NCBI GenBank assembly: GCA_902624495.1
Contig: CACNYH010000001.1
Span: 62,001 to 126,000 of the forward strand
Direction: 5' to 3'
DNA from: an uncultured Pelagibacteraceae bacterium
GTDB lineage: Bacteria; Pseudomonadota; Alphaproteobacteria; Pelagibacterales; Pelagibacteraceae
DNA: 64,000 bases
Every line of letters starts with the position of its first letter. Position 1 is the first letter of the stretch. This document shows, in pieces, positions 1 through 64,000 of the stretch. The notes beneath the pieces are model-generated. The model was not told the DNA's origin and made no database searches. It worked only from the letters and a program-made list of their open reading frames with translations. Made by a program: the position numbers and the translations under genes.

Positions 1-279
1 AATGGGGTAAAACATTTAGCAACTTATAATAAAACTGGATCATTACAAAATACAAAAAAATATATTGTTCCACCAAACCATTTTTTTTTAATGGGGGATA
101 ACAGAGATTGTTCAAAAGATAGCAGATTCCTTGAAGAAGTTGGTTATGTTAATAATTTGAACTTGGTAGGAAAAGCAAAAATAATTTTCTTTTCAAATGA
201 TACACAAAAGGGAAGTTTATTAAAATTTTGGAATTTACAAAATTCTTTCAGATTAGAAAGGTTATTTAAGAGTTTATAA
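1..279 (+). CDS. lepB: Signal peptidase I, C-terminal part (truncated by window start)
   Basis: Frame open from base 1 to TAA at 277-279; contains VPPNHFFLMGDNRDCSKDSRF, the conserved SPase I box; located directly upstream of rnc. Confidence 0.88.
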   Translation, partial: NGVKHLATYNKTGSLQNTKKYIVPPNHFFLMGDNRDCSKDSRFLEEVGYVNNLNLVGKAKIIFFSNDTQKGSLLKFWNLQNSFRLERLFKSL

Positions 280-944
280 TGAGCAAATCTATAAAAGAAC
301 TTGAAGGTTCAATAAAATATAGCTTTAAAAATAAAGATTTACTTCACAAAGCTTTAACCCACAAAAGCTTTAATTCAGATAACAATAATGAAAAATTAGA
401 ATTTTTAGGAGACAGAGTGCTGGGCTTAGTTATTTCAAAAAAACTTTTAGAAAAATATCCTAATGAGAAAGAAGGAATTATTGATAAAAAATTTGCTAAT
501 TTAGTAAACAAAAAAACATGTGTTAAAATTGCAAGAAAGTTAAACCTTAAGAAATATCTATATTTGGGAACCTCACAAAAAAATACAGAAAGATCTACAG
601 ACAAGATTGTGAGCGATAGTCTTGAAGCAATTGTAGGAGCGATATATTTAGATGGTGGAATAAAGTCTTCAGAAAAATTTATACTAAATCTATGGGAGAG
701 TTTTATTGTAAATTCTGTCATTACTCTAATTGACTCAAAAACTAAATTGCAAGAGTACAGTTTAAAAAAATTCAAAAAATTACCCAAATATACTTTTTTT
801 AAAAAAACAGGCCCTCAACATAAACCTATATTTAAGACTGAGGTCGAAATTCCAGAGTCTAAAAGGATAATTGGGGAAGGAGCATCAAAAAAAAAAGCAC
901 AACAGAATGCTGCAGAAAAATTGATTAAAATTTTGAATATATGA
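279..944 (+). CDS. rnc: Ribonuclease III
   Basis: NEKLEFLGDRVLGLVIS signature, C-terminal dsRBD (GEGASKKKAQQNAAEKLI). Confidence 0.96.
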   Translation: MSKSIKELEGSIKYSFKNKDLLHKALTHKSFNSDNNNEKLEFLGDRVLGLVISKKLLEKYPNEKEGIIDKKFANLVNKKTCVKIARKLNLKKYLYLGTSQKNTERSTDKIVSDSLEAIVGAIYLDGGIKSSEKFILNLWESFIVNSVITLIDSKTKLQEYSLKKFKKLPKYTFFKKTGPQHKPIFKTEVEIPESKRIIGEGASKKKAQQNAAEKLIKILNI

Positions 945-1618
945 ACTGGGAAGATGAATGTTATCTTTTGTCCAAAAGAAAATTTAGAGAAAATGCAAAT
1001 ATAATTAACGTATTTTCAAAAAATAGAGGAAAAGTATCTGGAGTAGTATATGGAGGAAATTCTAGAAAAATAAAAAATTATTTACAAATATCCAACAAGC
1101 TTTACATAAATCACAATGCTAAAAATGAAAATAGACTTGGTTATTTTAAAACTGAACTAGTGAAACCTGTATCTCCACTATATTTTAATGATAAGGAACG
1201 TTCTTCAGCTCTATTATCAATATCATCAATTTTGAATATGTTATTACCTGAGTCTCAACCCAATCAAAATATTTATGAGTCTTTTGAAGAATTTTTAAAC
1301 TCAATAAAACTTGATAATTGGGTGATTCTTTATGTATTCTTAGAATTAAGTTTAATTAAAGATTTAGGATATGATCCTAACTTAAATCAGTTCAAAAAAA
1401 ATAAATCAGAAAATGAATTACAAAAAATTAAAATTGATACCTTTACTTATGATGTACCTTTATACTTAATACAAAATAGAATTCCAGATAATCTTTCAAA
1501 AAATCTAATAAAAGCTTCACTAAATTTTACCAGAAACATTATTCAAAATAGATTTTTTCTTCCAAATAATTTACCTTTTCCAAAGTCAAGAATTTTATTG
1601 GAGAGTTATTATAGATAA
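941..1618 (+). CDS. recO: DNA repair protein RecO
   Basis: N-terminal OB-fold RecO-like sequence; follows rnc in the usual order. Confidence 0.85.
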   Translation: MNWEDECYLLSKRKFRENANIINVFSKNRGKVSGVVYGGNSRKIKNYLQISNKLYINHNAKNENRLGYFKTELVKPVSPLYFNDKERSSALLSISSILNMLLPESQPNQNIYESFEEFLNSIKLDNWVILYVFLELSLIKDLGYDPNLNQFKKNKSENELQKIKIDTFTYDVPLYLIQNRIPDNLSKNLIKASLNFTRNIIQNRFFLPNNLPFPKSRILLESYYR

Positions 1619-2619
1619 ATATTTTTTATCTTTTTAGCAATATCAATAGCAAAATACGTTACAATAGCGCAAGCTCCAGCTCTTTTAAATGCAATCAAAC
1701 TTTCAATAACTGAATCATCTTTTAAAATTTTTTTTTGTATAGCATTTTTAATTAAAAAATATTCTCCTGAAACTTGATAAGCTAAAACTGGTACTTTGAA
1801 ATTATTTTTAATTTGTTTTATGATATCTAAATATATCATACCGGGCTTAACCATAACCATATCAGCACCTTCTTTTATGTCCAGCGCAACTTCTCTAAAT
1901 GCTTCAGAACTATTCCTGAAGTCCATTTGATATGTTTTTTTATCATTTTTAAGTTTAGATTTACTTCCCACAGCATCTCTAAATGGACCATAAAAATTTG
2001 AAGCATATTTTATTGCGTAAGATAAAATACTTACATCTTTAAAATTATTTCGGTCTAACTCTTGTCTTATTTTTCCAATTCGACCATCCATCATATCTGA
2101 CGGAGCAATAATATCGCATCCCATTCTTGCTTGTAGTAATGCTTGTTTCACTAAAATTTTTATAGTTTGATCATTGTCAATTTTTTTATTTATTATTACC
2201 CCATCATGACCATGTGAAGTATAAGGATCTAAAGCAACATCACACATAACTCCGATTTCTGGAAATTTTTTTTTAACTAACTTTATTCCTCTGCAAACTA
2301 AATTATTGGGATTTAGGGCTTCTGTTCCATGTTTATCCTTCTTTAAATTAGGAGTGTAAGGAAATAATGCAACCATAGGAATTTTATATTTTCTTACTTG
2401 GTTTAGAATTGATGATAATTTATCTAATGAATATCTTTTAATTCCAGGCATTGATTTAATCGACTCAATTTTATTTTTTCCCTCTCTGATAAATATTGGT
2501 AGAATAAGATCGTTGGTAGATATACTGGTCTCAGAGATAAGATTTCGTATCCATTTTGATTTTCTTAATCTTCTTAACCTTGTTTTAGGGTATGAACCGA
2601 CGATATTCATGTAAAGCAC
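1609..2619 (-). CDS. hemB: Delta-aminolevulinic acid dehydratase (porphobilinogen synthase)
   Basis: RLRRLRKSKWIRNL, MGCDIIAPSDMMDGRIG, MVKPGMIYLDI motifs. Confidence 0.96.
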   Translation of the reverse strand: MLYMNIVGSYPKTRLRRLRKSKWIRNLISETSISTNDLILPIFIREGKNKIESIKSMPGIKRYSLDKLSSILNQVRKYKIPMVALFPYTPNLKKDKHGTEALNPNNLVCRGIKLVKKKFPEIGVMCDVALDPYTSHGHDGVIINKKIDNDQTIKILVKQALLQARMGCDIIAPSDMMDGRIGKIRQELDRNNFKDVSILSYAIKYASNFYGPFRDAVGSKSKLKNDKKTYQMDFRNSSEAFREVALDIKEGADMVMVKPGMIYLDIIKQIKNNFKVPVLAYQVSGEYFLIKNAIQKKILKDDSVIESLIAFKRAGACAIVTYFAIDIAKKIKNIYL

Positions 2620-2688
2620 TGATAATTTATAGTTTTATGCGACAAATATATTAATATTAATGTAAATAGTGTAATTTAATTAGATAAT

Positions 2689-3141
2689 ATGAGCAATATA
2701 AAACTAAATAAAATATTTAAAACTGCATGTATTGCCTCAGATCATGCGGGCTTCAAGTTGAAAGAAGATATTAAAGACTATTTAATTGATAATAATTTTT
2801 CAGTATTTGATGTTGGTCCATATAATGATCGATCAGTAGATTATCCAGATTACGCAAAAAAGCTTGGAAATAGAATCAAATTAAAAAAGAGCAATGTTGG
2901 CATCCTTATATGTGGTTCAGGTACAGGTATGGCAATAAGTGCCAATAAAATCAAAACAATTAGAGCAGCTGTTTGCTATAATTTAAAGTCTACAAGATTG
3001 TCTAGACAACATAATAATGCTAATATAATTGCTATAGGCGCTAGATTTACTAAAAAAAAGTTATCTTTGAAATTAGTTGAAACTTTTTTAAAAACTAAAT
3101 TTGAAGGCGGTAGACACTTGAGAAGGGTTAGAAAAATTTAA
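2689..3141 (+). CDS. rpiB: Ribose-5-phosphate isomerase B
   Basis: [29 protein letters not shown] motifs; precedes glyA. Confidence 0.95.
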
Positions 3142-3143
3142 TT

Positions 3144-4445
3144 ATGTCAATAGCATTAAAGTTAAATAAATACTTAAACAGTTTTTTTAAATTAGATTTA
3201 AAAGAAGCTGATAAAGAATTGTATAAATCTATACAAGAGGAATTTTCAAGACAACAAAACCACATTGAACTAATTGCTTCTGAAAATATTGTTTCAAGAG
3301 CGGTTCTTGAAGCCCAAGGATCTGTTTTAACAAATAAATATGCAGAAGGTTACCCAGGCAAAAGATATTATGGTGGATGTGAGCATGTAGATGTTTCTGA
3401 AAATTTAGCTATAGAGAGAGCTAAAAAATTATTTGATTGTAAATTTGCTAATGTACAACCACACTCAGGCGCACAAGCTAATGGTGCAGTTTATTTAGCT
3501 TTATTAAAACCCGGGGATACTACACTTGCTATGAGTTTAAATTCAGGTGGACACTTAACTCATGGAGCTAAACCTGCACAATCAGGAAAATGGTTTAACG
3601 CTTTACATTATGAAGTAGATCAAAAAACTGGGCTCATAGATTATGAAAGTGTTGAAAAAATTGCTATTGAAAATAAACCTAAACTTATTATTGCTGGTGG
3701 TAGTGCTTACTCAAGAATAATAGATTTTAAAAAGTTCAGAGAAATTTGTGATAAAGTCGGCGCGTATTTTCTTGTCGATATGGCTCACTTTTCTGGCTTG
3801 GTTGCAGGAGGCGCATATCCAAATCCGACTAAATATGCTGATGTTGTAACTTCAACTACTCATAAAGTTTTAAGAGGACCGAGAGGTGGAATTATTTTAA
3901 CTAATAGAGAAGATTTAATTAAAAAATTTAACAGTGCTATATTTCCGGGATTGCAAGGCGGACCTTTAATGCATGTCATAGCAGCAAAAGCTGTTTGTTT
4001 TAAGGAGGCACTCTCAAATGATTTCAAAGAATATACAGCTAATGTAATTGGTAATGCAAAAGTTCTATCAGAAAAATTAAGTGAAAGAGGTTTTAAAATT
4101 TTTTCTGGTGGTACAGACACACACCTAATGCTAATAGACTTAAGATCATTTGGTGTAACAGGAAAAGATGCACAAGCTTCTCTTGGAAGAGCCAACATTA
4201 CTTGTAATAAAAATGGAATTCCATTTGATACTGAAAGTCCAATGATAACATCTGGAATTAGATTGGGCACTCCTGCCTGCACAACTAGAGGCTTTGGTGC
4301 AGATGAATTTAAGCTTGTGGGAGATTTGATATTTAAAGTAGTAGAGGGTTTAAGCAAAAACAAAGAAAATAATTCTAAGGTAGAAAAAGAAGTTCAAAAA
4401 GAAATTATTGAACTTTGTTCATCTTTTCCTATATATAGTAGTTAG
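3144..4445 (+). CDS. glyA: Serine hydroxymethyltransferase
   Basis: [29 protein letters not shown]-lysine motif. Confidence 0.98.
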
Positions 4446-4452
4446 AATATAT

Positions 4453-4914
4453 ATGCTTTGTCCATTTTGTAGAGAAAAAGATACTTCAGTAGTTGATTCC
4501 AGACCAGCAGAAGATGGTACAGCCGTTAGAAGACGTAGGCTATGTACATGTCACGGTGGCGTTAGGTTTACTACTTTTGAAAGAGTACAATTTCAAGAGC
4601 TATCTGTTATTAAAAGTAATAGTAGAAGAGAACCTTTTGATAGAGACAAAGTTTCAAAATCAATAAGAATAGCAACTCGAAAGAGACCTTTAGACAATGA
4701 TGCTATAGATAATTTTGTTTACAAGATTATAACTAAAATTGAAGGCCTAGGAGAAAGTGAAATTCCAACATCTACTATTGGAAAATTTATTATGGAAGGT
4801 TTACAATATCTAGATACGGTTGCCTATGTCCGCTATGCCTCTGTTTATAAAAATTTTAAAGAGGCTAGAGATTTTGAGCAATTCGTAGGCAATCTAGATG
4901 AGCCAAAATCATAA
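4453..4914 (+). CDS. nrdR: Transcriptional repressor NrdR (ATP-cone, Zn ribbon)
   Basis: [31 protein letters not shown] start; the track ORF begins upstream at 4408 but ATG 4453 matches the family N-terminus. Confidence 0.96.
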
Positions 4915-5962
4915 TTTTTTTTCTAATCTAGCTTTTAATTTAGCAGAAAAAAATTTAGGTAAAACCAATAAAAATCCATCTGTAGGATGTGTAATTGTAA
5001 AAAATAATTCTGTTATTAGTTCAGGTATTACATCTTATAATGGAAGGCCTCACGCTGAATTTAATGCTTTAAATAAAAATATTAATTTTAAAAATTCCAA
5101 TATGTATGTCACTTTAGAACCTTGCGCTCATTTTGGATTAACTCCGCCTTGTACAAATATTATTAAGAAGAAAAAAATCAAGAATGTTTACTATAATTTT
5201 AACGATCCTGACTTGAGAACGTATAAAAAAGCAGAAAAGATTTTGAAGAATGTTAAAAAAGTAAAAAAAATAGATATTAAATACAAAAATTTTTATAAAA
5301 GTTATTTCTTAAATAAAGTTAAATATTTCCCATTAATAGATGCGAAAATTGCAGTCTCTAAAGATTTTTTTTCAATAAATAAAAAAAATAAGTGGATTAC
5401 TAATTTTAGGTCTAGACAAGTTGCCCATTTAATTAGGTCTAAATACGATTGTATAGTTTCAACTTCTTATTCGATTAATAAGGATAATTCTTTGTTAAAT
5501 TGTAGAATAGAGGGATTAAATAATAATAAACCTGATTTAATTATAATAGATAGGTATTTAAAGCTTAAAAAAAAACTTAAATTATTAAATTCATCAACTC
5601 GAAGAAAAATTTATATATTTACTTTAAGCAATAATAAAAAAAAGATTTCTTTTTTTAAGAATAAAAAAATTAGAATTATTAAGATACAAAAACTCGAAGA
5701 TAAAATTGATTTTGAAAATCTTTTTAGAAGAATAATGAAAATTGGTAAAGGGAGAGTTTTAGTTGAATCAGGTTTGGTTTTTCTAAATCAATTATTCAAA
5801 TATAAATTAATTAATAACTTGTATTTATTTAAGTCAAATAAATTTTTAAATTTAAATGGTTACAATAACATAAGTATCAATTTTATAAAGAAACTGAAAA
5901 TTAAGAATAAAATAAATGTAAATTTAGACAATGATGAACTTTTTAAAGTGAGGGTAAAATAA
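4898..5962 (+). CDS. ribD: Bifunctional diaminohydroxyphosphoribosylaminopyrimidine deaminase / 5-amino-6-(5-phosphoribosylamino)uracil reductase
   Basis: HAEFNAL and [13 protein letters not shown] deaminase zinc motifs, reductase C-terminus; rib operon context. Confidence 0.93.
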
Positions 5963-6549
5963 TGTTCAACGGAATAATATATAGAACCGGTATAATTAAA
6001 AAAGTCTTTAAAAATAAAAAATCTTTGCTGATAGGTATTAAGTCTAATTTAAATTTTAAACAAAATGAAATTGGTTCATCTGTTAATTGTAGTGGCGTTT
6101 GTTTAACACTCACAAAAATTCAAAAAGATATTATTTATTTTTATATATCAAATGAGACTATTGATAGATCAAATTTCAAAAAAATTAAAATTGGTCATAT
6201 AATTAATCTAGAAAAATCTCTAATATATGGTCAGAAAATTTCAGGTCATTTTACTCAGGGACATGTCGACACAACAGCAAAAATAAAAAAAATAAATATA
6301 ATCGACAATTCGTGGTCCATTAAACTAGAAATTAAAAATAAAAGATTTATGAAATTTTTAGAGGAAAAGGCATCCATATCAATAAATGGTGTGTCACTCA
6401 CTGTTTCAAAAGTTCATAAAAAAGATTTTCAATTAAATATAATACCTCACACTTTAAAGTTAACGAATTTAAAATACCTTAAAGTAAATGATTTAGTGAA
6501 CGTTGAATTAGATATATTTGGTAAATATATATATAAATATACAAGCTAA
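5962..6549 (+). CDS. ribE: Riboflavin synthase alpha chain
   Basis: [12 protein letters not shown] start, SVNCSGVCLTL and GHFTQGHVDTT, SINGVSLTV repeats. Confidence 0.93.
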   Translation: MFNGIIYRTGIIKKVFKNKKSLLIGIKSNLNFKQNEIGSSVNCSGVCLTLTKIQKDIIYFYISNETIDRSNFKKIKIGHIINLEKSLIYGQKISGHFTQGHVDTTAKIKKINIIDNSWSIKLEIKNKRFMKFLEEKASISINGVSLTVSKVHKKDFQLNIIPHTLKLTNLKYLKVNDLVNVELDIFGKYIYKYTS

Positions 6550-6550
6550 T

Positions 6551-7609
6551 ATGTCTAAAAAAAAATTTTCAAATATTTCATCTATAATCAAAGACGCCAA
6601 AAAAGGAAAAATGTTTATCTTGGTAGATGATGAAAATCGAGAAAATGAAGGTGATCTTGTTATTCCAGGATCAAAATGTAATTCAAAAGTAATTAATTTT
6701 ATGGCTAAACATGGAAGAGGTCTAATCTGTTTAGCTTTAACCAAAAAACAAATAGATAGATTGAGACTTCCACTTATGTCTTCAATTAATAAATCAAGAA
6801 TGCAAACTGCTTTCACAGTTTCAATTGAGGCAAAAAAAGGTATATCAACTGGAATTTCAGCTTTTGATAGAGCGAGAACAATTAAAGTGGCTATTAGTCA
6901 AAATTCGAGTAAAAAAGATATTGTTTCTCCAGGCCATGTATTTCCATTAGTTTCAAGAAATGGTGGGGTATTAGAAAGAGCAGGTCATACCGAAGCCTCT
7001 ATAGATATTTCGAAATTATCAAAGTTAAATCCAAGTTCAGTCATTTGTGAAGTAATGAATGAGGATGGAAGAATGGCAAGATTAGATGATTTGGTTAAAT
7101 TTTCAAAAAAACATAAAATTAAAATAGCTTCTATTACAGACTTAATTGCTTATAGACTAAAAAATGAAAAACTTATCTTCAAGACTTATTCCAAGAGTAT
7201 TTCTGAGAAAAAGAATTTTAAAATGTATCTATCAATTTTTAAGAATAAATTAAATAAACTTGAAAGTTTTGCTATACATAAGGGTAAATTCAATAAGAAT
7301 AAATCAATACCAATTAGAGTTTTATCCAAAAATATTAGTCGATATAGTTTGTTTCAAAATAAAGAAATTAAAAAAAATATTAAAATACTTTCAAAAAATA
7401 AGAATTTTGTGCTTGTTATAATAAATAATGAAATGAATAAATTTAAGAAGAATGATACAGATGTCACCTTAAGATATTACGGTTTAGGTGCTCAAATAAT
7501 TAAAGAATTTAACGTAAAAAATATGATATTATTTTCCCGTACCAAAAAAAAACTAATTGGTTTAGAGGGATTTGGTTTAAAAATAAAAAAACAAATAATA
7601 ATAAAATGA
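6551..7609 (+). CDS. 3,4-dihydroxy-2-butanone-4-phosphate synthase with degenerate GTP cyclohydrolase II-like domain (RibBX-like)
   Basis: DHBP synthase motifs (VDDENRENEGDLVIPG, GHVFPLVSRNGGVLERAGHTEAS); C-terminal domain retains TLRYYGLGAQIIKEF...GLEGFGL but has no cysteines; start at ATG 6551 preferred over 6518. Confidence 0.9.
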   Translation: MSKKKFSNISSIIKDAKKGKMFILVDDENRENEGDLVIPGSKCNSKVINFMAKHGRGLICLALTKKQIDRLRLPLMSSINKSRMQTAFTVSIEAKKGISTGISAFDRARTIKVAISQNSSKKDIVSPGHVFPLVSRNGGVLERAGHTEASIDISKLSKLNPSSVICEVMNEDGRMARLDDLVKFSKKHKIKIASITDLIAYRLKNEKLIFKTYSKSISEKKNFKMYLSIFKNKLNKLESFAIHKGKFNKNKSIPIRVLSKNISRYSLFQNKEIKKNIKILSKNKNFVLVIINNEMNKFKKNDTDVTLRYYGLGAQIIKEFNVKNMILFSRTKKKLIGLEGFGLKIKKQIIIK

Positions 7610-8031
7610 AACAAATTCTAATTGTAAATGCTAACTACTACAATAAAATTTCAAAAAATTTAGTAAGTTCTTCAAAAAAAATACTTACACGAAAAAAGAT
7701 GAGAGTAAAAATTTTCAACGTTACAGGTATTTTTGAAATACCAGTAGCAATTAAAAAGAATATAAAAAAATTTGATGCCTTTGTTGCCTTAGGCTGTGTA
7801 ATAAAAGGGAAAACCCCACATTTTGATTTTATATGTAAATCTACTTTCGATGCTATTTTAAATTTATCAATTTTATACAATAAACCCATTGGAAACGGTA
7901 TTATAACTGCATTCAACATTAAACAAGCTAAAGAGAGATGCGGAATAGCAAGATCAAATAAAACTAATAAAGGATTGGAAGCTGCTAAAGCGGTTTTGTC
8001 TATCTTAAATAATGGACCAAAAAAAATCTAA
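7606..8031 (+). CDS. ribH: 6,7-dimethyl-8-ribityllumazine synthase
   Basis: VTGIFEIPVAIKK, ALGCVIKGKTPHFDFIC, PIGNGIIT motifs. Confidence 0.95.
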   Translation: MKQILIVNANYYNKISKNLVSSSKKILTRKKMRVKIFNVTGIFEIPVAIKKNIKKFDAFVALGCVIKGKTPHFDFICKSTFDAILNLSILYNKPIGNGIITAFNIKQAKERCGIARSNKTNKGLEAAKAVLSILNNGPKKI

Positions 8032-8413
8032 GAATCCCTCTCCTAGAATTAAAGTAATACAAAAAATTTACAATTTTTTAATGAATCCAACCTCTGAAAT
8101 TGATTTTCCAAAAAATCAGTATAAGAAATTCATAAAAGATGTTGTTAATGGGACTCTTGAAAGATCAGAATTAATTGAAGAAACTGTAAATAAACATTTA
8201 GGTGAAGATATTGACTTAAAAAAAACTGATAAATTGTTAAAAATTATTCTTTTTGCAGCTATTTTTGAACTGATGTTTAAGCATAATAATCCTAAAAAAG
8301 TAATTTTAAGTGAATACATATTAGCATCGGAATTCTTTTTAGAAAAAGTTCAAATTGGTTATTTAAACGCTATTTTAGATAAAATATCAAAAGTCATAAG
8401 AAAAGATGAGTAA
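8012..8413 (+). CDS. nusB: Transcription antitermination protein NusB
   Basis: Position after ribH, small helical NusB-like protein ending FLNAILDKISK-like. Confidence 0.85.
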   Translation: MDQKKSKNPSPRIKVIQKIYNFLMNPTSEIDFPKNQYKKFIKDVVNGTLERSELIEETVNKHLGEDIDLKKTDKLLKIILFAAIFELMFKHNNPKKVILSEYILASEFFLEKVQIGYLNAILDKISKVIRKDE

Positions 8414-8484
8414 AATAAGTCAATAAATTCCTTAACTTTAGCTTGCGTTTTTAATACTTTTTTGGCATTTATCCGATAATTAAC

Positions 8485-10590
8485 ATGACAAATTATTTAG
8501 AACTTCTTTATTTGATTTCTTTCACCGGTATATTAGCTGTAGCTTACAGTTATTTACTTTCTGGTCAGATTATTTCTTCAAGCCCTGGAAACAATCGTAT
8601 GCAAGAAATTGCAGAAGCGATCCAAATAGGAGCTAAAGCATACCTCAATAGGCAATATAAAACTATTGCTGTAGTTGGTGTAATTGTTCTAGCCGTAGTT
8701 ACTTATTTTTTTAATTATTTAGTTGGCCTGGGTTATTTTATCGGAGCTTTTCTTTCTGGTGTAGCTGGATATGTAGGTATGTTAATTTCAGTAAAAGCAA
8801 ATGTAAGAACTGCTGAGGCAGCAAGATCGAGTCTACAATCAGGATTAACAATTGCTTTTAAATCGGGTGCAATAACAGGATTACTCGTTGCTGGATTAGC
8901 TTTGTTGGCTATTACCATTTACTACGTTATTTTAATAAACTTAAATATTGATAATAGAGAAATTATTAATGCTTTAGTTGCCTTAGGTTTTGGTGCGTCC
9001 TTAATTTCCATTTTTGCTAGATTAGGAGGTGGAATTTTTACTAAAGGAGCAGATGTTGGCGCAGATTTAGTTGGAAAAGTGGAGGCAGGAATTCCTGAAG
9101 ATGATCCTAGAAATCCAGCTGTAATAGCAGATAATGTTGGTGATAACGTCGGAGATTGTGCAGGCATGGCTGCAGATTTATTTGAAACATATGCTGTTAC
9201 GATAGTTGCTACGATGGTTTTGGCTTCTATATTTTCTCCTCAAGATTATAATTTAATGGTTTATCCACTCGCTATAGGAGGCGCTTGTATTATAACTTCT
9301 ATAATTGGAACTTGGTTTGTAAAATTAGGAAAAAGCAAAAATATTATGGGTGCACTCTATAAAGGTTTTATAGTAACTGCTATCACTTCTTTAATAATAA
9401 TGTACCCAGTTACTGATGCCATTGTAGGAATTAACCAAAATTATAATAATAATGCAGGCTCAGTATTTACTGGTTTAGATCTCTATATTTGTGGTGTTGT
9501 TGGTTTTATTATAACTGGTTTGTTAATTTGGGTCACAGAATATTATACAGGTACAAACTATAGGCCAGTTAAAACAGTTGCTAAATCTTCAACAACTGGT
9601 CACGGTACAAATGTTATTCAGGGACTTGCTATTTCGATGGAGGCTACTGCTATACCTGCACTAATTATAGTTGCGGGTATTTTATACACTAATAGTTTAG
9701 CTGGCTTGTATGGGATTGCGATTGCGGTAACTGCAATGTTAGCTTTAACTGGAATGGTTGTTGCTTTAGATGCCTACGGTCCGGTGACAGACAATGCAGG
9801 AGGTATAGCAGAAATGTCTAAACTTCCAAAAAATGTCAGAAAAACCACAGACGCATTAGATGCTGTAGGAAATACTACAAAAGCTGTAACAAAAGGTTAT
9901 GCAATAGGTTCTGCAGGATTAGGGGCGCTCGTTCTTTTTGCTGCGTACACAGAAGATATAAATTATTTTTCAAAAGTAAGTGGTTCTGCATTAGAGGGTG
10001 TTAATGTTACTTTCGATTTATCCAACCCTTTTGTTGTAGCTGGTCTATTGATTGGAGGTATGCTTCCTTATTTATTCGGGTCAATGGGTATGCAAGCTGT
10101 TGGAAGAGCGGGTGGCGCAGTTGTGATAGAGGTTAGAAGACAGTTTAAGAAAATACCTGGGATCATGAAAGGTAAGAGAAAACCAGACTACGGAAGATTA
10201 GTTGATTTATTAACTAAAGCAGCAATTAAAGAAATGATTATTCCATCATTGCTGCCTGTATTATCTCCTATAGTACTTTATTTTATAATTTTACAAATTG
10301 GAGGAATTGAAGCTGCTTTATCTTCATTAGGTGCGATGTTACTAGGTGTGATAATAACAGGTTTATTTGTAGCAGTTTCTATGACGGCTGGTGGAGGTGC
10401 GTGGGATAACGCAAAAAAATATATAGAAGATGGTAATTTTGGAGGAAAAGGTTCTGAAGCTCATAAATCAGCTGTTACTGGTGATACTGTAGGTGATCCT
10501 TATAAAGACACAGCTGGTCCTGCAGTAAACCCAATGATAAAAATTACAAATATAGTAGCATTATTATTGTTAGCAGTTATAGCTCATTAA
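8485..10590 (+). CDS. hppA: Membrane-bound pyrophosphatase (K+-independent H+-pumping type)
   Basis: [66 protein letters not shown]. Confidence 0.97.
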
Positions 10591-10593
10591 GAC

Positions 10594-11058
10594 TTATTTT
10601 CTATTTGAGTACATTTTAGATCTAACACTTTGAAGAAGATTTTGGACAAAACTTTTTTTCGATAAATTATTTTCCGTAATTTTTTCAGAAAATTTTAACT
10701 TATTTATAGAACTTTTATCTAAAAAATTCTTTTCCTTTAAGACTCCATACTTATCAAAGGTTAGTACTAAAACATTATTTGTTTTTGTAACATTTTGGCC
10801 TAACTTATGAAAAGATCCTTTTGTTAATACTCTTTCTATATAAATCCAACTGTCTTCATTCGAAATAGACTTTGTATGAGGATTTCCTATTAACTTTAAG
10901 ACGTCATTCTTATTGTCTACATTGACTTTTAATTGTTTCGATCTATTTTCAAGAAATAGTATGCCGTGATTCTTGGTAGGTTCTTGTAATTGACAATTTG
11001 ACAAAAAAATGAAAATAAATAATAAAAATATATTTATATGATTTTTCAAAAAAAACAT
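10594..11058 (-). CDS. SmpA/OmlA (BamE-like) outer membrane lipoprotein
   Basis: Signal peptide with lipobox LSNC, DVLKLIGNPHTKSISNEDSWIYIE motif. Confidence 0.75.
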   Translation of the reverse strand: MFFLKNHINIFLLFIFIFLSNCQLQEPTKNHGILFLENRSKQLKVNVDNKNDVLKLIGNPHTKSISNEDSWIYIERVLTKGSFHKLGQNVTKTNNVLVLTFDKYGVLKEKNFLDKSSINKLKFSEKITENNLSKKSFVQNLLQSVRSKMYSNRK

Positions 11059-11532
11059 AATTCCGAACTATACAATATATTACTTAAACTTTCTAGAAAC
11101 ATCTTTTTTTACAAAAAACTTCAATTAAACGATAGTTTTGAAACTCGAATTTTTTTAATGTTTTTTCATTTTTCGATCTTAATGATTATATTTAAAAAAA
11201 AGGGAGAAAAATTTGATCAAAAAGAATATGATAATGTTTTTAATAGTATTGAGTATAATTTAAGAGAACTTGGTTTTGGTGACGTTTCTGTAAATAAAAA
11301 AATGAAAGATTTAAATAAAATATTATATGATATCTTGTTAAAAATTGGCGATAATTCAGCAAATGATTTTAAAGTAAACAAGAAACTGATTTTAAAGTAC
11401 TTTACTTCTTTTAAAGGTGAAAATGACCCAAAAATTGTAGATTTTGAAACATATTTTGACAAGTTTTACAAATTTTGTTTTGAACTATCTCTTCAAAATA
11501 TGATAAGAGAAGCTTTGAATTTTAAAGGTTAA
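11038..11532 (+). CDS. Ubiquinol-cytochrome c chaperone family protein (CBP3-like)
   Basis: LRELGFGDVSVNKKMKDL motif; conserved neighbourhood omlA/CBP3/rpmF/plsX. Confidence 0.75.
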   Translation: MIFQKKHNSELYNILLKLSRNIFFYKKLQLNDSFETRIFLMFFHFSILMIIFKKKGEKFDQKEYDNVFNSIEYNLRELGFGDVSVNKKMKDLNKILYDILLKIGDNSANDFKVNKKLILKYFTSFKGENDPKIVDFETYFDKFYKFCFELSLQNMIREALNFKG

Positions 11533-11534
11533 TT

Positions 11535-11708
11535 ATGGCTGTACCAAAAAGAAAAACGTCAGTATCAAAGAAAAAAATGAGAAGATCTCATCATAGAATC
11601 TTGGGTGCTAATGTAATTGAAGATAAGAAGAGTGGTGAGTATAAACTTTCTCATCATGTTGATCTTAAATCAGGTTATTACAACGGCAAGAAAATCTTAG
11701 ATATTTAA
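11535..11708 (+). CDS. rpmF: 50S ribosomal protein L32
   Basis: Not in ORF track (57 aa). Translation MAVPKRKTSVSKKKMRRSHHRILGANVIEDKKSGEYKLSHHVDLKSGYYNGKKILDI*. Confidence 0.96.
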   Translation: MAVPKRKTSVSKKKMRRSHHRILGANVIEDKKSGEYKLSHHVDLKSGYYNGKKILDI

Positions 11709-11714
11709 TTTTAA

Positions 11715-12755
11715 ATGAATAAAAAAATTACTATTGCAATAGATGCAATGGGAGGAGAGAATTCTCCTGATAAAATCATAAAGGCTGTATCCCTTTTCAA
11801 TGAAAAAAATATTTCAAAAGAAGATTATGTTTTGCATTTATTTGGTGATGAAAAACTAATCAAAGCAAAATTAGATGATGCTAACATCTCAAATAATAAA
11901 ATAATCGTAACCCATACAGAATCTGTTATTTCTGATGAGGATTCACCATTGACTGCAATTAAAAACTCAAGAAATACTAGCATGTGGAATTGTATACAAT
12001 CTCAGATTAACGGAAATTCAGATATAAGTTTATCAGCTGGTAACACAGGAGTTTTACTTGTTATATCTAGAATGATTTTAAAAATGATGAATGAAGTCAA
12101 TAAACCAGCTTTGGCAGGTCTATGGCCAAACCAAAGAGGCATGAATGTTGTATTAGATTTAGGCGCAAACATAGAATGTAATGAAGATAACCTTGTAGAT
12201 TTTGCTGAATTAGGATCTGCATTATACAAATCAATTTTTCCAGAAGATAAACCTATAGTTTCGTTACTTAATATTGGATCTGAAGAAATAAAAGGCACAG
12301 ATATTTTAAAAAATGCTTTTAAAAGATTAAGTATTTTAAGCAGTGAAAATAATTTTAAATTTAATGGTTATATAGAGGGTAATAAGATTATGTCAGGAGA
12401 CTCAAATGTAATTATTACCGATGGATTCACAGGTAACATAGCATTAAAAACCGCAGAGGGAACTGCAAAATTTATTACAGATAATTTAAAAAAATCTCTT
12501 ACAGAAAATTTTTTAACTAAATTATCATTAATATTTTCTTATTTTTCTTTAAGGAAATTTAAAAAAAAACTCGATCCAAGAAAATATAACGGTGCTATTT
12601 TTTTAGGTTTGAATGGCCCAGTTGTTAAAAGTCATGGTGGAACAGATTATATTGGTTTTTACCATTCAATCGATTTATGCTATAAAATTGTAAAAGGTAA
12701 TCTTATGCTTCAGATTAAAAAGAACTTAAACCACCTTAACAATGAGTCAAAATAA
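11715..12755 (+). CDS. plsX: Phosphate acyltransferase PlsX
   Basis: IAIDAMGGENSPDKII, SAGNTGVLL, DGFTGNIALKTAEGTA. Confidence 0.95.
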   Translation: MNKKITIAIDAMGGENSPDKIIKAVSLFNEKNISKEDYVLHLFGDEKLIKAKLDDANISNNKIIVTHTESVISDEDSPLTAIKNSRNTSMWNCIQSQINGNSDISLSAGNTGVLLVISRMILKMMNEVNKPALAGLWPNQRGMNVVLDLGANIECNEDNLVDFAELGSALYKSIFPEDKPIVSLLNIGSEEIKGTDILKNAFKRLSILSSENNFKFNGYIEGNKIMSGDSNVIITDGFTGNIALKTAEGTAKFITDNLKKSLTENFLTKLSLIFSYFSLRKFKKKLDPRKYNGAIFLGLNGPVVKSHGGTDYIGFYHSIDLCYKIVKGNLMLQIKKNLNHLNNESK

Positions 12756-13047
12756 CTTAACCAAAGAGGATATTTGTATTTTTTTAAGTAGAAAAAAAGG
12801 ATATTCAGTACTGTATTCAAAAAAAATAATTAATAATTTAATTGAAATTTTAATAGACGAAATCAAAGAAAATTCGTTTAATTTAAAAAATATTGGAACA
12901 TTTAAAATTTTAAACAAAAAAGAACGTATTGGAAGAAACCCAAAGACAAAGGAAATTTATAAAATTAAAGCAAGGAAAACCTTAGTATTCAAATCTTCAA
13001 ATAATTTATCTGGAAAAATTAATTTATTTAGTGGAAAAATTAATTAA
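12742..13047 (+). CDS. ihfA: Integration host factor alpha-like HU-family DNA-binding protein
   Basis: HU/IHF fold with NIGTFKIL...KERIGRNPKTKE motif. Confidence 0.85.
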   Translation: MSQNNLTKEDICIFLSRKKGYSVLYSKKIINNLIEILIDEIKENSFNLKNIGTFKILNKKERIGRNPKTKEIYKIKARKTLVFKSSNNLSGKINLFSGKIN

Positions 13048-13411
13048 TATAAGTGAATTAGCGATCAAGTTAGATCTTGTAAACCCTAAAAATAAAAAAC
13101 CATTAAATTACATTTTAAGATATTGGGAAAAAGAATTTTCTCAAATCAAACCTAAAATTATAAATAAGAGAAGATACTATTCAAAGGAGCAAGTAGAAAT
13201 ATTTAAAATGATTAAATATTTTCTTAAAAATCAGGGTTTAACTATTAATGGTGTTAAAACTATTTTGAATTCAAAAATAAATAAACTTGACGATTACAAT
13301 CCTAATAGTTTAAAAGCTTCCTATCTAAAGAATAAATTTAAAACTAAGAGCGAAAAAATTTTAAGTAGATTAAACAGATTAAAAAAATATGGCAAAAAAA
13401 ACTCATCTTAA
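13031..13411 (+). CDS. MerR family transcriptional regulator
   Basis: LNYILRYWEKEFSQIKPKIINKRRYYSKEQVEIF N-terminal HTH; follows ihfA as in alphaproteobacteria. Confidence 0.85.
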   Translation: MEKLINISELAIKLDLVNPKNKKPLNYILRYWEKEFSQIKPKIINKRRYYSKEQVEIFKMIKYFLKNQGLTINGVKTILNSKINKLDDYNPNSLKASYLKNKFKTKSEKILSRLNRLKKYGKKNSS

Positions 13412-13580
13412 AGTACGTATGGTACCTGAAAGTAATCCTGATAGTAAATTTGTTTATTATGCAAAAAAACCTACTAAAGGAGAGAAGGCAAAAGAGAAAC
13501 TCAAATTAAAGAAATACAATCCCAATACTAGAAAGCACGAAATTTTTGTTGAAAAGAAATTACCACCACATAGTAAATAA
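13389..13580 (+). CDS. rpmG: 50S ribosomal protein L33
   Basis: MAKKTHLKVRMVPES...YYAKKPTKGEKAKEKLKLKKYNPNTRKHEIFVEKKLPPHSK; alphaproteobacterial-type L33. Confidence 0.85.
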   Translation: MAKKTHLKVRMVPESNPDSKFVYYAKKPTKGEKAKEKLKLKKYNPNTRKHEIFVEKKLPPHSK

Positions 13581-13862
13581 TTATTTTTTTTTAAATTTCC
13601 TAAACTCGTAATCAATATAAGCTTTTATCATTGATGACCAAATTTTTTCAGTAATTTTATAATCAATCTTTTTTGAAATAGATTTTTTTTTGATATTTTT
13701 TAAAATGATATTAATTCTCTTTTTATCTACAATGTCTTTTTTAAATTTTTTATTTTTCACTATTTCATTAACTAAAGATGTTCTTTTTTTTATTAATTGA
13801 AGAAACTTATCATCTAATTTATCTAAAGATTTTCTAATATTTGTTATCTTTTTATTTATCAT
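13581..13862 (-). CDS. Chorismate mutase (AroQ type)
   Basis: LDKLDDKFLQLIKKRTSLVNEIVKNK motif. Confidence 0.78.
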   Translation of the reverse strand: MINKKITNIRKSLDKLDDKFLQLIKKRTSLVNEIVKNKKFKKDIVDKKRINIILKNIKKKSISKKIDYKITEKIWSSMIKAYIDYEFRKFKKK

Positions 13863-13913
13863 AGCGACATTATTAAATTAGTTTTTTAATATATTCTATA
13901 TATATTAAACATA

Positions 13914-14939
13914 ATGATCTCTCATGCTAAGAATAATAATGTTTTTTTTAATAAATGGTTAAAAATTAACCTTGTTTTAGTTTTCTTAATAATTATCGTG
14001 GGAGGCCTCACTAGATTGACTGACTCGGGTCTATCAATAACAGAATGGGAACTATTTTCTGGTATATTGCCTCCGTTAACAAATACATCTTGGGACAATT
14101 ATTTTAATCTCTACAAAGAAATTCCCCAATATAAATTATTGAATTACAATATGACACTTAATGAATTTAAGATTATTTTCTATTGGGAATACGCTCATAG
14201 AATATTAGCTAGATTAATAGGTTTATTTTTTTTAATTCCACTTTTTTATTTTTATTTAAGCAGTTCTATTAATAAAAAAAAAATTGAAATATGTTTCTAT
14301 GTACTTTTCTTGATTTTATTTCAAGGAGTAATTGGTTGGTATATGGTAAAAAGTGGTTTGGTAAATGATGTAACCGTTAGTCATTTCAGACTTTCTTTAC
14401 ATTTAATTTTTGCATTTTTAATTATATCTACAATATTTTGGTTGATTTTAAATAATAAAACAGAAGATATAAAAACTTTCTTCGATTTTAAAAATAAAAA
14501 AATATTTTTTCTAACTTTAATTCTTTTAATTTTTATTCAAGTATCAATGGGAGCATTTGTTTCAGGCTTAGACGCCGGAAAAATATATCAAACCTGGCCA
14601 TTAATGGGTGAAACTTTTTTTCCTAATGATATAAAAATAAATAATTTAAATATTTTTTTAGATTTTAACAATCATTCTTTAGTTCAGTTTTATCATAGAG
14701 TTTTTGCATACATTATACTTGCTTATGTTTTGATATTTGCTTTTTATCTATACTATCAAAAAGAAAAAAAAGTTTACTTATCTTTAACAATTATCTTGCT
14801 TGTTTTAAGTTTGCAAATATTTTTAGGTGTTTTTACATTAATAAGTGGATTAAATATTTATCTTGCATCAGCACATCAAATTAGTAGTGTGCTGTTGGTT
14901 TTTAGCTCTATATATCTTTATTATTCTTATATAAAATAA
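13914..14939 (+). CDS. ctaA: Heme A synthase (COX15/CtaA family)
   Basis: GGLTRLTDSGLSITEWELFSGILPP; VSMGAFVSGLDAGKIYQTWPLM; SLVQFYHRVFAY. Confidence 0.93.
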   Translation: MISHAKNNNVFFNKWLKINLVLVFLIIIVGGLTRLTDSGLSITEWELFSGILPPLTNTSWDNYFNLYKEIPQYKLLNYNMTLNEFKIIFYWEYAHRILARLIGLFFLIPLFYFYLSSSINKKKIEICFYVLFLILFQGVIGWYMVKSGLVNDVTVSHFRLSLHLIFAFLIISTIFWLILNNKTEDIKTFFDFKNKKIFFLTLILLIFIQVSMGAFVSGLDAGKIYQTWPLMGETFFPNDIKINNLNIFLDFNNHSLVQFYHRVFAYIILAYVLIFAFYLYYQKEKKVYLSLTIILLVLSLQIFLGVFTLISGLNIYLASAHQISSVLLVFSSIYLYYSYIK

Positions 14940-14984
14940 TTGACTTTATCATTTAATCTTTGTATCAATCGCCCATTATTTACA

Positions 14985-15443
14985 ATGACACCGTTCACTA
15001 AAAAAAAAGAAATAAAAAACAACTGGTATATAATTAATGCACAAAATGCACCTGTTGGTAGACTTGCTGCTTATATCTCTAAAGTATTAAGAGGTAAAAA
15101 TAAGCCTACTTATAATCCTCACATTGATAATGGAGATTTTGTGGTAGTGACTAATATAGATAAAATTAAATTTACTGGTAAAAAATTTTTTAATAAAAAA
15201 TATTATAAACATACTGGTCATCCAGGAGGAATAAAGAATATTTCTCCACAACAATTAAAAGAAAAAAATAAATCTCAAGATATTTTAAAATTAGCTGTTA
15301 AAAGAATGTTACCTGGAGGACCTTTATCTAAAAAACAATTGACAAAACTTAAATTATACCAAGGTGAAAATCACCCTCACGAACTACAAAAACCAAAAAT
15401 TATAAATTTTGAAAATTTAAATTCTAAAAATATTGTTAAATAA
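14985..15443 (+). CDS. rplM: 50S ribosomal protein L13
   Basis: NAPVGRLAAYISKVLRGKNKPTYNPHID; VKRMLPGGPLSKKQL; precedes rpsI; ATG 14985 preferred over TTG 14940. Confidence 0.95.
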   Translation: MTPFTKKKEIKNNWYIINAQNAPVGRLAAYISKVLRGKNKPTYNPHIDNGDFVVVTNIDKIKFTGKKFFNKKYYKHTGHPGGIKNISPQQLKEKNKSQDILKLAVKRMLPGGPLSKKQLTKLKLYQGENHPHELQKPKIINFENLNSKNIVK

Positions 15444-15883
15444 TGGAAAACTCAAATTCACCTGCTGAAAAGCCCAAAAAAATAAAATTAGATTTCAAAG
15501 ACAGCAAGTATGCAACGGGTAGAAGAAAGAGATCTATAGCAAAGGTTTGGATAAAAAAAGGGAATGGAAATATTCATGTTAATGGCATGAAAATGAATGA
15601 ATATTTTAAAAGACCTGTTCATCAAATAATTGTTACAAGACCATTAGAAATTACTCAAGTTTCATCTAATTATGATGTCAAGTGCTCAGTGAAAGGCGGA
15701 GGTTTATCTGGTCAAGCAGGAGCAATTATACTTGGTATATCTAAGGCATTAATTGCACACGACGAGAACTTGAAGAAAAACCTTAAAAAAGACAAATTAA
15801 CCACGAGAGACTCAAGAGTCGTAGAGAGAAAAAAATACGGCCATCGTAAAGCTAGAAGAAGCTTTCAGTTTTCTAAGAGATAA
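15443..15883 (+). CDS. rpsI: 30S ribosomal protein S9
   Basis: YATGRRKRSIAKVWIKKGNG; C-terminal KKYGHRKARRSFQFSKR. Confidence 0.97.
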   Translation: MENSNSPAEKPKKIKLDFKDSKYATGRRKRSIAKVWIKKGNGNIHVNGMKMNEYFKRPVHQIIVTRPLEITQVSSNYDVKCSVKGGGLSGQAGAIILGISKALIAHDENLKKNLKKDKLTTRDSRVVERKKYGHRKARRSFQFSKR

Positions 15884-15940
15884 TCATTTAAATTTAATTT
15901 TTTGGAAGGCAATGATATAATTCGTTATATCTATTTAATT

Positions 15941-16975
15941 ATGTTAAAAAAAATAAATATTGCTGTAATTGGTGCAACTGGATACACAGGTTTAGATTTA
16001 ATAAATCTTTTATCAAAACACCCAAAAGTGAATATTAAAAACTTATGTGCTACAAAAAACCTAGGTAAAAAAATTTCTTATTTCGATAAAAGAATTAAAA
16101 AAAAATTACCTAAAATAACTTCTATAAATGATATTGAATGGAAAAAATTAGACTTAGTATTTCTATCTTTACCAAATGGTGAAGCACAAAAAATAATAAA
16201 AAAAACTTACTATAAATTTGATAAATTAAAATATATAGATCTGTCTGCTGATTTTAGAATCAAAAATCCAAAAATTTATAAAAAAAATTATGGACTTAAT
16301 CATAAGGCTAATGATTTAATAAAAAAATCAATATATTCAATTGCTGAATTTAATAAATCTAAGATTAGAAATTTTAGAATAATTTCTAATCCTGGATGTT
16401 ATCCAACTTCAATACAAATACCTTTAGTACCACTAATAATGAAAAAATTAATTAAACTAGATAATATAGTAATTGACTCAAAGTCTGGGTATTCAGGGGC
16501 TGGAAAAAATTTTGAAAATAAATTTACGCATAAAAATTTGTATAAATCCACTTTTGCTTACGGAATTAAAAATCACAGACATGTATGTGAAATAGACCAG
16601 GAGTTTTCAAAACATACTAATAAGAAAGTCCAATTTACTTTTAACCCTCATTTATTGCCTACTTTTAGAGGAATTCTCTCCTCAATTTATTTAAATACAA
16701 GAAATAATATAAATTCGAACAAGATAAAATCAACATTAAAGAAGTTTTATAGAAAAAATAGATTTATTAAAATTTTGAATATAAATACACAAATTGGTTC
16801 AGGTAATGTCTTAAATACAAATAATTGTGAAATTTCAGTCTGTGATACAAGAATAAAAGGCAGAATTGTAATTTTTTCGGCTTTAGATAATCTGATTAAG
16901 GGAGCTTCAGGTCAAGCTGTACAAAATATGAATTTTTTATTTAATTTTTCGGAAAAACTAGGTTTAGATGGTTAA
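15941..16975 (+). CDS. argC: N-acetyl-gamma-glutamyl-phosphate reductase
   Basis: VIGATGYTGLDLINLL, SNPGCYPTS motifs; ATG 15941. Confidence 0.94.
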   Translation: MLKKINIAVIGATGYTGLDLINLLSKHPKVNIKNLCATKNLGKKISYFDKRIKKKLPKITSINDIEWKKLDLVFLSLPNGEAQKIIKKTYYKFDKLKYIDLSADFRIKNPKIYKKNYGLNHKANDLIKKSIYSIAEFNKSKIRNFRIISNPGCYPTSIQIPLVPLIMKKLIKLDNIVIDSKSGYSGAGKNFENKFTHKNLYKSTFAYGIKNHRHVCEIDQEFSKHTNKKVQFTFNPHLLPTFRGILSSIYLNTRNNINSNKIKSTLKKFYRKNRFIKILNINTQIGSGNVLNTNNCEISVCDTRIKGRIVIFSALDNLIKGASGQAVQNMNFLFNFSEKLGLDG

Positions 16976-17510
16976 ATTTTTTTTTATATTCATTTTTATA
17001 GCTTTTCAGTCTTGTTCGAAACCAAAAACTGTTTTGATATGTGGAGATCATATTTGTGTGAATAAAAATGAAGCTGAACAATATTTTAAAGAAAATCTTT
17101 CTTTAGAAGTAAAGATTATAGGTAATAATAAAGAAGAAAGTTTTGACCTGGTTGAATTAAATTTAAAAGATAATAAAAAAGAAAGAGAAATCAGTGTAGT
17201 GAAAAAAGAAAAAACTAATAAGAAAATTAAAGCTCTTACTGAAAAAGAGATCAAAAAAATAAAAAAGGATATTAAGAAAAAGAAAACAGAAGAAAGAATT
17301 GTAAAAAAGAAACAAAATACAAAAGAGGAAAAATTGAAAGTTACAAAAAATAAAAAAATAACTAAAAAAAATAAAGATATTGTTAATAAAAACAATAATA
17401 CTTTCGATGTTTGTTCAATTCTTGAGAAATGTAGTATTGATGAAATATCTAAATATTTAATTAAACTTGGAAAGAAAAAAAACTTCCCAGATATAACATT
17501 AAGAGAATAA
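16968..17510 (+). CDS. Hypothetical lipoprotein with Lys-rich central segment
   Basis: Hydrophobic N-terminus ending FQSC (lipobox-like); Lys-rich middle; Cys pairs near both ends. Confidence 0.65.
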   Translation: MVKFFFIFIFIAFQSCSKPKTVLICGDHICVNKNEAEQYFKENLSLEVKIIGNNKEESFDLVELNLKDNKKEREISVVKKEKTNKKIKALTEKEIKKIKKDIKKKKTEERIVKKKQNTKEEKLKVTKNKKITKKNKDIVNKNNNTFDVCSILEKCSIDEISKYLIKLGKKKNFPDITLRE

Positions 17511-17518
17511 TATTATAA

Positions 17519-18805
17519 ATGAAAAAGTTGAATATAGCGATAATTGGTTTGGGAAATATAGGAAGTTATTTATATAAATATCTTAACCAAAATAAAAAAA
17601 TAATATCTAAAAAAAATAATTGTATACCTAATATCACATATGTTTCAGCTAAAAATAAGAATCGAAGAAGAAATTTTAAGATTAATAAGAAAATTTGGCT
17701 AAATAATTATTTAGATGCAACAAAGAACAAAAACGTTGATTTGATAGTTGAACTTATTGGTGGTGCCGAAGGTCCAGCAAAAAAATTAGTTTTTGAAGCA
17801 CTAAAAAATAAAAAGCATGTTGTAACAGCTAATAAAGCTTTGATCGCTAAATATGGTGATCAATTATCTAAAATTGCTGAGAAAAATAAAGTGAATTTAG
17901 AATTTGAGGCGTCAGTTTGTGGTGGAGTACCAATTATAAGATCTTTAAAGGAAGGGTTGATAGCTAACAAAATAAATAAAGTTTTTGGAATATTTAATGG
18001 TACATCAAATTATATACTTTCTTCGATGGATAAGGAAAATAAATCTTTTAACGAAGTTTTAAAAAATGCACAAAAATTAGGATATGCAGAGTCAAATCCT
18101 ACATCAGATCTAAATGGAGATGATGTAGCATCAAAATTGAAAATCTTGTCATCCCTTTGTTTTAATTCATTTTTGAATAAAAATATCCATGTTGAAGGAA
18201 TTAAAGATATAGACAAGGATGATATTAATTTCGCTAGGAGACTTGGTTATAAAATTAAATTGTTAGGCTATGCTGAACTTATAGGAAAAAATATCTTTCA
18301 AAGAGTTCACCCTACATTAATAAGAAACAGTTCCTATGTAGGAAGCATTGATGGAGTTTTAAATGCTGTTATCATAGATGGAAATCCAGTTGGTCAAAGT
18401 ATAATTCAAGGCGAAGGAGCAGGTCCTGCTGCAACAACATCTGCATTAATTTCTGATATTTCATCTATTTTAAGAGGAAATATTAAATTTCCTTTTTCAA
18501 TATCAAATAAAGAAAGAAAAAAATTAAACTTTAAAGATATATCAGAACGTTTCTTTTCTGCTTACTTTAGATTTAATGTAACTGATAAACCTGGTGTTTT
18601 GTCAAATATTACTCAAATTTTTTCAAGAAATAAAGTTTCTATAAAAAGATTAGTTCAAGACCCGAACAAAAATAAGAGTTTATCATCAATTATAATCATA
18701 ACTCATCCTTCAAAAGACAAATCACTTAATAAAATTATTCAGACTATTAATAAAAGATCTTATGTAAGAAAAAGATCTAAATTAATAAGAATAGATGACG
18801 AATAA
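17519..18805 (+). CDS. hom: Homoserine dehydrogenase
   Basis: IIGLGNIGSYL, VTANKALIAKYG, GVPIIRSL, GIFNGTSNYIL, C-terminal ACT domain. Confidence 0.96.
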   Translation: MKKLNIAIIGLGNIGSYLYKYLNQNKKIISKKNNCIPNITYVSAKNKNRRRNFKINKKIWLNNYLDATKNKNVDLIVELIGGAEGPAKKLVFEALKNKKHVVTANKALIAKYGDQLSKIAEKNKVNLEFEASVCGGVPIIRSLKEGLIANKINKVFGIFNGTSNYILSSMDKENKSFNEVLKNAQKLGYAESNPTSDLNGDDVASKLKILSSLCFNSFLNKNIHVEGIKDIDKDDINFARRLGYKIKLLGYAELIGKNIFQRVHPTLIRNSSYVGSIDGVLNAVIIDGNPVGQSIIQGEGAGPAATTSALISDISSILRGNIKFPFSISNKERKKLNFKDISERFFSAYFRFNVTDKPGVLSNITQIFSRNKVSIKRLVQDPNKNKSLSSIIIITHPSKDKSLNKIIQTINKRSYVRKRSKLIRIDDE

Positions 18806-19747
18806 ATGTCAATAGATCAAAAATTTTTAAATCTATTCATTAAAGCCACCGAAAAGGCAGCAATTGGAGCCTCAAAGTTTATAGGTAAAAATGATAAAAT
18901 TGCCGCTGATAAAGGCGCTGTTGATCCAATGAGAAGAGAATTAAACAAAATTAATATGGAAGGAACAATAGTTATCGGGGAAGGGGAAATGGATGAGGCT
19001 CCCATGTTGTACATTGGCGAAAGATTAGGAACGTTAAATGGGCCTAAATTTGACATAGCAGTGGATCCATTGGAGGGAACAAAATTCACAGCAAACAATC
19101 AACCAAACGCTTTCTCTGTTATAGCAGTCGCAAAAAAAGGTGATTTATTATCAGCTCCTGACACTTACATGGAAAAAATAGCAATAGGATCAGATTTACC
19201 TAAAAATTTAATAGATATTGATAATGGTGTAGAAAAAAATATTCGAATACTAGCTGAAGCGAAAAAGAAAAAAGTTTCAGAAATTAATGCATGTGTAATG
19301 AAAAGACCAAGACATGATCAAATCGTTGATGTAATGAACAAGCTAGGGGTAACTATAAATTTTATAACAGATGGTGATATAGCCGGTGTTTTGAGTGTAA
19401 TAGGAGAGAAACCGAAAAATGATATTTACTATAGTACAGGTGGAGGTCCAGAAGGAGTTTTAGCAGCATCAGCTTTATCTTGCTTTGGAGGTCAAATTCA
19501 AGGTCGTTTAGTTTTAAATGAAGAAGAAAAAATTAGAGCAAAAAAACTTGGGATATCTGATTTTAAAAAGAAATATAATATCGAAGATATGGTAAAAGGA
19601 GATGTTATATTTTGTGCGACTGGTGTAACAGATGGAGATTTAACTAAGGGAGTAAAGGACCTCGGAAATGAATTTGAAGTTACAACTTTTGCGCTGCATA
19701 AAAGTAAAAAGATTAACAAAATAATTAGAAATATATACAATAAATGA
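18806..19747 (+). CDS. glpX: Class II fructose-1,6-bisphosphatase
   Basis: IGEGEMDEAPMLYIGE, DPLEGT, GGGPEGVLAA. Confidence 0.96.
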   Translation: MSIDQKFLNLFIKATEKAAIGASKFIGKNDKIAADKGAVDPMRRELNKINMEGTIVIGEGEMDEAPMLYIGERLGTLNGPKFDIAVDPLEGTKFTANNQPNAFSVIAVAKKGDLLSAPDTYMEKIAIGSDLPKNLIDIDNGVEKNIRILAEAKKKKVSEINACVMKRPRHDQIVDVMNKLGVTINFITDGDIAGVLSVIGEKPKNDIYYSTGGGPEGVLAASALSCFGGQIQGRLVLNEEEKIRAKKLGISDFKKKYNIEDMVKGDVIFCATGVTDGDLTKGVKDLGNEFEVTTFALHKSKKINKIIRNIYNK

Positions 19748-21531
19748 TTTCAAATTCAGTAAGTAACAAAAACTGGATTTTTAAAAAATACAATGAACAA
19801 GATGTTATATTTTACAAAGAAAATTATTCATTAGATGAATTAACATCAAAGCTTTTATCAATTAGAAACATTAAAAAAGAAGACGTTCAAACTTTTTTAA
19901 ACCCATCTATAAAGAATTTTTTGCCTAATCCTGAGATTTTAAAGGATATGCAAAAATCAGCAAAAAGAACAATACAAGCGATTTCTCAAAAGCATAAAAT
20001 TGGCATTTTTGGTGATTATGACGTTGATGGGGCCTCAGCAACTGCATTACTTGCAAATTTTTTAAACTCAATAAATGTTCCTTATGAAATTTATATACCA
20101 GATAGAAAAAAAGAAGGTTACGGACCTTCTGTTGAGTCTTTTAAAAAATTAATAGATAACGGTACTAAATTGATTTTCACTGTTGATTGTGGAACACTAT
20201 CATTTGATGCTATAGATTACGCATCTAATAATGGCATTGACGTAATTGTTCTTGATCACCATCAATCAGAAATAAATTTGCCTAAAGCTCACTCTATAGT
20301 AAATCCAAATAGGCTAGATGATAAATCCGATTTAAAATATTTATGCGCTGCTGGAGTTACATTTATGTTTTTAATTTCCTTAAATAAAGAACTTAGATCA
20401 ACTGATTGGTTTAACAAATCAAAAATTACAGAGCCAAATTTGCTTGAATACTTAGATTTAGTAGCTCTAGGAACAGTTTGTGACGTTGTTCCTTTAGTTG
20501 GTCTAAATAGAGCAATTGTCTCACAAGGATTAAAAATTTTAAAATCAAAAAAAAATCTTGGATTAAAAACATTATTTGATATTTGTGATATCCAAACTAA
20601 ACCAAATGTTTATCATATTGGGTATCAATTAGGTCCAAGAATTAATGCTGGAGGTAGAGTAGGAAAGTCTTCTCATGGAGCAAATTTATTAATTAGTAAT
20701 AATCCTAAAGATGTTTTCAAAATTGCAACTGAGTTAGATCATTTTAATAAAGAAAGGCAAATTTTAGAAAAAGACCTAATGGACAAAATTTTAAAGAATT
20801 TAGAAAATAAAACACATGAATCAGTAATGATCATTTTTGGAAAAAATTGGCATGAGGGTGTGATTGGAATAGTTGCATCTAGAATTAAAGATAAATTCAA
20901 TAAACCAGTAATAATTATATCAGTAGACGATAATGGTATAGGAAAAGCATCAGCTAGATCTATTGTAGGTTTTGATATTGGCTCAGTAATTATTGCTGCT
21001 GTTCAAGAAAAAATCTTAATTAAAGGCGGGGGACATAAAATGGCTGGAGGATTTACAATAAAAACTGAAAATGTTGAAAAATTTAAAAAATTTATTTTAA
21101 AAAAATTTGAAAGATTAAGTAATAGTAAAATGAATATAAAACCTTTATATTTAGATAGTATAATAGCCCCAACCGCATTAAATCTTCAATTTTATAATAA
21201 GGTTTATTCACTTGCTCCTTTCGGTTCAGGAAACCCAGAGCCAAAGTTTGTTTTAGAAAATATGAAATCTATAAATTATAAGATTATAAAAGATAAACAC
21301 GTAAAATCAGTTTTAATTGGATTGGATGGATCTAGTGTAAAATCTATAGCATTTAACTGCGTCGAAAATGAAATTGGAGCTTATTTGCTTAAAAAAGATA
21401 AAAAATTATTTAATATTGCTGGTAAATTATCCTTAAATGAGTGGCAAGGGCAATCAAATGTGGAGTTTATTATCGATGATATTTCTGTTAATAAGACAAT
21501 CAAAAAAACGGTCCCATCGTCTATCGGTTAG
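19744..21531 (+). CDS. recJ: Single-stranded-DNA-specific exonuclease RecJ
   Basis: IFGDYDVDGASATALL, VLDHHQ, GPRINAGGRVG, GGGHKMAGG; 3' end overlaps the tRNA-Glu gene. Confidence 0.96.
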   Translation: MISNSVSNKNWIFKKYNEQDVIFYKENYSLDELTSKLLSIRNIKKEDVQTFLNPSIKNFLPNPEILKDMQKSAKRTIQAISQKHKIGIFGDYDVDGASATALLANFLNSINVPYEIYIPDRKKEGYGPSVESFKKLIDNGTKLIFTVDCGTLSFDAIDYASNNGIDVIVLDHHQSEINLPKAHSIVNPNRLDDKSDLKYLCAAGVTFMFLISLNKELRSTDWFNKSKITEPNLLEYLDLVALGTVCDVVPLVGLNRAIVSQGLKILKSKKNLGLKTLFDICDIQTKPNVYHIGYQLGPRINAGGRVGKSSHGANLLISNNPKDVFKIATELDHFNKERQILEKDLMDKILKNLENKTHESVMIIFGKNWHEGVIGIVASRIKDKFNKPVIIISVDDNGIGKASARSIVGFDIGSVIIAAVQEKILIKGGGHKMAGGFTIKTENVEKFKKFILKKFERLSNSKMNIKPLYLDSIIAPTALNLQFYNKVYSLAPFGSGNPEPKFVLENMKSINYKIIKDKHVKSVLIGLDGSSVKSIAFNCVENEIGAYLLKKDKKLFNIAGKLSLNEWQGQSNVEFIIDDISVNKTIKKTVPSSIG

Positions 21532-21584
21532 GACAGTTGGTTTTCATCCAACAAAGAGGGGTTCGATTCCCCTTGGGACCGCCA
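21510..21584 (+). tRNA. tRNA-Glu (anticodon UUC), CCA encoded
   Basis: GGTCCCATCGTCTATCGGTTAGGACAGTTGGTTTTCATCCAACAAAGAGGGGTTCGATTCCCCTTGGGACCGCCA: full cloverleaf, anticodon stem GTTGG/CCAAC with loop TTTTCAT. Confidence 0.96.
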
Positions 21585-21590
21585 AAAAAA

Positions 21591-22547
21591 ATGCATAAAG
21601 TAGCAATTATAGAAAAAATTCACCAAGACGGAATAAATTTATTAAAAAATAATCCAGCGTTTGAATTTGAAATAATCGAAGATGCTTCTGAAGAAAATTT
21701 AATAAAAGTTTTACCTAATTTTGATGCTTGTACACTTAGAGTTTCAAAATTAAATGAAAAAATTCTGTCTAAATGTAAAAATTTAAAGGTTATATCTAGA
21801 CACGGTGTTGGATATGATAATGTCGATTTAAATTACATTAAAAAAAACAAAATAACTTTATTAATAACTGCTACCGCGAATGCAGTAGCCGTAGCAGAAC
21901 ATGTAATTTACATGATGCTATCTATATCTAAAAGTATGAACCAATACGACCAAGAAGTTAGAATAGGAAATTTTAAAAAAAATGCATCTTCTATTACTAC
22001 TTTAGAACTTTTTAAAAAAGAAATTTTAATAGTTGGATTTGGAAGGATAGGTCAAAGTTTAATCAAAAGATGTAAAGGTTTCGAGATGAAAGTAAAAGTA
22101 TTTGATCCTTTTGTTAATAAAGAGACTATTGAAAGATTTGGAGGACAAAAAATTGAAAATCTTGATGATGGATTAAAGATTTGTGACTATGTTTCTTTAC
22201 ATGTTCCGTTAAACGAAAAAACTAAAAATTTAATTGATTATTTTAAACTTAAGAATATGAAAAGAAAAGCAATTGTTATCAATACTGCAAGAGGTGGAAT
22301 TATTAACGAAAATGATTTAGATAAGGCATTGAGAGAGAATATAATTTTTGGAGCAGGATTAGATGTTTTTGAAAATGAGCCTATTGAAAAAACTAATCCT
22401 CTGCTATTAAATAAAAAAGTTTTATTAAGTCCACATTCAGCAACATTTACTAATGAGTGTAAATCTAGAATGTCTTTAGAAACAACTAAAAATATTATTG
22501 ATTTTTTCGAGAATAAGATTGATAAATCTATGATTGTAAATTTATGA
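21591..22547 (+). CDS. D-isomer specific 2-hydroxyacid dehydrogenase (phosphoglycerate dehydrogenase-like)
   Basis: ILIVGFGRIGQSLIKR, VINTARGGIINENDL, GAGLDVFENEP; start at ATG 21591, since the upstream track start lies in the tRNA. Confidence 0.9.
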   Translation: MHKVAIIEKIHQDGINLLKNNPAFEFEIIEDASEENLIKVLPNFDACTLRVSKLNEKILSKCKNLKVISRHGVGYDNVDLNYIKKNKITLLITATANAVAVAEHVIYMMLSISKSMNQYDQEVRIGNFKKNASSITTLELFKKEILIVGFGRIGQSLIKRCKGFEMKVKVFDPFVNKETIERFGGQKIENLDDGLKICDYVSLHVPLNEKTKNLIDYFKLKNMKRKAIVINTARGGIINENDLDKALRENIIFGAGLDVFENEPIEKTNPLLLNKKVLLSPHSATFTNECKSRMSLETTKNIIDFFENKIDKSMIVNL

Positions 22548-23053
22548 TGGATATAAAAAGGAAATTAAAAAATTTTGGCCCATTAGAATTCTTAGTATTA
22601 AGTTCTATTACATATGTGGTTGTAATGTTATTGTGGACAGCTTCAACAAGATCAGAAGTTTTACAAAAAGCAAATGATATAAAATCAAATCATAAGTCTG
22701 TGGTTGATTTCATTAATGGCGAGGTAAATAGTTGCAGCTCAAATGAAGAGGGCTCAACATCTTGGGGTGAGAAATGCAATTCTGTTTGGAGTTCAGATAA
22801 AATCGTAAATTATGTATTAAATAATATTGATTTAAAAAACCCATATTCAATTAAAAAACCGTTAATACAAACTTCTCAAGATCCAAGAATTCAGGCCGAA
22901 GGTAAAGCAGGTCAATCAACAGATAAAGGTATAATTTTTGTTTCTTCAAATAACTTTGAGTCAGAGGCAGGCTCAGAATGGGTAGTTGGTACTTGTATAA
23001 AGTCACCTTGCGTAGCTGCGGGTAATAATGAATTAGTCTCTGTATACCGTTAA
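22544..23053 (+). CDS. Hypothetical protein with one N-terminal transmembrane segment and Cys-containing extracytoplasmic part
   Basis: LEFLVLSSITYVVVMLLW hydrophobic segment; not recognised as a named family. Confidence 0.6.
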   Translation: MMDIKRKLKNFGPLEFLVLSSITYVVVMLLWTASTRSEVLQKANDIKSNHKSVVDFINGEVNSCSSNEEGSTSWGEKCNSVWSSDKIVNYVLNNIDLKNPYSIKKPLIQTSQDPRIQAEGKAGQSTDKGIIFVSSNNFESEAGSEWVVGTCIKSPCVAAGNNELVSVYR

Positions 23054-23949
23054 TCAATAATTTCAAAACCACATTGTTTTGCAGTTTTACTTAAATAATT
23101 GAAACCAATTTTTGCGTATTTAAATGGATTTGCTTTAGCAGGGTCTTGTTCTGCTTCTACCACGAGCCATCCTGAATAATTTTTTTTCTTCAAAGTATTT
23201 AAGAAAGGAACATAGTCAATACATCCATCACCCGGCACAGTAAATGCCCCATCTAAAAATGCTTGTCTAAATGTTGCATCATTTCTCAGTGATTTTTCTA
23301 AAATATCTTTTCTAATGTCTTTGCAATGAACGTGAATTATTCGTTCGTAAAAATTTTCAACTAATTTAACAGAGTCACCTTGAGCAAACAACATATGACC
23401 GGTATCTACTAATAATTTAACTGTATCCTTTGTATTTTCTATAAGTCTAGAAGTATCTTCTTCAGTTTCTATTATAGTTCCCATGTGATGATGATAAGCT
23501 AACGGCATATTTTCATCTAACATCATTTTACTAATTTCATTTATTGAATAAATAAATCTGTTCCAATCATCTTTATCTAATTTAGGCCTTTTTGATAACG
23601 GTGTTATAGGATCTCCTTGGACGGAGTCTGTAACTTCAGCAAAAACCATGCAAGGTGCTTTACAATCTTGAAATAATTTAAGTTGTTTTTGCATAAGTTT
23701 AAATTCTTCTTTGGGTGATCTTTTTAATAGTTGAGCTCCATACCAACCTGAACATAATTTAAGGTTCTCTTTTTGAAGTTTAGGAATAAGTTCTTTCGAA
23801 TTCATTGGAAATTTTCCGCCAGATTCAATTCCAGTAAAACCTGCCATACTAGCTTCTTTTAAACATTGCTCCAATGGAGTTTTTCCACCTAATTCAGGCA
23901 TATCATCGTTACTCCATGCAATGGGTGCTATTCCTAATCTTATCGACAT
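23050..23949 (-). CDS. iolE: Myo-inosose-2 dehydratase-like TIM barrel protein (IolE-like)
   Basis: RLGIAPIAWSNDDMPELGG, AYHHHMGT, VPGDGCIDY, VVEAEQDP; ATG at 23949 preferred over 24060. Confidence 0.85.
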   Translation of the reverse strand: MSIRLGIAPIAWSNDDMPELGGKTPLEQCLKEASMAGFTGIESGGKFPMNSKELIPKLQKENLKLCSGWYGAQLLKRSPKEEFKLMQKQLKLFQDCKAPCMVFAEVTDSVQGDPITPLSKRPKLDKDDWNRFIYSINEISKMMLDENMPLAYHHHMGTIIETEEDTSRLIENTKDTVKLLVDTGHMLFAQGDSVKLVENFYERIIHVHCKDIRKDILEKSLRNDATFRQAFLDGAFTVPGDGCIDYVPFLNTLKKKNYSGWLVVEAEQDPAKANPFKYAKIGFNYLSKTAKQCGFEIID

Positions 23950-24006
23950 AGTTTTAAGAAAGTAATAATATTTTATATTATAAATAATTAACTTACAAAA
24001 GAATTT

Positions 24007-25002
24007 ATGATCAATGTAGCACTTTTGGGTTTTGGTAGAATTGGGCAAATGCATGCTCAAAATATATATCTAAATAAAACGCTTAATTTGTTATATGTAT
24101 ACGAAAAGATTGATAAGCTTAGAAAAAAAGCTAAAAATCTTTACAATTGTAAAATTGAAAAAAATTATAAAAAGATATTTTCAGACAAAAAAGTAGATAT
24201 TATTTTTATTTCAAGCCCTACAAATACTCATATCAGATTTATCGAAGAGGCCATCAAATACAATAAAACTATTTTTTGTGAAAAACCTTTAGACTTGAAT
24301 ATAAATAAAATTGTTAAAACTTTCAAAAAAGTTAAGAAAAATAATTCTAAGATACAGATGGGGTTTAATCGAAGATTTGATCCTAGCCACCACTCAATTA
24401 AAAAAGAATTAGAAAAAGGTAAAATAGGAAGATTGGAAAAAATAATAATCACAAGTAGAGATCCTGCTCCTCCTTCAAAGTCTTATCTTAGGTCTTCCGG
24501 AGGTATTTTCAGAGACATGATGATTCATGATTTTGATTTATGTAGGTATTATTTAAATAATGATGAAATTGTCGAAATAAGTTCATTTGTAAGCTCATTT
24601 GAGAATTTTTACAAAAAAATCAAAGATCATGAATTAGCTACTGTTACTATGAAATCAAAGAAAGGTGTTATATGTGTAATTACAAATTCTAGACATTGTT
24701 CTTTTGGATACGATCAAAGGGTTGAGTTATTTGGAAAAAAAGGAATGCTTTTATCAGGCAATCAAAAGAGTACCACCACAGAGATCTTTAACTCAAATCA
24801 ATCACATTCACAAAAACCCTTTTTAAATTTTTTTATTGAAAGATACAAAGAAGCTTATAATTTGCAATTAAATGAATTGATTTCTCTTCATCAAAATAGA
24901 ATAAAACCCAGATCAACTTACAAAGATGGTTATTTAGCTTTAAAAATTGCTAATGCTGCATATAAATCTCTAAAGCAAAAAAAAGTAGTAAAACTAAAGT
25001 AA
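24007..25002 (+). CDS. iolG: Inositol 2-dehydrogenase (Gfo/Idh/MocA family)
   Basis: LGFGRIGQMHAQN, FCEKPLDL, MGFNRRFDPSH, GGIFRDMMIHDFDL, GYDQRVELFGKKGM. Confidence 0.85.
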   Translation: MINVALLGFGRIGQMHAQNIYLNKTLNLLYVYEKIDKLRKKAKNLYNCKIEKNYKKIFSDKKVDIIFISSPTNTHIRFIEEAIKYNKTIFCEKPLDLNINKIVKTFKKVKKNNSKIQMGFNRRFDPSHHSIKKELEKGKIGRLEKIIITSRDPAPPSKSYLRSSGGIFRDMMIHDFDLCRYYLNNDEIVEISSFVSSFENFYKKIKDHELATVTMKSKKGVICVITNSRHCSFGYDQRVELFGKKGMLLSGNQKSTTTEIFNSNQSHSQKPFLNFFIERYKEAYNLQLNELISLHQNRIKPRSTYKDGYLALKIANAAYKSLKQKKVVKLK

Positions 25003-25104
25003 TTTTTATCTACCTCTAGTTGTATGTATTTTTTTTCCTTTTGTATTTTAACAAATTTTTTGTTTTAATTGCGCAAATTTAACAAACAAATGAGGGAAAT
25101 AATC

Positions 25105-26028
25105 ATGAAAAAAGTATACTTAACAGTTGCTGCTCTAATGAGCTGGGCAATGATGTCTGTAGCTGCTTTAGCAGTAGATATTATTGTTGTGTCTCATGGA
25201 CAAGCAAATGACCCTTTCTGGTCTGTTGCAAAAAATGGAGTTGATAAAGCGTGTAAAGATATGAAAGTATCTTGTAAATACACTGCTCCAGCAACATTTG
25301 ACATGGTAGAGATGGCAAAACTAATTGACAACGCTGTTTCTCAAAAGCCAAAAGGTATTGTAATAACTCTTCCAGATGCTGCCGCTTTAGGTAAATCTGT
25401 TAAAGCTGCAATATCTGCGGGTATCCCAGTAATCTCTATGAATTCAGGTTCAGACGACTACATGAAACTAGGTATTAGTGCTCACGTAGGTCAAACAGAG
25501 TTTGAAGCTGGCGTAGGTGGCGGACAAAAAATGAAAGCTGCTGGTGGTAAAAAAGCACTATGTGTTAACCACGAAGTAGGTAACGTCGCTTTAGATAGAA
25601 GATGTGCAGGTTTCAAAAAAGGCTTTGGTGGATCTGTAGACATATTAGGTACATCAAATGACCCGACTGAAATTCAAAAAGCTGTAGCTGCTAAATTAGG
25701 TGGTGGATATGACACTATTCTTACTTTAGGAGCTGGTCTTGCGGGAGAAGCTGCTCTAAAAGCATTAGAGTCTGCTGGTAAAGTTGGAAGCGTTAAACTT
25801 GGTACATTTGATATGTCACCAGGTATGCTAAAAGCTGCTGCTGCTGGAAAAGTTGAGTTCTTAATTGATCAACAACAGTATCTACAAGGTTATTTACCTA
25901 TAGCTATCTTTTCTCAATATATGAGATATGGAACAATGCCAGCTGGTGTTGTTATGACAGGACCTGGTTTTGTTACTCCTAACAATGCGAAGGACGTAAT
26001 AAAATGGGCTGCTCAAGGTTATAGATAA
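25105..26028 (+). CDS. Sugar ABC transporter periplasmic substrate-binding protein (candidate inositol/sugar)
   Basis: Signal peptide MKKVYLTVAALMSWAMMSVAALA, periplasmic-binding family 4 type fold sequence; start ATG 25105. Confidence 0.88.
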   Translation: MKKVYLTVAALMSWAMMSVAALAVDIIVVSHGQANDPFWSVAKNGVDKACKDMKVSCKYTAPATFDMVEMAKLIDNAVSQKPKGIVITLPDAAALGKSVKAAISAGIPVISMNSGSDDYMKLGISAHVGQTEFEAGVGGGQKMKAAGGKKALCVNHEVGNVALDRRCAGFKKGFGGSVDILGTSNDPTEIQKAVAAKLGGGYDTILTLGAGLAGEAALKALESAGKVGSVKLGTFDMSPGMLKAAAAGKVEFLIDQQQYLQGYLPIAIFSQYMRYGTMPAGVVMTGPGFVTPNNAKDVIKWAAQGYR

Positions 26029-26038
26029 GAACAATATT

Positions 26039-26078
26039 AAAAAGGCCTAGTGAAAAATCACTAGGCCTTTTTTTTTAA
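26039..26078 (+). terminator. Rho-independent terminator-like hairpin between SBP and permease genes
   Basis: AAAAAGGCCTAGTGA-AAAA-TCACTAGGCCTTTTT, 15-bp perfect stem followed by a T run. Confidence 0.9.
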
Positions 26079-26089
26079 GTTTTTTTTAT

Positions 26090-27217
26090 ATGTCTACAAA
26101 GTCTAAAAGTATTGAAACAAAAACTGATTTCAATCAGGATGAAAGACTCAAAAAAGTTTCCAAATTAAGATTATTGTTAAATAGACCCGAACTTGGCGCT
26201 CTTGGTGGAGCTATACTTGTATTTATATTTTTCGGTATAGTTGCCGGAGATACAGGGATGTTCAGTGCTTACGGAGTTTTAAATTTCTTAGATGTTTCTG
26301 CAAATCTTGGAATAATAGCTATTGCAGCTGCAATGTTAATGATAGGTGGAGAATTTGATCTATCAATTGGATCTATGATAGGTTTTGCAGGTATTTGTAT
26401 AGCTATTCCAGCAATTTATTGGGGATGGCCATTATGGATGAGTATAATTTTTGCATTTTCAATGGCAGTTCTTGTTGGATATTTTAATGGAATATTAGTG
26501 GTTAGGACAGGGCTACCATCATTTATTGTAACTCTTGCAATGCTTTTTATTTTAAGAGGAGCAACTTTAGCTATAACAAGATTGATTACTGGTCGAACTC
26601 AAGTTCCAGGCCTAAGAGTTTTAATCGAGGATGATCCATTAGCATGGATATTTGCAACTGATACATTTAAATGGGTTTTCACTTGGTTAGGTTCGATGAA
26701 TCTTATTGCATTAAGAACTGATGGAACCCCACTCGCCACAGGAATTCCACCATCTGTAATATGGTTCATAGCCTTAGCAATCATTACAACATGGATTCTA
26801 ATGAAAACAAGATACGGAAATTGGATATTTGCATCTGGAGGGGATAAAAATGGCGCTAACAATGTTGGAGTTCCAGTTGGTAGAGTAAAAATAAGTTTAT
26901 TTATAGGTACTGCAGTTGCAGCAACTATTTTTGCTACTATTCAAGTTTTAGATGCTGGTTCAGCTGATACAATGCGTGGAACTTTAAAGGAGTTAGAAGC
27001 TATTGCGGCTGCAGTTGTTGGTGGTTGTTTATTAACTGGTGGATATGGTTCAGCTATAGGTGCAGCATTTGGAGCCTTGATATTTGGTACGGTTTCAATG
27101 GGAATATTTTATACCGATGTAGACACAGACTGGTTTAAAGTTTTTTTAGGAGCAATGATGTTGATTGCTGTAATCTTTAATAATTATATAAGAAGGAAGG
27201 TAACAGAGAGTAAATAA
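26090..27217 (+). CDS. Sugar ABC transporter permease
   Basis: [58 protein letters not shown] typical of monosaccharide permeases. Confidence 0.92.
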
Positions 27218-28011
27218 TGTCTGACTATTTAGTTCAATTTAATAATATTAGTAAATTTTTTGGAAAGGTTATTGCTTTGAAAGATGTAACAATGAAATTA
27301 AAAAAAGGTGAAATTATGTGTCTTCTTGGTGACAATGGTGCAGGCAAATCAACCTTGATAAAAACATTGGCTGGAGTGCACAGACCTGATGAAGGTGAAA
27401 TTATTGTCGAGGGTAAGAAAACAATATTTGACAGCCCAAAAGATGCATTAGATATGGGAATAGCTACCGTGTATCAAGACCTAGCTTTAGTTTCTTTAAT
27501 GAGTGTAACAAGAAATTTTTTCATGGGAAGAGAACCCATGAAAGGTCCACCATTTTTCAAAACATTCGATATAGAAAAAGCAAATAAGATAGCAGCCGAG
27601 AGAATGGGGCAGATAGGTATTGATGTTAGAGATCCATCTCAGGCAGTCGGAACGATGTCTGGTGGTGAAAGACAGTGTTTAGCAATAAGTAGAGCTATAT
27701 ACTTTGGAGCAAAAGTTCTTGTTTTAGATGAGCCTACTTCTGCTCTAGGAGTTCACCAAGCTTCAGTTGTTTTAAAATATATAGTTAAAGCTGCTTCTCA
27801 GGGATTAGCAGTAATTCTAATAACACATAACGTTCATCATGCCTATCCAGTTGGAAATAGCTTTACAGTATTAAATAGGGGAAAAAGTTTAGGCACATAT
27901 GAAAAAAAAGATATTTCTAGAGAAAAACTTTTAAGTATGATGGCAGGTGGAGAAGAATTAAATAAATTAGAAGTTGAACTTCAAGAAATGAACAGATCTT
28001 CAGCTAATTAA
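27217..28011 (+). CDS. Sugar ABC transporter ATP-binding protein (single ATPase domain)
   Basis: Walker [42 protein letters not shown]. Confidence 0.94.
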
Positions 28012-28913
28012 TGCAAATAGGAATAGATTTAGGCGCTACAAAAATCGAAAGTGTACTTCTTGATCAAAATGGCTCAGAAATTTTAAGAGAAAGAAATAAC
28101 ACTCCAAAAGACTATAAAGAAACAATAATTTCTATCAGTAATATTGTTAAGAATATTGAAACAAAATTTAATAAAAAATTTAGTGTTGGTATTTGCCATC
28201 CCGGATCAACAATAAGTGAAACCGGTTTGATTAAAAATTCTAATAATTCTACATGGATGAATAACAAGCCTTTTCAAAAAGATATTTCTAATGAATTAAA
28301 TAGAATTATTTATTGCGAAAATGATGCTAATTGTTTTGCTTTATCTGAAGCTACTGATGGATCAGCAAGCCACTATAAAATTGTATTTGGAGTAATTCTT
28401 GGATCTGGTTGTGGAGGAGGTTTAGTAATAGATAAAAAAATAGTATCCGGATCAAATGGACTTTCAGGTGAATGGGGTCATAATCCATTACCTTATTACG
28501 GTAATCTAGATGATGAGGATATTAACTTAGGTGAGGGTACCCTTGTAAAAAATATTAATATAGAAAAGTTTATTTCTGGTAAAGGTTTAGAGGATCTATA
28601 TTTTAAAAAAAAGAATGAAAGAAAAAGCACTAAAGAGATTTTTTCAGACGTGCTTAATAATGAAGAATTTATAAACAATTTTTATAGTAGATTATCGAGA
28701 AGTCTCTCAATTCTAATAAATACTATTGATCCGGATGTAATAGTATTTGGTGGAGGTGTCTCTAACGAGATAAAGGATTTAAATTTAATAAAAAAAATGA
28801 CTGCTAATTTCTCTGGGAATTTAAATATTAAAACTTCATTTATAAAACCCAAATATGGAGATGCAAGTGGAGTACGTGGCGCTGCAATTTTGGGTAGACA
28901 GAATTCTATTTAA
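28011..28913 (+). CDS. ROK family sugar kinase lacking the canonical Zn-binding CxCGxxGC motif
   Basis: IGIDLGATKIE, GVILGSGCGGGLVID, GEWGHNPLP; region after GHNPLP has no Cys. Confidence 0.88.
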   Translation: MQIGIDLGATKIESVLLDQNGSEILRERNNTPKDYKETIISISNIVKNIETKFNKKFSVGICHPGSTISETGLIKNSNNSTWMNNKPFQKDISNELNRIIYCENDANCFALSEATDGSASHYKIVFGVILGSGCGGGLVIDKKIVSGSNGLSGEWGHNPLPYYGNLDDEDINLGEGTLVKNINIEKFISGKGLEDLYFKKKNERKSTKEIFSDVLNNEEFINNFYSRLSRSLSILINTIDPDVIVFGGGVSNEIKDLNLIKKMTANFSGNLNIKTSFIKPKYGDASGVRGAAILGRQNSI

Positions 28914-30063
28914 GTATTGAATTAATCTCTTTGTTTGAAAATGGCTCCGGCTTTTTACATTTTATAGAAATTTTTTGTTTTTTGCTATTTTTTGCAGACA
29001 AATGAATTGCTTCTATAATATTTAAAACGTGAAGAGATAAATTTCCGTTACATCTATGTGTTTTCTTATTTTGAATTGAATATATCATCTCCGATAATCC
29101 AACACCTCTATAATTTGCGTTAGTAGGAGACTCATTTGCTCTAGAACTTTGGGTTCTTATATTAATTTTTCCCAATGACATTTTGTTTGTTTGATGATTC
29201 TTCCATGTGCTACCTAATTTTTTACTGATTAAAACCGATCCGCCAAACATATTTGGGTCTGGAACTATCATAGAACCGTTGTCTCCGTAAAGTTCTATGT
29301 GGTTTCTTAGATGAGAAATAACATCAAAAGATAAAGTTAATCTAATTATTGTCCCATTATGAAATTTTAAAGTAGAAAAGTAAGTTGTGGGACACTCCAC
29401 TTTAAATTTTTTACCCCTTTTTGGTCCTATACCGATAGTTCGTTTGTTTACCCCTTTTGAGCTTATACTTGTTACTTCTTTAGCTGGACCTAATAAATTT
29501 ACTAAAGCTGTTAAATAATATGGACCCATGTCTATAACTGGTCCTCCTCCTTTTTTAGCAAACCAAGGCTCTGGGTTAGGATGATAGGATTGTATACCTG
29601 GATAGGCAAATATTCCTGTACCAAACTTCACTTTACCTATTACTTTTTTGTCTAAAAGTTCTCTTGCTTTTTGATTGCCTCCACCTAAAAAAGTATCAGG
29701 AGCATTTCCTATGAAAAGTTTTTTTCTTTTTGCTATTTTTATAAGTTCTTTCCCATCTTTGAATGAAACCGCCAATGGTTTTTCAGAATAAACGTGTTTA
29801 CCATTAAGTAATGATTTTTTAGCTATTAAATAATGTGCATTAGGTATTGTTAAGTTTAGAATAACTTGAATTTCTTTATCTTTAAGTAATTCATTAACCG
29901 ATGCTGAACTTATCTTATAAGTTTTAGCACACTTTTGAGCTGCAAATTTGTTAATATCAGCACATTTAATTATCTTAAAATTATTGAAATATTTATGCGC
30001 CCTAAAATAAGTTTCAGCTATATGACCGCAGCCAATTAGACCGACTTTATAAACCTTTCCCAT
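28906..30063 (-). CDS. Gfo/Idh/MocA family oxidoreductase
   Basis: GLIGCGHIAETYFRAHKYF, YSEKPLAVSF, GGGPVIDMGPYYLTALVNLLGPAKEV. Confidence 0.9.
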   Translation of the reverse strand: MGKVYKVGLIGCGHIAETYFRAHKYFNNFKIIKCADINKFAAQKCAKTYKISSASVNELLKDKEIQVILNLTIPNAHYLIAKKSLLNGKHVYSEKPLAVSFKDGKELIKIAKRKKLFIGNAPDTFLGGGNQKARELLDKKVIGKVKFGTGIFAYPGIQSYHPNPEPWFAKKGGGPVIDMGPYYLTALVNLLGPAKEVTSISSKGVNKRTIGIGPKRGKKFKVECPTTYFSTLKFHNGTIIRLTLSFDVISHLRNHIELYGDNGSMIVPDPNMFGGSVLISKKLGSTWKNHQTNKMSLGKINIRTQSSRANESPTNANYRGVGLSEMIYSIQNKKTHRCNGNLSLHVLNIIEAIHLSAKNSKKQKISIKCKKPEPFSNKEINSILK

Positions 30064-30071
30064 TTAAAAGT

Positions 30072-31916
30072 TTATACACCTTTTCTCTGTTTTTTCTTCC
30101 CTTCTAGGTGTTCTTTTAGGGCTCTTTCATTTTCCTTAGTCGTTGGTATTGAAAGAGTAGGGCTTTCCCAGTAAGCAGAACCCTCTAGCCATTGATATCC
30201 ATCAGTATGAATACTTATAACATAAGTTTTCTTGGATTTTTTTGCTCTTTTAAAGGCTTCTTCTAGTTCAGATATTGAGTTCACTTGTTCTCCCTCTGCG
30301 CCCATACTTTTTGCATGCGATGCGAAGTCAACTGGAACAAGATTAGGAGTTTTAGAACTTTTTAACAAACAATTAAATTCTTTACCTCCCTTATACAATT
30401 GCAGTCTATTAATAACTGCATGACCACCGTTATCGCAAACTATTATAATCAATTTATTATTAGTAATTACCGAGCTGTAAATATCTGAATTGTAAAGCAA
30501 ATATGACCCATCTCCAACGAATGCTATAACATCTTTATCAGGGTTTGCCATTTTAATCCCCAGAGCTCCTGAAATTTCATAACTCATACAACTAAAACCC
30601 CATTCAGTTTCATGAGTATTTAATTCTCTAGGTCGCCAAACTTGTACGACTTCTCCTACCAAACCGCCTGCCGCAGTAACAGCTATATCTGATGGATCAG
30701 AATTTCTATAAATTGCACCAACTGCATGCGCATAACTAGGTAATTTTTGATTAGTAGGACCGCTTTCTTTGTCTACATATTCATTCCAATTTTTTAATTC
30801 TGATTGTGCTTTTTTATACCAACTATCCTCTGCTTTCCAACTTCCTAGAACTAAAGATAATTCAGACAATGAAACCTTAGCATCACCAACTACAGCTTGT
30901 GCCATATGTTTATTTGCATCAAATCTAGCTGCATTAATAGATACAAGTTTGAAATTTGGATTTTCGAAATTTGCCCAAGATCCTGTAGTAAAATCTGCTA
31001 GCTTAGTACCTATTGCTATAGCTAAATCTGTTTTCTTTGCCATGTTATTTGCAGCTTTACCGCCAAGGCCACCTATTGGTCCTAAAAAGTGAGAATGATC
31101 TCTTTTCATAGTAGAATAACCCATGACGGTTTGTGTTACTGGTATATTATGTTTTTTTGCAAATTCAGATAATTCATCCATTGCATCAGAGTAAAATACT
31201 CCTCCTCCTGAAATTATTATGGGATTTTTAGAGGTTTTAATTGCCTCAGCTGCTTTTTTTATTTGATAATCATCTGGACGTGGACGCCTAATCGAATGAA
31301 CTCTTTCTTTAAAAAATTCTTCAGGGTAATCGAATACTTCGCCTTGGACATCTTGACTTAAAGAGATACATGCGGGGCCACAATCGGCAGGATCAAGCAT
31401 AACTTCAATTGCCTGAGGTAAAGTAGAAATTATTTGCTCAGGACGAGTAATTCTATCAAAGTATCTAACTACCGGTTTAAATCCATCATTTTGAGTAATC
31501 CCAGGATTATTAAAATGCTCAACCTGTTGTAAAACTGGATCCGGCATCCTATTAGCAAAAGTATCGCCAGGTAAAAATAAAATTGGAAGTCTATTACTCA
31601 TTGCAACAGCTGCTGCAGTAATCATATTTGTAGAACCAGGCCCAACTGAACTTGTTGCAATAAAGATTTGTTTTCTTCTTTTCGCTCTTGAATAAGCTAT
31701 TCCGGTAAGGGCCATATTTTGCTCATGATGACCTCTCCAAGTAGGAAGTTCTTTTTGATTTTCTTCAAGCGCTTGTCCTAAACATGCTACATTACCGTGT
31801 CCAAAAATTCCAAATGCACCTGGAAATAATGGCTCTTTCTTTCCGTCAATTAAAATTTTTTGTTTTGTAAGGAATTTGACGAGTGCATGAGCACAAGTAA
31901 GTTGAATGTTTTTCAT
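30072..31916 (-). CDS. iolD: 3D-(3,5/4)-trihydroxycyclohexane-1,2-dione acylhydrolase (ThDP-dependent)
   Basis: FGIFGHGNVACLGQALEE, RGHHEQNMALTGIAYSRAKRR, GDGSYLLYNSDIYSSVITN. Confidence 0.93.
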   Translation of the reverse strand: MKNIQLTCAHALVKFLTKQKILIDGKKEPLFPGAFGIFGHGNVACLGQALEENQKELPTWRGHHEQNMALTGIAYSRAKRRKQIFIATSSVGPGSTNMITAAAVAMSNRLPILFLPGDTFANRMPDPVLQQVEHFNNPGITQNDGFKPVVRYFDRITRPEQIISTLPQAIEVMLDPADCGPACISLSQDVQGEVFDYPEEFFKERVHSIRRPRPDDYQIKKAAEAIKTSKNPIIISGGGVFYSDAMDELSEFAKKHNIPVTQTVMGYSTMKRDHSHFLGPIGGLGGKAANNMAKKTDLAIAIGTKLADFTTGSWANFENPNFKLVSINAARFDANKHMAQAVVGDAKVSLSELSLVLGSWKAEDSWYKKAQSELKNWNEYVDKESGPTNQKLPSYAHAVGAIYRNSDPSDIAVTAAGGLVGEVVQVWRPRELNTHETEWGFSCMSYEISGALGIKMANPDKDVIAFVGDGSYLLYNSDIYSSVITNNKLIIIVCDNGGHAVINRLQLYKGGKEFNCLLKSSKTPNLVPVDFASHAKSMGAEGEQVNSISELEEAFKRAKKSKKTYVISIHTDGYQWLEGSAYWESPTLSIPTTKENERALKEHLEGKKKQRKGV

Positions 31917-31972
31917 AAATTCTTTATAAGATAGATAAATAACTTATTATATTCAATAAATTTATATAATTT

Positions 31973-33418
31973 ATGTACGAAAAATTCGGTCAATTTATCG
32001 ATGGTAAATGGCAACAATCATCTAGCGGAGAAACTTACGAAGTAATTAATCCAGCTACTGAGGAAGTTATAGGTAAAGCATCAAAGGCAAATAGTAAAGA
32101 TATTCAACGAGCGTTGAAGTCGGCTGAAAAAGGTTTAGAAATTTGGAAAAATACTTCCCCGTGGGAAAGATCAAAAGTTATTAGAAAAATTTCAGAGCTA
32201 ATGAGAAAAAAAGTGGATACATTATCAAAATGGCTTACATTAGAAGTTGGTAAACCTCTTACTGAAGGCGCAGGGGAAGTAGGAGGCGCAGCTGATATAT
32301 TTGAATGGAACTCTGAAGAAACAAAAAGAATTTTCGGTGAAATAAACCAAAGTCGTTTTCCAAATACAAAAATACACGTGATTTATCAACCAGTCGGCGT
32401 AGTCGCTGCGTTAGTTCCTTGGAATTTTCCGGTTATTTTAGCATCAAGAAAGATTTCAACTGCTTTAGCTGCTGGATGTTCAGTAATAGTAAAACCTGAT
32501 GTAATTACTCCAGGCAGTGTAATGGAAATAGTTGATATATGCAAAGAAGCCGGCGTTCCTCCTGGTGTGGTAAATTTATTATCTGGCGATCCAGCTGGAA
32601 TTTCATCTGAATTAATTCAATCTGATATAGTAAAAAAAATATCTATTACAGGATCAACAAGAGTAGGTAAGCTTATTCTCAAACAAGCTGCTGATAAAGT
32701 TCAAAGAGTCACAATGGAATTAAGCGGGCATTCTCCATTTATTGTCTTTGATGACGTTGATTTAAACAAAGTAACAGATATGGCTATAACAGCGAAATTT
32801 AGAAATAACGGACAAGTTTGTATATCTCCAAATAGATTTTATATACATGAGAAGAAAAAAGATGAGTTTGCTGACCTGATGGTAAAAAAAACAAAAAAAT
32901 TAAAAATAGGTAATGGCATGGACAAGGATACGATGCTTGGACCTTTATGTACAAAAGAGAGATTAGAAGGTGTTGAAAGATTAGTTGAAACAACTAAAAA
33001 GGAAGGTGGAAAAATTCTTTTAGGAGGAAAAAGAGCTGCTAATTTTAATAAAGGCTATTACTATGAACCAACTATTTTTGATAATATTAAAGATGATTTC
33101 ACAGTGATGAAAGAAGAGCCTTTCGGGCCAATAGTTCCAATTCTCAGTTTTAAAGATTTTGATGAAGTCATGATAAGAGCTAATGATAATGATCTAGGCT
33201 TAGCAAGTTACGTTTATACAACTGATTTAAAAAAAGCAAATCAAGCTTCTGACAAATTAGAAACCGGATGTGTAGCAGTAAATACACCAGTTGTAGCAGT
33301 TGCTGAGGCGCCGTTTGGAGGAATTAAACAAACTGGTTATGGAAGAGAGGGTGGATCAATGGCGATTAAAGATTATTTGAATATTAAGTACACTCACTTT
33401 GGTATTTCATACGAATGA
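31973..33418 (+). CDS. NAD(P)-dependent aldehyde dehydrogenase (succinate-semialdehyde dehydrogenase-like)
   Basis: VPWNFPVILASRK, MELSGHSPFIVFDDVD, NNGQVCISPNRF catalytic Cys, EEPFGPIVPI. Confidence 0.93.
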   Translation: MYEKFGQFIDGKWQQSSSGETYEVINPATEEVIGKASKANSKDIQRALKSAEKGLEIWKNTSPWERSKVIRKISELMRKKVDTLSKWLTLEVGKPLTEGAGEVGGAADIFEWNSEETKRIFGEINQSRFPNTKIHVIYQPVGVVAALVPWNFPVILASRKISTALAAGCSVIVKPDVITPGSVMEIVDICKEAGVPPGVVNLLSGDPAGISSELIQSDIVKKISITGSTRVGKLILKQAADKVQRVTMELSGHSPFIVFDDVDLNKVTDMAITAKFRNNGQVCISPNRFYIHEKKKDEFADLMVKKTKKLKIGNGMDKDTMLGPLCTKERLEGVERLVETTKKEGGKILLGGKRAANFNKGYYYEPTIFDNIKDDFTVMKEEPFGPIVPILSFKDFDEVMIRANDNDLGLASYVYTTDLKKANQASDKLETGCVAVNTPVVAVAEAPFGGIKQTGYGREGGSMAIKDYLNIKYTHFGISYE

Positions 33419-34206
33419 GGAAAAATAAATTAAAAGAAATTTTCAAATCAGGAAAACATGCAATTAATGGTTGGCTCCAAATTCCAAATTCGTTCACTGC
33501 TGAATTAATGGCAAATCAAAATTGGGACTCCTTAACTTTAGATATGCAACATGGTGTAATTGATTATCCTAATGCTGTAGGAATGCTTCAGGCAATTTCT
33601 ACAACTCAGGTTGTTCCTATGGCTAGAGTCAATTGGAACGAACCAGGGCAAATTATGAAAATACTAGATGCTGGTGCTTATGGAATAATATGTCCAATGG
33701 TAAGCAACAAAAAGGAGGCAGAGAATTTTGTAAATGCATGTATGTATCCACCTAATGGTTATAGAAGCTATGGGCCTATAAGAGGATTAGTTTATGGAGG
33801 ACCTGACTATGCTGATGAAGCTAATAATGAAATATTGAAATTCGCTATGATTGAAACAAAAGAGTCGCTAGAAAACTTAGATGAAATTATGAAAACACCA
33901 GGCTTAGATGGAATTTATATCGGACCTGCTGATTTAAGTTTGGCTATAGGGCAAAAACCTAGTTTTGATAAGCCAGAAGGAGATCCTGTTTATGAAGTAA
34001 TAATGAAAATTTTAGAACATGCTAAAAAAAATGAGATAATTGCTGGTATACAAAATGGACAACCAGAATACGCTGCAAAAATGATCAAAAAAGGTTTTCA
34101 ACTAGTTACAATAGGATCTGATCAAAGATATATGACAGCAGCTTCCAAATCAGCTTTAAGCAAACTAAAAAAAGATCAAATTAAGGACTCAGGAAAAGGG
34201 TATTAA
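33415..34206 (+). CDS. HpcH/HpaI family aldolase
   Basis: SLTLDMQHGVIDY, MARVNWNEPGQIMKILDAGAYGIICPMV, GPADLSLAIG. Confidence 0.92.
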   Translation: MRKNKLKEIFKSGKHAINGWLQIPNSFTAELMANQNWDSLTLDMQHGVIDYPNAVGMLQAISTTQVVPMARVNWNEPGQIMKILDAGAYGIICPMVSNKKEAENFVNACMYPPNGYRSYGPIRGLVYGGPDYADEANNEILKFAMIETKESLENLDEIMKTPGLDGIYIGPADLSLAIGQKPSFDKPEGDPVYEVIMKILEHAKKNEIIAGIQNGQPEYAAKMIKKGFQLVTIGSDQRYMTAASKSALSKLKKDQIKDSGKGY

Positions 34207-34212
34207 TTTTTA

Positions 34213-34461
34213 ATGAATTTCTTTGTTTATATGCTCAAATCTTTGGGCAAAAATCCCGTAACATATGTTGGTTACACAAATGATTTAAAAAAAAGAATCA
34301 ATCTCCATAATAATAATAAAGGAGCAAAATTTACCAGAGGACGTAAATGGAAACTCATTTATAAGGAAAAACTTAATTCAAAAAAAGAGGCAATTTCTAG
34401 AGAATATTATATAAAGAAAAATAGAGTATTAAGAAATAAAATTAAGGAAACAGTTAAGTGA
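34213..34461 (+). CDS. GIY-YIG nuclease superfamily protein
   Basis: FVYMLKSLG...TYVGYTNDLKKRINLHNNNKGAKFTRGRKWKLIYKE. Confidence 0.92.
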   Translation: MNFFVYMLKSLGKNPVTYVGYTNDLKKRINLHNNNKGAKFTRGRKWKLIYKEKLNSKKEAISREYYIKKNRVLRNKIKETVK

Positions 34462-36587
34462 AAATAGCAATTTTATTACCCTATAAAGAAAATTTTTCAC
34501 CTCAGTACCCTGGTGCCGTCTCTTTATTTGTAAACGAGACATCAAAAATTAGCAAATATAAAAAAAAAATTGTTGTATTTGGTTCTACAGATTTTAAACA
34601 AAAATTTAAACTCAAATATATTAATATAGATATTAGAAAAAATCCCTTTGAAAGCCAAACAAAACATTATGTGAACGAATTTATTAAATTACAAAATTCA
34701 CAAAACTTTTCAATCATAGAAATCCATAATAGACCAAGTTACATAAACATATTATCAAAAAAAATTAAAAATAAAGTTTTTTCTTTGTATTTTCACAATG
34801 ACCCTTTATCTATGAACGGTTCAAAAACTGTTAAAGATAGAAAGTTGTTATTAAAATCTTGTTATAAAATAATATTTAACAGTAATTGGTCAAAAAAAAG
34901 ATTTTTAGAAGGTCTAGAAAATAAATTTGTTAATAGCAATAAGTTGGTTGTTTTCTTTCAGTCAGCAAAAAGAAATAATTTGAAAGTAATAAAGAATAAA
35001 AAAAATTGGATAACCTTTGTAGGAAAATTGAATAAGGCAAAAGGGTACGATGTATTTGCTAAAGTAATCATAAAAATACTTAAAAGATTTCCTAATTGGA
35101 AGGCTAAGATAATCGGAGACGAAAAGAGAGAGAAAATAGATGTAAATCATAAGAATGCCGATATTTTAGGATTTTTAAATCACAATAAAGTTCTTAAAAT
35201 TTTTGAACAAACAAGTATAGCTGTAGCTTGTTCAAGATGGGAGGAGCCTTTTGGAAGAACAAGTTTAGAAGCTTCAGCAAATGGGTGTGCTGTAATTATA
35301 ACAAATAAGGGTGGTCTGCCTGAAACTGTTACAAATGCTAAAATAATGAAAACTCTTACAGCTAAAAGTTTAGAAAAAAATATAATTCAATTAATAAAAG
35401 AAAAAAATTTAAGATTGAATCTTCAAAAACTTTCTATAGAAAATTTTTATTTAACACATAAATTTGTAACTGAAAAAATTGATTTATACAGATCTGAAAA
35501 ATTTAAAACTTTAAATCTTTTTTCTACAAAAAAAAATAGAAGCAACCTAAGAATTCTTCACATAACTAATTTTAACGAAAGACTAGATGGCAGGCTTTTT
35601 TTTAATACTGGAAGAAGAATAAACAATGGTTTTATTAGACAAGGTCACAGTGTTTTGGGTTTTAGCGATAGAGATATTCAAAAATATTACAAGTCTATTA
35701 CAGATTTCAAGGGGGCCAAAACTTTAAATGATAAACTAAAAAAGACCTGCTACAACTATAAGCCTGATTTAATAATACTCGGTCATGCAGATCTTATTTC
35801 TTCTGATCAAATAGCAGAACTAAGAGAAGACTATCCAAATACAAGATTTGGTCAGTGGTTTCTTGACCCTTTAAATAAAAAGGGGCCTGACTTTGAGAGA
35901 AATAAGAAAAGAATACTTGATAAAATTAAATTTGTTGATGCATCATTTCTCACAACAAGTCCGGATGTTCTTAATTTTTTAAATCCGGAAAATTGTTTTT
36001 TTATACCTAATCCGTCAGATAAATCTTTTGAAATTTTAAATAATTTTAATAGATCTTGTAATGTCGATGTTTTTTTTGCATTAAGTCATGGCGTTCACAG
36101 AGGTGTATTAAAATCTGGTAAAACAGATGATAGAATAAGTTTTTTGAGAGATTTAACAAATAAAACTCCAGATGTAAAATTTGATCTTTATGGAATAGAC
36201 AAGGTTCAGCCAATTTGGGCTGATCATTATTTTAAAACGATATCAAACGCTAAAATGGGTTTAAATTTAAGTAGGGGTGAAGCAATTAAATACTATAGTA
36301 GTGATAGAATTACTCAAATAGTAGGTAACGGTTTGGTGTGCTTAATTGATGAAAAAACTAAATATCAAAATTTTTTTAATGAAAATGAGATGGTTTTTTA
36401 CAGGAATACGAATGATTTATCAGAAAAAATTTTAAAAATATCCTCAGATGATAAACTCAGAAAAAAAATTGCTAAAAATGGTAAAATAAAATACATGAAA
36501 TTTTTTAATTCTGACCTTGTATCTAAATATATTATAGATAAAACTTTAGATATAAAATCAAAAGATAAATATTTATGGCAAAAATAA
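34458..36587 (+). CDS. Two-domain glycosyltransferase (GT4-like N-terminal plus CgeB/GT1-like C-terminal)
   Basis: N half: RWEEPFGRTSLEASANGCAVIITNKGGLPET; C half: second GT-like domain with YYSSDRITQIVGNGLVCLID. Confidence 0.8.
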   Translation: MKIAILLPYKENFSPQYPGAVSLFVNETSKISKYKKKIVVFGSTDFKQKFKLKYINIDIRKNPFESQTKHYVNEFIKLQNSQNFSIIEIHNRPSYINILSKKIKNKVFSLYFHNDPLSMNGSKTVKDRKLLLKSCYKIIFNSNWSKKRFLEGLENKFVNSNKLVVFFQSAKRNNLKVIKNKKNWITFVGKLNKAKGYDVFAKVIIKILKRFPNWKAKIIGDEKREKIDVNHKNADILGFLNHNKVLKIFEQTSIAVACSRWEEPFGRTSLEASANGCAVIITNKGGLPETVTNAKIMKTLTAKSLEKNIIQLIKEKNLRLNLQKLSIENFYLTHKFVTEKIDLYRSEKFKTLNLFSTKKNRSNLRILHITNFNERLDGRLFFNTGRRINNGFIRQGHSVLGFSDRDIQKYYKSITDFKGAKTLNDKLKKTCYNYKPDLIILGHADLISSDQIAELREDYPNTRFGQWFLDPLNKKGPDFERNKKRILDKIKFVDASFLTTSPDVLNFLNPENCFFIPNPSDKSFEILNNFNRSCNVDVFFALSHGVHRGVLKSGKTDDRISFLRDLTNKTPDVKFDLYGIDKVQPIWADHYFKTISNAKMGLNLSRGEAIKYYSSDRITQIVGNGLVCLIDEKTKYQNFFNENEMVFYRNTNDLSEKILKISSDDKLRKKIAKNGKIKYMKFFNSDLVSKYIIDKTLDIKSKDKYLWQK

Positions 36588-37621
36588 AAAAAAAAGTTGC
36601 TTTAATTTTTGGAATTACGGGACAGGATGGGTCTTACTTAGCTGAATTACTATTAAAAAAAAATTATATTATTCATGGGGTTAAAAGAAGATCCTCAAGC
36701 GCTAACACTGAGAGAGTTGATCATATATTTGACAGCATAGATTTTAGTAATAAAAATTTTTTTATTCATTATGGTGATATATCAGATAGTACTAGTACAC
36801 TAAATATTATTAATAAGATAAAACCTGATGAGATATATAATTTAGCCGCACAAAGCCATGTGAGAGTTTCATTTGATATACCTGAATATACCGCGGACAT
36901 TACTGCTTTGGGATCGTTAAGAATATTAGAAGCTATTAGAATATTAAGATTAAATAAAACAAAGTACTACCAAGCTTCAAGTTCAGAAATGTATGGATTA
37001 GTAAAAAATAAAAAATCATTAAATGAAAAAACTCCTTTTCATCCAAGATCGGTTTACGGAATTTCAAAAGTTTTTGCATATAATACAACAGTTCATTACA
37101 GAGAAGCTTATGGGATTTTTGCTTCTAATGGAATATTATTTAATCATGAGTCTCCTCGAAGAGGTCCTACGTTTGTAACAAAAAAAATTGTTCAAGGTTT
37201 AGTAAGAGTCAAACAAGGCTTACAAAAAAAAGTAACATTAGGAAATCTTTATGCAATTAGAGACTGGGGGCACGCAAAAGATTATGCTGTTTCTATGTGG
37301 AAAATCTTACAATATAAAAAACCCGATGATTGGGTAATAGCAACGAATAAAGATAATACTGTGAAAAAATTTGTAGATACCGTAGCACGAAAACTAGATA
37401 TAAAATTATCTTGGAGAGGAAAAGGAATACAAGAAAAAGGTATTGATAAAAAAACAGGTAATGTGATTGTTGATGTAGATAAGAAATTTTTTAGACCAAC
37501 TGAAGTAGATTTTTTACGGGGAGATTTTTCTAAGGCGAGAAAGTATTTGAAATGGAAACCAGCAATCTCAACAAATGAACTAATAGATGATATGATTGAA
37601 GAAGAATTATCTGTTGACTAA
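36575..37621 (+). CDS. gmd: GDP-mannose 4,6-dehydratase
   Basis: IFGITGQDGSYLAELLLKKNYIIHGVKRRSSS; AAQSHVRVSFDIPEYTADI; NHESPRRGPTFVTKKI. Confidence 0.96.
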   Translation: MAKIKKKVALIFGITGQDGSYLAELLLKKNYIIHGVKRRSSSANTERVDHIFDSIDFSNKNFFIHYGDISDSTSTLNIINKIKPDEIYNLAAQSHVRVSFDIPEYTADITALGSLRILEAIRILRLNKTKYYQASSSEMYGLVKNKKSLNEKTPFHPRSVYGISKVFAYNTTVHYREAYGIFASNGILFNHESPRRGPTFVTKKIVQGLVRVKQGLQKKVTLGNLYAIRDWGHAKDYAVSMWKILQYKKPDDWVIATNKDNTVKKFVDTVARKLDIKLSWRGKGIQEKGIDKKTGNVIVDVDKKFFRPTEVDFLRGDFSKARKYLKWKPAISTNELIDDMIEEELSVD

Positions 37622-37626
37622 TTTTT

Positions 37627-38814
37627 ATGAAAAAATATTTTTATCCGTTAGTAGAAAATCCATATAGACCTAAAGATATAAATGAAGCTATTAAAGTTCT
37701 AAAATCTTCAAAAATTACATCAGGTCCTAAAACTTTAGAATTTCAAAGTAAATTTTCAAAAAAGATAAAAACTAATTATTCTCTTTTAGTAAATTCTGGA
37801 TCTTCAGCAAACTTATTAGCAATACAATGTCTTATAAATCCTTACAGAAAAAGAAGACTTAAACATGGAGATCAAATATTGATTCCTTCATTGTGTTGGT
37901 CAACATCTTTATGGCCTATAATTCAATCAGGTCTTAAACCTAAATTTGTTGACGTAGAAAAAGAAACATTGAACTTAGACCTGAATGATCTGAGAAAGAA
38001 AATTTCCAAAAATACAAAAGGGATTATGCTTGTTCATGTCCTTGGCAACAGCACTAATATGAATGATTTAATGAATATTATAAAAAAACATAATTTGATC
38101 TTGATCGAAGACACATGTGAGTCTTTAGGAACTACTTATAAGAATAAATATTTAGGCACGTTTGGTGAATTTTCATCATTTTCATTTTATTCTTCACATC
38201 AAATATCTTCAGGTGAGGGTGGAATGATATGTTGTAAAAATGAAGAAGATTTTGAAATTATTAAATCTTTGAGAGCACACGGCTGGTCAAGAGGTTTAAA
38301 GTATGAAAAAAAAATTGCCAAAAATAATAAACAATTAGATAAAAGATTTATTTTTTATAACTCTGGCTTTAATTTAAGGTCTACAGATATTTCTGCGAGT
38401 ATTGGACTCAGTCAGTTCAAAGATTTAGATAAGTTTATAAAAGTAAGAAGAGCAAACAGAAACTTAATAATTAAATCATTTCAAAAAAAAAAGATAAATA
38501 ATTTTTTTAATATAATAAAGGAAAATAAGTATGTTAAACCCTCTTGGTTTGGAATCCCAATTTTGATTTCTAAAAGTTTAAAAAGAAATAAGATTATTAA
38601 TAATCTTGAAAAAAAAGGAGTTGAGACCAGACCAATTATTAGTGGAAACTTTTTAAAACAACCGTCTATCAAAAAATATAAACTTAATAAAAACGTGAAA
38701 ATGAAAAATGCAGAATATATTAATCAAAAAGGTTTTTTCATTGGTTTGCCTACAAAACCATTAGGGAAAGCTACGATAGAAAAACTTGCTACGACATTTG
38801 AACAAAGCATCTAA
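37627..38814 (+). CDS. RfbH/ColD-like PLP enzyme of the DegT/DnrJ/EryC1 family (candidate NDP-4-keto-6-deoxyhexose 3-dehydratase)
   Basis: NSGSSANLLAIQ, WSTSLWPIIQSGLKPKFVDVEKETLNLD, FSFYSSHQISSGEGGM with His (codon 38197-38199) at the PLP-lysine position. Confidence 0.82.
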   Translation: MKKYFYPLVENPYRPKDINEAIKVLKSSKITSGPKTLEFQSKFSKKIKTNYSLLVNSGSSANLLAIQCLINPYRKRRLKHGDQILIPSLCWSTSLWPIIQSGLKPKFVDVEKETLNLDLNDLRKKISKNTKGIMLVHVLGNSTNMNDLMNIIKKHNLILIEDTCESLGTTYKNKYLGTFGEFSSFSFYSSHQISSGEGGMICCKNEEDFEIIKSLRAHGWSRGLKYEKKIAKNNKQLDKRFIFYNSGFNLRSTDISASIGLSQFKDLDKFIKVRRANRNLIIKSFQKKKINNFFNIIKENKYVKPSWFGIPILISKSLKRNKIINNLEKKGVETRPIISGNFLKQPSIKKYKLNKNVKMKNAEYINQKGFFIGLPTKPLGKATIEKLATTFEQSI

Positions 38815-39631
38815 AAAAAAAATTGTAATAACAGGTGGAAAAGGTCTACTTGGTTCGAAATTTTATATTAAATACAAAAAACAATACAACATAATTAGGT
38901 ATCCTAATAGGATTGAACATTTCTCTAAATTTCAAAAATGGTTAAAAAAAAAGAATTTTGATTACCTTATTCATTTCGCGGCTTTAACTAAAAGTGAAAG
39001 TATAAAAAGAAAAAAAAGTCTTAATTTAATAAATGTAAAATCAACATTAAATTTAATTAAATCTATAGATAAAAGAAATATGAGAGATTTTAAATATTTT
39101 TTATTTATATCAAGTTCACATGTATATGGAACTTCGTCAAAACAAATAAAGGAAAACTTTAAAACTTCTCCAAATAACCCATATGGAGTTTCTAAGAAAA
39201 AAGTTGAGGATTTTATATTAAAAAATAGAAATAGATTTAAGTTTAAGATAGGTATCGCAAGAGTTTTTAATTCTACAGGCCCGAAACAGAAATTAGGAAA
39301 TTTTGTGCCAGACATGATTAAGAAAATTAGAAAAAATAGTTTTATAGATAACGTTAATCAATATAGAGACTTCATACATATAGATGATGTAATGGAGTCT
39401 CTTGTATTATTGATAAAAAAAAAGTTTAATAGACCAATAAATATCTCTAGTGGCAAAAAAATTAATCTTATTCGGGTTTGCAAAATTATAAACCAAACTT
39501 ATATTAAAAAAAAAATCATTTATGGAAAGACAAGAGGAAAAGATCTATATGGAGATAACAAGCTCCTGAAATCAATTGGAAAAATAAAATTTAAGAATAT
39601 TCGTCAGATTATAAAATCATATAAAAAATAA
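38786..39631 (+). CDS. NAD-dependent epimerase/dehydratase (nucleotide-sugar 4-ketoreductase candidate)
   Basis: VITGGKGLLGSKF Rossmann motif, YGVSKKK active-site YxxxK, DFIHIDDVMESL. Confidence 0.85.
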   Translation: MLRHLNKASKKKIVITGGKGLLGSKFYIKYKKQYNIIRYPNRIEHFSKFQKWLKKKNFDYLIHFAALTKSESIKRKKSLNLINVKSTLNLIKSIDKRNMRDFKYFLFISSSHVYGTSSKQIKENFKTSPNNPYGVSKKKVEDFILKNRNRFKFKIGIARVFNSTGPKQKLGNFVPDMIKKIRKNSFIDNVNQYRDFIHIDDVMESLVLLIKKKFNRPINISSGKKINLIRVCKIINQTYIKKKIIYGKTRGKDLYGDNKLLKSIGKIKFKNIRQIIKSYKK

Positions 39632-40656
39632 TGAAAAATTTTATTTTTTTTAGAACCGATAGACTAGGTGATTTTATAATAATAACCAATATTATTAAAG
39701 CAATTAAGGTTAAATATCCAAAATCTAAAATAACTGTTGTAGCGTCTCAATATAATTATCATTTCGTAAAAAAATTTAAAATTGTTGATAGAGTAATTTT
39801 ATTTAATAAAGATTATAATCTTATAAAAAAAATAGATATATTTAAGAAGATTAACGATAGAAATTATGATGTATCATTCTCAATAGATGGAAAATCATTT
39901 TCTAATTTATGCACTTTTTTTTTAAATTCGAAATTAAAACTTGGTTTAATTTATAAATCTAGTATTTTAGGAATACCTTTTTATAAACCAAACTTGTTAT
40001 TTAAAATTATATTTAATTATTTTGAGACTTTTACTAGCAAAAAATATTTACTTCAAATAGAACATTTGCCAACTAAATTGATAAATCTAGCAAATAAATT
40101 ATCTTTTAAAATTAAAAAAAAAGACAAATATTATTTCGTGCCATCAATAAAGAATAGTGATTTTAAAAAAAAATTTGGTAAATATATTAAAAATAAATTT
40201 ATCTTAATCCATTTAGATGAAAAGTGGAACGACATAAAAGATATTGAAGCAGAATTATTCAAAAATATTATTAGATTTCAGAAATTAACTAAAATGAATT
40301 TGATTATTACTTCTAAAAATAATCAAAATATATATTTTAAAAAATTTAGAGATTTTCTAGATAGAAAAGATTTAAGTAAAATCACTTTACTAAATAATTT
40401 AAACTTAAATGCAATGGAGAGATTTATTAATTACTCAGCTTTTTCAATAAGTTGTCATTCTGGTTTTTTAGTACAGATAGCTGGCTGCAATAGAACAAAA
40501 ATAATAGATATAGTAAATAAAGAGGACTATTTATGGTATAGTTGCTGGAAACCATTAAACACTAAACATAAATTTGTCTTTAAATCCAATTATGAACAAA
40601 AATTCAAAGTTGAAAAAATATTTAATAACATAGTCAAAATAAGCAAAAATTTTTAA
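39631..40656 (+). CDS. Glycosyltransferase family 9 (heptosyltransferase-like)
   Basis: FFRTDRLGDFIIITNIIKAIKVKYPKSKITVVAS; NYSAFSISCHSGFLVQIAG. Confidence 0.82.
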   Translation: MKNFIFFRTDRLGDFIIITNIIKAIKVKYPKSKITVVASQYNYHFVKKFKIVDRVILFNKDYNLIKKIDIFKKINDRNYDVSFSIDGKSFSNLCTFFLNSKLKLGLIYKSSILGIPFYKPNLLFKIIFNYFETFTSKKYLLQIEHLPTKLINLANKLSFKIKKKDKYYFVPSIKNSDFKKKFGKYIKNKFILIHLDEKWNDIKDIEAELFKNIIRFQKLTKMNLIITSKNNQNIYFKKFRDFLDRKDLSKITLLNNLNLNAMERFINYSAFSISCHSGFLVQIAGCNRTKIIDIVNKEDYLWYSCWKPLNTKHKFVFKSNYEQKFKVEKIFNNIVKISKNF

Positions 40657-40668
40657 TGAGAGCTTTTA

Positions 40669-41640
40669 ATGATTAGAATTTGGGGTACGTCTTTTAGTTT
40701 GATTGGTGACTTAATTATGAGTTTGCCTCAATTAACTTATTTTAAGAAGAAATACAGTAATTCTTATATAAATTTTGTCATACATAAAAAGATATCATAT
40801 TGTGCTCCTCTTTTTTTTAACCATCCTGATATTGACAAAATAATCATCTCAGGAGAGTGGAGTTCATTTAATTTGGATGATTATAAAATTGCTGCAGAGT
40901 GTGATATAGTTACAACTTCTTTAGATCATTCAAACAAAAAAATTTTAGATCGAAAACATAACGATAAATATTGGTATAATCATAGAAATTGTATTGAAGA
41001 GACTGCCTTGATGTCTGGTATTGCTGATTTAAATGAAATACTAACTTTAAATGAAAAAATTCCTTACCTTAATAAATGGTTTGACCCTGGATTTGAAGAT
41101 GCGCAGAAAAAGGGTGCTTATACATATGAAAAAGAAGAGTCAAAACGTAATAAAATTTTAGGTAAATCATTAGCAATATGGCCTTTTGCGGGATATGGGA
41201 GGAGTAAAAACCGTAATCCATCAGAGGAATGGTGGTGCAAATTGGTTTCAACATTAACCGATAATTCAATTAATGTTTATCATTTTGGTTATTTTAAAGA
41301 GCCTAAATTATCTGAAAATAAAAAATATTATCATAACTTAACAAACTTAGATTTTTTTAATCAAGTAAAAATTTCTTTGGGATCTAAACTTGCAATTGGT
41401 ACAGACTCGGGATCTATGTGGGTATTAGCCGCTTATAATCATCCAATGATTATATTAGGAACTAATTGGTACGATAATCATACGAATAATTTAAAAGCTA
41501 CTATTCCACCAATTAAAAATGGTGAATGTATATTTAATCAAAATAATTTTTTGAATTTAAGCACTGATGAAATTTATGATAAAATTTTATCTTATGGAGT
41601 TAAAAATGAAAATTTTATTGATAAGATATTTAAATTTTAA
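40669..41640 (+). CDS. GT9/heptosyltransferase-like protein
   Basis: SFSLIGDLIMSLPQLTYFKKKYSNSYINFV; KLAIGTDSGSMWVLAAYNHPMIILG. Confidence 0.7.
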   Translation: MIRIWGTSFSLIGDLIMSLPQLTYFKKKYSNSYINFVIHKKISYCAPLFFNHPDIDKIIISGEWSSFNLDDYKIAAECDIVTTSLDHSNKKILDRKHNDKYWYNHRNCIEETALMSGIADLNEILTLNEKIPYLNKWFDPGFEDAQKKGAYTYEKEESKRNKILGKSLAIWPFAGYGRSKNRNPSEEWWCKLVSTLTDNSINVYHFGYFKEPKLSENKKYYHNLTNLDFFNQVKISLGSKLAIGTDSGSMWVLAAYNHPMIILGTNWYDNHTNNLKATIPPIKNGECIFNQNNFLNLSTDEIYDKILSYGVKNENFIDKIFKF

Positions 41641-42583
41641 TTTTATTTAATGCGTTATTTTTAAATAAATTGGCCTCTCTTATATACCTTCGTACCATTT
41701 GTGTAGATTTATGGCCAGTCATCGCCATAATACTTCTTTCATCAGCGCCAGATTCTGCTGCAACAGTTGCAAATCCGGATCTTAAACTGTGACCTGAAAA
41801 ATTTTGATTTTCTATCCCTGCTAAGTTTAAATAATTTTTGATTATTAATACTACAGATTGATCGGTCAATCTGTAACTTGTTAATATTGACCCTTTTGCG
41901 AATCTTCTAAATATTGGCCCTGTTCTTATATTCGATAAGTATACCAAGTTCTTTAAGCTTGTAACTGGGCAATATTTTTCATTGGCAAAGTAGGGGAGTG
42001 CTTTTATCAGACCTTCTCCAAATTGATCTGTTTTAGACCTTACAAGAATTATTTTAACACCTTCGTCAACAAAATCTAAGTCTTCGTGATTTATAGATAT
42101 TAATTCTGTTCTTCTAAACCCTCCACCAAAACCAACTAGTATTAGAGTTCTATCTCTTAATTTTTTTATTTTTGGTATTCTTTGATCATCTATTATATCA
42201 ATTATTTTTTTTAAGTGATTGATTAATAACGGTTTTTTACCTGTTTGCATGGTCCCTTTTTTTCTTTTTATACCCATTAAGTTTTCAATTATAACTGGGT
42301 GTTTAGTATCCAAATAATGACCTTTAAGTTTATGGACCACTCCAATAGAAACTAATCTACGTCTAATAGTGCTTATTTTTGAGTTAGCTGAAAGATGCGT
42401 GAGATATAAAGACACAACCTTGGGTTCAGTAGGCATTGAGTTGAATCCATGTTTTGAGCAAAATGCTCCAAAATCTTTAAAATCAGATTTATAAGCTCTT
42501 AAAGTATTATCTGCTTTAGATAACTTGAGGTTGTTTAAAGTATCCTCATGAAGCTTTTTTAGATCTGTGATCAATTCATTCAT
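41630..42583 (-). CDS. Tyrosine recombinase/integrase
   Basis: Catalytic motifs R (GGGFRRTELISI), HSLRSG, GHKSTQMVRRYIRE; N-terminal SAM-like domain. Confidence 0.93.
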   Translation of the reverse strand: MNELITDLKKLHEDTLNNLKLSKADNTLRAYKSDFKDFGAFCSKHGFNSMPTEPKVVSLYLTHLSANSKISTIRRRLVSIGVVHKLKGHYLDTKHPVIIENLMGIKRKKGTMQTGKKPLLINHLKKIIDIIDDQRIPKIKKLRDRTLILVGFGGGFRRTELISINHEDLDFVDEGVKIILVRSKTDQFGEGLIKALPYFANEKYCPVTSLKNLVYLSNIRTGPIFRRFAKGSILTSYRLTDQSVVLIIKNYLNLAGIENQNFSGHSLRSGFATVAAESGADERSIMAMTGHKSTQMVRRYIREANLFKNNALNKIKI

Positions 42584-42590
42584 ATTTCAT

Positions 42591-42627
42591 TATTACTATT
42601 GATAACAATTAATTATCAATAGTAATA
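42591..42627. repeat. Perfect 15-bp inverted repeat with 7-bp spacer upstream of the integrase
   Basis: TATTACTATTGATAA-CAATTAA-TTATCAATAGTAATA read directly. Confidence 0.95.
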
Positions 42628-42643
42628 TATTAAGTGATTTTAG

Positions 42644-42835
42644 ATGTCAATACATATAATTTTAAAGTTAATGATTAAATTTATTCTTCCCTTAGTAGTA
42701 TTTATAGCTGCTGTTTACGGAATTTCGTACTTTTGGACTAACTCAAGCTCAAAAGGCAAAAAAATGATAGCTTTAGGCTTAATAATAGGCCTTATAGTGG
42801 GCATATCTTTAACAACTTACCTGATTTTTGACTAA
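42644..42835 (+). CDS. Small membrane protein, two predicted TM helices
   Basis: 63 aa with two hydrophobic stretches; ATGA-type coupling to the next gene. Confidence 0.6.
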   Translation: MSIHIILKLMIKFILPLVVFIAAVYGISYFWTNSSSKGKKMIALGLIIGLIVGISLTTYLIFD

Positions 42836-43110
42836 TGAAGTTAATTGGAACTGAGTTTCAGCTAAAAGTATGGGCTTATTTAAGGAAAATACCTCGTGGA
42901 AGCGTTAGAACCTACTCTCAAGTGGCAAAAGATATAGGAAAACCGCTCGCTATACGCGCTGTGGCCACTGCCATAGGAAAAAACCCCTATGCTCCTAAAA
43001 TACCTTGCCATAGAGTTATTAGATCCGATGGATCGCTGGGAGGCTATTCAGGCAAAGGAGGCTTAAAAACAAAGAGATTTTTACTAAAAAAAGAGGGTAT
43101 TAAGCTCTAG
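42835..43110 (+). CDS. MGMT-family protein consisting only of the alkyltransferase DNA-binding/active-site domain
   Basis: TEFQLKVWAYLRKIPRGSVRTYSQVAKDIGKPLAIRAVATAIGKNPYAPKIPCHRVIRSDGSLGGYSGK; intact PCHRV. Confidence 0.93.
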   Translation: MKLIGTEFQLKVWAYLRKIPRGSVRTYSQVAKDIGKPLAIRAVATAIGKNPYAPKIPCHRVIRSDGSLGGYSGKGGLKTKRFLLKKEGIKL

Positions 43111-43194
43111 AATTGTTATTTGACGGGCGATCAGGTCTATTTACCCCTATTTCACTGTTTTTTTTATCCACACACCAGTAAGTTGTACTCTGAA

Positions 43195-43275
43195 ATGAAT
43201 GATTCCAAAAAAAACACCATCTATGGCCGTTTAAACGGTATATTCAGTAAACGCAAAGCTCGAAGAATACTTTAA
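43195..43275 (+). other. Possible small ORF (26 aa, MNDSKKNTIYGRLNGIFSKRKARRIL) in the 3' intergenic region, same frame as the MGMT gene
   Basis: ATG 43195 to TAA 43273-43275; frame stays open from the codon after the MGMT TAG. Confidence 0.3.
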
Positions 43276-43521
43276 TTATGACGCTTTTAGAGTGGTCTAA
43301 AACACTCAATTTTACTTAATTTTAGCTTATAACAATTTATCATTTTATCGATTTTTATAATTAATCCTTAATTTTAATACTTTTTTCATTGATTTGTTTT
43401 TTTTTTAATCAAGAATAAGCTTTATTCTTCAATGTTTATATGTTTTTTTTTCCTAATATATAAGCAACACTTACCTATTAGCATATATATTACTTTAATT
43501 ATTAATCGTAAGTAACTGTAT

Positions 43522-44421
43522 TTATTGAAAATATTTGAGACTAAAATATACAACAATTGGAATAGTTATAAATGACATTAGTGTTGAAGTAACTATAACG
43601 CTAGCAATACTATCGACTACCCTTTTCTCTGAATACATAGAGCCAACTAAGTAAGTTAAGATAGCACTAGGCATAGCGGATTGAATTAAAAGCACTCCAG
43701 CAGCTAATCCAGTGAGGTTTAAATATTTAATTAAACCAAATCCAATTATGGGACCAATTATAATTCTTACGCCGCTTAAAATAGACGCTTGCAACCATGA
43801 TACTACTTTTAATTTTGTCAATGCAATTCCTAAGGACATTAGAACCAAAAATATTGTAGCGTAGGTTAATAAAAAAGTAGTGTTAACTACAAAGCCAGGG
43901 ACCTCCCAATCATAATATAAAACGATCACAGCCGCTATTATCCCGTATATAGGCATATTAGTAATTAATATTTTCAATGAAAAACTCTTTTTTGCTAAAA
44001 GGACTCCTAATGTGAAGTGAAGCAGAATAATTACTGATGCTATAGCTGAAGCTATACCTAAACCCTTTGTGCCATAGGCAAATAAGCAAATTGGTATACC
44101 CATATTACCAGTATTTGGTAATATTAATGGTGGAAGTTCACTTACAAAGTCCTTTTTCATTAAAGCAAGAACTATTAAGCCTACTACAGCAAACCCGCCT
44201 ATTATAATCAAAGCATATGTAAAATATTCTACAAATGTTTCTAAAGTTACACCTGTAGAAGTAATAGTGTAAAAAATCATTGCAGGTGTTCCCACATTAC
44301 CAGCCAATGTGGTTATAAAATCGGTGTTAAAATTTGGATCTTTTTTTCCAAGGTAATAGCCTATACCAATTACAAAAAATACTGGAAGTATGACGTCTAT
44401 TAGTTTGATGTAGAGTTCCAT
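43522..44421 (-). CDS. AEC family transporter (auxin efflux carrier-like)
   Basis: VILPVFFVIGIGYYLGKKD; LPPLILPNTGNMGIPICLFAYG; LIQSAMPSAILTYLV. Confidence 0.9.
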   Translation of the reverse strand: MELYIKLIDVILPVFFVIGIGYYLGKKDPNFNTDFITTLAGNVGTPAMIFYTITSTGVTLETFVEYFTYALIIIGGFAVVGLIVLALMKKDFVSELPPLILPNTGNMGIPICLFAYGTKGLGIASAIASVIILLHFTLGVLLAKKSFSLKILITNMPIYGIIAAVIVLYYDWEVPGFVVNTTFLLTYATIFLVLMSLGIALTKLKVVSWLQASILSGVRIIIGPIIGFGLIKYLNLTGLAAGVLLIQSAMPSAILTYLVGSMYSEKRVVDSIASVIVTSTLMSFITIPIVVYFSLKYFQ

Positions 44422-45428
44422 TAAACTCTTACATCAGATTTTCGAGGCTTTCTCAACTTATTAGTGTTATAATTAATAGCCGTTTCGAACTCCATTAATC
44501 GCTTATGTATTGATCTTAGTTCTGTAATTCTTGTCCAATTATACAAAAATACAGAGAAAGCGTCCTTTACCTCACCAAATGCATTTACTACTTGCATCAT
44601 AATACCCAAAGTGAACGCTGCCGTGAACAATCCTGGTGCCATTATTAAAAAAGGTACAATTACAAATAATTGTCTGTACCAAATAGCCCATAAATCAAAA
44701 TATCCGTAGTGTAAAAATAGTTTATGGTAATTGAATTTTATTCCAGTAAACAATTGTAAAATCGTAGGAGCTTGAACATAATTTTTTCTGTCGTCTTCAC
44801 CATAAACTAATTCTTTTCTAAATGCAGCTTCAACCTTTTGATTGTTGTATTCTAGACCAGGTAATTTTATTCCGACTAGCCAACTAATAAGTATTCCGCC
44901 TAAACTAAGAGTAAGCGCTACCCACACTAAAGATCCAGATACATTATTTAAAAAAGGTACAGTAACATTTGAAGAAAGAACCCATAAAATTGGGATGAAT
45001 GCTATTAATGTCATAATAGCTTTAACAACTTGCAATCCAATTGACTCTACAATTTTTGCAAAGTTCATACAGTCTTCTTGAATTCTTTGAGATGAACCCT
45101 CTACTTTTGCTTCAGTAGCTCTCCAATATGGCATATACGAAAACGTCATAGCCTCTCTCCATCTAAATGCCCATAGTCTTGTAAACCAATTAGTAAAGGC
45201 AAAAAGTGTAACGTACGGAAGTGCTATATATAAAAATCTTTTAATTGACTCCCAAAATTCAGATATTTCACGTTTCTCAGCTGTTTGGAGAATATCATAA
45301 AAATCCTTATACCAACTATTAAAGAGAACATCCAAATAGGTTTGCAACACTAGTAAAGATATAATAAAAAAACCTCCTCCGTAGGACCAATAAAACCATT
45401 TTTTATCTCTGAAAAAACTTCTCCACAT
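44421..45428 (-). CDS. SbmA/BacA-family transporter
   Basis: SWYKDFYDILQ, RWREAMTFSYMPYWRA, SQRIQEDCMNFA, FTLGIMMQVVNAFGEVKDAFSVFLYNWTRITELRSIHKRL. Confidence 0.9.
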   Translation of the reverse strand: MWRSFFRDKKWFYWSYGGGFFIISLLVLQTYLDVLFNSWYKDFYDILQTAEKREISEFWESIKRFLYIALPYVTLFAFTNWFTRLWAFRWREAMTFSYMPYWRATEAKVEGSSQRIQEDCMNFAKIVESIGLQVVKAIMTLIAFIPILWVLSSNVTVPFLNNVSGSLVWVALTLSLGGILISWLVGIKLPGLEYNNQKVEAAFRKELVYGEDDRKNYVQAPTILQLFTGIKFNYHKLFLHYGYFDLWAIWYRQLFVIVPFLIMAPGLFTAAFTLGIMMQVVNAFGEVKDAFSVFLYNWTRITELRSIHKRLMEFETAINYNTNKLRKPRKSDVRV

Positions 45429-45430
45429 AT

Positions 45431-45715
45431 TTAATCTTTAAGAAAATTATCTGCGTATGATCTTATAACAAATTCTTTCTTATTAGGTTCAATAACATTA
45501 TAAGATATATTATTTTTTTCAGCATATTCTATAGCTTTTTCTTTTGATGGAAACTTAAGAATAACTTCTTCAAGTGTATCCGTCGATGTTTCCCACCCCA
45601 TTAAAGGATTTACTGAGGGATCTTTAGTTATAAATTCTAATACCCAATTTTTAAGTTTGCCCCTGCCCGATTGCATCGCAGTTTTAGCAGGAATATAAAT
45701 TTTAGCTTTTTTCAT
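45431..45715 (-). CDS. ETC complex I subunit conserved-region (NDUFS4-like) protein
   Basis: IYIPAKTAMQSGRGKLKNWVLEF...PLMGWETSTDTLEEVILKFPSKEKAIEYAEKNNISYNV. Confidence 0.92.
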   Translation of the reverse strand: MKKAKIYIPAKTAMQSGRGKLKNWVLEFITKDPSVNPLMGWETSTDTLEEVILKFPSKEKAIEYAEKNNISYNVIEPNKKEFVIRSYADNFLKD

Positions 45716-45723
45716 GTTTATAA

Positions 45724-45800
<77 letters not shown>

Positions 45801-45873
45801 AACGTCTGTTTTATAGGTTAATTAAGTGATTTTGGCAATTGAAAGATAGTCTCTATAGAAGTAAATAATACCA

Positions 45874-47046
45874 ATGATACAGCATATTACAAAACCATTT
45901 AAATATTTTTTTAAACTTGAAGCTGCCTCTGGGTTAGTTTTGTTATTTGCTGCAATACTAGCACTTATAATTAGTAATGGTGGTTTAAGTGAAATTTATT
46001 TTTCTACCCTAGAAAAATATATAACACTTGGTACTAAGGATTTTGGTCTAAAACTAAGTGTTCTTCATTGGATAAATGATGTTCTGATGGCTATATTTTT
46101 CTTTTTTGTTTCACTAGAGATAAAAAGAGAATTTATTCAGGGAGAATTATCTAATCCAAAACAAGCTATGCTACCTATCATTGGTGCAGTCGGAGGGATG
46201 GCGGTGCCGGCATTATTTTATATCTTTGTAAATTATTCTGACAGCACAACATTAAATGGTTGGGCTATACCTTCGGCTACAGATATTGCTTTCTCCTTAG
46301 GAGTTTTATCGTTATTAGGTAAAAGGGTCCCAATATCGCTTAAAGTTTTTTTGACTGCTCTAGCAATTATTGATGATTTAGGGGCAATTGTAATTATTGC
46401 CTTTTTTTATTCTGGAAATATTGAAACAAAATATTTATTTCTGATGTTGCTATCTTTGATTGTTTTAATAACTCTTAATAAATATAAAATTAAAAGTTTT
46501 ATACCTTTCTTAATTGTAGGAATTTTTCTGTGGGATTTTACTCATCAATCGGGAATACATGCTACAATTGCAGGTGTTCTATTAGCCCTAACAATTCCAC
46601 ATAACAAAAATAAAAGTAAAGAGTCAATGTTACTGAAACTAGAACATGGATTGTCACCTTATGTGGCTTTTGGAATAATGCCCCTTTTTGCTTTTGCAAA
46701 TGCAGGAGTTTCACTTGGAGGACTTACTTTTGCTACTTTATTAAATCCTGTGCCTCTTGGAATTGTTTTAGGTCTATTTTTTGGAAAACAAATTGGTGTT
46801 TTTGCCCTCTCTTATATATCAGTTAAACTTAAATTTGCCGATAAACCATCCGGTTCTACTTGGTTAGCTCTTTATGGAGTTTCAATATTAACAGGTATTG
46901 GATTTACTATGAGTTTATTTGTTGGAAATTTAGCTTTTGTAAATAATTTAGAATATATGGATGGAGTTAAAATTGGAGTATTAACTGGATCGCTTCTTTC
47001 TACACTCTTTGGATATTTCTTACTGTTATTTTCTTCTAAGAAATGA
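45874..47046 (+). CDS. nhaA: Na+/H+ antiporter NhaA
   Basis: EIKREFIQGELS, PSATDIAFSLGVLSLLGKRVP, LAIIDDLGAIVIIAFFY. Confidence 0.95.
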   Translation: MIQHITKPFKYFFKLEAASGLVLLFAAILALIISNGGLSEIYFSTLEKYITLGTKDFGLKLSVLHWINDVLMAIFFFFVSLEIKREFIQGELSNPKQAMLPIIGAVGGMAVPALFYIFVNYSDSTTLNGWAIPSATDIAFSLGVLSLLGKRVPISLKVFLTALAIIDDLGAIVIIAFFYSGNIETKYLFLMLLSLIVLITLNKYKIKSFIPFLIVGIFLWDFTHQSGIHATIAGVLLALTIPHNKNKSKESMLLKLEHGLSPYVAFGIMPLFAFANAGVSLGGLTFATLLNPVPLGIVLGLFFGKQIGVFALSYISVKLKFADKPSGSTWLALYGVSILTGIGFTMSLFVGNLAFVNNLEYMDGVKIGVLTGSLLSTLFGYFLLLFSSKK

Positions 47047-47444
47047 TCAACAAAGATATCATTAAATTAGCTTCTAATACTTCAAATGTAGGTCTTAAAA
47101 ATAAATATTCTCACAAGATATCTTTAAAAAACTCAACATGTGGAGACAAAATTACCTTAGAGTTAATAGCAGATGAAAGAAAAATAAGCTCAATGAAATA
47201 TGAAACTATATCCTGTGTATATTGTGAAGCTTCAGCAAGTCTTCTATCAAGAAAAATCAAAAACGTTAAATTAAAAGATATTAAAAATGATTTAATAACC
47301 TTAAAAAAAATATCTTTAAAAAAAAATGTAAAAACCCCTAGGAGATTATCTGATTTCAAAAAATTACTAAATAGCGACAATTTTAATAGATTTAAATGTA
47401 TATTTTTACCGATTGATGCAGTATTAAAAGCATTAAAATTATGA
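47043..47444 (+). CDS. NifU/IscU N-terminal-type Fe-S scaffold-like protein
   Basis: STCGDKITLEL, ISCVYCEASASLLS, RFKCIFLPIDAVLKAL: three conserved-position cysteines. Confidence 0.8.
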   Translation: MINKDIIKLASNTSNVGLKNKYSHKISLKNSTCGDKITLELIADERKISSMKYETISCVYCEASASLLSRKIKNVKLKDIKNDLITLKKISLKKNVKTPRRLSDFKKLLNSDNFNRFKCIFLPIDAVLKALKL

Positions 47445-47977
47445 AAAAAATATTCATTATTTTATTTATGTTCAGTTTTTTTTCAAAAGTTATAGCTGAG
47501 AATAATGGCACAGCTTATGATTACGAATTTAATAGCATAGATGGAGACTTAATAAAACTAAGTGAGTACAAAGGAAAGGTAATTGTAGTAGTAAATGTTG
47601 CGAGTAGATGTGGATACACACCTCAATACGAAGATCTTCAAACATTGTGGTCTAAATATAAAAGTAAAAATTTAGTTGTTTTAGGAATTCCTACCAATAA
47701 CTTCAGACAAGAACCTGGAAACAACAAAGAAATAAAAAACTTTTGTGAAATAAATTTCGGAATTACATTTCCGATGACAGAAAAGATTAGTGTAATAGGA
47801 AATAATTCACATCCATTTTATAAATGGGCAAGAAAAGATTACGGTATTGGTGCAATACCAAAGTGGAATTTTCATAAAATTATAATTGGAAAAGATGGGA
47901 AAGTTTCAGAAACATTCTCCTCAATAACAAAACCTTCATCTAAGAAATTCATTAAAGCAATTGAAAACTTGATTTAA
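47441..47977 (+). CDS. Glutathione peroxidase family protein (Cys type)
   Basis: VIVVVNVASRCGYTPQYEDLQTLW; PKWNFHKIIIGKDGKV. Confidence 0.94.
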   Translation: MKKIFIILFMFSFFSKVIAENNGTAYDYEFNSIDGDLIKLSEYKGKVIVVVNVASRCGYTPQYEDLQTLWSKYKSKNLVVLGIPTNNFRQEPGNNKEIKNFCEINFGITFPMTEKISVIGNNSHPFYKWARKDYGIGAIPKWNFHKIIIGKDGKVSETFSSITKPSSKKFIKAIENLI

Positions 47978-48741
47978 CTATTAAAACTTAATCCATCATA
48001 CGCAGGTATTATATTTTTTGGTAAAATTTTTTTTAATTCAAAGTAATCTAAATCTGTATGCAAATTAGTAAGTATAGCTTTTTTAGGTTTGGTTATATTT
48101 ATTAAGTTTAAAGCTTCTTCTAAATTATAGTGTGATGGGTGTTTATCAATTTTAAGACAATCTAATACCAGATAATTTAGATTTTGGAGATAATTTATAT
48201 TCTTCAACGATATGTTATTACAATCACTTATATACGCAATTTTATCTATTACGTACCCGGTTGATTTTATTAATCCATGAGTAACTTGAAAGGGTTTGAT
48301 GATCAATTTTGTATTATTTTTCCTTATAGAAAAACTTTTATCAATTATATTAGCTTTCATAATCGGCCTGTACCCTTGCTCCTCAAAGAAACAAAATCTG
48401 TAAGATTTTTTTAAAGCTGTGATTGTTCTTCGACTACCATAGATTGGTATCTTTGATTTATTTTTCCAATAAAAAGGTCTCATTTCAAATATACCAGCTG
48501 TCTGATCTGCATGTTCATGGGTATAAATAATTGAGTCAAGATTTTTAATTTTATTTTTTAAAAATTGGTATTTTATATCTGGTGAAGTATCTATACAGAC
48601 AGACAGATTTCCTTTTTGAATATGAGCACAACACCTAGTCCTTAAATTTTTTGGACTTTGTCTAAGATTGCCTCTATAATTAGTTATCCATGGAGATCCA
48701 AGAGAACTTCCGCAGCCTAGAATTGTAAATTTACTTTTCAA
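47974..48741 (-). CDS. MBL-fold metallohydrolase (PhnP-like)
   Basis: LGCGSSLGSPWI, YTHEHADQTAGI, ILTNLHTDLDY. Confidence 0.9.
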   Translation of the reverse strand: MKSKFTILGCGSSLGSPWITNYRGNLRQSPKNLRTRCCAHIQKGNLSVCIDTSPDIKYQFLKNKIKNLDSIIYTHEHADQTAGIFEMRPFYWKNKSKIPIYGSRRTITALKKSYRFCFFEEQGYRPIMKANIIDKSFSIRKNNTKLIIKPFQVTHGLIKSTGYVIDKIAYISDCNNISLKNINYLQNLNYLVLDCLKIDKHPSHYNLEEALNLINITKPKKAILTNLHTDLDYFELKKILPKNIIPAYDGLSFNS

Positions 48742-49520
48742 TTTAATTTACCAAATAAATTAAAAAAATTGTTTGTTGTAATTTTTGAAAATTCATCAAA
48801 TGATAAATTTTTGATTTTAGATAAAAACTTTACTGTATGTATTATATAACTGGGTTCATTTGGTTTACCTCTTAATGGCACAGGAGCAAGATATGGAGCA
48901 TCAGTTTCAACTAATATTTTTTCGTTTGGTATATCTCTGAAAATATTGGCTAAATCCTGAGATTTTTTGAATGTTACTACTCCACTAGCAGAAATATAAG
49001 CACCTAGATCTAATAATTTAAAAGCGAATTCTCGTGATCCGGTAAAACAATGAATAAGGATCTTAGTTTCTTTTTTTTTCGAATGTTTTTCTAATATTTG
49101 TAAAGTTTCTTTTTCTGCAGATCTTGTGTGGACTATTAGTGGCAGATTTTTTTCTTGTGCGGCTGATATGTGTTCCTCAAAGGAATAGATTTGATCTTTT
49201 TTTTCAGAATGATTGTAATAAAAGTCCAATCCTGTTTCACCAATACCAATAATTTTTTTATTTTGATTGACTTTATTAATTATATCATCACTTTGAATAT
49301 GTTGATGTGACTTAGCTTCATGAGGATGAATTCCATAAGTACCGTAAACACTTTCATAACTATTTACTATTTTAATTATTTGTTCAAAACTTTTATCTTC
49401 TGTCGATATGGTAAGCATGTATTTAATGCCATCTTTATTCGCTCTATTTATTGTTTCATTTAAAGCATTTGACATCGGTTCGTAAGTCAGGTGGCAATGT
49501 GAATCAATTATCATTTTCAA
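48738..49520 (-). CDS. TatD family DNase
   Basis: IDSHCHL, IGETGLDFYY, VHTRSAEKETL, ILVETDAPYLAPVPLRGKPNEPSYI. Confidence 0.95.
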   Translation of the reverse strand: MKMIIDSHCHLTYEPMSNALNETINRANKDGIKYMLTISTEDKSFEQIIKIVNSYESVYGTYGIHPHEAKSHQHIQSDDIINKVNQNKKIIGIGETGLDFYYNHSEKKDQIYSFEEHISAAQEKNLPLIVHTRSAEKETLQILEKHSKKKETKILIHCFTGSREFAFKLLDLGAYISASGVVTFKKSQDLANIFRDIPNEKILVETDAPYLAPVPLRGKPNEPSYIIHTVKFLSKIKNLSFDEFSKITTNNFFNLFGKLN

Positions 49521-51048
49521 TCTTTTTAAACAAAATATCTAAATTTTTTAATTCCAAATTATAGTTAAAAATGTCGTCTTTTTTAATATTACCAATTGAA
49601 ATATCCTTATCAGATAAATTAATAGTATTTAAAACTTTTTTCGTAGAAATGGGTATAATTGGATTTAAAAGAATAGAAATATTTTTTATTTGTTCCAAAA
49701 TTGTATAAAGAATTGTATGCATTCTTTCGGGATCTTTTGTTTTTAAAGACCATGGCTCTGAGTCATTAAAATATTTGTTTGCATCGAATGAAAAATTTAT
49801 TACCATTTTAATATATTCATTCAAATTTTGGTTATTTATAAAACTAATTAATTTAGGAATGTTATTTTTTATATTTTCGATTAATCTTATATCATTTTCT
49901 TTTAATTTATTTTTTTTAGGTATTTTATTTCCACAATTTTTTTTTATAAATGAAAAAACTCTTTGGCAGAGATTACCGTAGTTATTAGCTAAATCATTGT
50001 TTATACAATTTTTAAGATTTTCCATCGAAATACTTCCATCATTTCCTAAAGAGACTTCTTTTATTAAATAATATCTTAGTTGATCAATTCCATAATCTTT
50101 GATTACTTCAATTGGATCTAAAATATTACCGAGAGATTTTGACATTTTCTTATCATCTGAAAGAATCCAACCATGTCCGAATACTCTTTTAGGTAATGGT
50201 AAATTTGCTGCAATCAAAAAAGCTGGCCAGTATATCGCATGAAATCTCAAAATATCTTTTCCAATAATATGAACATCTGCTGGCCAAAAAGCTTTATATT
50301 TTTTATCTTCGATATTAGGAAAATTTAGTGCGCTTAAGTAATTTGTTAATGCGTCTAACCATACATAAATAACATGCTTGTTATTTTGTGGAACTGGAAT
50401 TCCCCAAGTAAACGATGTTCGGCTGATGGATAAATCTTTAAGACCTTTTTCTACAAAACTAATTACTTCATTTTTTCTTGATTGCGGTAATATAAAATTC
50501 TCATTTTTTTTATAGTGATCTAGTAACTTTTTTTGAAATGCGGATAATTTAAAAAAATAAGACTCCTCCTCAACCCACTCTACTTCTGAGCCAGAGGCTT
50601 TTGATAATTTCCTACCATCTTTTTCCTCAATTTCATCTTTATCATAATAAGCTTCGTCTGATACAGAATACCATCCACTATATTTATCTAAATAAATATC
50701 TCCTGACTTTATCAATCTATTCCATATTTCATTGACTGAATTTAAATGTCTTGTTTCAGTGGTTCTAATAAAATCATCATTAGTTAAATTTAATATTTTT
50801 GTTAAAGATCGGAAAGTTTGGGATATTTCATCGCAGAAAACTTTGGGATCTTTTTTCATTTTTTCAGCTTCTTTTTGAATTTTTTGACCATGTTCATCAG
50901 TACCAGTTAAAAATAATACATCATAACCTTCGATTCTTTTGAATCTTGCAAATATGTCAGCAACTATACTAGAATAGGCGTGTCCCATGTGAGGTTTGCC
51001 TGACGGGTAATAGATTGGTGTTGTGATATAAAAATTTTTATTCATCAA
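49504..51048 (-). CDS. metG: Methionyl-tRNA synthetase
   Basis: ITTPIYYPSGKPHMGHAYSSI; FLTGTDEHGQKI; KMSKSLGN. Confidence 0.97.
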   Translation of the reverse strand: MMNKNFYITTPIYYPSGKPHMGHAYSSIVADIFARFKRIEGYDVLFLTGTDEHGQKIQKEAEKMKKDPKVFCDEISQTFRSLTKILNLTNDDFIRTTETRHLNSVNEIWNRLIKSGDIYLDKYSGWYSVSDEAYYDKDEIEEKDGRKLSKASGSEVEWVEEESYFFKLSAFQKKLLDHYKKNENFILPQSRKNEVISFVEKGLKDLSISRTSFTWGIPVPQNNKHVIYVWLDALTNYLSALNFPNIEDKKYKAFWPADVHIIGKDILRFHAIYWPAFLIAANLPLPKRVFGHGWILSDDKKMSKSLGNILDPIEVIKDYGIDQLRYYLIKEVSLGNDGSISMENLKNCINNDLANNYGNLCQRVFSFIKKNCGNKIPKKNKLKENDIRLIENIKNNIPKLISFINNQNLNEYIKMVINFSFDANKYFNDSEPWSLKTKDPERMHTILYTILEQIKNISILLNPIIPISTKKVLNTINLSDKDISIGNIKKDDIFNYNLELKNLDILFKKIENDN

Positions 51049-51970
51049 AATAATTTTCTTCCAGATTACTTAATAAAGTATTTTGATTTAAATTATACAG
51101 AAAAAAATCATTAATATTCTTTAAAATCATTAATTTTTTTTCTATGAGTTTTTTGTTGTTAAACATTCCTTGTGATTTTAATTTTTGAAAATTATATTCA
51201 ACAAAAAATAAAAGCATATCTTTATAGAAAATATTTTTTTCTTTTTTATAAATTCTTAATATATTACTAAGATTTGTTAAAAATTTTTCATTAATATCTA
51301 AACTACTATTATTAAATATGTAATTGAACTTTAAAAAATTTCCTGGTGTGCTAGACACTAGATTTTCATCAAAAATTCTATCTTGATTAAAATATTTTAA
51401 AAGAGATGTAGAAATACGAAGTCTGTCCTTATTATTTGTCATTATTTTTATCTCAATTGATCTAGATTTAATTGTATTTAGTAATTTATTTGATTTGTTA
51501 TTTATCAAAATAAAATAATTATTTTTTCCAGGATCTTCAATAATCTTTAAAAGTGCATTTAAGCTATTTATGTTAAAACTATCGATATCATCTAAAATAA
51601 TAAATCTTTTGTCTTTCTTAATTGGAGATTTATTCAGATCATTAATTATTTTTCTAATATCATCGACTCTCACATTTCTATAATCTGAACCATTCAAATA
51701 TAAAATATTTGGAAATAAGTTTTCTATAAATTGATTTAAAAATACACTTTCATTTGAAAATGTATTTTCATTTTCATTGTAAGTTTTTTTATCAAAGTAA
51801 TAGTGCATTAAATGACTAATCATTGTTGATTTACCTACGCCCCTATTACCTGTCAACATAAGAGTTTTTGGAAATTTATCTGAGGAAATCATCTTTTTTA
51901 AAAAATTAAACTCATTTTCAAGACCGAAAAGCCTTGTAGTTTTTTTTGGATTAAAATTTAATGAGAGCAT
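51038..51970 (-). CDS. holB: DNA polymerase III delta' subunit
   Basis: TLMLTGNRGVGKSTMISHLMHYY; NALLKIIEDPGKNNYFILI; located between tmk and metG. Confidence 0.88.
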   Translation of the reverse strand: MLSLNFNPKKTTRLFGLENEFNFLKKMISSDKFPKTLMLTGNRGVGKSTMISHLMHYYFDKKTYNENENTFSNESVFLNQFIENLFPNILYLNGSDYRNVRVDDIRKIINDLNKSPIKKDKRFIILDDIDSFNINSLNALLKIIEDPGKNNYFILINNKSNKLLNTIKSRSIEIKIMTNNKDRLRISTSLLKYFNQDRIFDENLVSSTPGNFLKFNYIFNNSSLDINEKFLTNLSNILRIYKKEKNIFYKDMLLFFVEYNFQKLKSQGMFNNKKLIEKKLMILKNINDFFLYNLNQNTLLSNLEENYFDE

Positions 51971-52620
51971 TATTTAATTTTTAAATATCTTGCAGTTATA
52001 TCAAATATTTTTTTTTCTAGATGACTGTTATTTTTTGAAGAGTCTAAAATAAAATAATTCTTTTTGTTTTTTGCAATCTTTATAAATGATTTTTGTGCCT
52101 TATCATAAAAGGATTGTGAAAAATTATCATATCTATTTCTCACTTTTCTTTTTGATAATCTTTTACTTGAAGATTTTGAAGAAACTTTAAGAACAAATGT
52201 TAAATTAGGTTTTAATCCATTTAATATATATTTGTGAATATTCTTAATAAATTTGATACTAACTTTTTTTCCATACACCTGATAAGCTATAGTGGAGTCA
52301 ATAAACCTGTCACAAATAACTACTCTTTTTTGTTTTAGAGCTGGCTTAATTTTTGTTTTTACATGTTCGTTTCTAGCAGCTAAGTATAATAGTGTATCCG
52401 TATATTTATCAAATTTTTCTAAATTTGACTTGTTAAAATAGTCTTTTAAAATTAAATTTCTAATTAATTCTGCGCTTTTAGTTCCGCCAGGCTCTCTCGT
52501 TATTAAAGCTTTTACTTTTTTTTTCTTTAAATTGTTAAATAGTTTTTTCGATTGATAAGACTTACCACAGCCCTCTACACCCTCAAAAACTATAAAAAAA
52601 GGTTTTTTTTTATACATCAC
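51970..52620 (-). CDS. tmk: Thymidylate kinase
   Basis: FIVFEGVEGCGKSYQSKKL; TREPGGT; DRFIDSTIAYQ. Confidence 0.96.
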   Translation of the reverse strand: MMYKKKPFFIVFEGVEGCGKSYQSKKLFNNLKKKKVKALITREPGGTKSAELIRNLILKDYFNKSNLEKFDKYTDTLLYLAARNEHVKTKIKPALKQKRVVICDRFIDSTIAYQVYGKKVSIKFIKNIHKYILNGLKPNLTFVLKVSSKSSSKRLSKRKVRNRYDNFSQSFYDKAQKSFIKIAKNKKNYFILDSSKNNSHLEKKIFDITARYLKIK

Positions 52621-53758
52621 CCCAAATCAAATAATTGATAGAAGTAACTAAGCTTTTAAAAAAATTTACCTTTTTTAAATCTTCTTGTGCATATAAAGGT
52701 AATGTTTTAATCAGTTGATCTTTGTTTTTTACAATAATATCTGCAATTTTCTCCCCTTTTGATATTGGTGCTTTTATAGGCCCCTCATATTTTAAAGATA
52801 TGTTTAAATGTCTAATATCTTTTTTATTAATTGTTAAATAAAAGTTTTCTTTTGGCGCCACTTTAATTTTATTTGATTTTCCGAGCCACGTATCCAATTC
52901 AAAAAAAGTGTTGTCTTTTTTTGAAATTTCAAAAGTATTAGTATTTCGAAAACCCCAATTTAATAATTTTAAAGATTCGGAGCTCCGTAAATTTTTGTTT
53001 TGAAACCCAGATGCAACAGCTATAATTCTTCTGTCATTCTTTAACATTGTGCTTGCCAATGAGTATTTTTCAACGGCTAGATAACCAGTTTTGATACCAT
53101 CTACACCAACATTTTTATAAAGAAGTGGATTCCTATTCCCTTGTTTAATTGGATCACCCCCGGTTCTATCCCAAGTGAAAGTTTTTTCTTTAAATAGCTC
53201 ATAATAAACTGGGTAATTTTTAATTAAATATTTAGACATAATTGCAATATCTCTTACTGTTGAAACATTTTCAGGATCATTTATTCCGGAAGAATTAGTA
53301 AAATTAGTAGAAGTCATACCTATTTCAATTGCTTTTTCGTTCATCATTTCAGCAAAATTTTCTTCTGAACCTGCAATACCCTCAGCTAGTGCAATACAAG
53401 CATCGTTTCCTGATGCAATTATGATTCCTTTTAATAAATTTTCTACTGAAACCTGATCATTAATCATTATAAACATAGATGAATATCCAGCTTGAGAAAG
53501 TCGCCATGCATTTTCAGAAATTGTAAATTTATCATCTAGGGAAAGTTGATTTTTTTTTAACAAATCAAAAGCAATTATTGCCGTCATAATTTTTGTCATT
53601 GATGCGGGATAGATTTGAGAGTCAGGGTCGAGTTCATATAAAATTTCTTCAGAATGATAATCCATAAGAATTCCAGTCCTTGCATCTACATTTGGATTAG
53701 CAAATACGCTAAAGTTTTTAAAAAAGATTAAGCAAATTATAATTATAAATCTATTCAT
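52610..53758 (-). CDS. D-alanyl-D-alanine carboxypeptidase (PBP5/6-like)
   Basis: YPASMTKIMTAIIAF SxxK motif, SGND, KTG (DGIKTGYL); start at internal Met 53758 gives a clean signal peptide. Confidence 0.93.
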   Translation of the reverse strand: MNRFIIIICLIFFKNFSVFANPNVDARTGILMDYHSEEILYELDPDSQIYPASMTKIMTAIIAFDLLKKNQLSLDDKFTISENAWRLSQAGYSSMFIMINDQVSVENLLKGIIIASGNDACIALAEGIAGSEENFAEMMNEKAIEIGMTSTNFTNSSGINDPENVSTVRDIAIMSKYLIKNYPVYYELFKEKTFTWDRTGGDPIKQGNRNPLLYKNVGVDGIKTGYLAVEKYSLASTMLKNDRRIIAVASGFQNKNLRSSESLKLLNWGFRNTNTFEISKKDNTFFELDTWLGKSNKIKVAPKENFYLTINKKDIRHLNISLKYEGPIKAPISKGEKIADIIVKNKDQLIKTLPLYAQEDLKKVNFFKSLVTSINYLIWGDV

Positions 53759-54491
53759 TAATAAATATATCCATTTCTTCAAAACCAATATTTTTAAGTT
53801 TAATGTAATCATTTTTTAATAAATTAACAGACTTATAAGGTCCCGATATAACCTCAATTTCCTTAGATCTTTTCTTTTTTATTTTTAATTTTTTTTTATC
53901 AAAATCAGTGATCTCTTTTATGATTCTTTCTTTTAAAAAAATAGCTGAGTCTTCAGAATAGAAAGACCCTATTAAGATATGAATTTTAGCGGTAAGTTCC
54001 TCTTTCTTTTTAAGAGATTTCTTCTTTGAAATATTATCAATTTTTACCGACGTAACTGGAGCATTTGCAGGAATTTTCTTTTCCTCTTGAAATATCTTTG
54101 CTTTTTTTGCAACAAAAGATTTGTTTTTCCTAATTTCTAAAACTTCGATTAGAGGAATTCCTCTATCAATATTTAATTTATTAGCCACGGCATCTGAAAT
54201 AACAATTTTATAAAATTCTGGATATTTAATTTTTTTGGTGTTTTTTAATACAATTGTATCTTTTGTTTTTGGATTAATGAGTTTTATTGTAGCTCCATAT
54301 TTTAATTGTGAGTGAGAAATTTCTAATAAGTCATTGTTCATTTTACCTTTAATAATATTTTTGTCTCTATCTGCTTGGTTAAAAATATAGGCAAAACCTT
54401 TAGCATTGTAAGGTTTCCGATTATCTATTTTAGTGTAGTTTGTTGTACAAGAAGTAAACAAATAAATTAAAATTATTAAATTAAATTTCAT
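53751..54491 (-). CDS. RlpA-like lipoprotein with C-terminal SPOR-like region
   Basis: Lipobox TSC; PYNAKGFAYIF; VISDAVANKLNIDRGIPLIEVLEI; C-terminal KIHILIGSFYSEDSA. Confidence 0.75.
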   Translation of the reverse strand: MKFNLIILIYLFTSCTTNYTKIDNRKPYNAKGFAYIFNQADRDKNIIKGKMNNDLLEISHSQLKYGATIKLINPKTKDTIVLKNTKKIKYPEFYKIVISDAVANKLNIDRGIPLIEVLEIRKNKSFVAKKAKIFQEEKKIPANAPVTSVKIDNISKKKSLKKKEELTAKIHILIGSFYSEDSAIFLKERIIKEITDFDKKKLKIKKKRSKEIEVISGPYKSVNLLKNDYIKLKNIGFEEMDIFINE

Positions 54492-55479
54492 CTTTAAATC
54501 CATCTTTAAGAGTACAAACAGCTAAAGCGAATCTTAACGATCTATTCCACTGTAAAATTTTCTCATAATTATCAAAAACTATATATGCAGGTGATAAAGT
54601 TTTAGCACCTGGAATTATATCTTTATCAGGAATAATAATCGAAGCTGGTAAATTCCCATTTAAATTAAGATTTTCATAATTTTTTATATATTTTTTAAAA
54701 AAAATCGCTTTTTTTTTATTTTTAATATTTCTAGCAGATGAATTTAAATATCTTAAAGGAGTATTTTCTTTCAAATCAATCTTAAAATAACAGGGTTGGT
54801 TTTTTTTCCAACCTATTTTACTTAAATAATTAGCTGCTGAAGCAAAAGAGTCCTCAGTTTTTTTAAGTTCTATTACTTTGTTGTCATTATAATCAATAGC
54901 ATAATCTTTTATAGTTCGTGGCATGAATTGAAAATTACCAAAAGCACCTGCCCATGATCCGTAAAGTATATTTTTATCAATTATTTTTTTATCTACTAGT
55001 TTTAATAAAATGATTAATTCCTTAGAAAAAAATTCACTTCTCCTCTTATCAAAACTTAAAGTAGCTAAAGATGAAACTATATCCATTTTACCTAAATATT
55101 TGCCAAAATTAGTTTCTATTCCCATTAAAGCTAATAATAATTCTTTTTCGACTCCAAATTCTTTTTCAACTTTATCGATTGTATTTTTTTCTTTCTTATA
55201 AATTTTTAAACCTGAATTAATTTTTTTTTTTGATGATCTTTTGTTAATATAAGTAAAGGTATCTTCATAGAATTCAGGTTGAAATCTATCATACTCTATC
55301 ACTTTAGATAAAAATTTCGCCTCAGACATTATCTCTTCAACAATTTCCTTTGATATACCTGATTGAATAGCTCTTTTTTTAAAAGAATTTTTCCATACTG
55401 CAAAATCATTATTTACTGCAAAAGAATTTGAGACAATTAAAATGCTGAAAGATAAGATTAATCCTAATATTTTTGTCAT
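54481..55479 (-). CDS. Lytic murein transglycosylase (MltB/Slt35 family)
   Basis: LLALMGIETNFGKYLGKMDIVSSLATLSFDKRRSEFF; SWAGAFGNFQFMPRT. Confidence 0.93.
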   Translation of the reverse strand: MTKILGLILSFSILIVSNSFAVNNDFAVWKNSFKKRAIQSGISKEIVEEIMSEAKFLSKVIEYDRFQPEFYEDTFTYINKRSSKKKINSGLKIYKKEKNTIDKVEKEFGVEKELLLALMGIETNFGKYLGKMDIVSSLATLSFDKRRSEFFSKELIILLKLVDKKIIDKNILYGSWAGAFGNFQFMPRTIKDYAIDYNDNKVIELKKTEDSFASAANYLSKIGWKKNQPCYFKIDLKENTPLRYLNSSARNIKNKKKAIFFKKYIKNYENLNLNGNLPASIIIPDKDIIPGAKTLSPAYIVFDNYEKILQWNRSLRFALAVCTLKDGFKDEI

Positions 55480-55585
55480 TTTTCTAAATATCATAATTAA
55501 TATTCATTAACTAGCATTACTAGTGACTCTTAAGGATTGTTATTTTATAGCATTGGTAGTAATAAATAATGCTTATTTGACTTTC

Positions 55586-55675
55586 GGAGAGGTGGCTGAG
55601 CGGTTGAAAGCACTGGTCTTGAAAACCAGCAACGGGGCAACTCGTTCGTGGGTTCGAATCCCACCCTCTCCGCCA
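55586..55675 (+). tRNA. tRNA-Ser (anticodon UGA), CCA encoded
   Basis: GGAGAGGTGGCTGAGCGGTTGAAAGCACTGGTCTTGAAAACCAGCAACGGGGCAACTCGTTCGTGGGTTCGAATCCCACCCTCTCCGCCA with long variable arm. Confidence 0.96.
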
Positions 55676-55933
55676 TTAGATTTTAAATTTTTTGAAAATT
55701 TTTGAAATCGGATTTTTATCAATACTTTTATCAACAGATCCATAATTGTAATAATTCAGAATAATTTCGTCCTCAAATTTCAAAAAATTTTCCAATTCCT
55801 GAAGCTCATTGAAATTAAAATCATCCATATGTCGATTTACAAAAGTTTTTAAAAGAATATCCATTTCTTTAGTACCCCTGTAAGAAGCTCTGTATAAAAG
55901 TTTTTTCTTAAAAGTTTCTAATTTTTCTGACAT
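55676..55933 (-). CDS. Succinate dehydrogenase assembly factor 2 family protein (SdhE/DUF339)
   Basis: KKLLYRASYRGTKEMDILLKTFVNRHM. Confidence 0.9.
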   Translation of the reverse strand: MSEKLETFKKKLLYRASYRGTKEMDILLKTFVNRHMDDFNFNELQELENFLKFEDEIILNYYNYGSVDKSIDKNPISKIFKKFKI

Positions 55934-55957
55934 TAAAAATATATTATACAGTATTTA

Positions 55958-58012
55958 ATGAATTTATTAAAAAAAGACTTCATTTTTCAGGATGTCAACA
56001 AATTAGATGGAGTTGGTCAAAAACTCTCTAAATACCTGAAAAAAAGAAAGATTGAGAAAATTAAAGATATTATATTAAATCTTCCATATTCAGAGACAGA
56101 TAGGTCTAAAATAAATAAAATTAATGGGCTTGAAATAGGAAAAATTAATACAATAAAAGCAAAAGTTAAAAAACTTAATTTTCCAAGAATTAGAAATATT
56201 CCAAACAAGATCAATTGTGAGGATGAAACAGGTAAAATAGATATTGTTTATTTCAATAGTCGAGAAAGTTATTTAAGAAAAATTTTTCCAATAAATGAGT
56301 GGGTAATAATCAGCGGTAAAGTCAATTATTTTAGAGATAGGTATCAAATTACTAATCCTGATTACGTTACTAATTTAAGCAATCAAGAATATGTATTACA
56401 AAATATACCTAAATATAATTTGACTAAGGGCATTAATGAAAAAAAATATAGAGCGATCAGCGAACAAGTCACTAAAAAACTTCCGCTAATCAATGATTGG
56501 TTAACTAAAGAGTTTATTAAATCAAACAACCTTTTAAGTTGGAATGAATGTTTTGAAAAATTGCATAATACCGATGAAAGCAAAGATATTAAATCTAAAA
56601 GCTTTCGAAGATTGGTTTTTGATGAAATATGTGCAAATTTTCTTACATTATCTAAATATAGAAAGCGTATTAAAAAAAAGAAAATTTCAAAATCATTTAC
56701 ACAAAAAATATCTAAAAGAATTATATCAGATCTTCCATTTAACCTTACTCAAAGTCAAAAAATCGTTTTAAAAGAAATAAATTCAAATTTGAAAAAAAAT
56801 GAAAGAATGTTTAGAATTATTCAAGGGGATGTGGGTTCTGGCAAAACGATTGTATCGCTTTTATCTATTGCGAATGTAATTGAAGCTAAATATCAATGTG
56901 CATTAATGGGGCCAACAGAGATTTTAGCTCAACAACATTATAATCTTGCTTTGAAAATTTTTAAGGGTACCAATTTTAAAATTGAATTTTTATCAGGAAA
57001 AACTGACTTAAGTAAAAGAAAAATTGTATTAGATAGACTTAAAAATGGAGATATCGATCTAATAGTTGGAACGCATGCCCTTTTTCAAAAAAAAATATTA
57101 TTCAAAAGACTTGGTTTTGTTGTAATTGATGAGCAACATAAGTTTGGTGTTAAACAAAGATCTGAGTTAGCTAGAAAAGGTGGAGATAATTGTGATGTAT
57201 TATTAATGTCTGCTACACCGATACCAAGAACTATGATGATGTCTCTTTACGGTGACATGGATATATCCAAAATAACTGAAAAGCCTCTATCCAGAAAAAA
57301 AATCTTAACTTTAAGTAAACCAGAAAAAAAAATTGATGAGCTTTGGATATATTTAGAAAAGCAAATCAATATAAGAAATCAAATATTTTGGGTCTGCCCT
57401 CTTATAGAGGAGTCAAAAATATTAGATTTTTCGTCAGCGAAAAAAAAATTTGATTTAATAAATAAAAAATTTCCTAACAAAGTGGGCCTAATTCATGGAT
57501 CTTTATCTAAGGACGAAAAAGATGATGTTCTTAAGAAATTTCTTAATAATAAAATATCTATTTTGGTTTCAACAACTGTTATCGAAGTTGGAATTGATTT
57601 TCCTAATGCTAACTTAATAATTATTGAAAATGCCAATAAATTTGGTCTAGCTCAATTACATCAATTAAGAGGAAGAGTAGGAAGAGGGAGTAAAGAAAGC
57701 ACTTGTATTCTTTTGTTTAAAGAGGGATTAAGTAAAAACTCAATACAAAGAATTAAGATACTTAAAAAATCTGACGATGGATTTTATATAGCTGAAGAAG
57801 ATTTAAAACTGAGAGGTTTTGGAGATTTACTAGGTTATCAACAAAGTGGTATTAAAACTTTCAGATTTGCAGATCCATTATTACACCAAGACTTGTTCAA
57901 GCTTGCTGAACGTTTTATTTTAAATCAAAATGAAAAAATTAATGAAAAAAAATACGATTTTTTACTTAAACTATTTGATAAGGCTGAAATAATTAATGTT
58001 AATGATTTTTAG
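55958..58012 (+). CDS. recG: ATP-dependent DNA helicase RecG
   Basis: RIIQGDVGSGKTIVSLLSI, VGTHALFQKKI, VIDEQHKFGVKQR, MSATPIPRTM, LHQLRGRVGRG. Confidence 0.97.
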   Translation: MNLLKKDFIFQDVNKLDGVGQKLSKYLKKRKIEKIKDIILNLPYSETDRSKINKINGLEIGKINTIKAKVKKLNFPRIRNIPNKINCEDETGKIDIVYFNSRESYLRKIFPINEWVIISGKVNYFRDRYQITNPDYVTNLSNQEYVLQNIPKYNLTKGINEKKYRAISEQVTKKLPLINDWLTKEFIKSNNLLSWNECFEKLHNTDESKDIKSKSFRRLVFDEICANFLTLSKYRKRIKKKKISKSFTQKISKRIISDLPFNLTQSQKIVLKEINSNLKKNERMFRIIQGDVGSGKTIVSLLSIANVIEAKYQCALMGPTEILAQQHYNLALKIFKGTNFKIEFLSGKTDLSKRKIVLDRLKNGDIDLIVGTHALFQKKILFKRLGFVVIDEQHKFGVKQRSELARKGGDNCDVLLMSATPIPRTMMMSLYGDMDISKITEKPLSRKKILTLSKPEKKIDELWIYLEKQINIRNQIFWVCPLIEESKILDFSSAKKKFDLINKKFPNKVGLIHGSLSKDEKDDVLKKFLNNKISILVSTTVIEVGIDFPNANLIIIENANKFGLAQLHQLRGRVGRGSKESTCILLFKEGLSKNSIQRIKILKKSDDGFYIAEEDLKLRGFGDLLGYQQSGIKTFRFADPLLHQDLFKLAERFILNQNEKINEKKYDFLLKLFDKAEIINVNDF

Positions 58013-58623
58013 TTTATATTAGTTGTTCCGGCTGAAACAATAAATTTTGAAGCTTGTTCAAAAGTTACGTCTAAATAAATTAAATCTTTTTTAGGTATCA
58101 TTAACAAAAAACCACTTGTTGGGTTAGGTGTTGTAGGAACAAATACGTTTACAAGTTCCTCTTTTATTTTTTCTTTAATAATTCCTGTATTCTCTTTCGT
58201 TGCAAAACCAACAGCCCATACTCCTTTTCTAGGATATTCTAAAAGAACAACACTTTTTTGTTTATTATCAGTTTTTGTAAAACTTTCAGTCATCTGTCCT
58301 ATTGCAGAATAAATTGTTCTTAAAATAGGAATTTTTTTCAAAATCCTATTGAATAATTCAAAAAATTTTTTTCCTAAAAAGGAAAGAGATAGCCAGCCAA
58401 TTAATGTAATAAAAAATAAAGCAATTAAAATTTCTACTCCAGGTATATTAAAAGGAAGATAATTATTTGGATTTAATTCTTTGGGGATTATATTTCCAGT
58501 AACTCTTATGAAAAATATAGTGAGATATAAGGTAATTCCAATTGGTATTAATACAACGATACCAGCTATAAAATTATTTCTTATTTTAGCAAAAATAGAC
58601 TTTTTTATATTTTTATCACTCAT
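58009..58623 (-). CDS. DUF502 family membrane protein
   Basis: NFIAGIVVLIPIGITLYLTIFF; PILRTIYSAIGQMTESF; FVPTTPNPTSGFLLMIPKKDL. Confidence 0.88.
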   Translation of the reverse strand: MSDKNIKKSIFAKIRNNFIAGIVVLIPIGITLYLTIFFIRVTGNIIPKELNPNNYLPFNIPGVEILIALFFITLIGWLSLSFLGKKFFELFNRILKKIPILRTIYSAIGQMTESFTKTDNKQKSVVLLEYPRKGVWAVGFATKENTGIIKEKIKEELVNVFVPTTPNPTSGFLLMIPKKDLIYLDVTFEQASKFIVSAGTTNIN

Positions 58624-58709
58624 AATTTAGGAATAGCTAGAATAAATTATAAATATTATTATTAATATAAAAATTGCAATTAATAATTTATTATTTAAAA
58701 TCATGAATA

Positions 58710-59549
58710 TTGAAAATGTATAACATAAATAGAAGAAAATTTCTTGGTTTAATTAGTTGTAGCTGTTGCTCATTGATATTGCCCTCATGTTCGACAGTTC
58801 CAATTACTGAAAGAAAACAATTAACCATATATCCTGAGTCAAAAATTAACCAGCAGGCAGCGGCCGCTTATGAAAATTTTAGAAGTAAAACTAAACTCAT
58901 TACAAGTGGTTCGGAATTGAAACAAGTTAGAGAAATCGGTAAAAAAATGGAAGGTGCGGTAAGTGCGTTTTTTTCTAAAAAAGGAGATGATGACCCTACT
59001 AAAAATTTTGGATGGGATTATATTCTAGTCGATAATGATAAAGTAGTAAACGCTTGGTGCATGCCAGGTGGAAAAATTGCAGTTTATACTGGATTACTTA
59101 AAATTACTAAAAATATAGATGCATTATCCATAGTTATGGGACATGAAATAGCACATGCTGTTGCTAAACATTCCGTTGAAAGAGCAAGTCAACAAATGAC
59201 TCTTGGAGTTGCAACAATGGTGGGTGATATTTTTACTGGAGGCGCAATTAGTAATGCTCGTAATCAAGTTGGGCAAGCAACTGGAATGGATATCTATAGA
59301 ATAGGAATAATGAATCCGTTTGGAAGAAAACAAGAAAGTGAAGCTGATTATTTAGGTTTAATTTTTTCTTCATTATCTGGATACGATATTAGAGAGTCTG
59401 TAAGACTATGGGAGAGAATGGCAAAAAAAAATAAAGGTAAAGAACCTCCTGCATTTTTAAGCACGCACCCTAGTAGTTCAAAAAGGATTGAAAATTTAAA
59501 GGGCTGGATAAATGAAGTGATAGTTGATTATCCACCAATGAAACTTTAA
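58710..59549 (+). CDS. M48 family metalloprotease with twin-arginine/lipoprotein-type N-terminus
   Basis: NRRKFLGLISCSCCSLILPSC; VMGHEIAHAVAKHSVER HExxH. Confidence 0.92.
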   Translation: MKMYNINRRKFLGLISCSCCSLILPSCSTVPITERKQLTIYPESKINQQAAAAYENFRSKTKLITSGSELKQVREIGKKMEGAVSAFFSKKGDDDPTKNFGWDYILVDNDKVVNAWCMPGGKIAVYTGLLKITKNIDALSIVMGHEIAHAVAKHSVERASQQMTLGVATMVGDIFTGGAISNARNQVGQATGMDIYRIGIMNPFGRKQESEADYLGLIFSSLSGYDIRESVRLWERMAKKNKGKEPPAFLSTHPSSSKRIENLKGWINEVIVDYPPMKL

Positions 59550-59554
59550 ATTAT

Positions 59555-59630
59555 TGGTGAGCCCTGATGGACTCGAACCATCGACACCCTCCTTAAAAGG
59601 GAGGTGCTCTACCAACTGAGCTAAGGGCCC
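59555..59630 (-). tRNA. tRNA-Lys (anticodon UUU), CCA encoded
   Basis: Reverse complement GGGCCCTTAGCTCAGTTGGTAGAGCACCTCCCTTTTAAGGAGGGTGTCGATGGTTCGAGTCCATCAGGGCTCACCA. Confidence 0.95.
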
Positions 59631-59673
59631 TTAAAGCAGTTCTTTTATATACTAATTAACCAAAATTCAATAT

Positions 59674-60789
<1,116 letters not shown>

Positions 60790-60799
60790 TTATTTATAT

Positions 60800-61354
60800 T
60801 TATTTAGCTTTTATAGAGATTATTTTGTCAGGATTTGAAACTGCTCCAGAATTAGGATCACCTTTTTTAATTTTATCTATAAATTCCATTCCTTTTATAA
60901 CTTTTCCAAATGCAGAATATTGACGATCTAGATGTGGCGCTGACTCAAAACATATGAAAAATTGGCTGTTAGCGCTATTAGGATCTGCCGATCTAGCAGC
61001 AGATAAAACTCCTCTGGTGTGGGCAATATCTGTGAACTCGGCTTTTAAATCTGGTAAATCCGATCCACCAGTGCCTGCTAGTGACAGATTAAATTCAGGA
61101 CTGTTAGTATTGCCAAATTTTACATCGCCTGTTTGGGCCATGAAACCATCTATGACCCGGTGAAACACTACACCATTATATTTTCCCTCTTCAGCTAACT
61201 TTTTAAATCTTTCAACGTGATTAGGTGCCTTTTCAGGATAAAGTTCAATTTCTACCTCACCGTAACTCAATTTTAATATCATAATATTTTGCGCCATAGA
61301 CTTTGTTGTTACTAAACTAAAAAGAACTATAAATAAATAAATAAATTTTTTCAT
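60800..61354 (-). CDS. Peptidyl-prolyl cis-trans isomerase (cyclophilin), exported
   Basis: GVVFHRVIDGFMAQTGD, NSANSQFFICFE, signal peptide. Confidence 0.94.
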   Translation of the reverse strand: MKKFIYLFIVLFSLVTTKSMAQNIMILKLSYGEVEIELYPEKAPNHVERFKKLAEEGKYNGVVFHRVIDGFMAQTGDVKFGNTNSPEFNLSLAGTGGSDLPDLKAEFTDIAHTRGVLSAARSADPNSANSQFFICFESAPHLDRQYSAFGKVIKGMEFIDKIKKGDPNSGAVSNPDKIISIKAK

Positions 61355-61842
61355 TAATAATTATTTTTTAACATCTTTACAGCATATTTTGTAACAAATC
61401 TGTCAATGTTTCCTCCTAAATTTGCTATTTCCTTTACAAATTTTGATGAAATAATTTGATTTTCTACATCGGACATTAAAAACATAGTTTCAATTTTTGA
61501 ATTTAGCTTTTTATTCATGCCTGCTAACTGAAATTCATATTCGAAGTCTGATACTGCACGTAAACCTCTTACTATTGCCGATGCTTTATATTTTTTACAA
61601 AGCTCAATAGTAAGATTATTAAACGAAACAACTTTTATTTTTTTTTTTGAAAATTTCAAATCTTTAAATAAGGAGTTGTTAATTATATCGATTCTTTGGT
61701 CAACAGAAAAATAATAGTCTTTGTCATTATTTTCAGAAGTTGCAACTATGAGTTTATCAAATATATTTAAAGATTTTTTAATTACATCAATGTGCCCAAA
61801 AGTAATTGGATCAAATGTTCCTGGGTAAATTGCAATTTTCAT
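61354..61842 (-). CDS. coaD: Phosphopantetheine adenylyltransferase
   Basis: IAIYPGTFDPITFGHIDVIKKS; AIVRGLRAVSDFEYEFQLAGMN. Confidence 0.97.
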   Translation of the reverse strand: MKIAIYPGTFDPITFGHIDVIKKSLNIFDKLIVATSENNDKDYYFSVDQRIDIINNSLFKDLKFSKKKIKVVSFNNLTIELCKKYKASAIVRGLRAVSDFEYEFQLAGMNKKLNSKIETMFLMSDVENQIISSKFVKEIANLGGNIDRFVTKYAVKMLKNNY

Positions 61843-61844
61843 GA

Positions 61845-64000
61845 TTATTGAATATTGTCCTCAATCTTTATGACAGAAACTAATTTTTCAGCTCCAGTTA
61901 ATTTTTTAATTCTAACTCCCTGAGTATTTCTTCCCGCTATTCTAATTTCTTTAACTGCACATCTCATTATGCTTCCTTTATCAGTGGACAAAAGTATTTC
62001 ATCTGTTTCTTCCACAACCAATGTAGATGCAATATTTCCATTTCTTGGAGAGTTAATTATTCCAATTATCCCTTTTCCTCCTCGATTTGTCACTCTATAA
62101 TCTGTATAAGATGTCCTTTTTCCAAAACCATTTTCTGATACAGATAAGATAAATCTATTAACTGCATTTTTAATCTTTTTTTCTTTGCTTATAATCTTAT
62201 TATCAATTTGAGTATTATCTAGTATTGATAGAGAAATTACTTTATCACCATCCTTAAGTTGTATGCCTTTAATGCCTTTCGAAGATCGACCTTTAAAAAG
62301 TCTCAGTTTTTTTGATTTAAATCTTATACATTTTCCTAACTTAGAGCTGAGTAAAATATCTTGATCCTCTTTACAAATTTTTACTCCAATTATTTTATCA
62401 TCTTGATCCAGTTTCATGGCAATTTTTCCACTATTGTTAATATTAACAAAATCTTCCAGAGTATTTTTTCTAATGTTTCCTTTAGCTGTTGCGAAAATGA
62501 CCATTAGATTTTTCCACTCCGACTCATCCTCTGGTAACGGCATTATTGAACTTATAGAATGGTGACTTTTAAGGGGTAAAATATTAAATATTGATTTACC
62601 TTTAGATGCGGCGGTTCCTTCAGGAATTTTATGTGCCTTTATTTTGTAAACTAGCCCTTGGGTAGAAAAAAATAAAACTGGGGTATGCGTATTAGCTGTA
62701 AAAATTTGAACCACAAAATCATCCTCTCTTGTTGAAATACCAGCTTTTCCTTTTCCGCCTCTTTTTTGTGATTTTAAAGAGCTTAGTGGCCCTCTTTTTA
62801 TATAACCCTGGTTAGTAATATTTATTACAACTGACTCTTTCTGAATTGTTTCTTCAATATTATAATTTAATACGGCGTCTATAATTTTTGTTTTACGAGG
62901 TGTAGAAAATTTATCTTTAATCTTTTCTAATTCATCTATTATAAGCTTATAAAGAATTTTTTTAGAGCTGATGATTTTATTAAACTCAATAATTAATTTA
63001 GATAATTTTTTTATTTCTTCCTCTAACTCACCTATTCCGTAAGCTGTTAATTTCTGAAGTTTCAGTTCAAGAATAGCATTAACTTGATTTTTTGAAAGTT
63101 GATAACTAGAAGTGTTTTTTTTCTTCTCTATTAAATTCACTAGATTGGTGCTTTTTTTTATTTTCCATTTTTTTGATAAAAGATTTTTTTTAGCACTCTC
63201 AGTATCTTTGGAGCTCTTAATTATTTTAATAACTTCATCTATATTTTCTACTGCAGCAGCTATACCAATTAAAATATGTGCTCTTTCTTCTGCTTTTTTT
63301 AAATCAAATTTAACTCTAGCAATAACAGTTTTCTCTCTAAAAGATAAAAACTCTGAAATGAATTCTTTTAAATTTAGAATTTTTGGTTTGTTGTTTACAA
63401 TTGCTAATGTATTAAAACCGAATGAACTTTCAATACTAGTAAGTTTGTACAATTGTCGCCTAATTGTTTCAGGTTCAACTGCTTTTCTTAATTCAATAAC
63501 TACTCTAATTCCTTCTCTGTTTGACTCGTCTCTTATATCTCTTATACCTTCAATTTTTTTATCTCTAACTAATTGAGCAATTTTTTCAATTAGAATTGAT
63601 TTATTTACTTGATATGGAATTGACTTAATAATTAATGTTTCTCGACCACCTTTTTTTTCTTCTAAATCAATTTCACCTCTAATTTTAAAAGAACCTCTTC
63701 CTTTATTGTATCCTTGTTTAATAATATCTTTACCAATAATAATTCCGCCAGTAGGAAAATCTGGTCCAGGAACATATTTCATCAATTGACTAATTGTTAT
63801 GTCCTTATTGTTTATGTAGGCTACTGTAGCATTAATTATTTCGCCTAGATTATGTGGGGGAATACTTGTAGCCATTCCAACTGCTATTCCTCCAGCTCCA
63901 TTAACTAAGATATTTGGATACTGTGACGGTAAAACTTCAGGTTCTTTCTCTGTTTCATCGTAATTGCTTCTAAATGCAACTGTATTTTTTTCTAAATCCT
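61845..64000 (-). CDS. gyrA: DNA gyrase subunit A (N-terminal part beyond window end)
   Basis: [13 protein letters not shown]...[13 protein letters not shown]; beta-propeller repeats and [12 protein letters not shown] GyrA-box-type motif; frame open to the window end. Confidence 0.96.

Follow-up and report, generated by a model that had tools for sequence, protein, structure and literature searches.

A putative dif site beside the gene of a Cre-like recombinase at the replication terminus of SAR11 bacteria

What is the function of the long inverted repeat between a tyrosine recombinase gene (xer) and a small divergent membrane gene in an uncultured member of Pelagibacteraceae? The window, which is the whole stretch of 64,000 nucleotides analyzed here, contains the repeat TATTACTATTGATAA-CAATTAA-TTATCAATAGTAATA, which the original prediction had interpreted as a native target site of the adjacent recombinase, an autoregulatory operator, or a hairpin in the 5' untranslated region of its mRNA. 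Judging from comparisons among genome sequences, it very probably represents the dif (chromosome-dimer-resolution) site on which a Cre-like single-Xer system acts in SAR11 (Pelagibacteraceae). The features of the locus are listed in Table 1.

Table 1. Features of the xer locus (positions in the window).
Feature	Position	Strand	Remarks
xer, single Cre/Xer-like tyrosine recombinase	41630..42583	-	317 aa; PF00589, 5.8e-20
Insertion 226-237 of allele A and specificity residues 238-261 of xer	within 41630..42583	-	
Putative dif site	42591..42627	.	Arms 42591-42605 and 42613-42627 (15 bp each); asymmetric 7-bp centre 42606-42612
Conserved core GATAATTAATTGTTATC	42601..42617	-	Inner half-sites GATAA/TTATC around TTAATNG
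-10 box TATTAC of xer promoter	42622..42627	-	17 bp past the -35 box; outer end of the distal arm
-35 box TTGACA of xer promoter	42645..42650	-	TTGAC[AT]; spacing to the arm constant in relatives
Small divergent membrane protein	42671..42835	+	54 aa (likelier start) or 63 aa (ATG 42644)
Alkyltransferase-like protein (MGMT DNA-binding domain)	42835..43110	+	PF01035, 2.1e-33; conserved neighbour on the dif side

The palindrome and its recombinase

The repeat is present exactly as first described, with two perfect 15-bp arms and a 7-bp spacer that reads TTAATTG in the direction of xer. The longest arm in first-order Markov simulations of the 138-kb contig was 11 bp, which places 15-bp arms beyond chance, and the contig has two perfect inverted repeats of at least 15 bp (spacer 3–12), namely the putative dif and a terminator. 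The latter (AAAAAGGCCTAGTGA...TCACTAGGCCTTTTT, window 26039-26072) is an ordinary intrinsic terminator. Even if three mismatches are allowed, the full repeat occurs as a single copy in the source genome, whose assembly is incomplete (815 kb, 48 contigs, 73%). The perfection of the arms holds for the window but not as a general trait: the sites of relatives are mostly imperfect, and the mismatch at pair 9 (counted from the outside) is conserved among them. The perfect pairing in the window is a local accident, unusual among relatives.

The product of xer comprises a PF00589 domain and an N-terminal SAM-like domain and possesses all six catalytic residues (R157, K184, H265, R268, H291, and Y300), which are invariant in the aligned family. 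It is the sole PF00589 protein found in the incomplete (73%) source genome, and nearly all genomes of the genus with a match encode one such protein. The gene is present in all 11 closed genomes of the family, as the sole PF00589 match in eight of them and together with further matches in the other three. Members of the sister family usually encode two PF00589 proteins (XerC/XerD-like) with much higher scores; they also have a canonical dif-like sequence (ATAATATATATTATGTAAA; exact in 10 of 24 genomes), of which no exact copy was found in the genus. The presence of one catalytically intact tyrosine recombinase in place of a XerC/XerD pair is the arrangement of a single-recombinase system.

The affiliation of the recombinase points to Cre. 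Its scores fall below every Xer cut-off of NCBIfam (XerD, 75.1 vs. 329.6 bits; XerC, 64.5 vs. 335.15) and amount to 40.3 bits with the XerS model (cut-off 267), and membership in XerC, XerD, or XerS was rejected because the scores are so far under the cut-offs. A profile search returned Cre first, followed by XerD, an archaeal Xer, and XerH, and a fold search with a model of moderate confidence (pLDDT 71) also returned Cre first; membership in XerH was rejected because the Cre matches were stronger in both searches. The protein resembles Cre more than XerC/D, and its predicted Cre-like fold is combined with a palindrome next to the gene that has a centre in the range of 6–8 bp, as in systems of the Cre/lox type.

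Cre-like recombinases with a linked, lox-like site include Vika/vox, VCre, and others. Although Cre/loxP is the best structural and profile match and shares the linkage of palindrome and gene, the gene in SAR11 is family-wide, chromosomal, and located at the terminus, whereas Cre-type genes belong to phages or plasmids, and the centre of the site measures 7 bp in SAR11 and 8 in lox. XerCD/dif resembles the SAR11 system in its position at the terminus, the inner ATAA/TTAT near the exchange point, and the FtsK gamma domain, but differs in that SAR11 employs one protein and a 7-bp instead of a 6-bp centre. The known single-recombinase systems are XerS, XerH, XerL, and archaeal XerA (PMC5357621, PMC9765430). 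XerS/difSL of streptococci and lactococci and XerH/difH of Helicobacter and Campylobacter likewise rely on one tyrosine recombinase and have an AT-rich palindrome beside its gene at the terminus (PMC5357621, PMC2731167), and the linkage of site and gene that is typical of XerS and XerH is found also in SAR11. However, the SAR11 recombinase is shorter (317 aa vs. about 354–362 aa), the half-sites are different, and there are two alleles of the arms. XerL/dif of Legionellales shares with SAR11 the single recombinase, the long inverted arms, and the fact that it was overlooked by homology searches (PMC9765430), but dif and xerL of L. pneumophila are more than 400 kb apart (PMC9765430), whereas site and gene are adjacent in SAR11.

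Conservation, promoter, and position at the terminus

The original prediction had named a lack of the repeat upstream of orthologous integrases as evidence against it. The repeat is conserved there. Within the genus, a palindrome lies directly upstream of the orthologous recombinase. The site is located just 5' of xer in all 80 loci of named relatives (single-cell genomes and MAGs of SAR11 that bear the label Pelagibacteraceae or Pelagibacterales; the region of homology at L323 begins farther downstream of the site) and in all 18 loci taken from eight genomes that span genera, and the core GATAA-TTAATNG-TTATC precedes the same recombinase gene in each genus of the family with a locus read. The exact core GATAATTAATNGTTATC occurs in 305 of 398 genomes of the order, with one copy each and never two (control matches, 0), and is absent from all 25 genomes of the sister family. 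The exact copies in the genus set adjoin xer, except in a broken assembly (G028), where the core lies at a separate place and xer begins at a contig end. Ten of the 11 closed genomes of the family have the exact core; the centre in G064 is TTTATTG. About 18% of the family genomes with a completeness of at least 80% lack the exact core, likely because of assembly gaps, since every closed genome encodes xer; some lineages could also have lost the site.

At G203:C4:50751-50767, the core and xer lie on opposite strands, which sets this genome apart from the others that were listed and checked; the centre of the site may be inverted there. In two drafts, xer is broken by stop codons while the site is intact (G321: L338, L342, L347; G375: L337, L341), which reflects either decay or sequencing error.

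The 3' end of xer adjoins a variable region of polysaccharide synthesis (window 34458-41640) at the replication terminus, as it does in most SAR11 relatives; the opposite flank of the locus, with the alkyltransferase-like gene and a membrane transporter, is conserved in relatives. The juxtaposition with the polysaccharide region in most relatives and the sporadic occurrence of distant homologues in other Alphaproteobacteria would agree with an attachment site used by a mobile element or genomic island that an integrase drives. This is nevertheless very unlikely, because the site is single-copy, with no second att site in 305 genomes, and does not change its place within the family and, wherever this was tested, lies at the terminus. 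The lack of a second copy in any genome led us to reject an attachment site as the present role; mobility may describe the ancestry of the recombinase rather than what it does today. Distant homologues were detected in 16 of 286 other alphaproteobacterial genomes sampled (29–39% identity among those aligned). Five of the nine examined have GATAA-N6/7-TTATC 5' of the gene, with different outer bases, so that recombinases of this family appear to be characterized by a GATAA site next to the gene, and SAR11 may have adopted one of them for its Xer system. Such distant Cre-like recombinases, with the upstream motif and variable outer arms, are represented by loci L482-L488.

The dif reading is supported by the position of the site. 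In seven genomes, two of them closed, the maximum of the cumulative GC skew, which marks the terminus, is only 0.6–2.1 kb away; these genomes are related and five belong to one genus, so that they are not independent, but the closed ones (G061 and G062) represent different genera. The skew maxima and sites are located at 265,738 and 264,651 (G021), 100,155 and 101,185 (G034), 103,672 and 104,601 (G000), 40,694 and 38,659 (G015), 63,901 and 62,788 (G017), and, with a sampling density of about half or less away from the site, at 675,249 and 674,671 (G062) and 771,546 and 773,634 (G061). GC skew is also shaped by gene orientation. The median distance between dif and the skew extremum in proteobacteria is 7,277 bp (PMC2731167). 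A palindromic, non-coding, single-copy site at the GC-skew extremum is what characterizes single-recombinase dif/Xer systems. FtsK gamma domains are present in the genus, including the source genome, and in the sister family; the polar words recovered in a search for KOPS-like polarity were A-rich only.

The site also overlaps the promoter of xer, which is conserved in the alignment of relatives as TTGAC[AT]-17-TATTAY, with TATTAT in many allele-B genomes. It was not reported by a generic promoter scan, whose -10 rule demands a T at position six. Because the -10 box coincides with the outer end of the distal arm, transcription of xer should start inside the palindrome. The small membrane gene, a synteny marker outside the mechanism, had been assigned a start at 42644, which overlaps the conserved -35 box of the integrase and is therefore less likely than the ATG at 42671, where ATGATTAAATT is conserved in close relatives; this widens the gap between the two genes from the 60 bp first given to about 87 bp.

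In all lineages, the palindrome lies between promoter and start codon and overlaps the -10 box, which would suit an autoregulatory site for the recombinase or another repressor that involves no strand exchange. As the sole role of the site this is improbable: an operator has no need to sit at the GC-skew maximum, and it would leave unexplained the copies in phages away from any recombinase gene (see below) and the fact that the sole recombinase of the genome is catalytically intact. The operator is compatible with dif as a second function, and autorepression in this capacity is likely, because the palindrome and the promoter of xer overlap.

Two alleles of arms and recombinases

The arms of the putative dif occur in two alleles, A (ACTAAY...RATAGT) and B (TTCC...GGAA), with the inner half-site GATAA common to both, and both alleles are found within genera g1, g5, and g6. 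In the recombinase tree, arm type changes twice and genus 11 times among eight genera, which means that recombinases group by arm type and not by genus. In g1, allele-B loci (L016, L021, L024) match allele-A loci (L002, L003, L006) in their upstream flank and promoter; the identity runs to TATTA, beyond which the arms differ, which suggests that dif-xer cassettes have been exchanged, the junction lying at the site.

Variation in the arms is matched by variation in the recombinases. Two features are common to all type A proteins and absent from type B, namely an insertion of 12 residues (226-237) and an RL motif followed by Q (position 242); the insertion is present also in L332, which has a type A site but falls outside the main A clade (node support 0.51). 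Five fully discriminating columns fall within 24 residues (P about 1e-4), and in the predicted model, the discriminating residues are located ahead of and at the start of helix 241-254. Residue 242 aligns with R259 of Cre, a base-contacting residue, and the difference in specificity between the SAR11 alleles maps to the region aligned with it.

Among 46 distinct sites, the inner five pairs are invariant, the outer pairs vary on both sides, and pair 9 is mismatched (A-A, G-A, or A-C) in 25; of the outer arm cells, 352 of 460 are complementary, compared with 279 +/- 12 after permutation of the right arms. Arms that change on both sides, together with the position of the stem just upstream of the start codon, would also be expected of an RNA hairpin in which the ribosome-binding site of xer is masked. 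However, the mismatch inside the stem is retained in more than half of the sites, an mRNA that starts within the palindrome would lack most of the distal arm, and the same palindromes occur in intergenic DNA of phages away from any xer, which makes the hairpin, as put forward in the original prediction, extremely unlikely. Conservation upstream of xer, co-variation of the arms with the specificity region, and the position at the terminus all support the native lox- or dif-like target site that had been predicted, here a putative dif; the assignment to SAR11, the position at the terminus, and the single-Xer status go beyond the original prediction.

We infer binding, cleavage positions, FtsK activation, dimer resolution, and autorepression as follows. 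Two copies of the adjacent recombinase would bind the two arms, with the outer part (ACTAAY/RATAGT) deciding the allele and the inner GATAA being shared. After sister chromosomes have been joined into a dimer by homologous recombination, FtsK would bring two copies of dif together at the septum, the recombinase would use Y300 to cut the DNA where the asymmetric 7-bp centre meets the arms, and strand exchange would restore two monomers. Bound at dif, the recombinase probably also represses xer, whose promoter the site overlaps.

Copies in pelagiphages and implications for SAR11

Sites of the same kind occur in viruses. A scan of viral contigs for the core, which fixes the centre sequence by construction, yielded at least 115 matches, and among the matches listed, there are 40 in which four or more of the next five pairs are complementary. 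Independent scans recovered a type A palindrome in 34 stretches and, in 20, a type B site no more than 8 bp past a type A right arm. The contigs with sites encode terminase, portal, and capsid proteins, and in the cultured pelagiphages HTVC106P, HTVC035P, HTVC100P, and Greip, such sites are located in non-coding DNA close to the terminase gene; HTVC024P has only a weak match (E 0.6) and HTVC010P no matching site. Dif-like palindromes in intergenic DNA of pelagiphages near the terminase gene, often with allele A followed by allele B within about 10 bp, are found at viral loci L097, L102, L124, L150, L175, and L441-L451 and in isolates (L348, L349, L350, L477).

No homologue of the recombinase was found in the first set of phage stretches (tblastn, E 1), many of which are partial, and a search for prophages left phage portal, terminase, scaffold, and capsid proteins unmatched in 3.6 Mb of SAR11 DNA. 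The centres of the type A sites in phages vary (TTTATGA, CTTATGA, GAAATG) and differ from that of the host, which argues against simple integration at the host dif by that site. A broader scenario, which we regard as slightly more doubtful than credible, holds that XerCD/dif was replaced in SAR11 by a Cre-like, self-linked recombinase, that its two dif alleles are exchanged as dif-xer cassettes, and that SAR11 podoviruses, by carrying both alleles in tandem, make their genomes accessible to either of the host recombinases. If this is true, the tandem sites would allow integration without an integrase of the phage's own or the resolution of phage multimers.

In the survey of Carnoy and Roten (2009), P. 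ubique was stated to have no dif/Xer system, and this was taken to indicate that dif/Xer is discarded when genomes are streamlined (PMC2731167), and no later description of dif/Xer in SAR11 was found in the open-access literature (subscription journals were outside the scope). Our comparisons indicate that chromosome dimer resolution has apparently been retained in SAR11 via a different, self-linked enzyme, which would escape searches like those of the 2009 survey. The analysis offers a defined terminus site for the most abundant bacteria of the ocean, a natural pair of recombinase and site alleles with a mapped specificity region, and a possible route by which pelagiphages may use a recombinase of their host.
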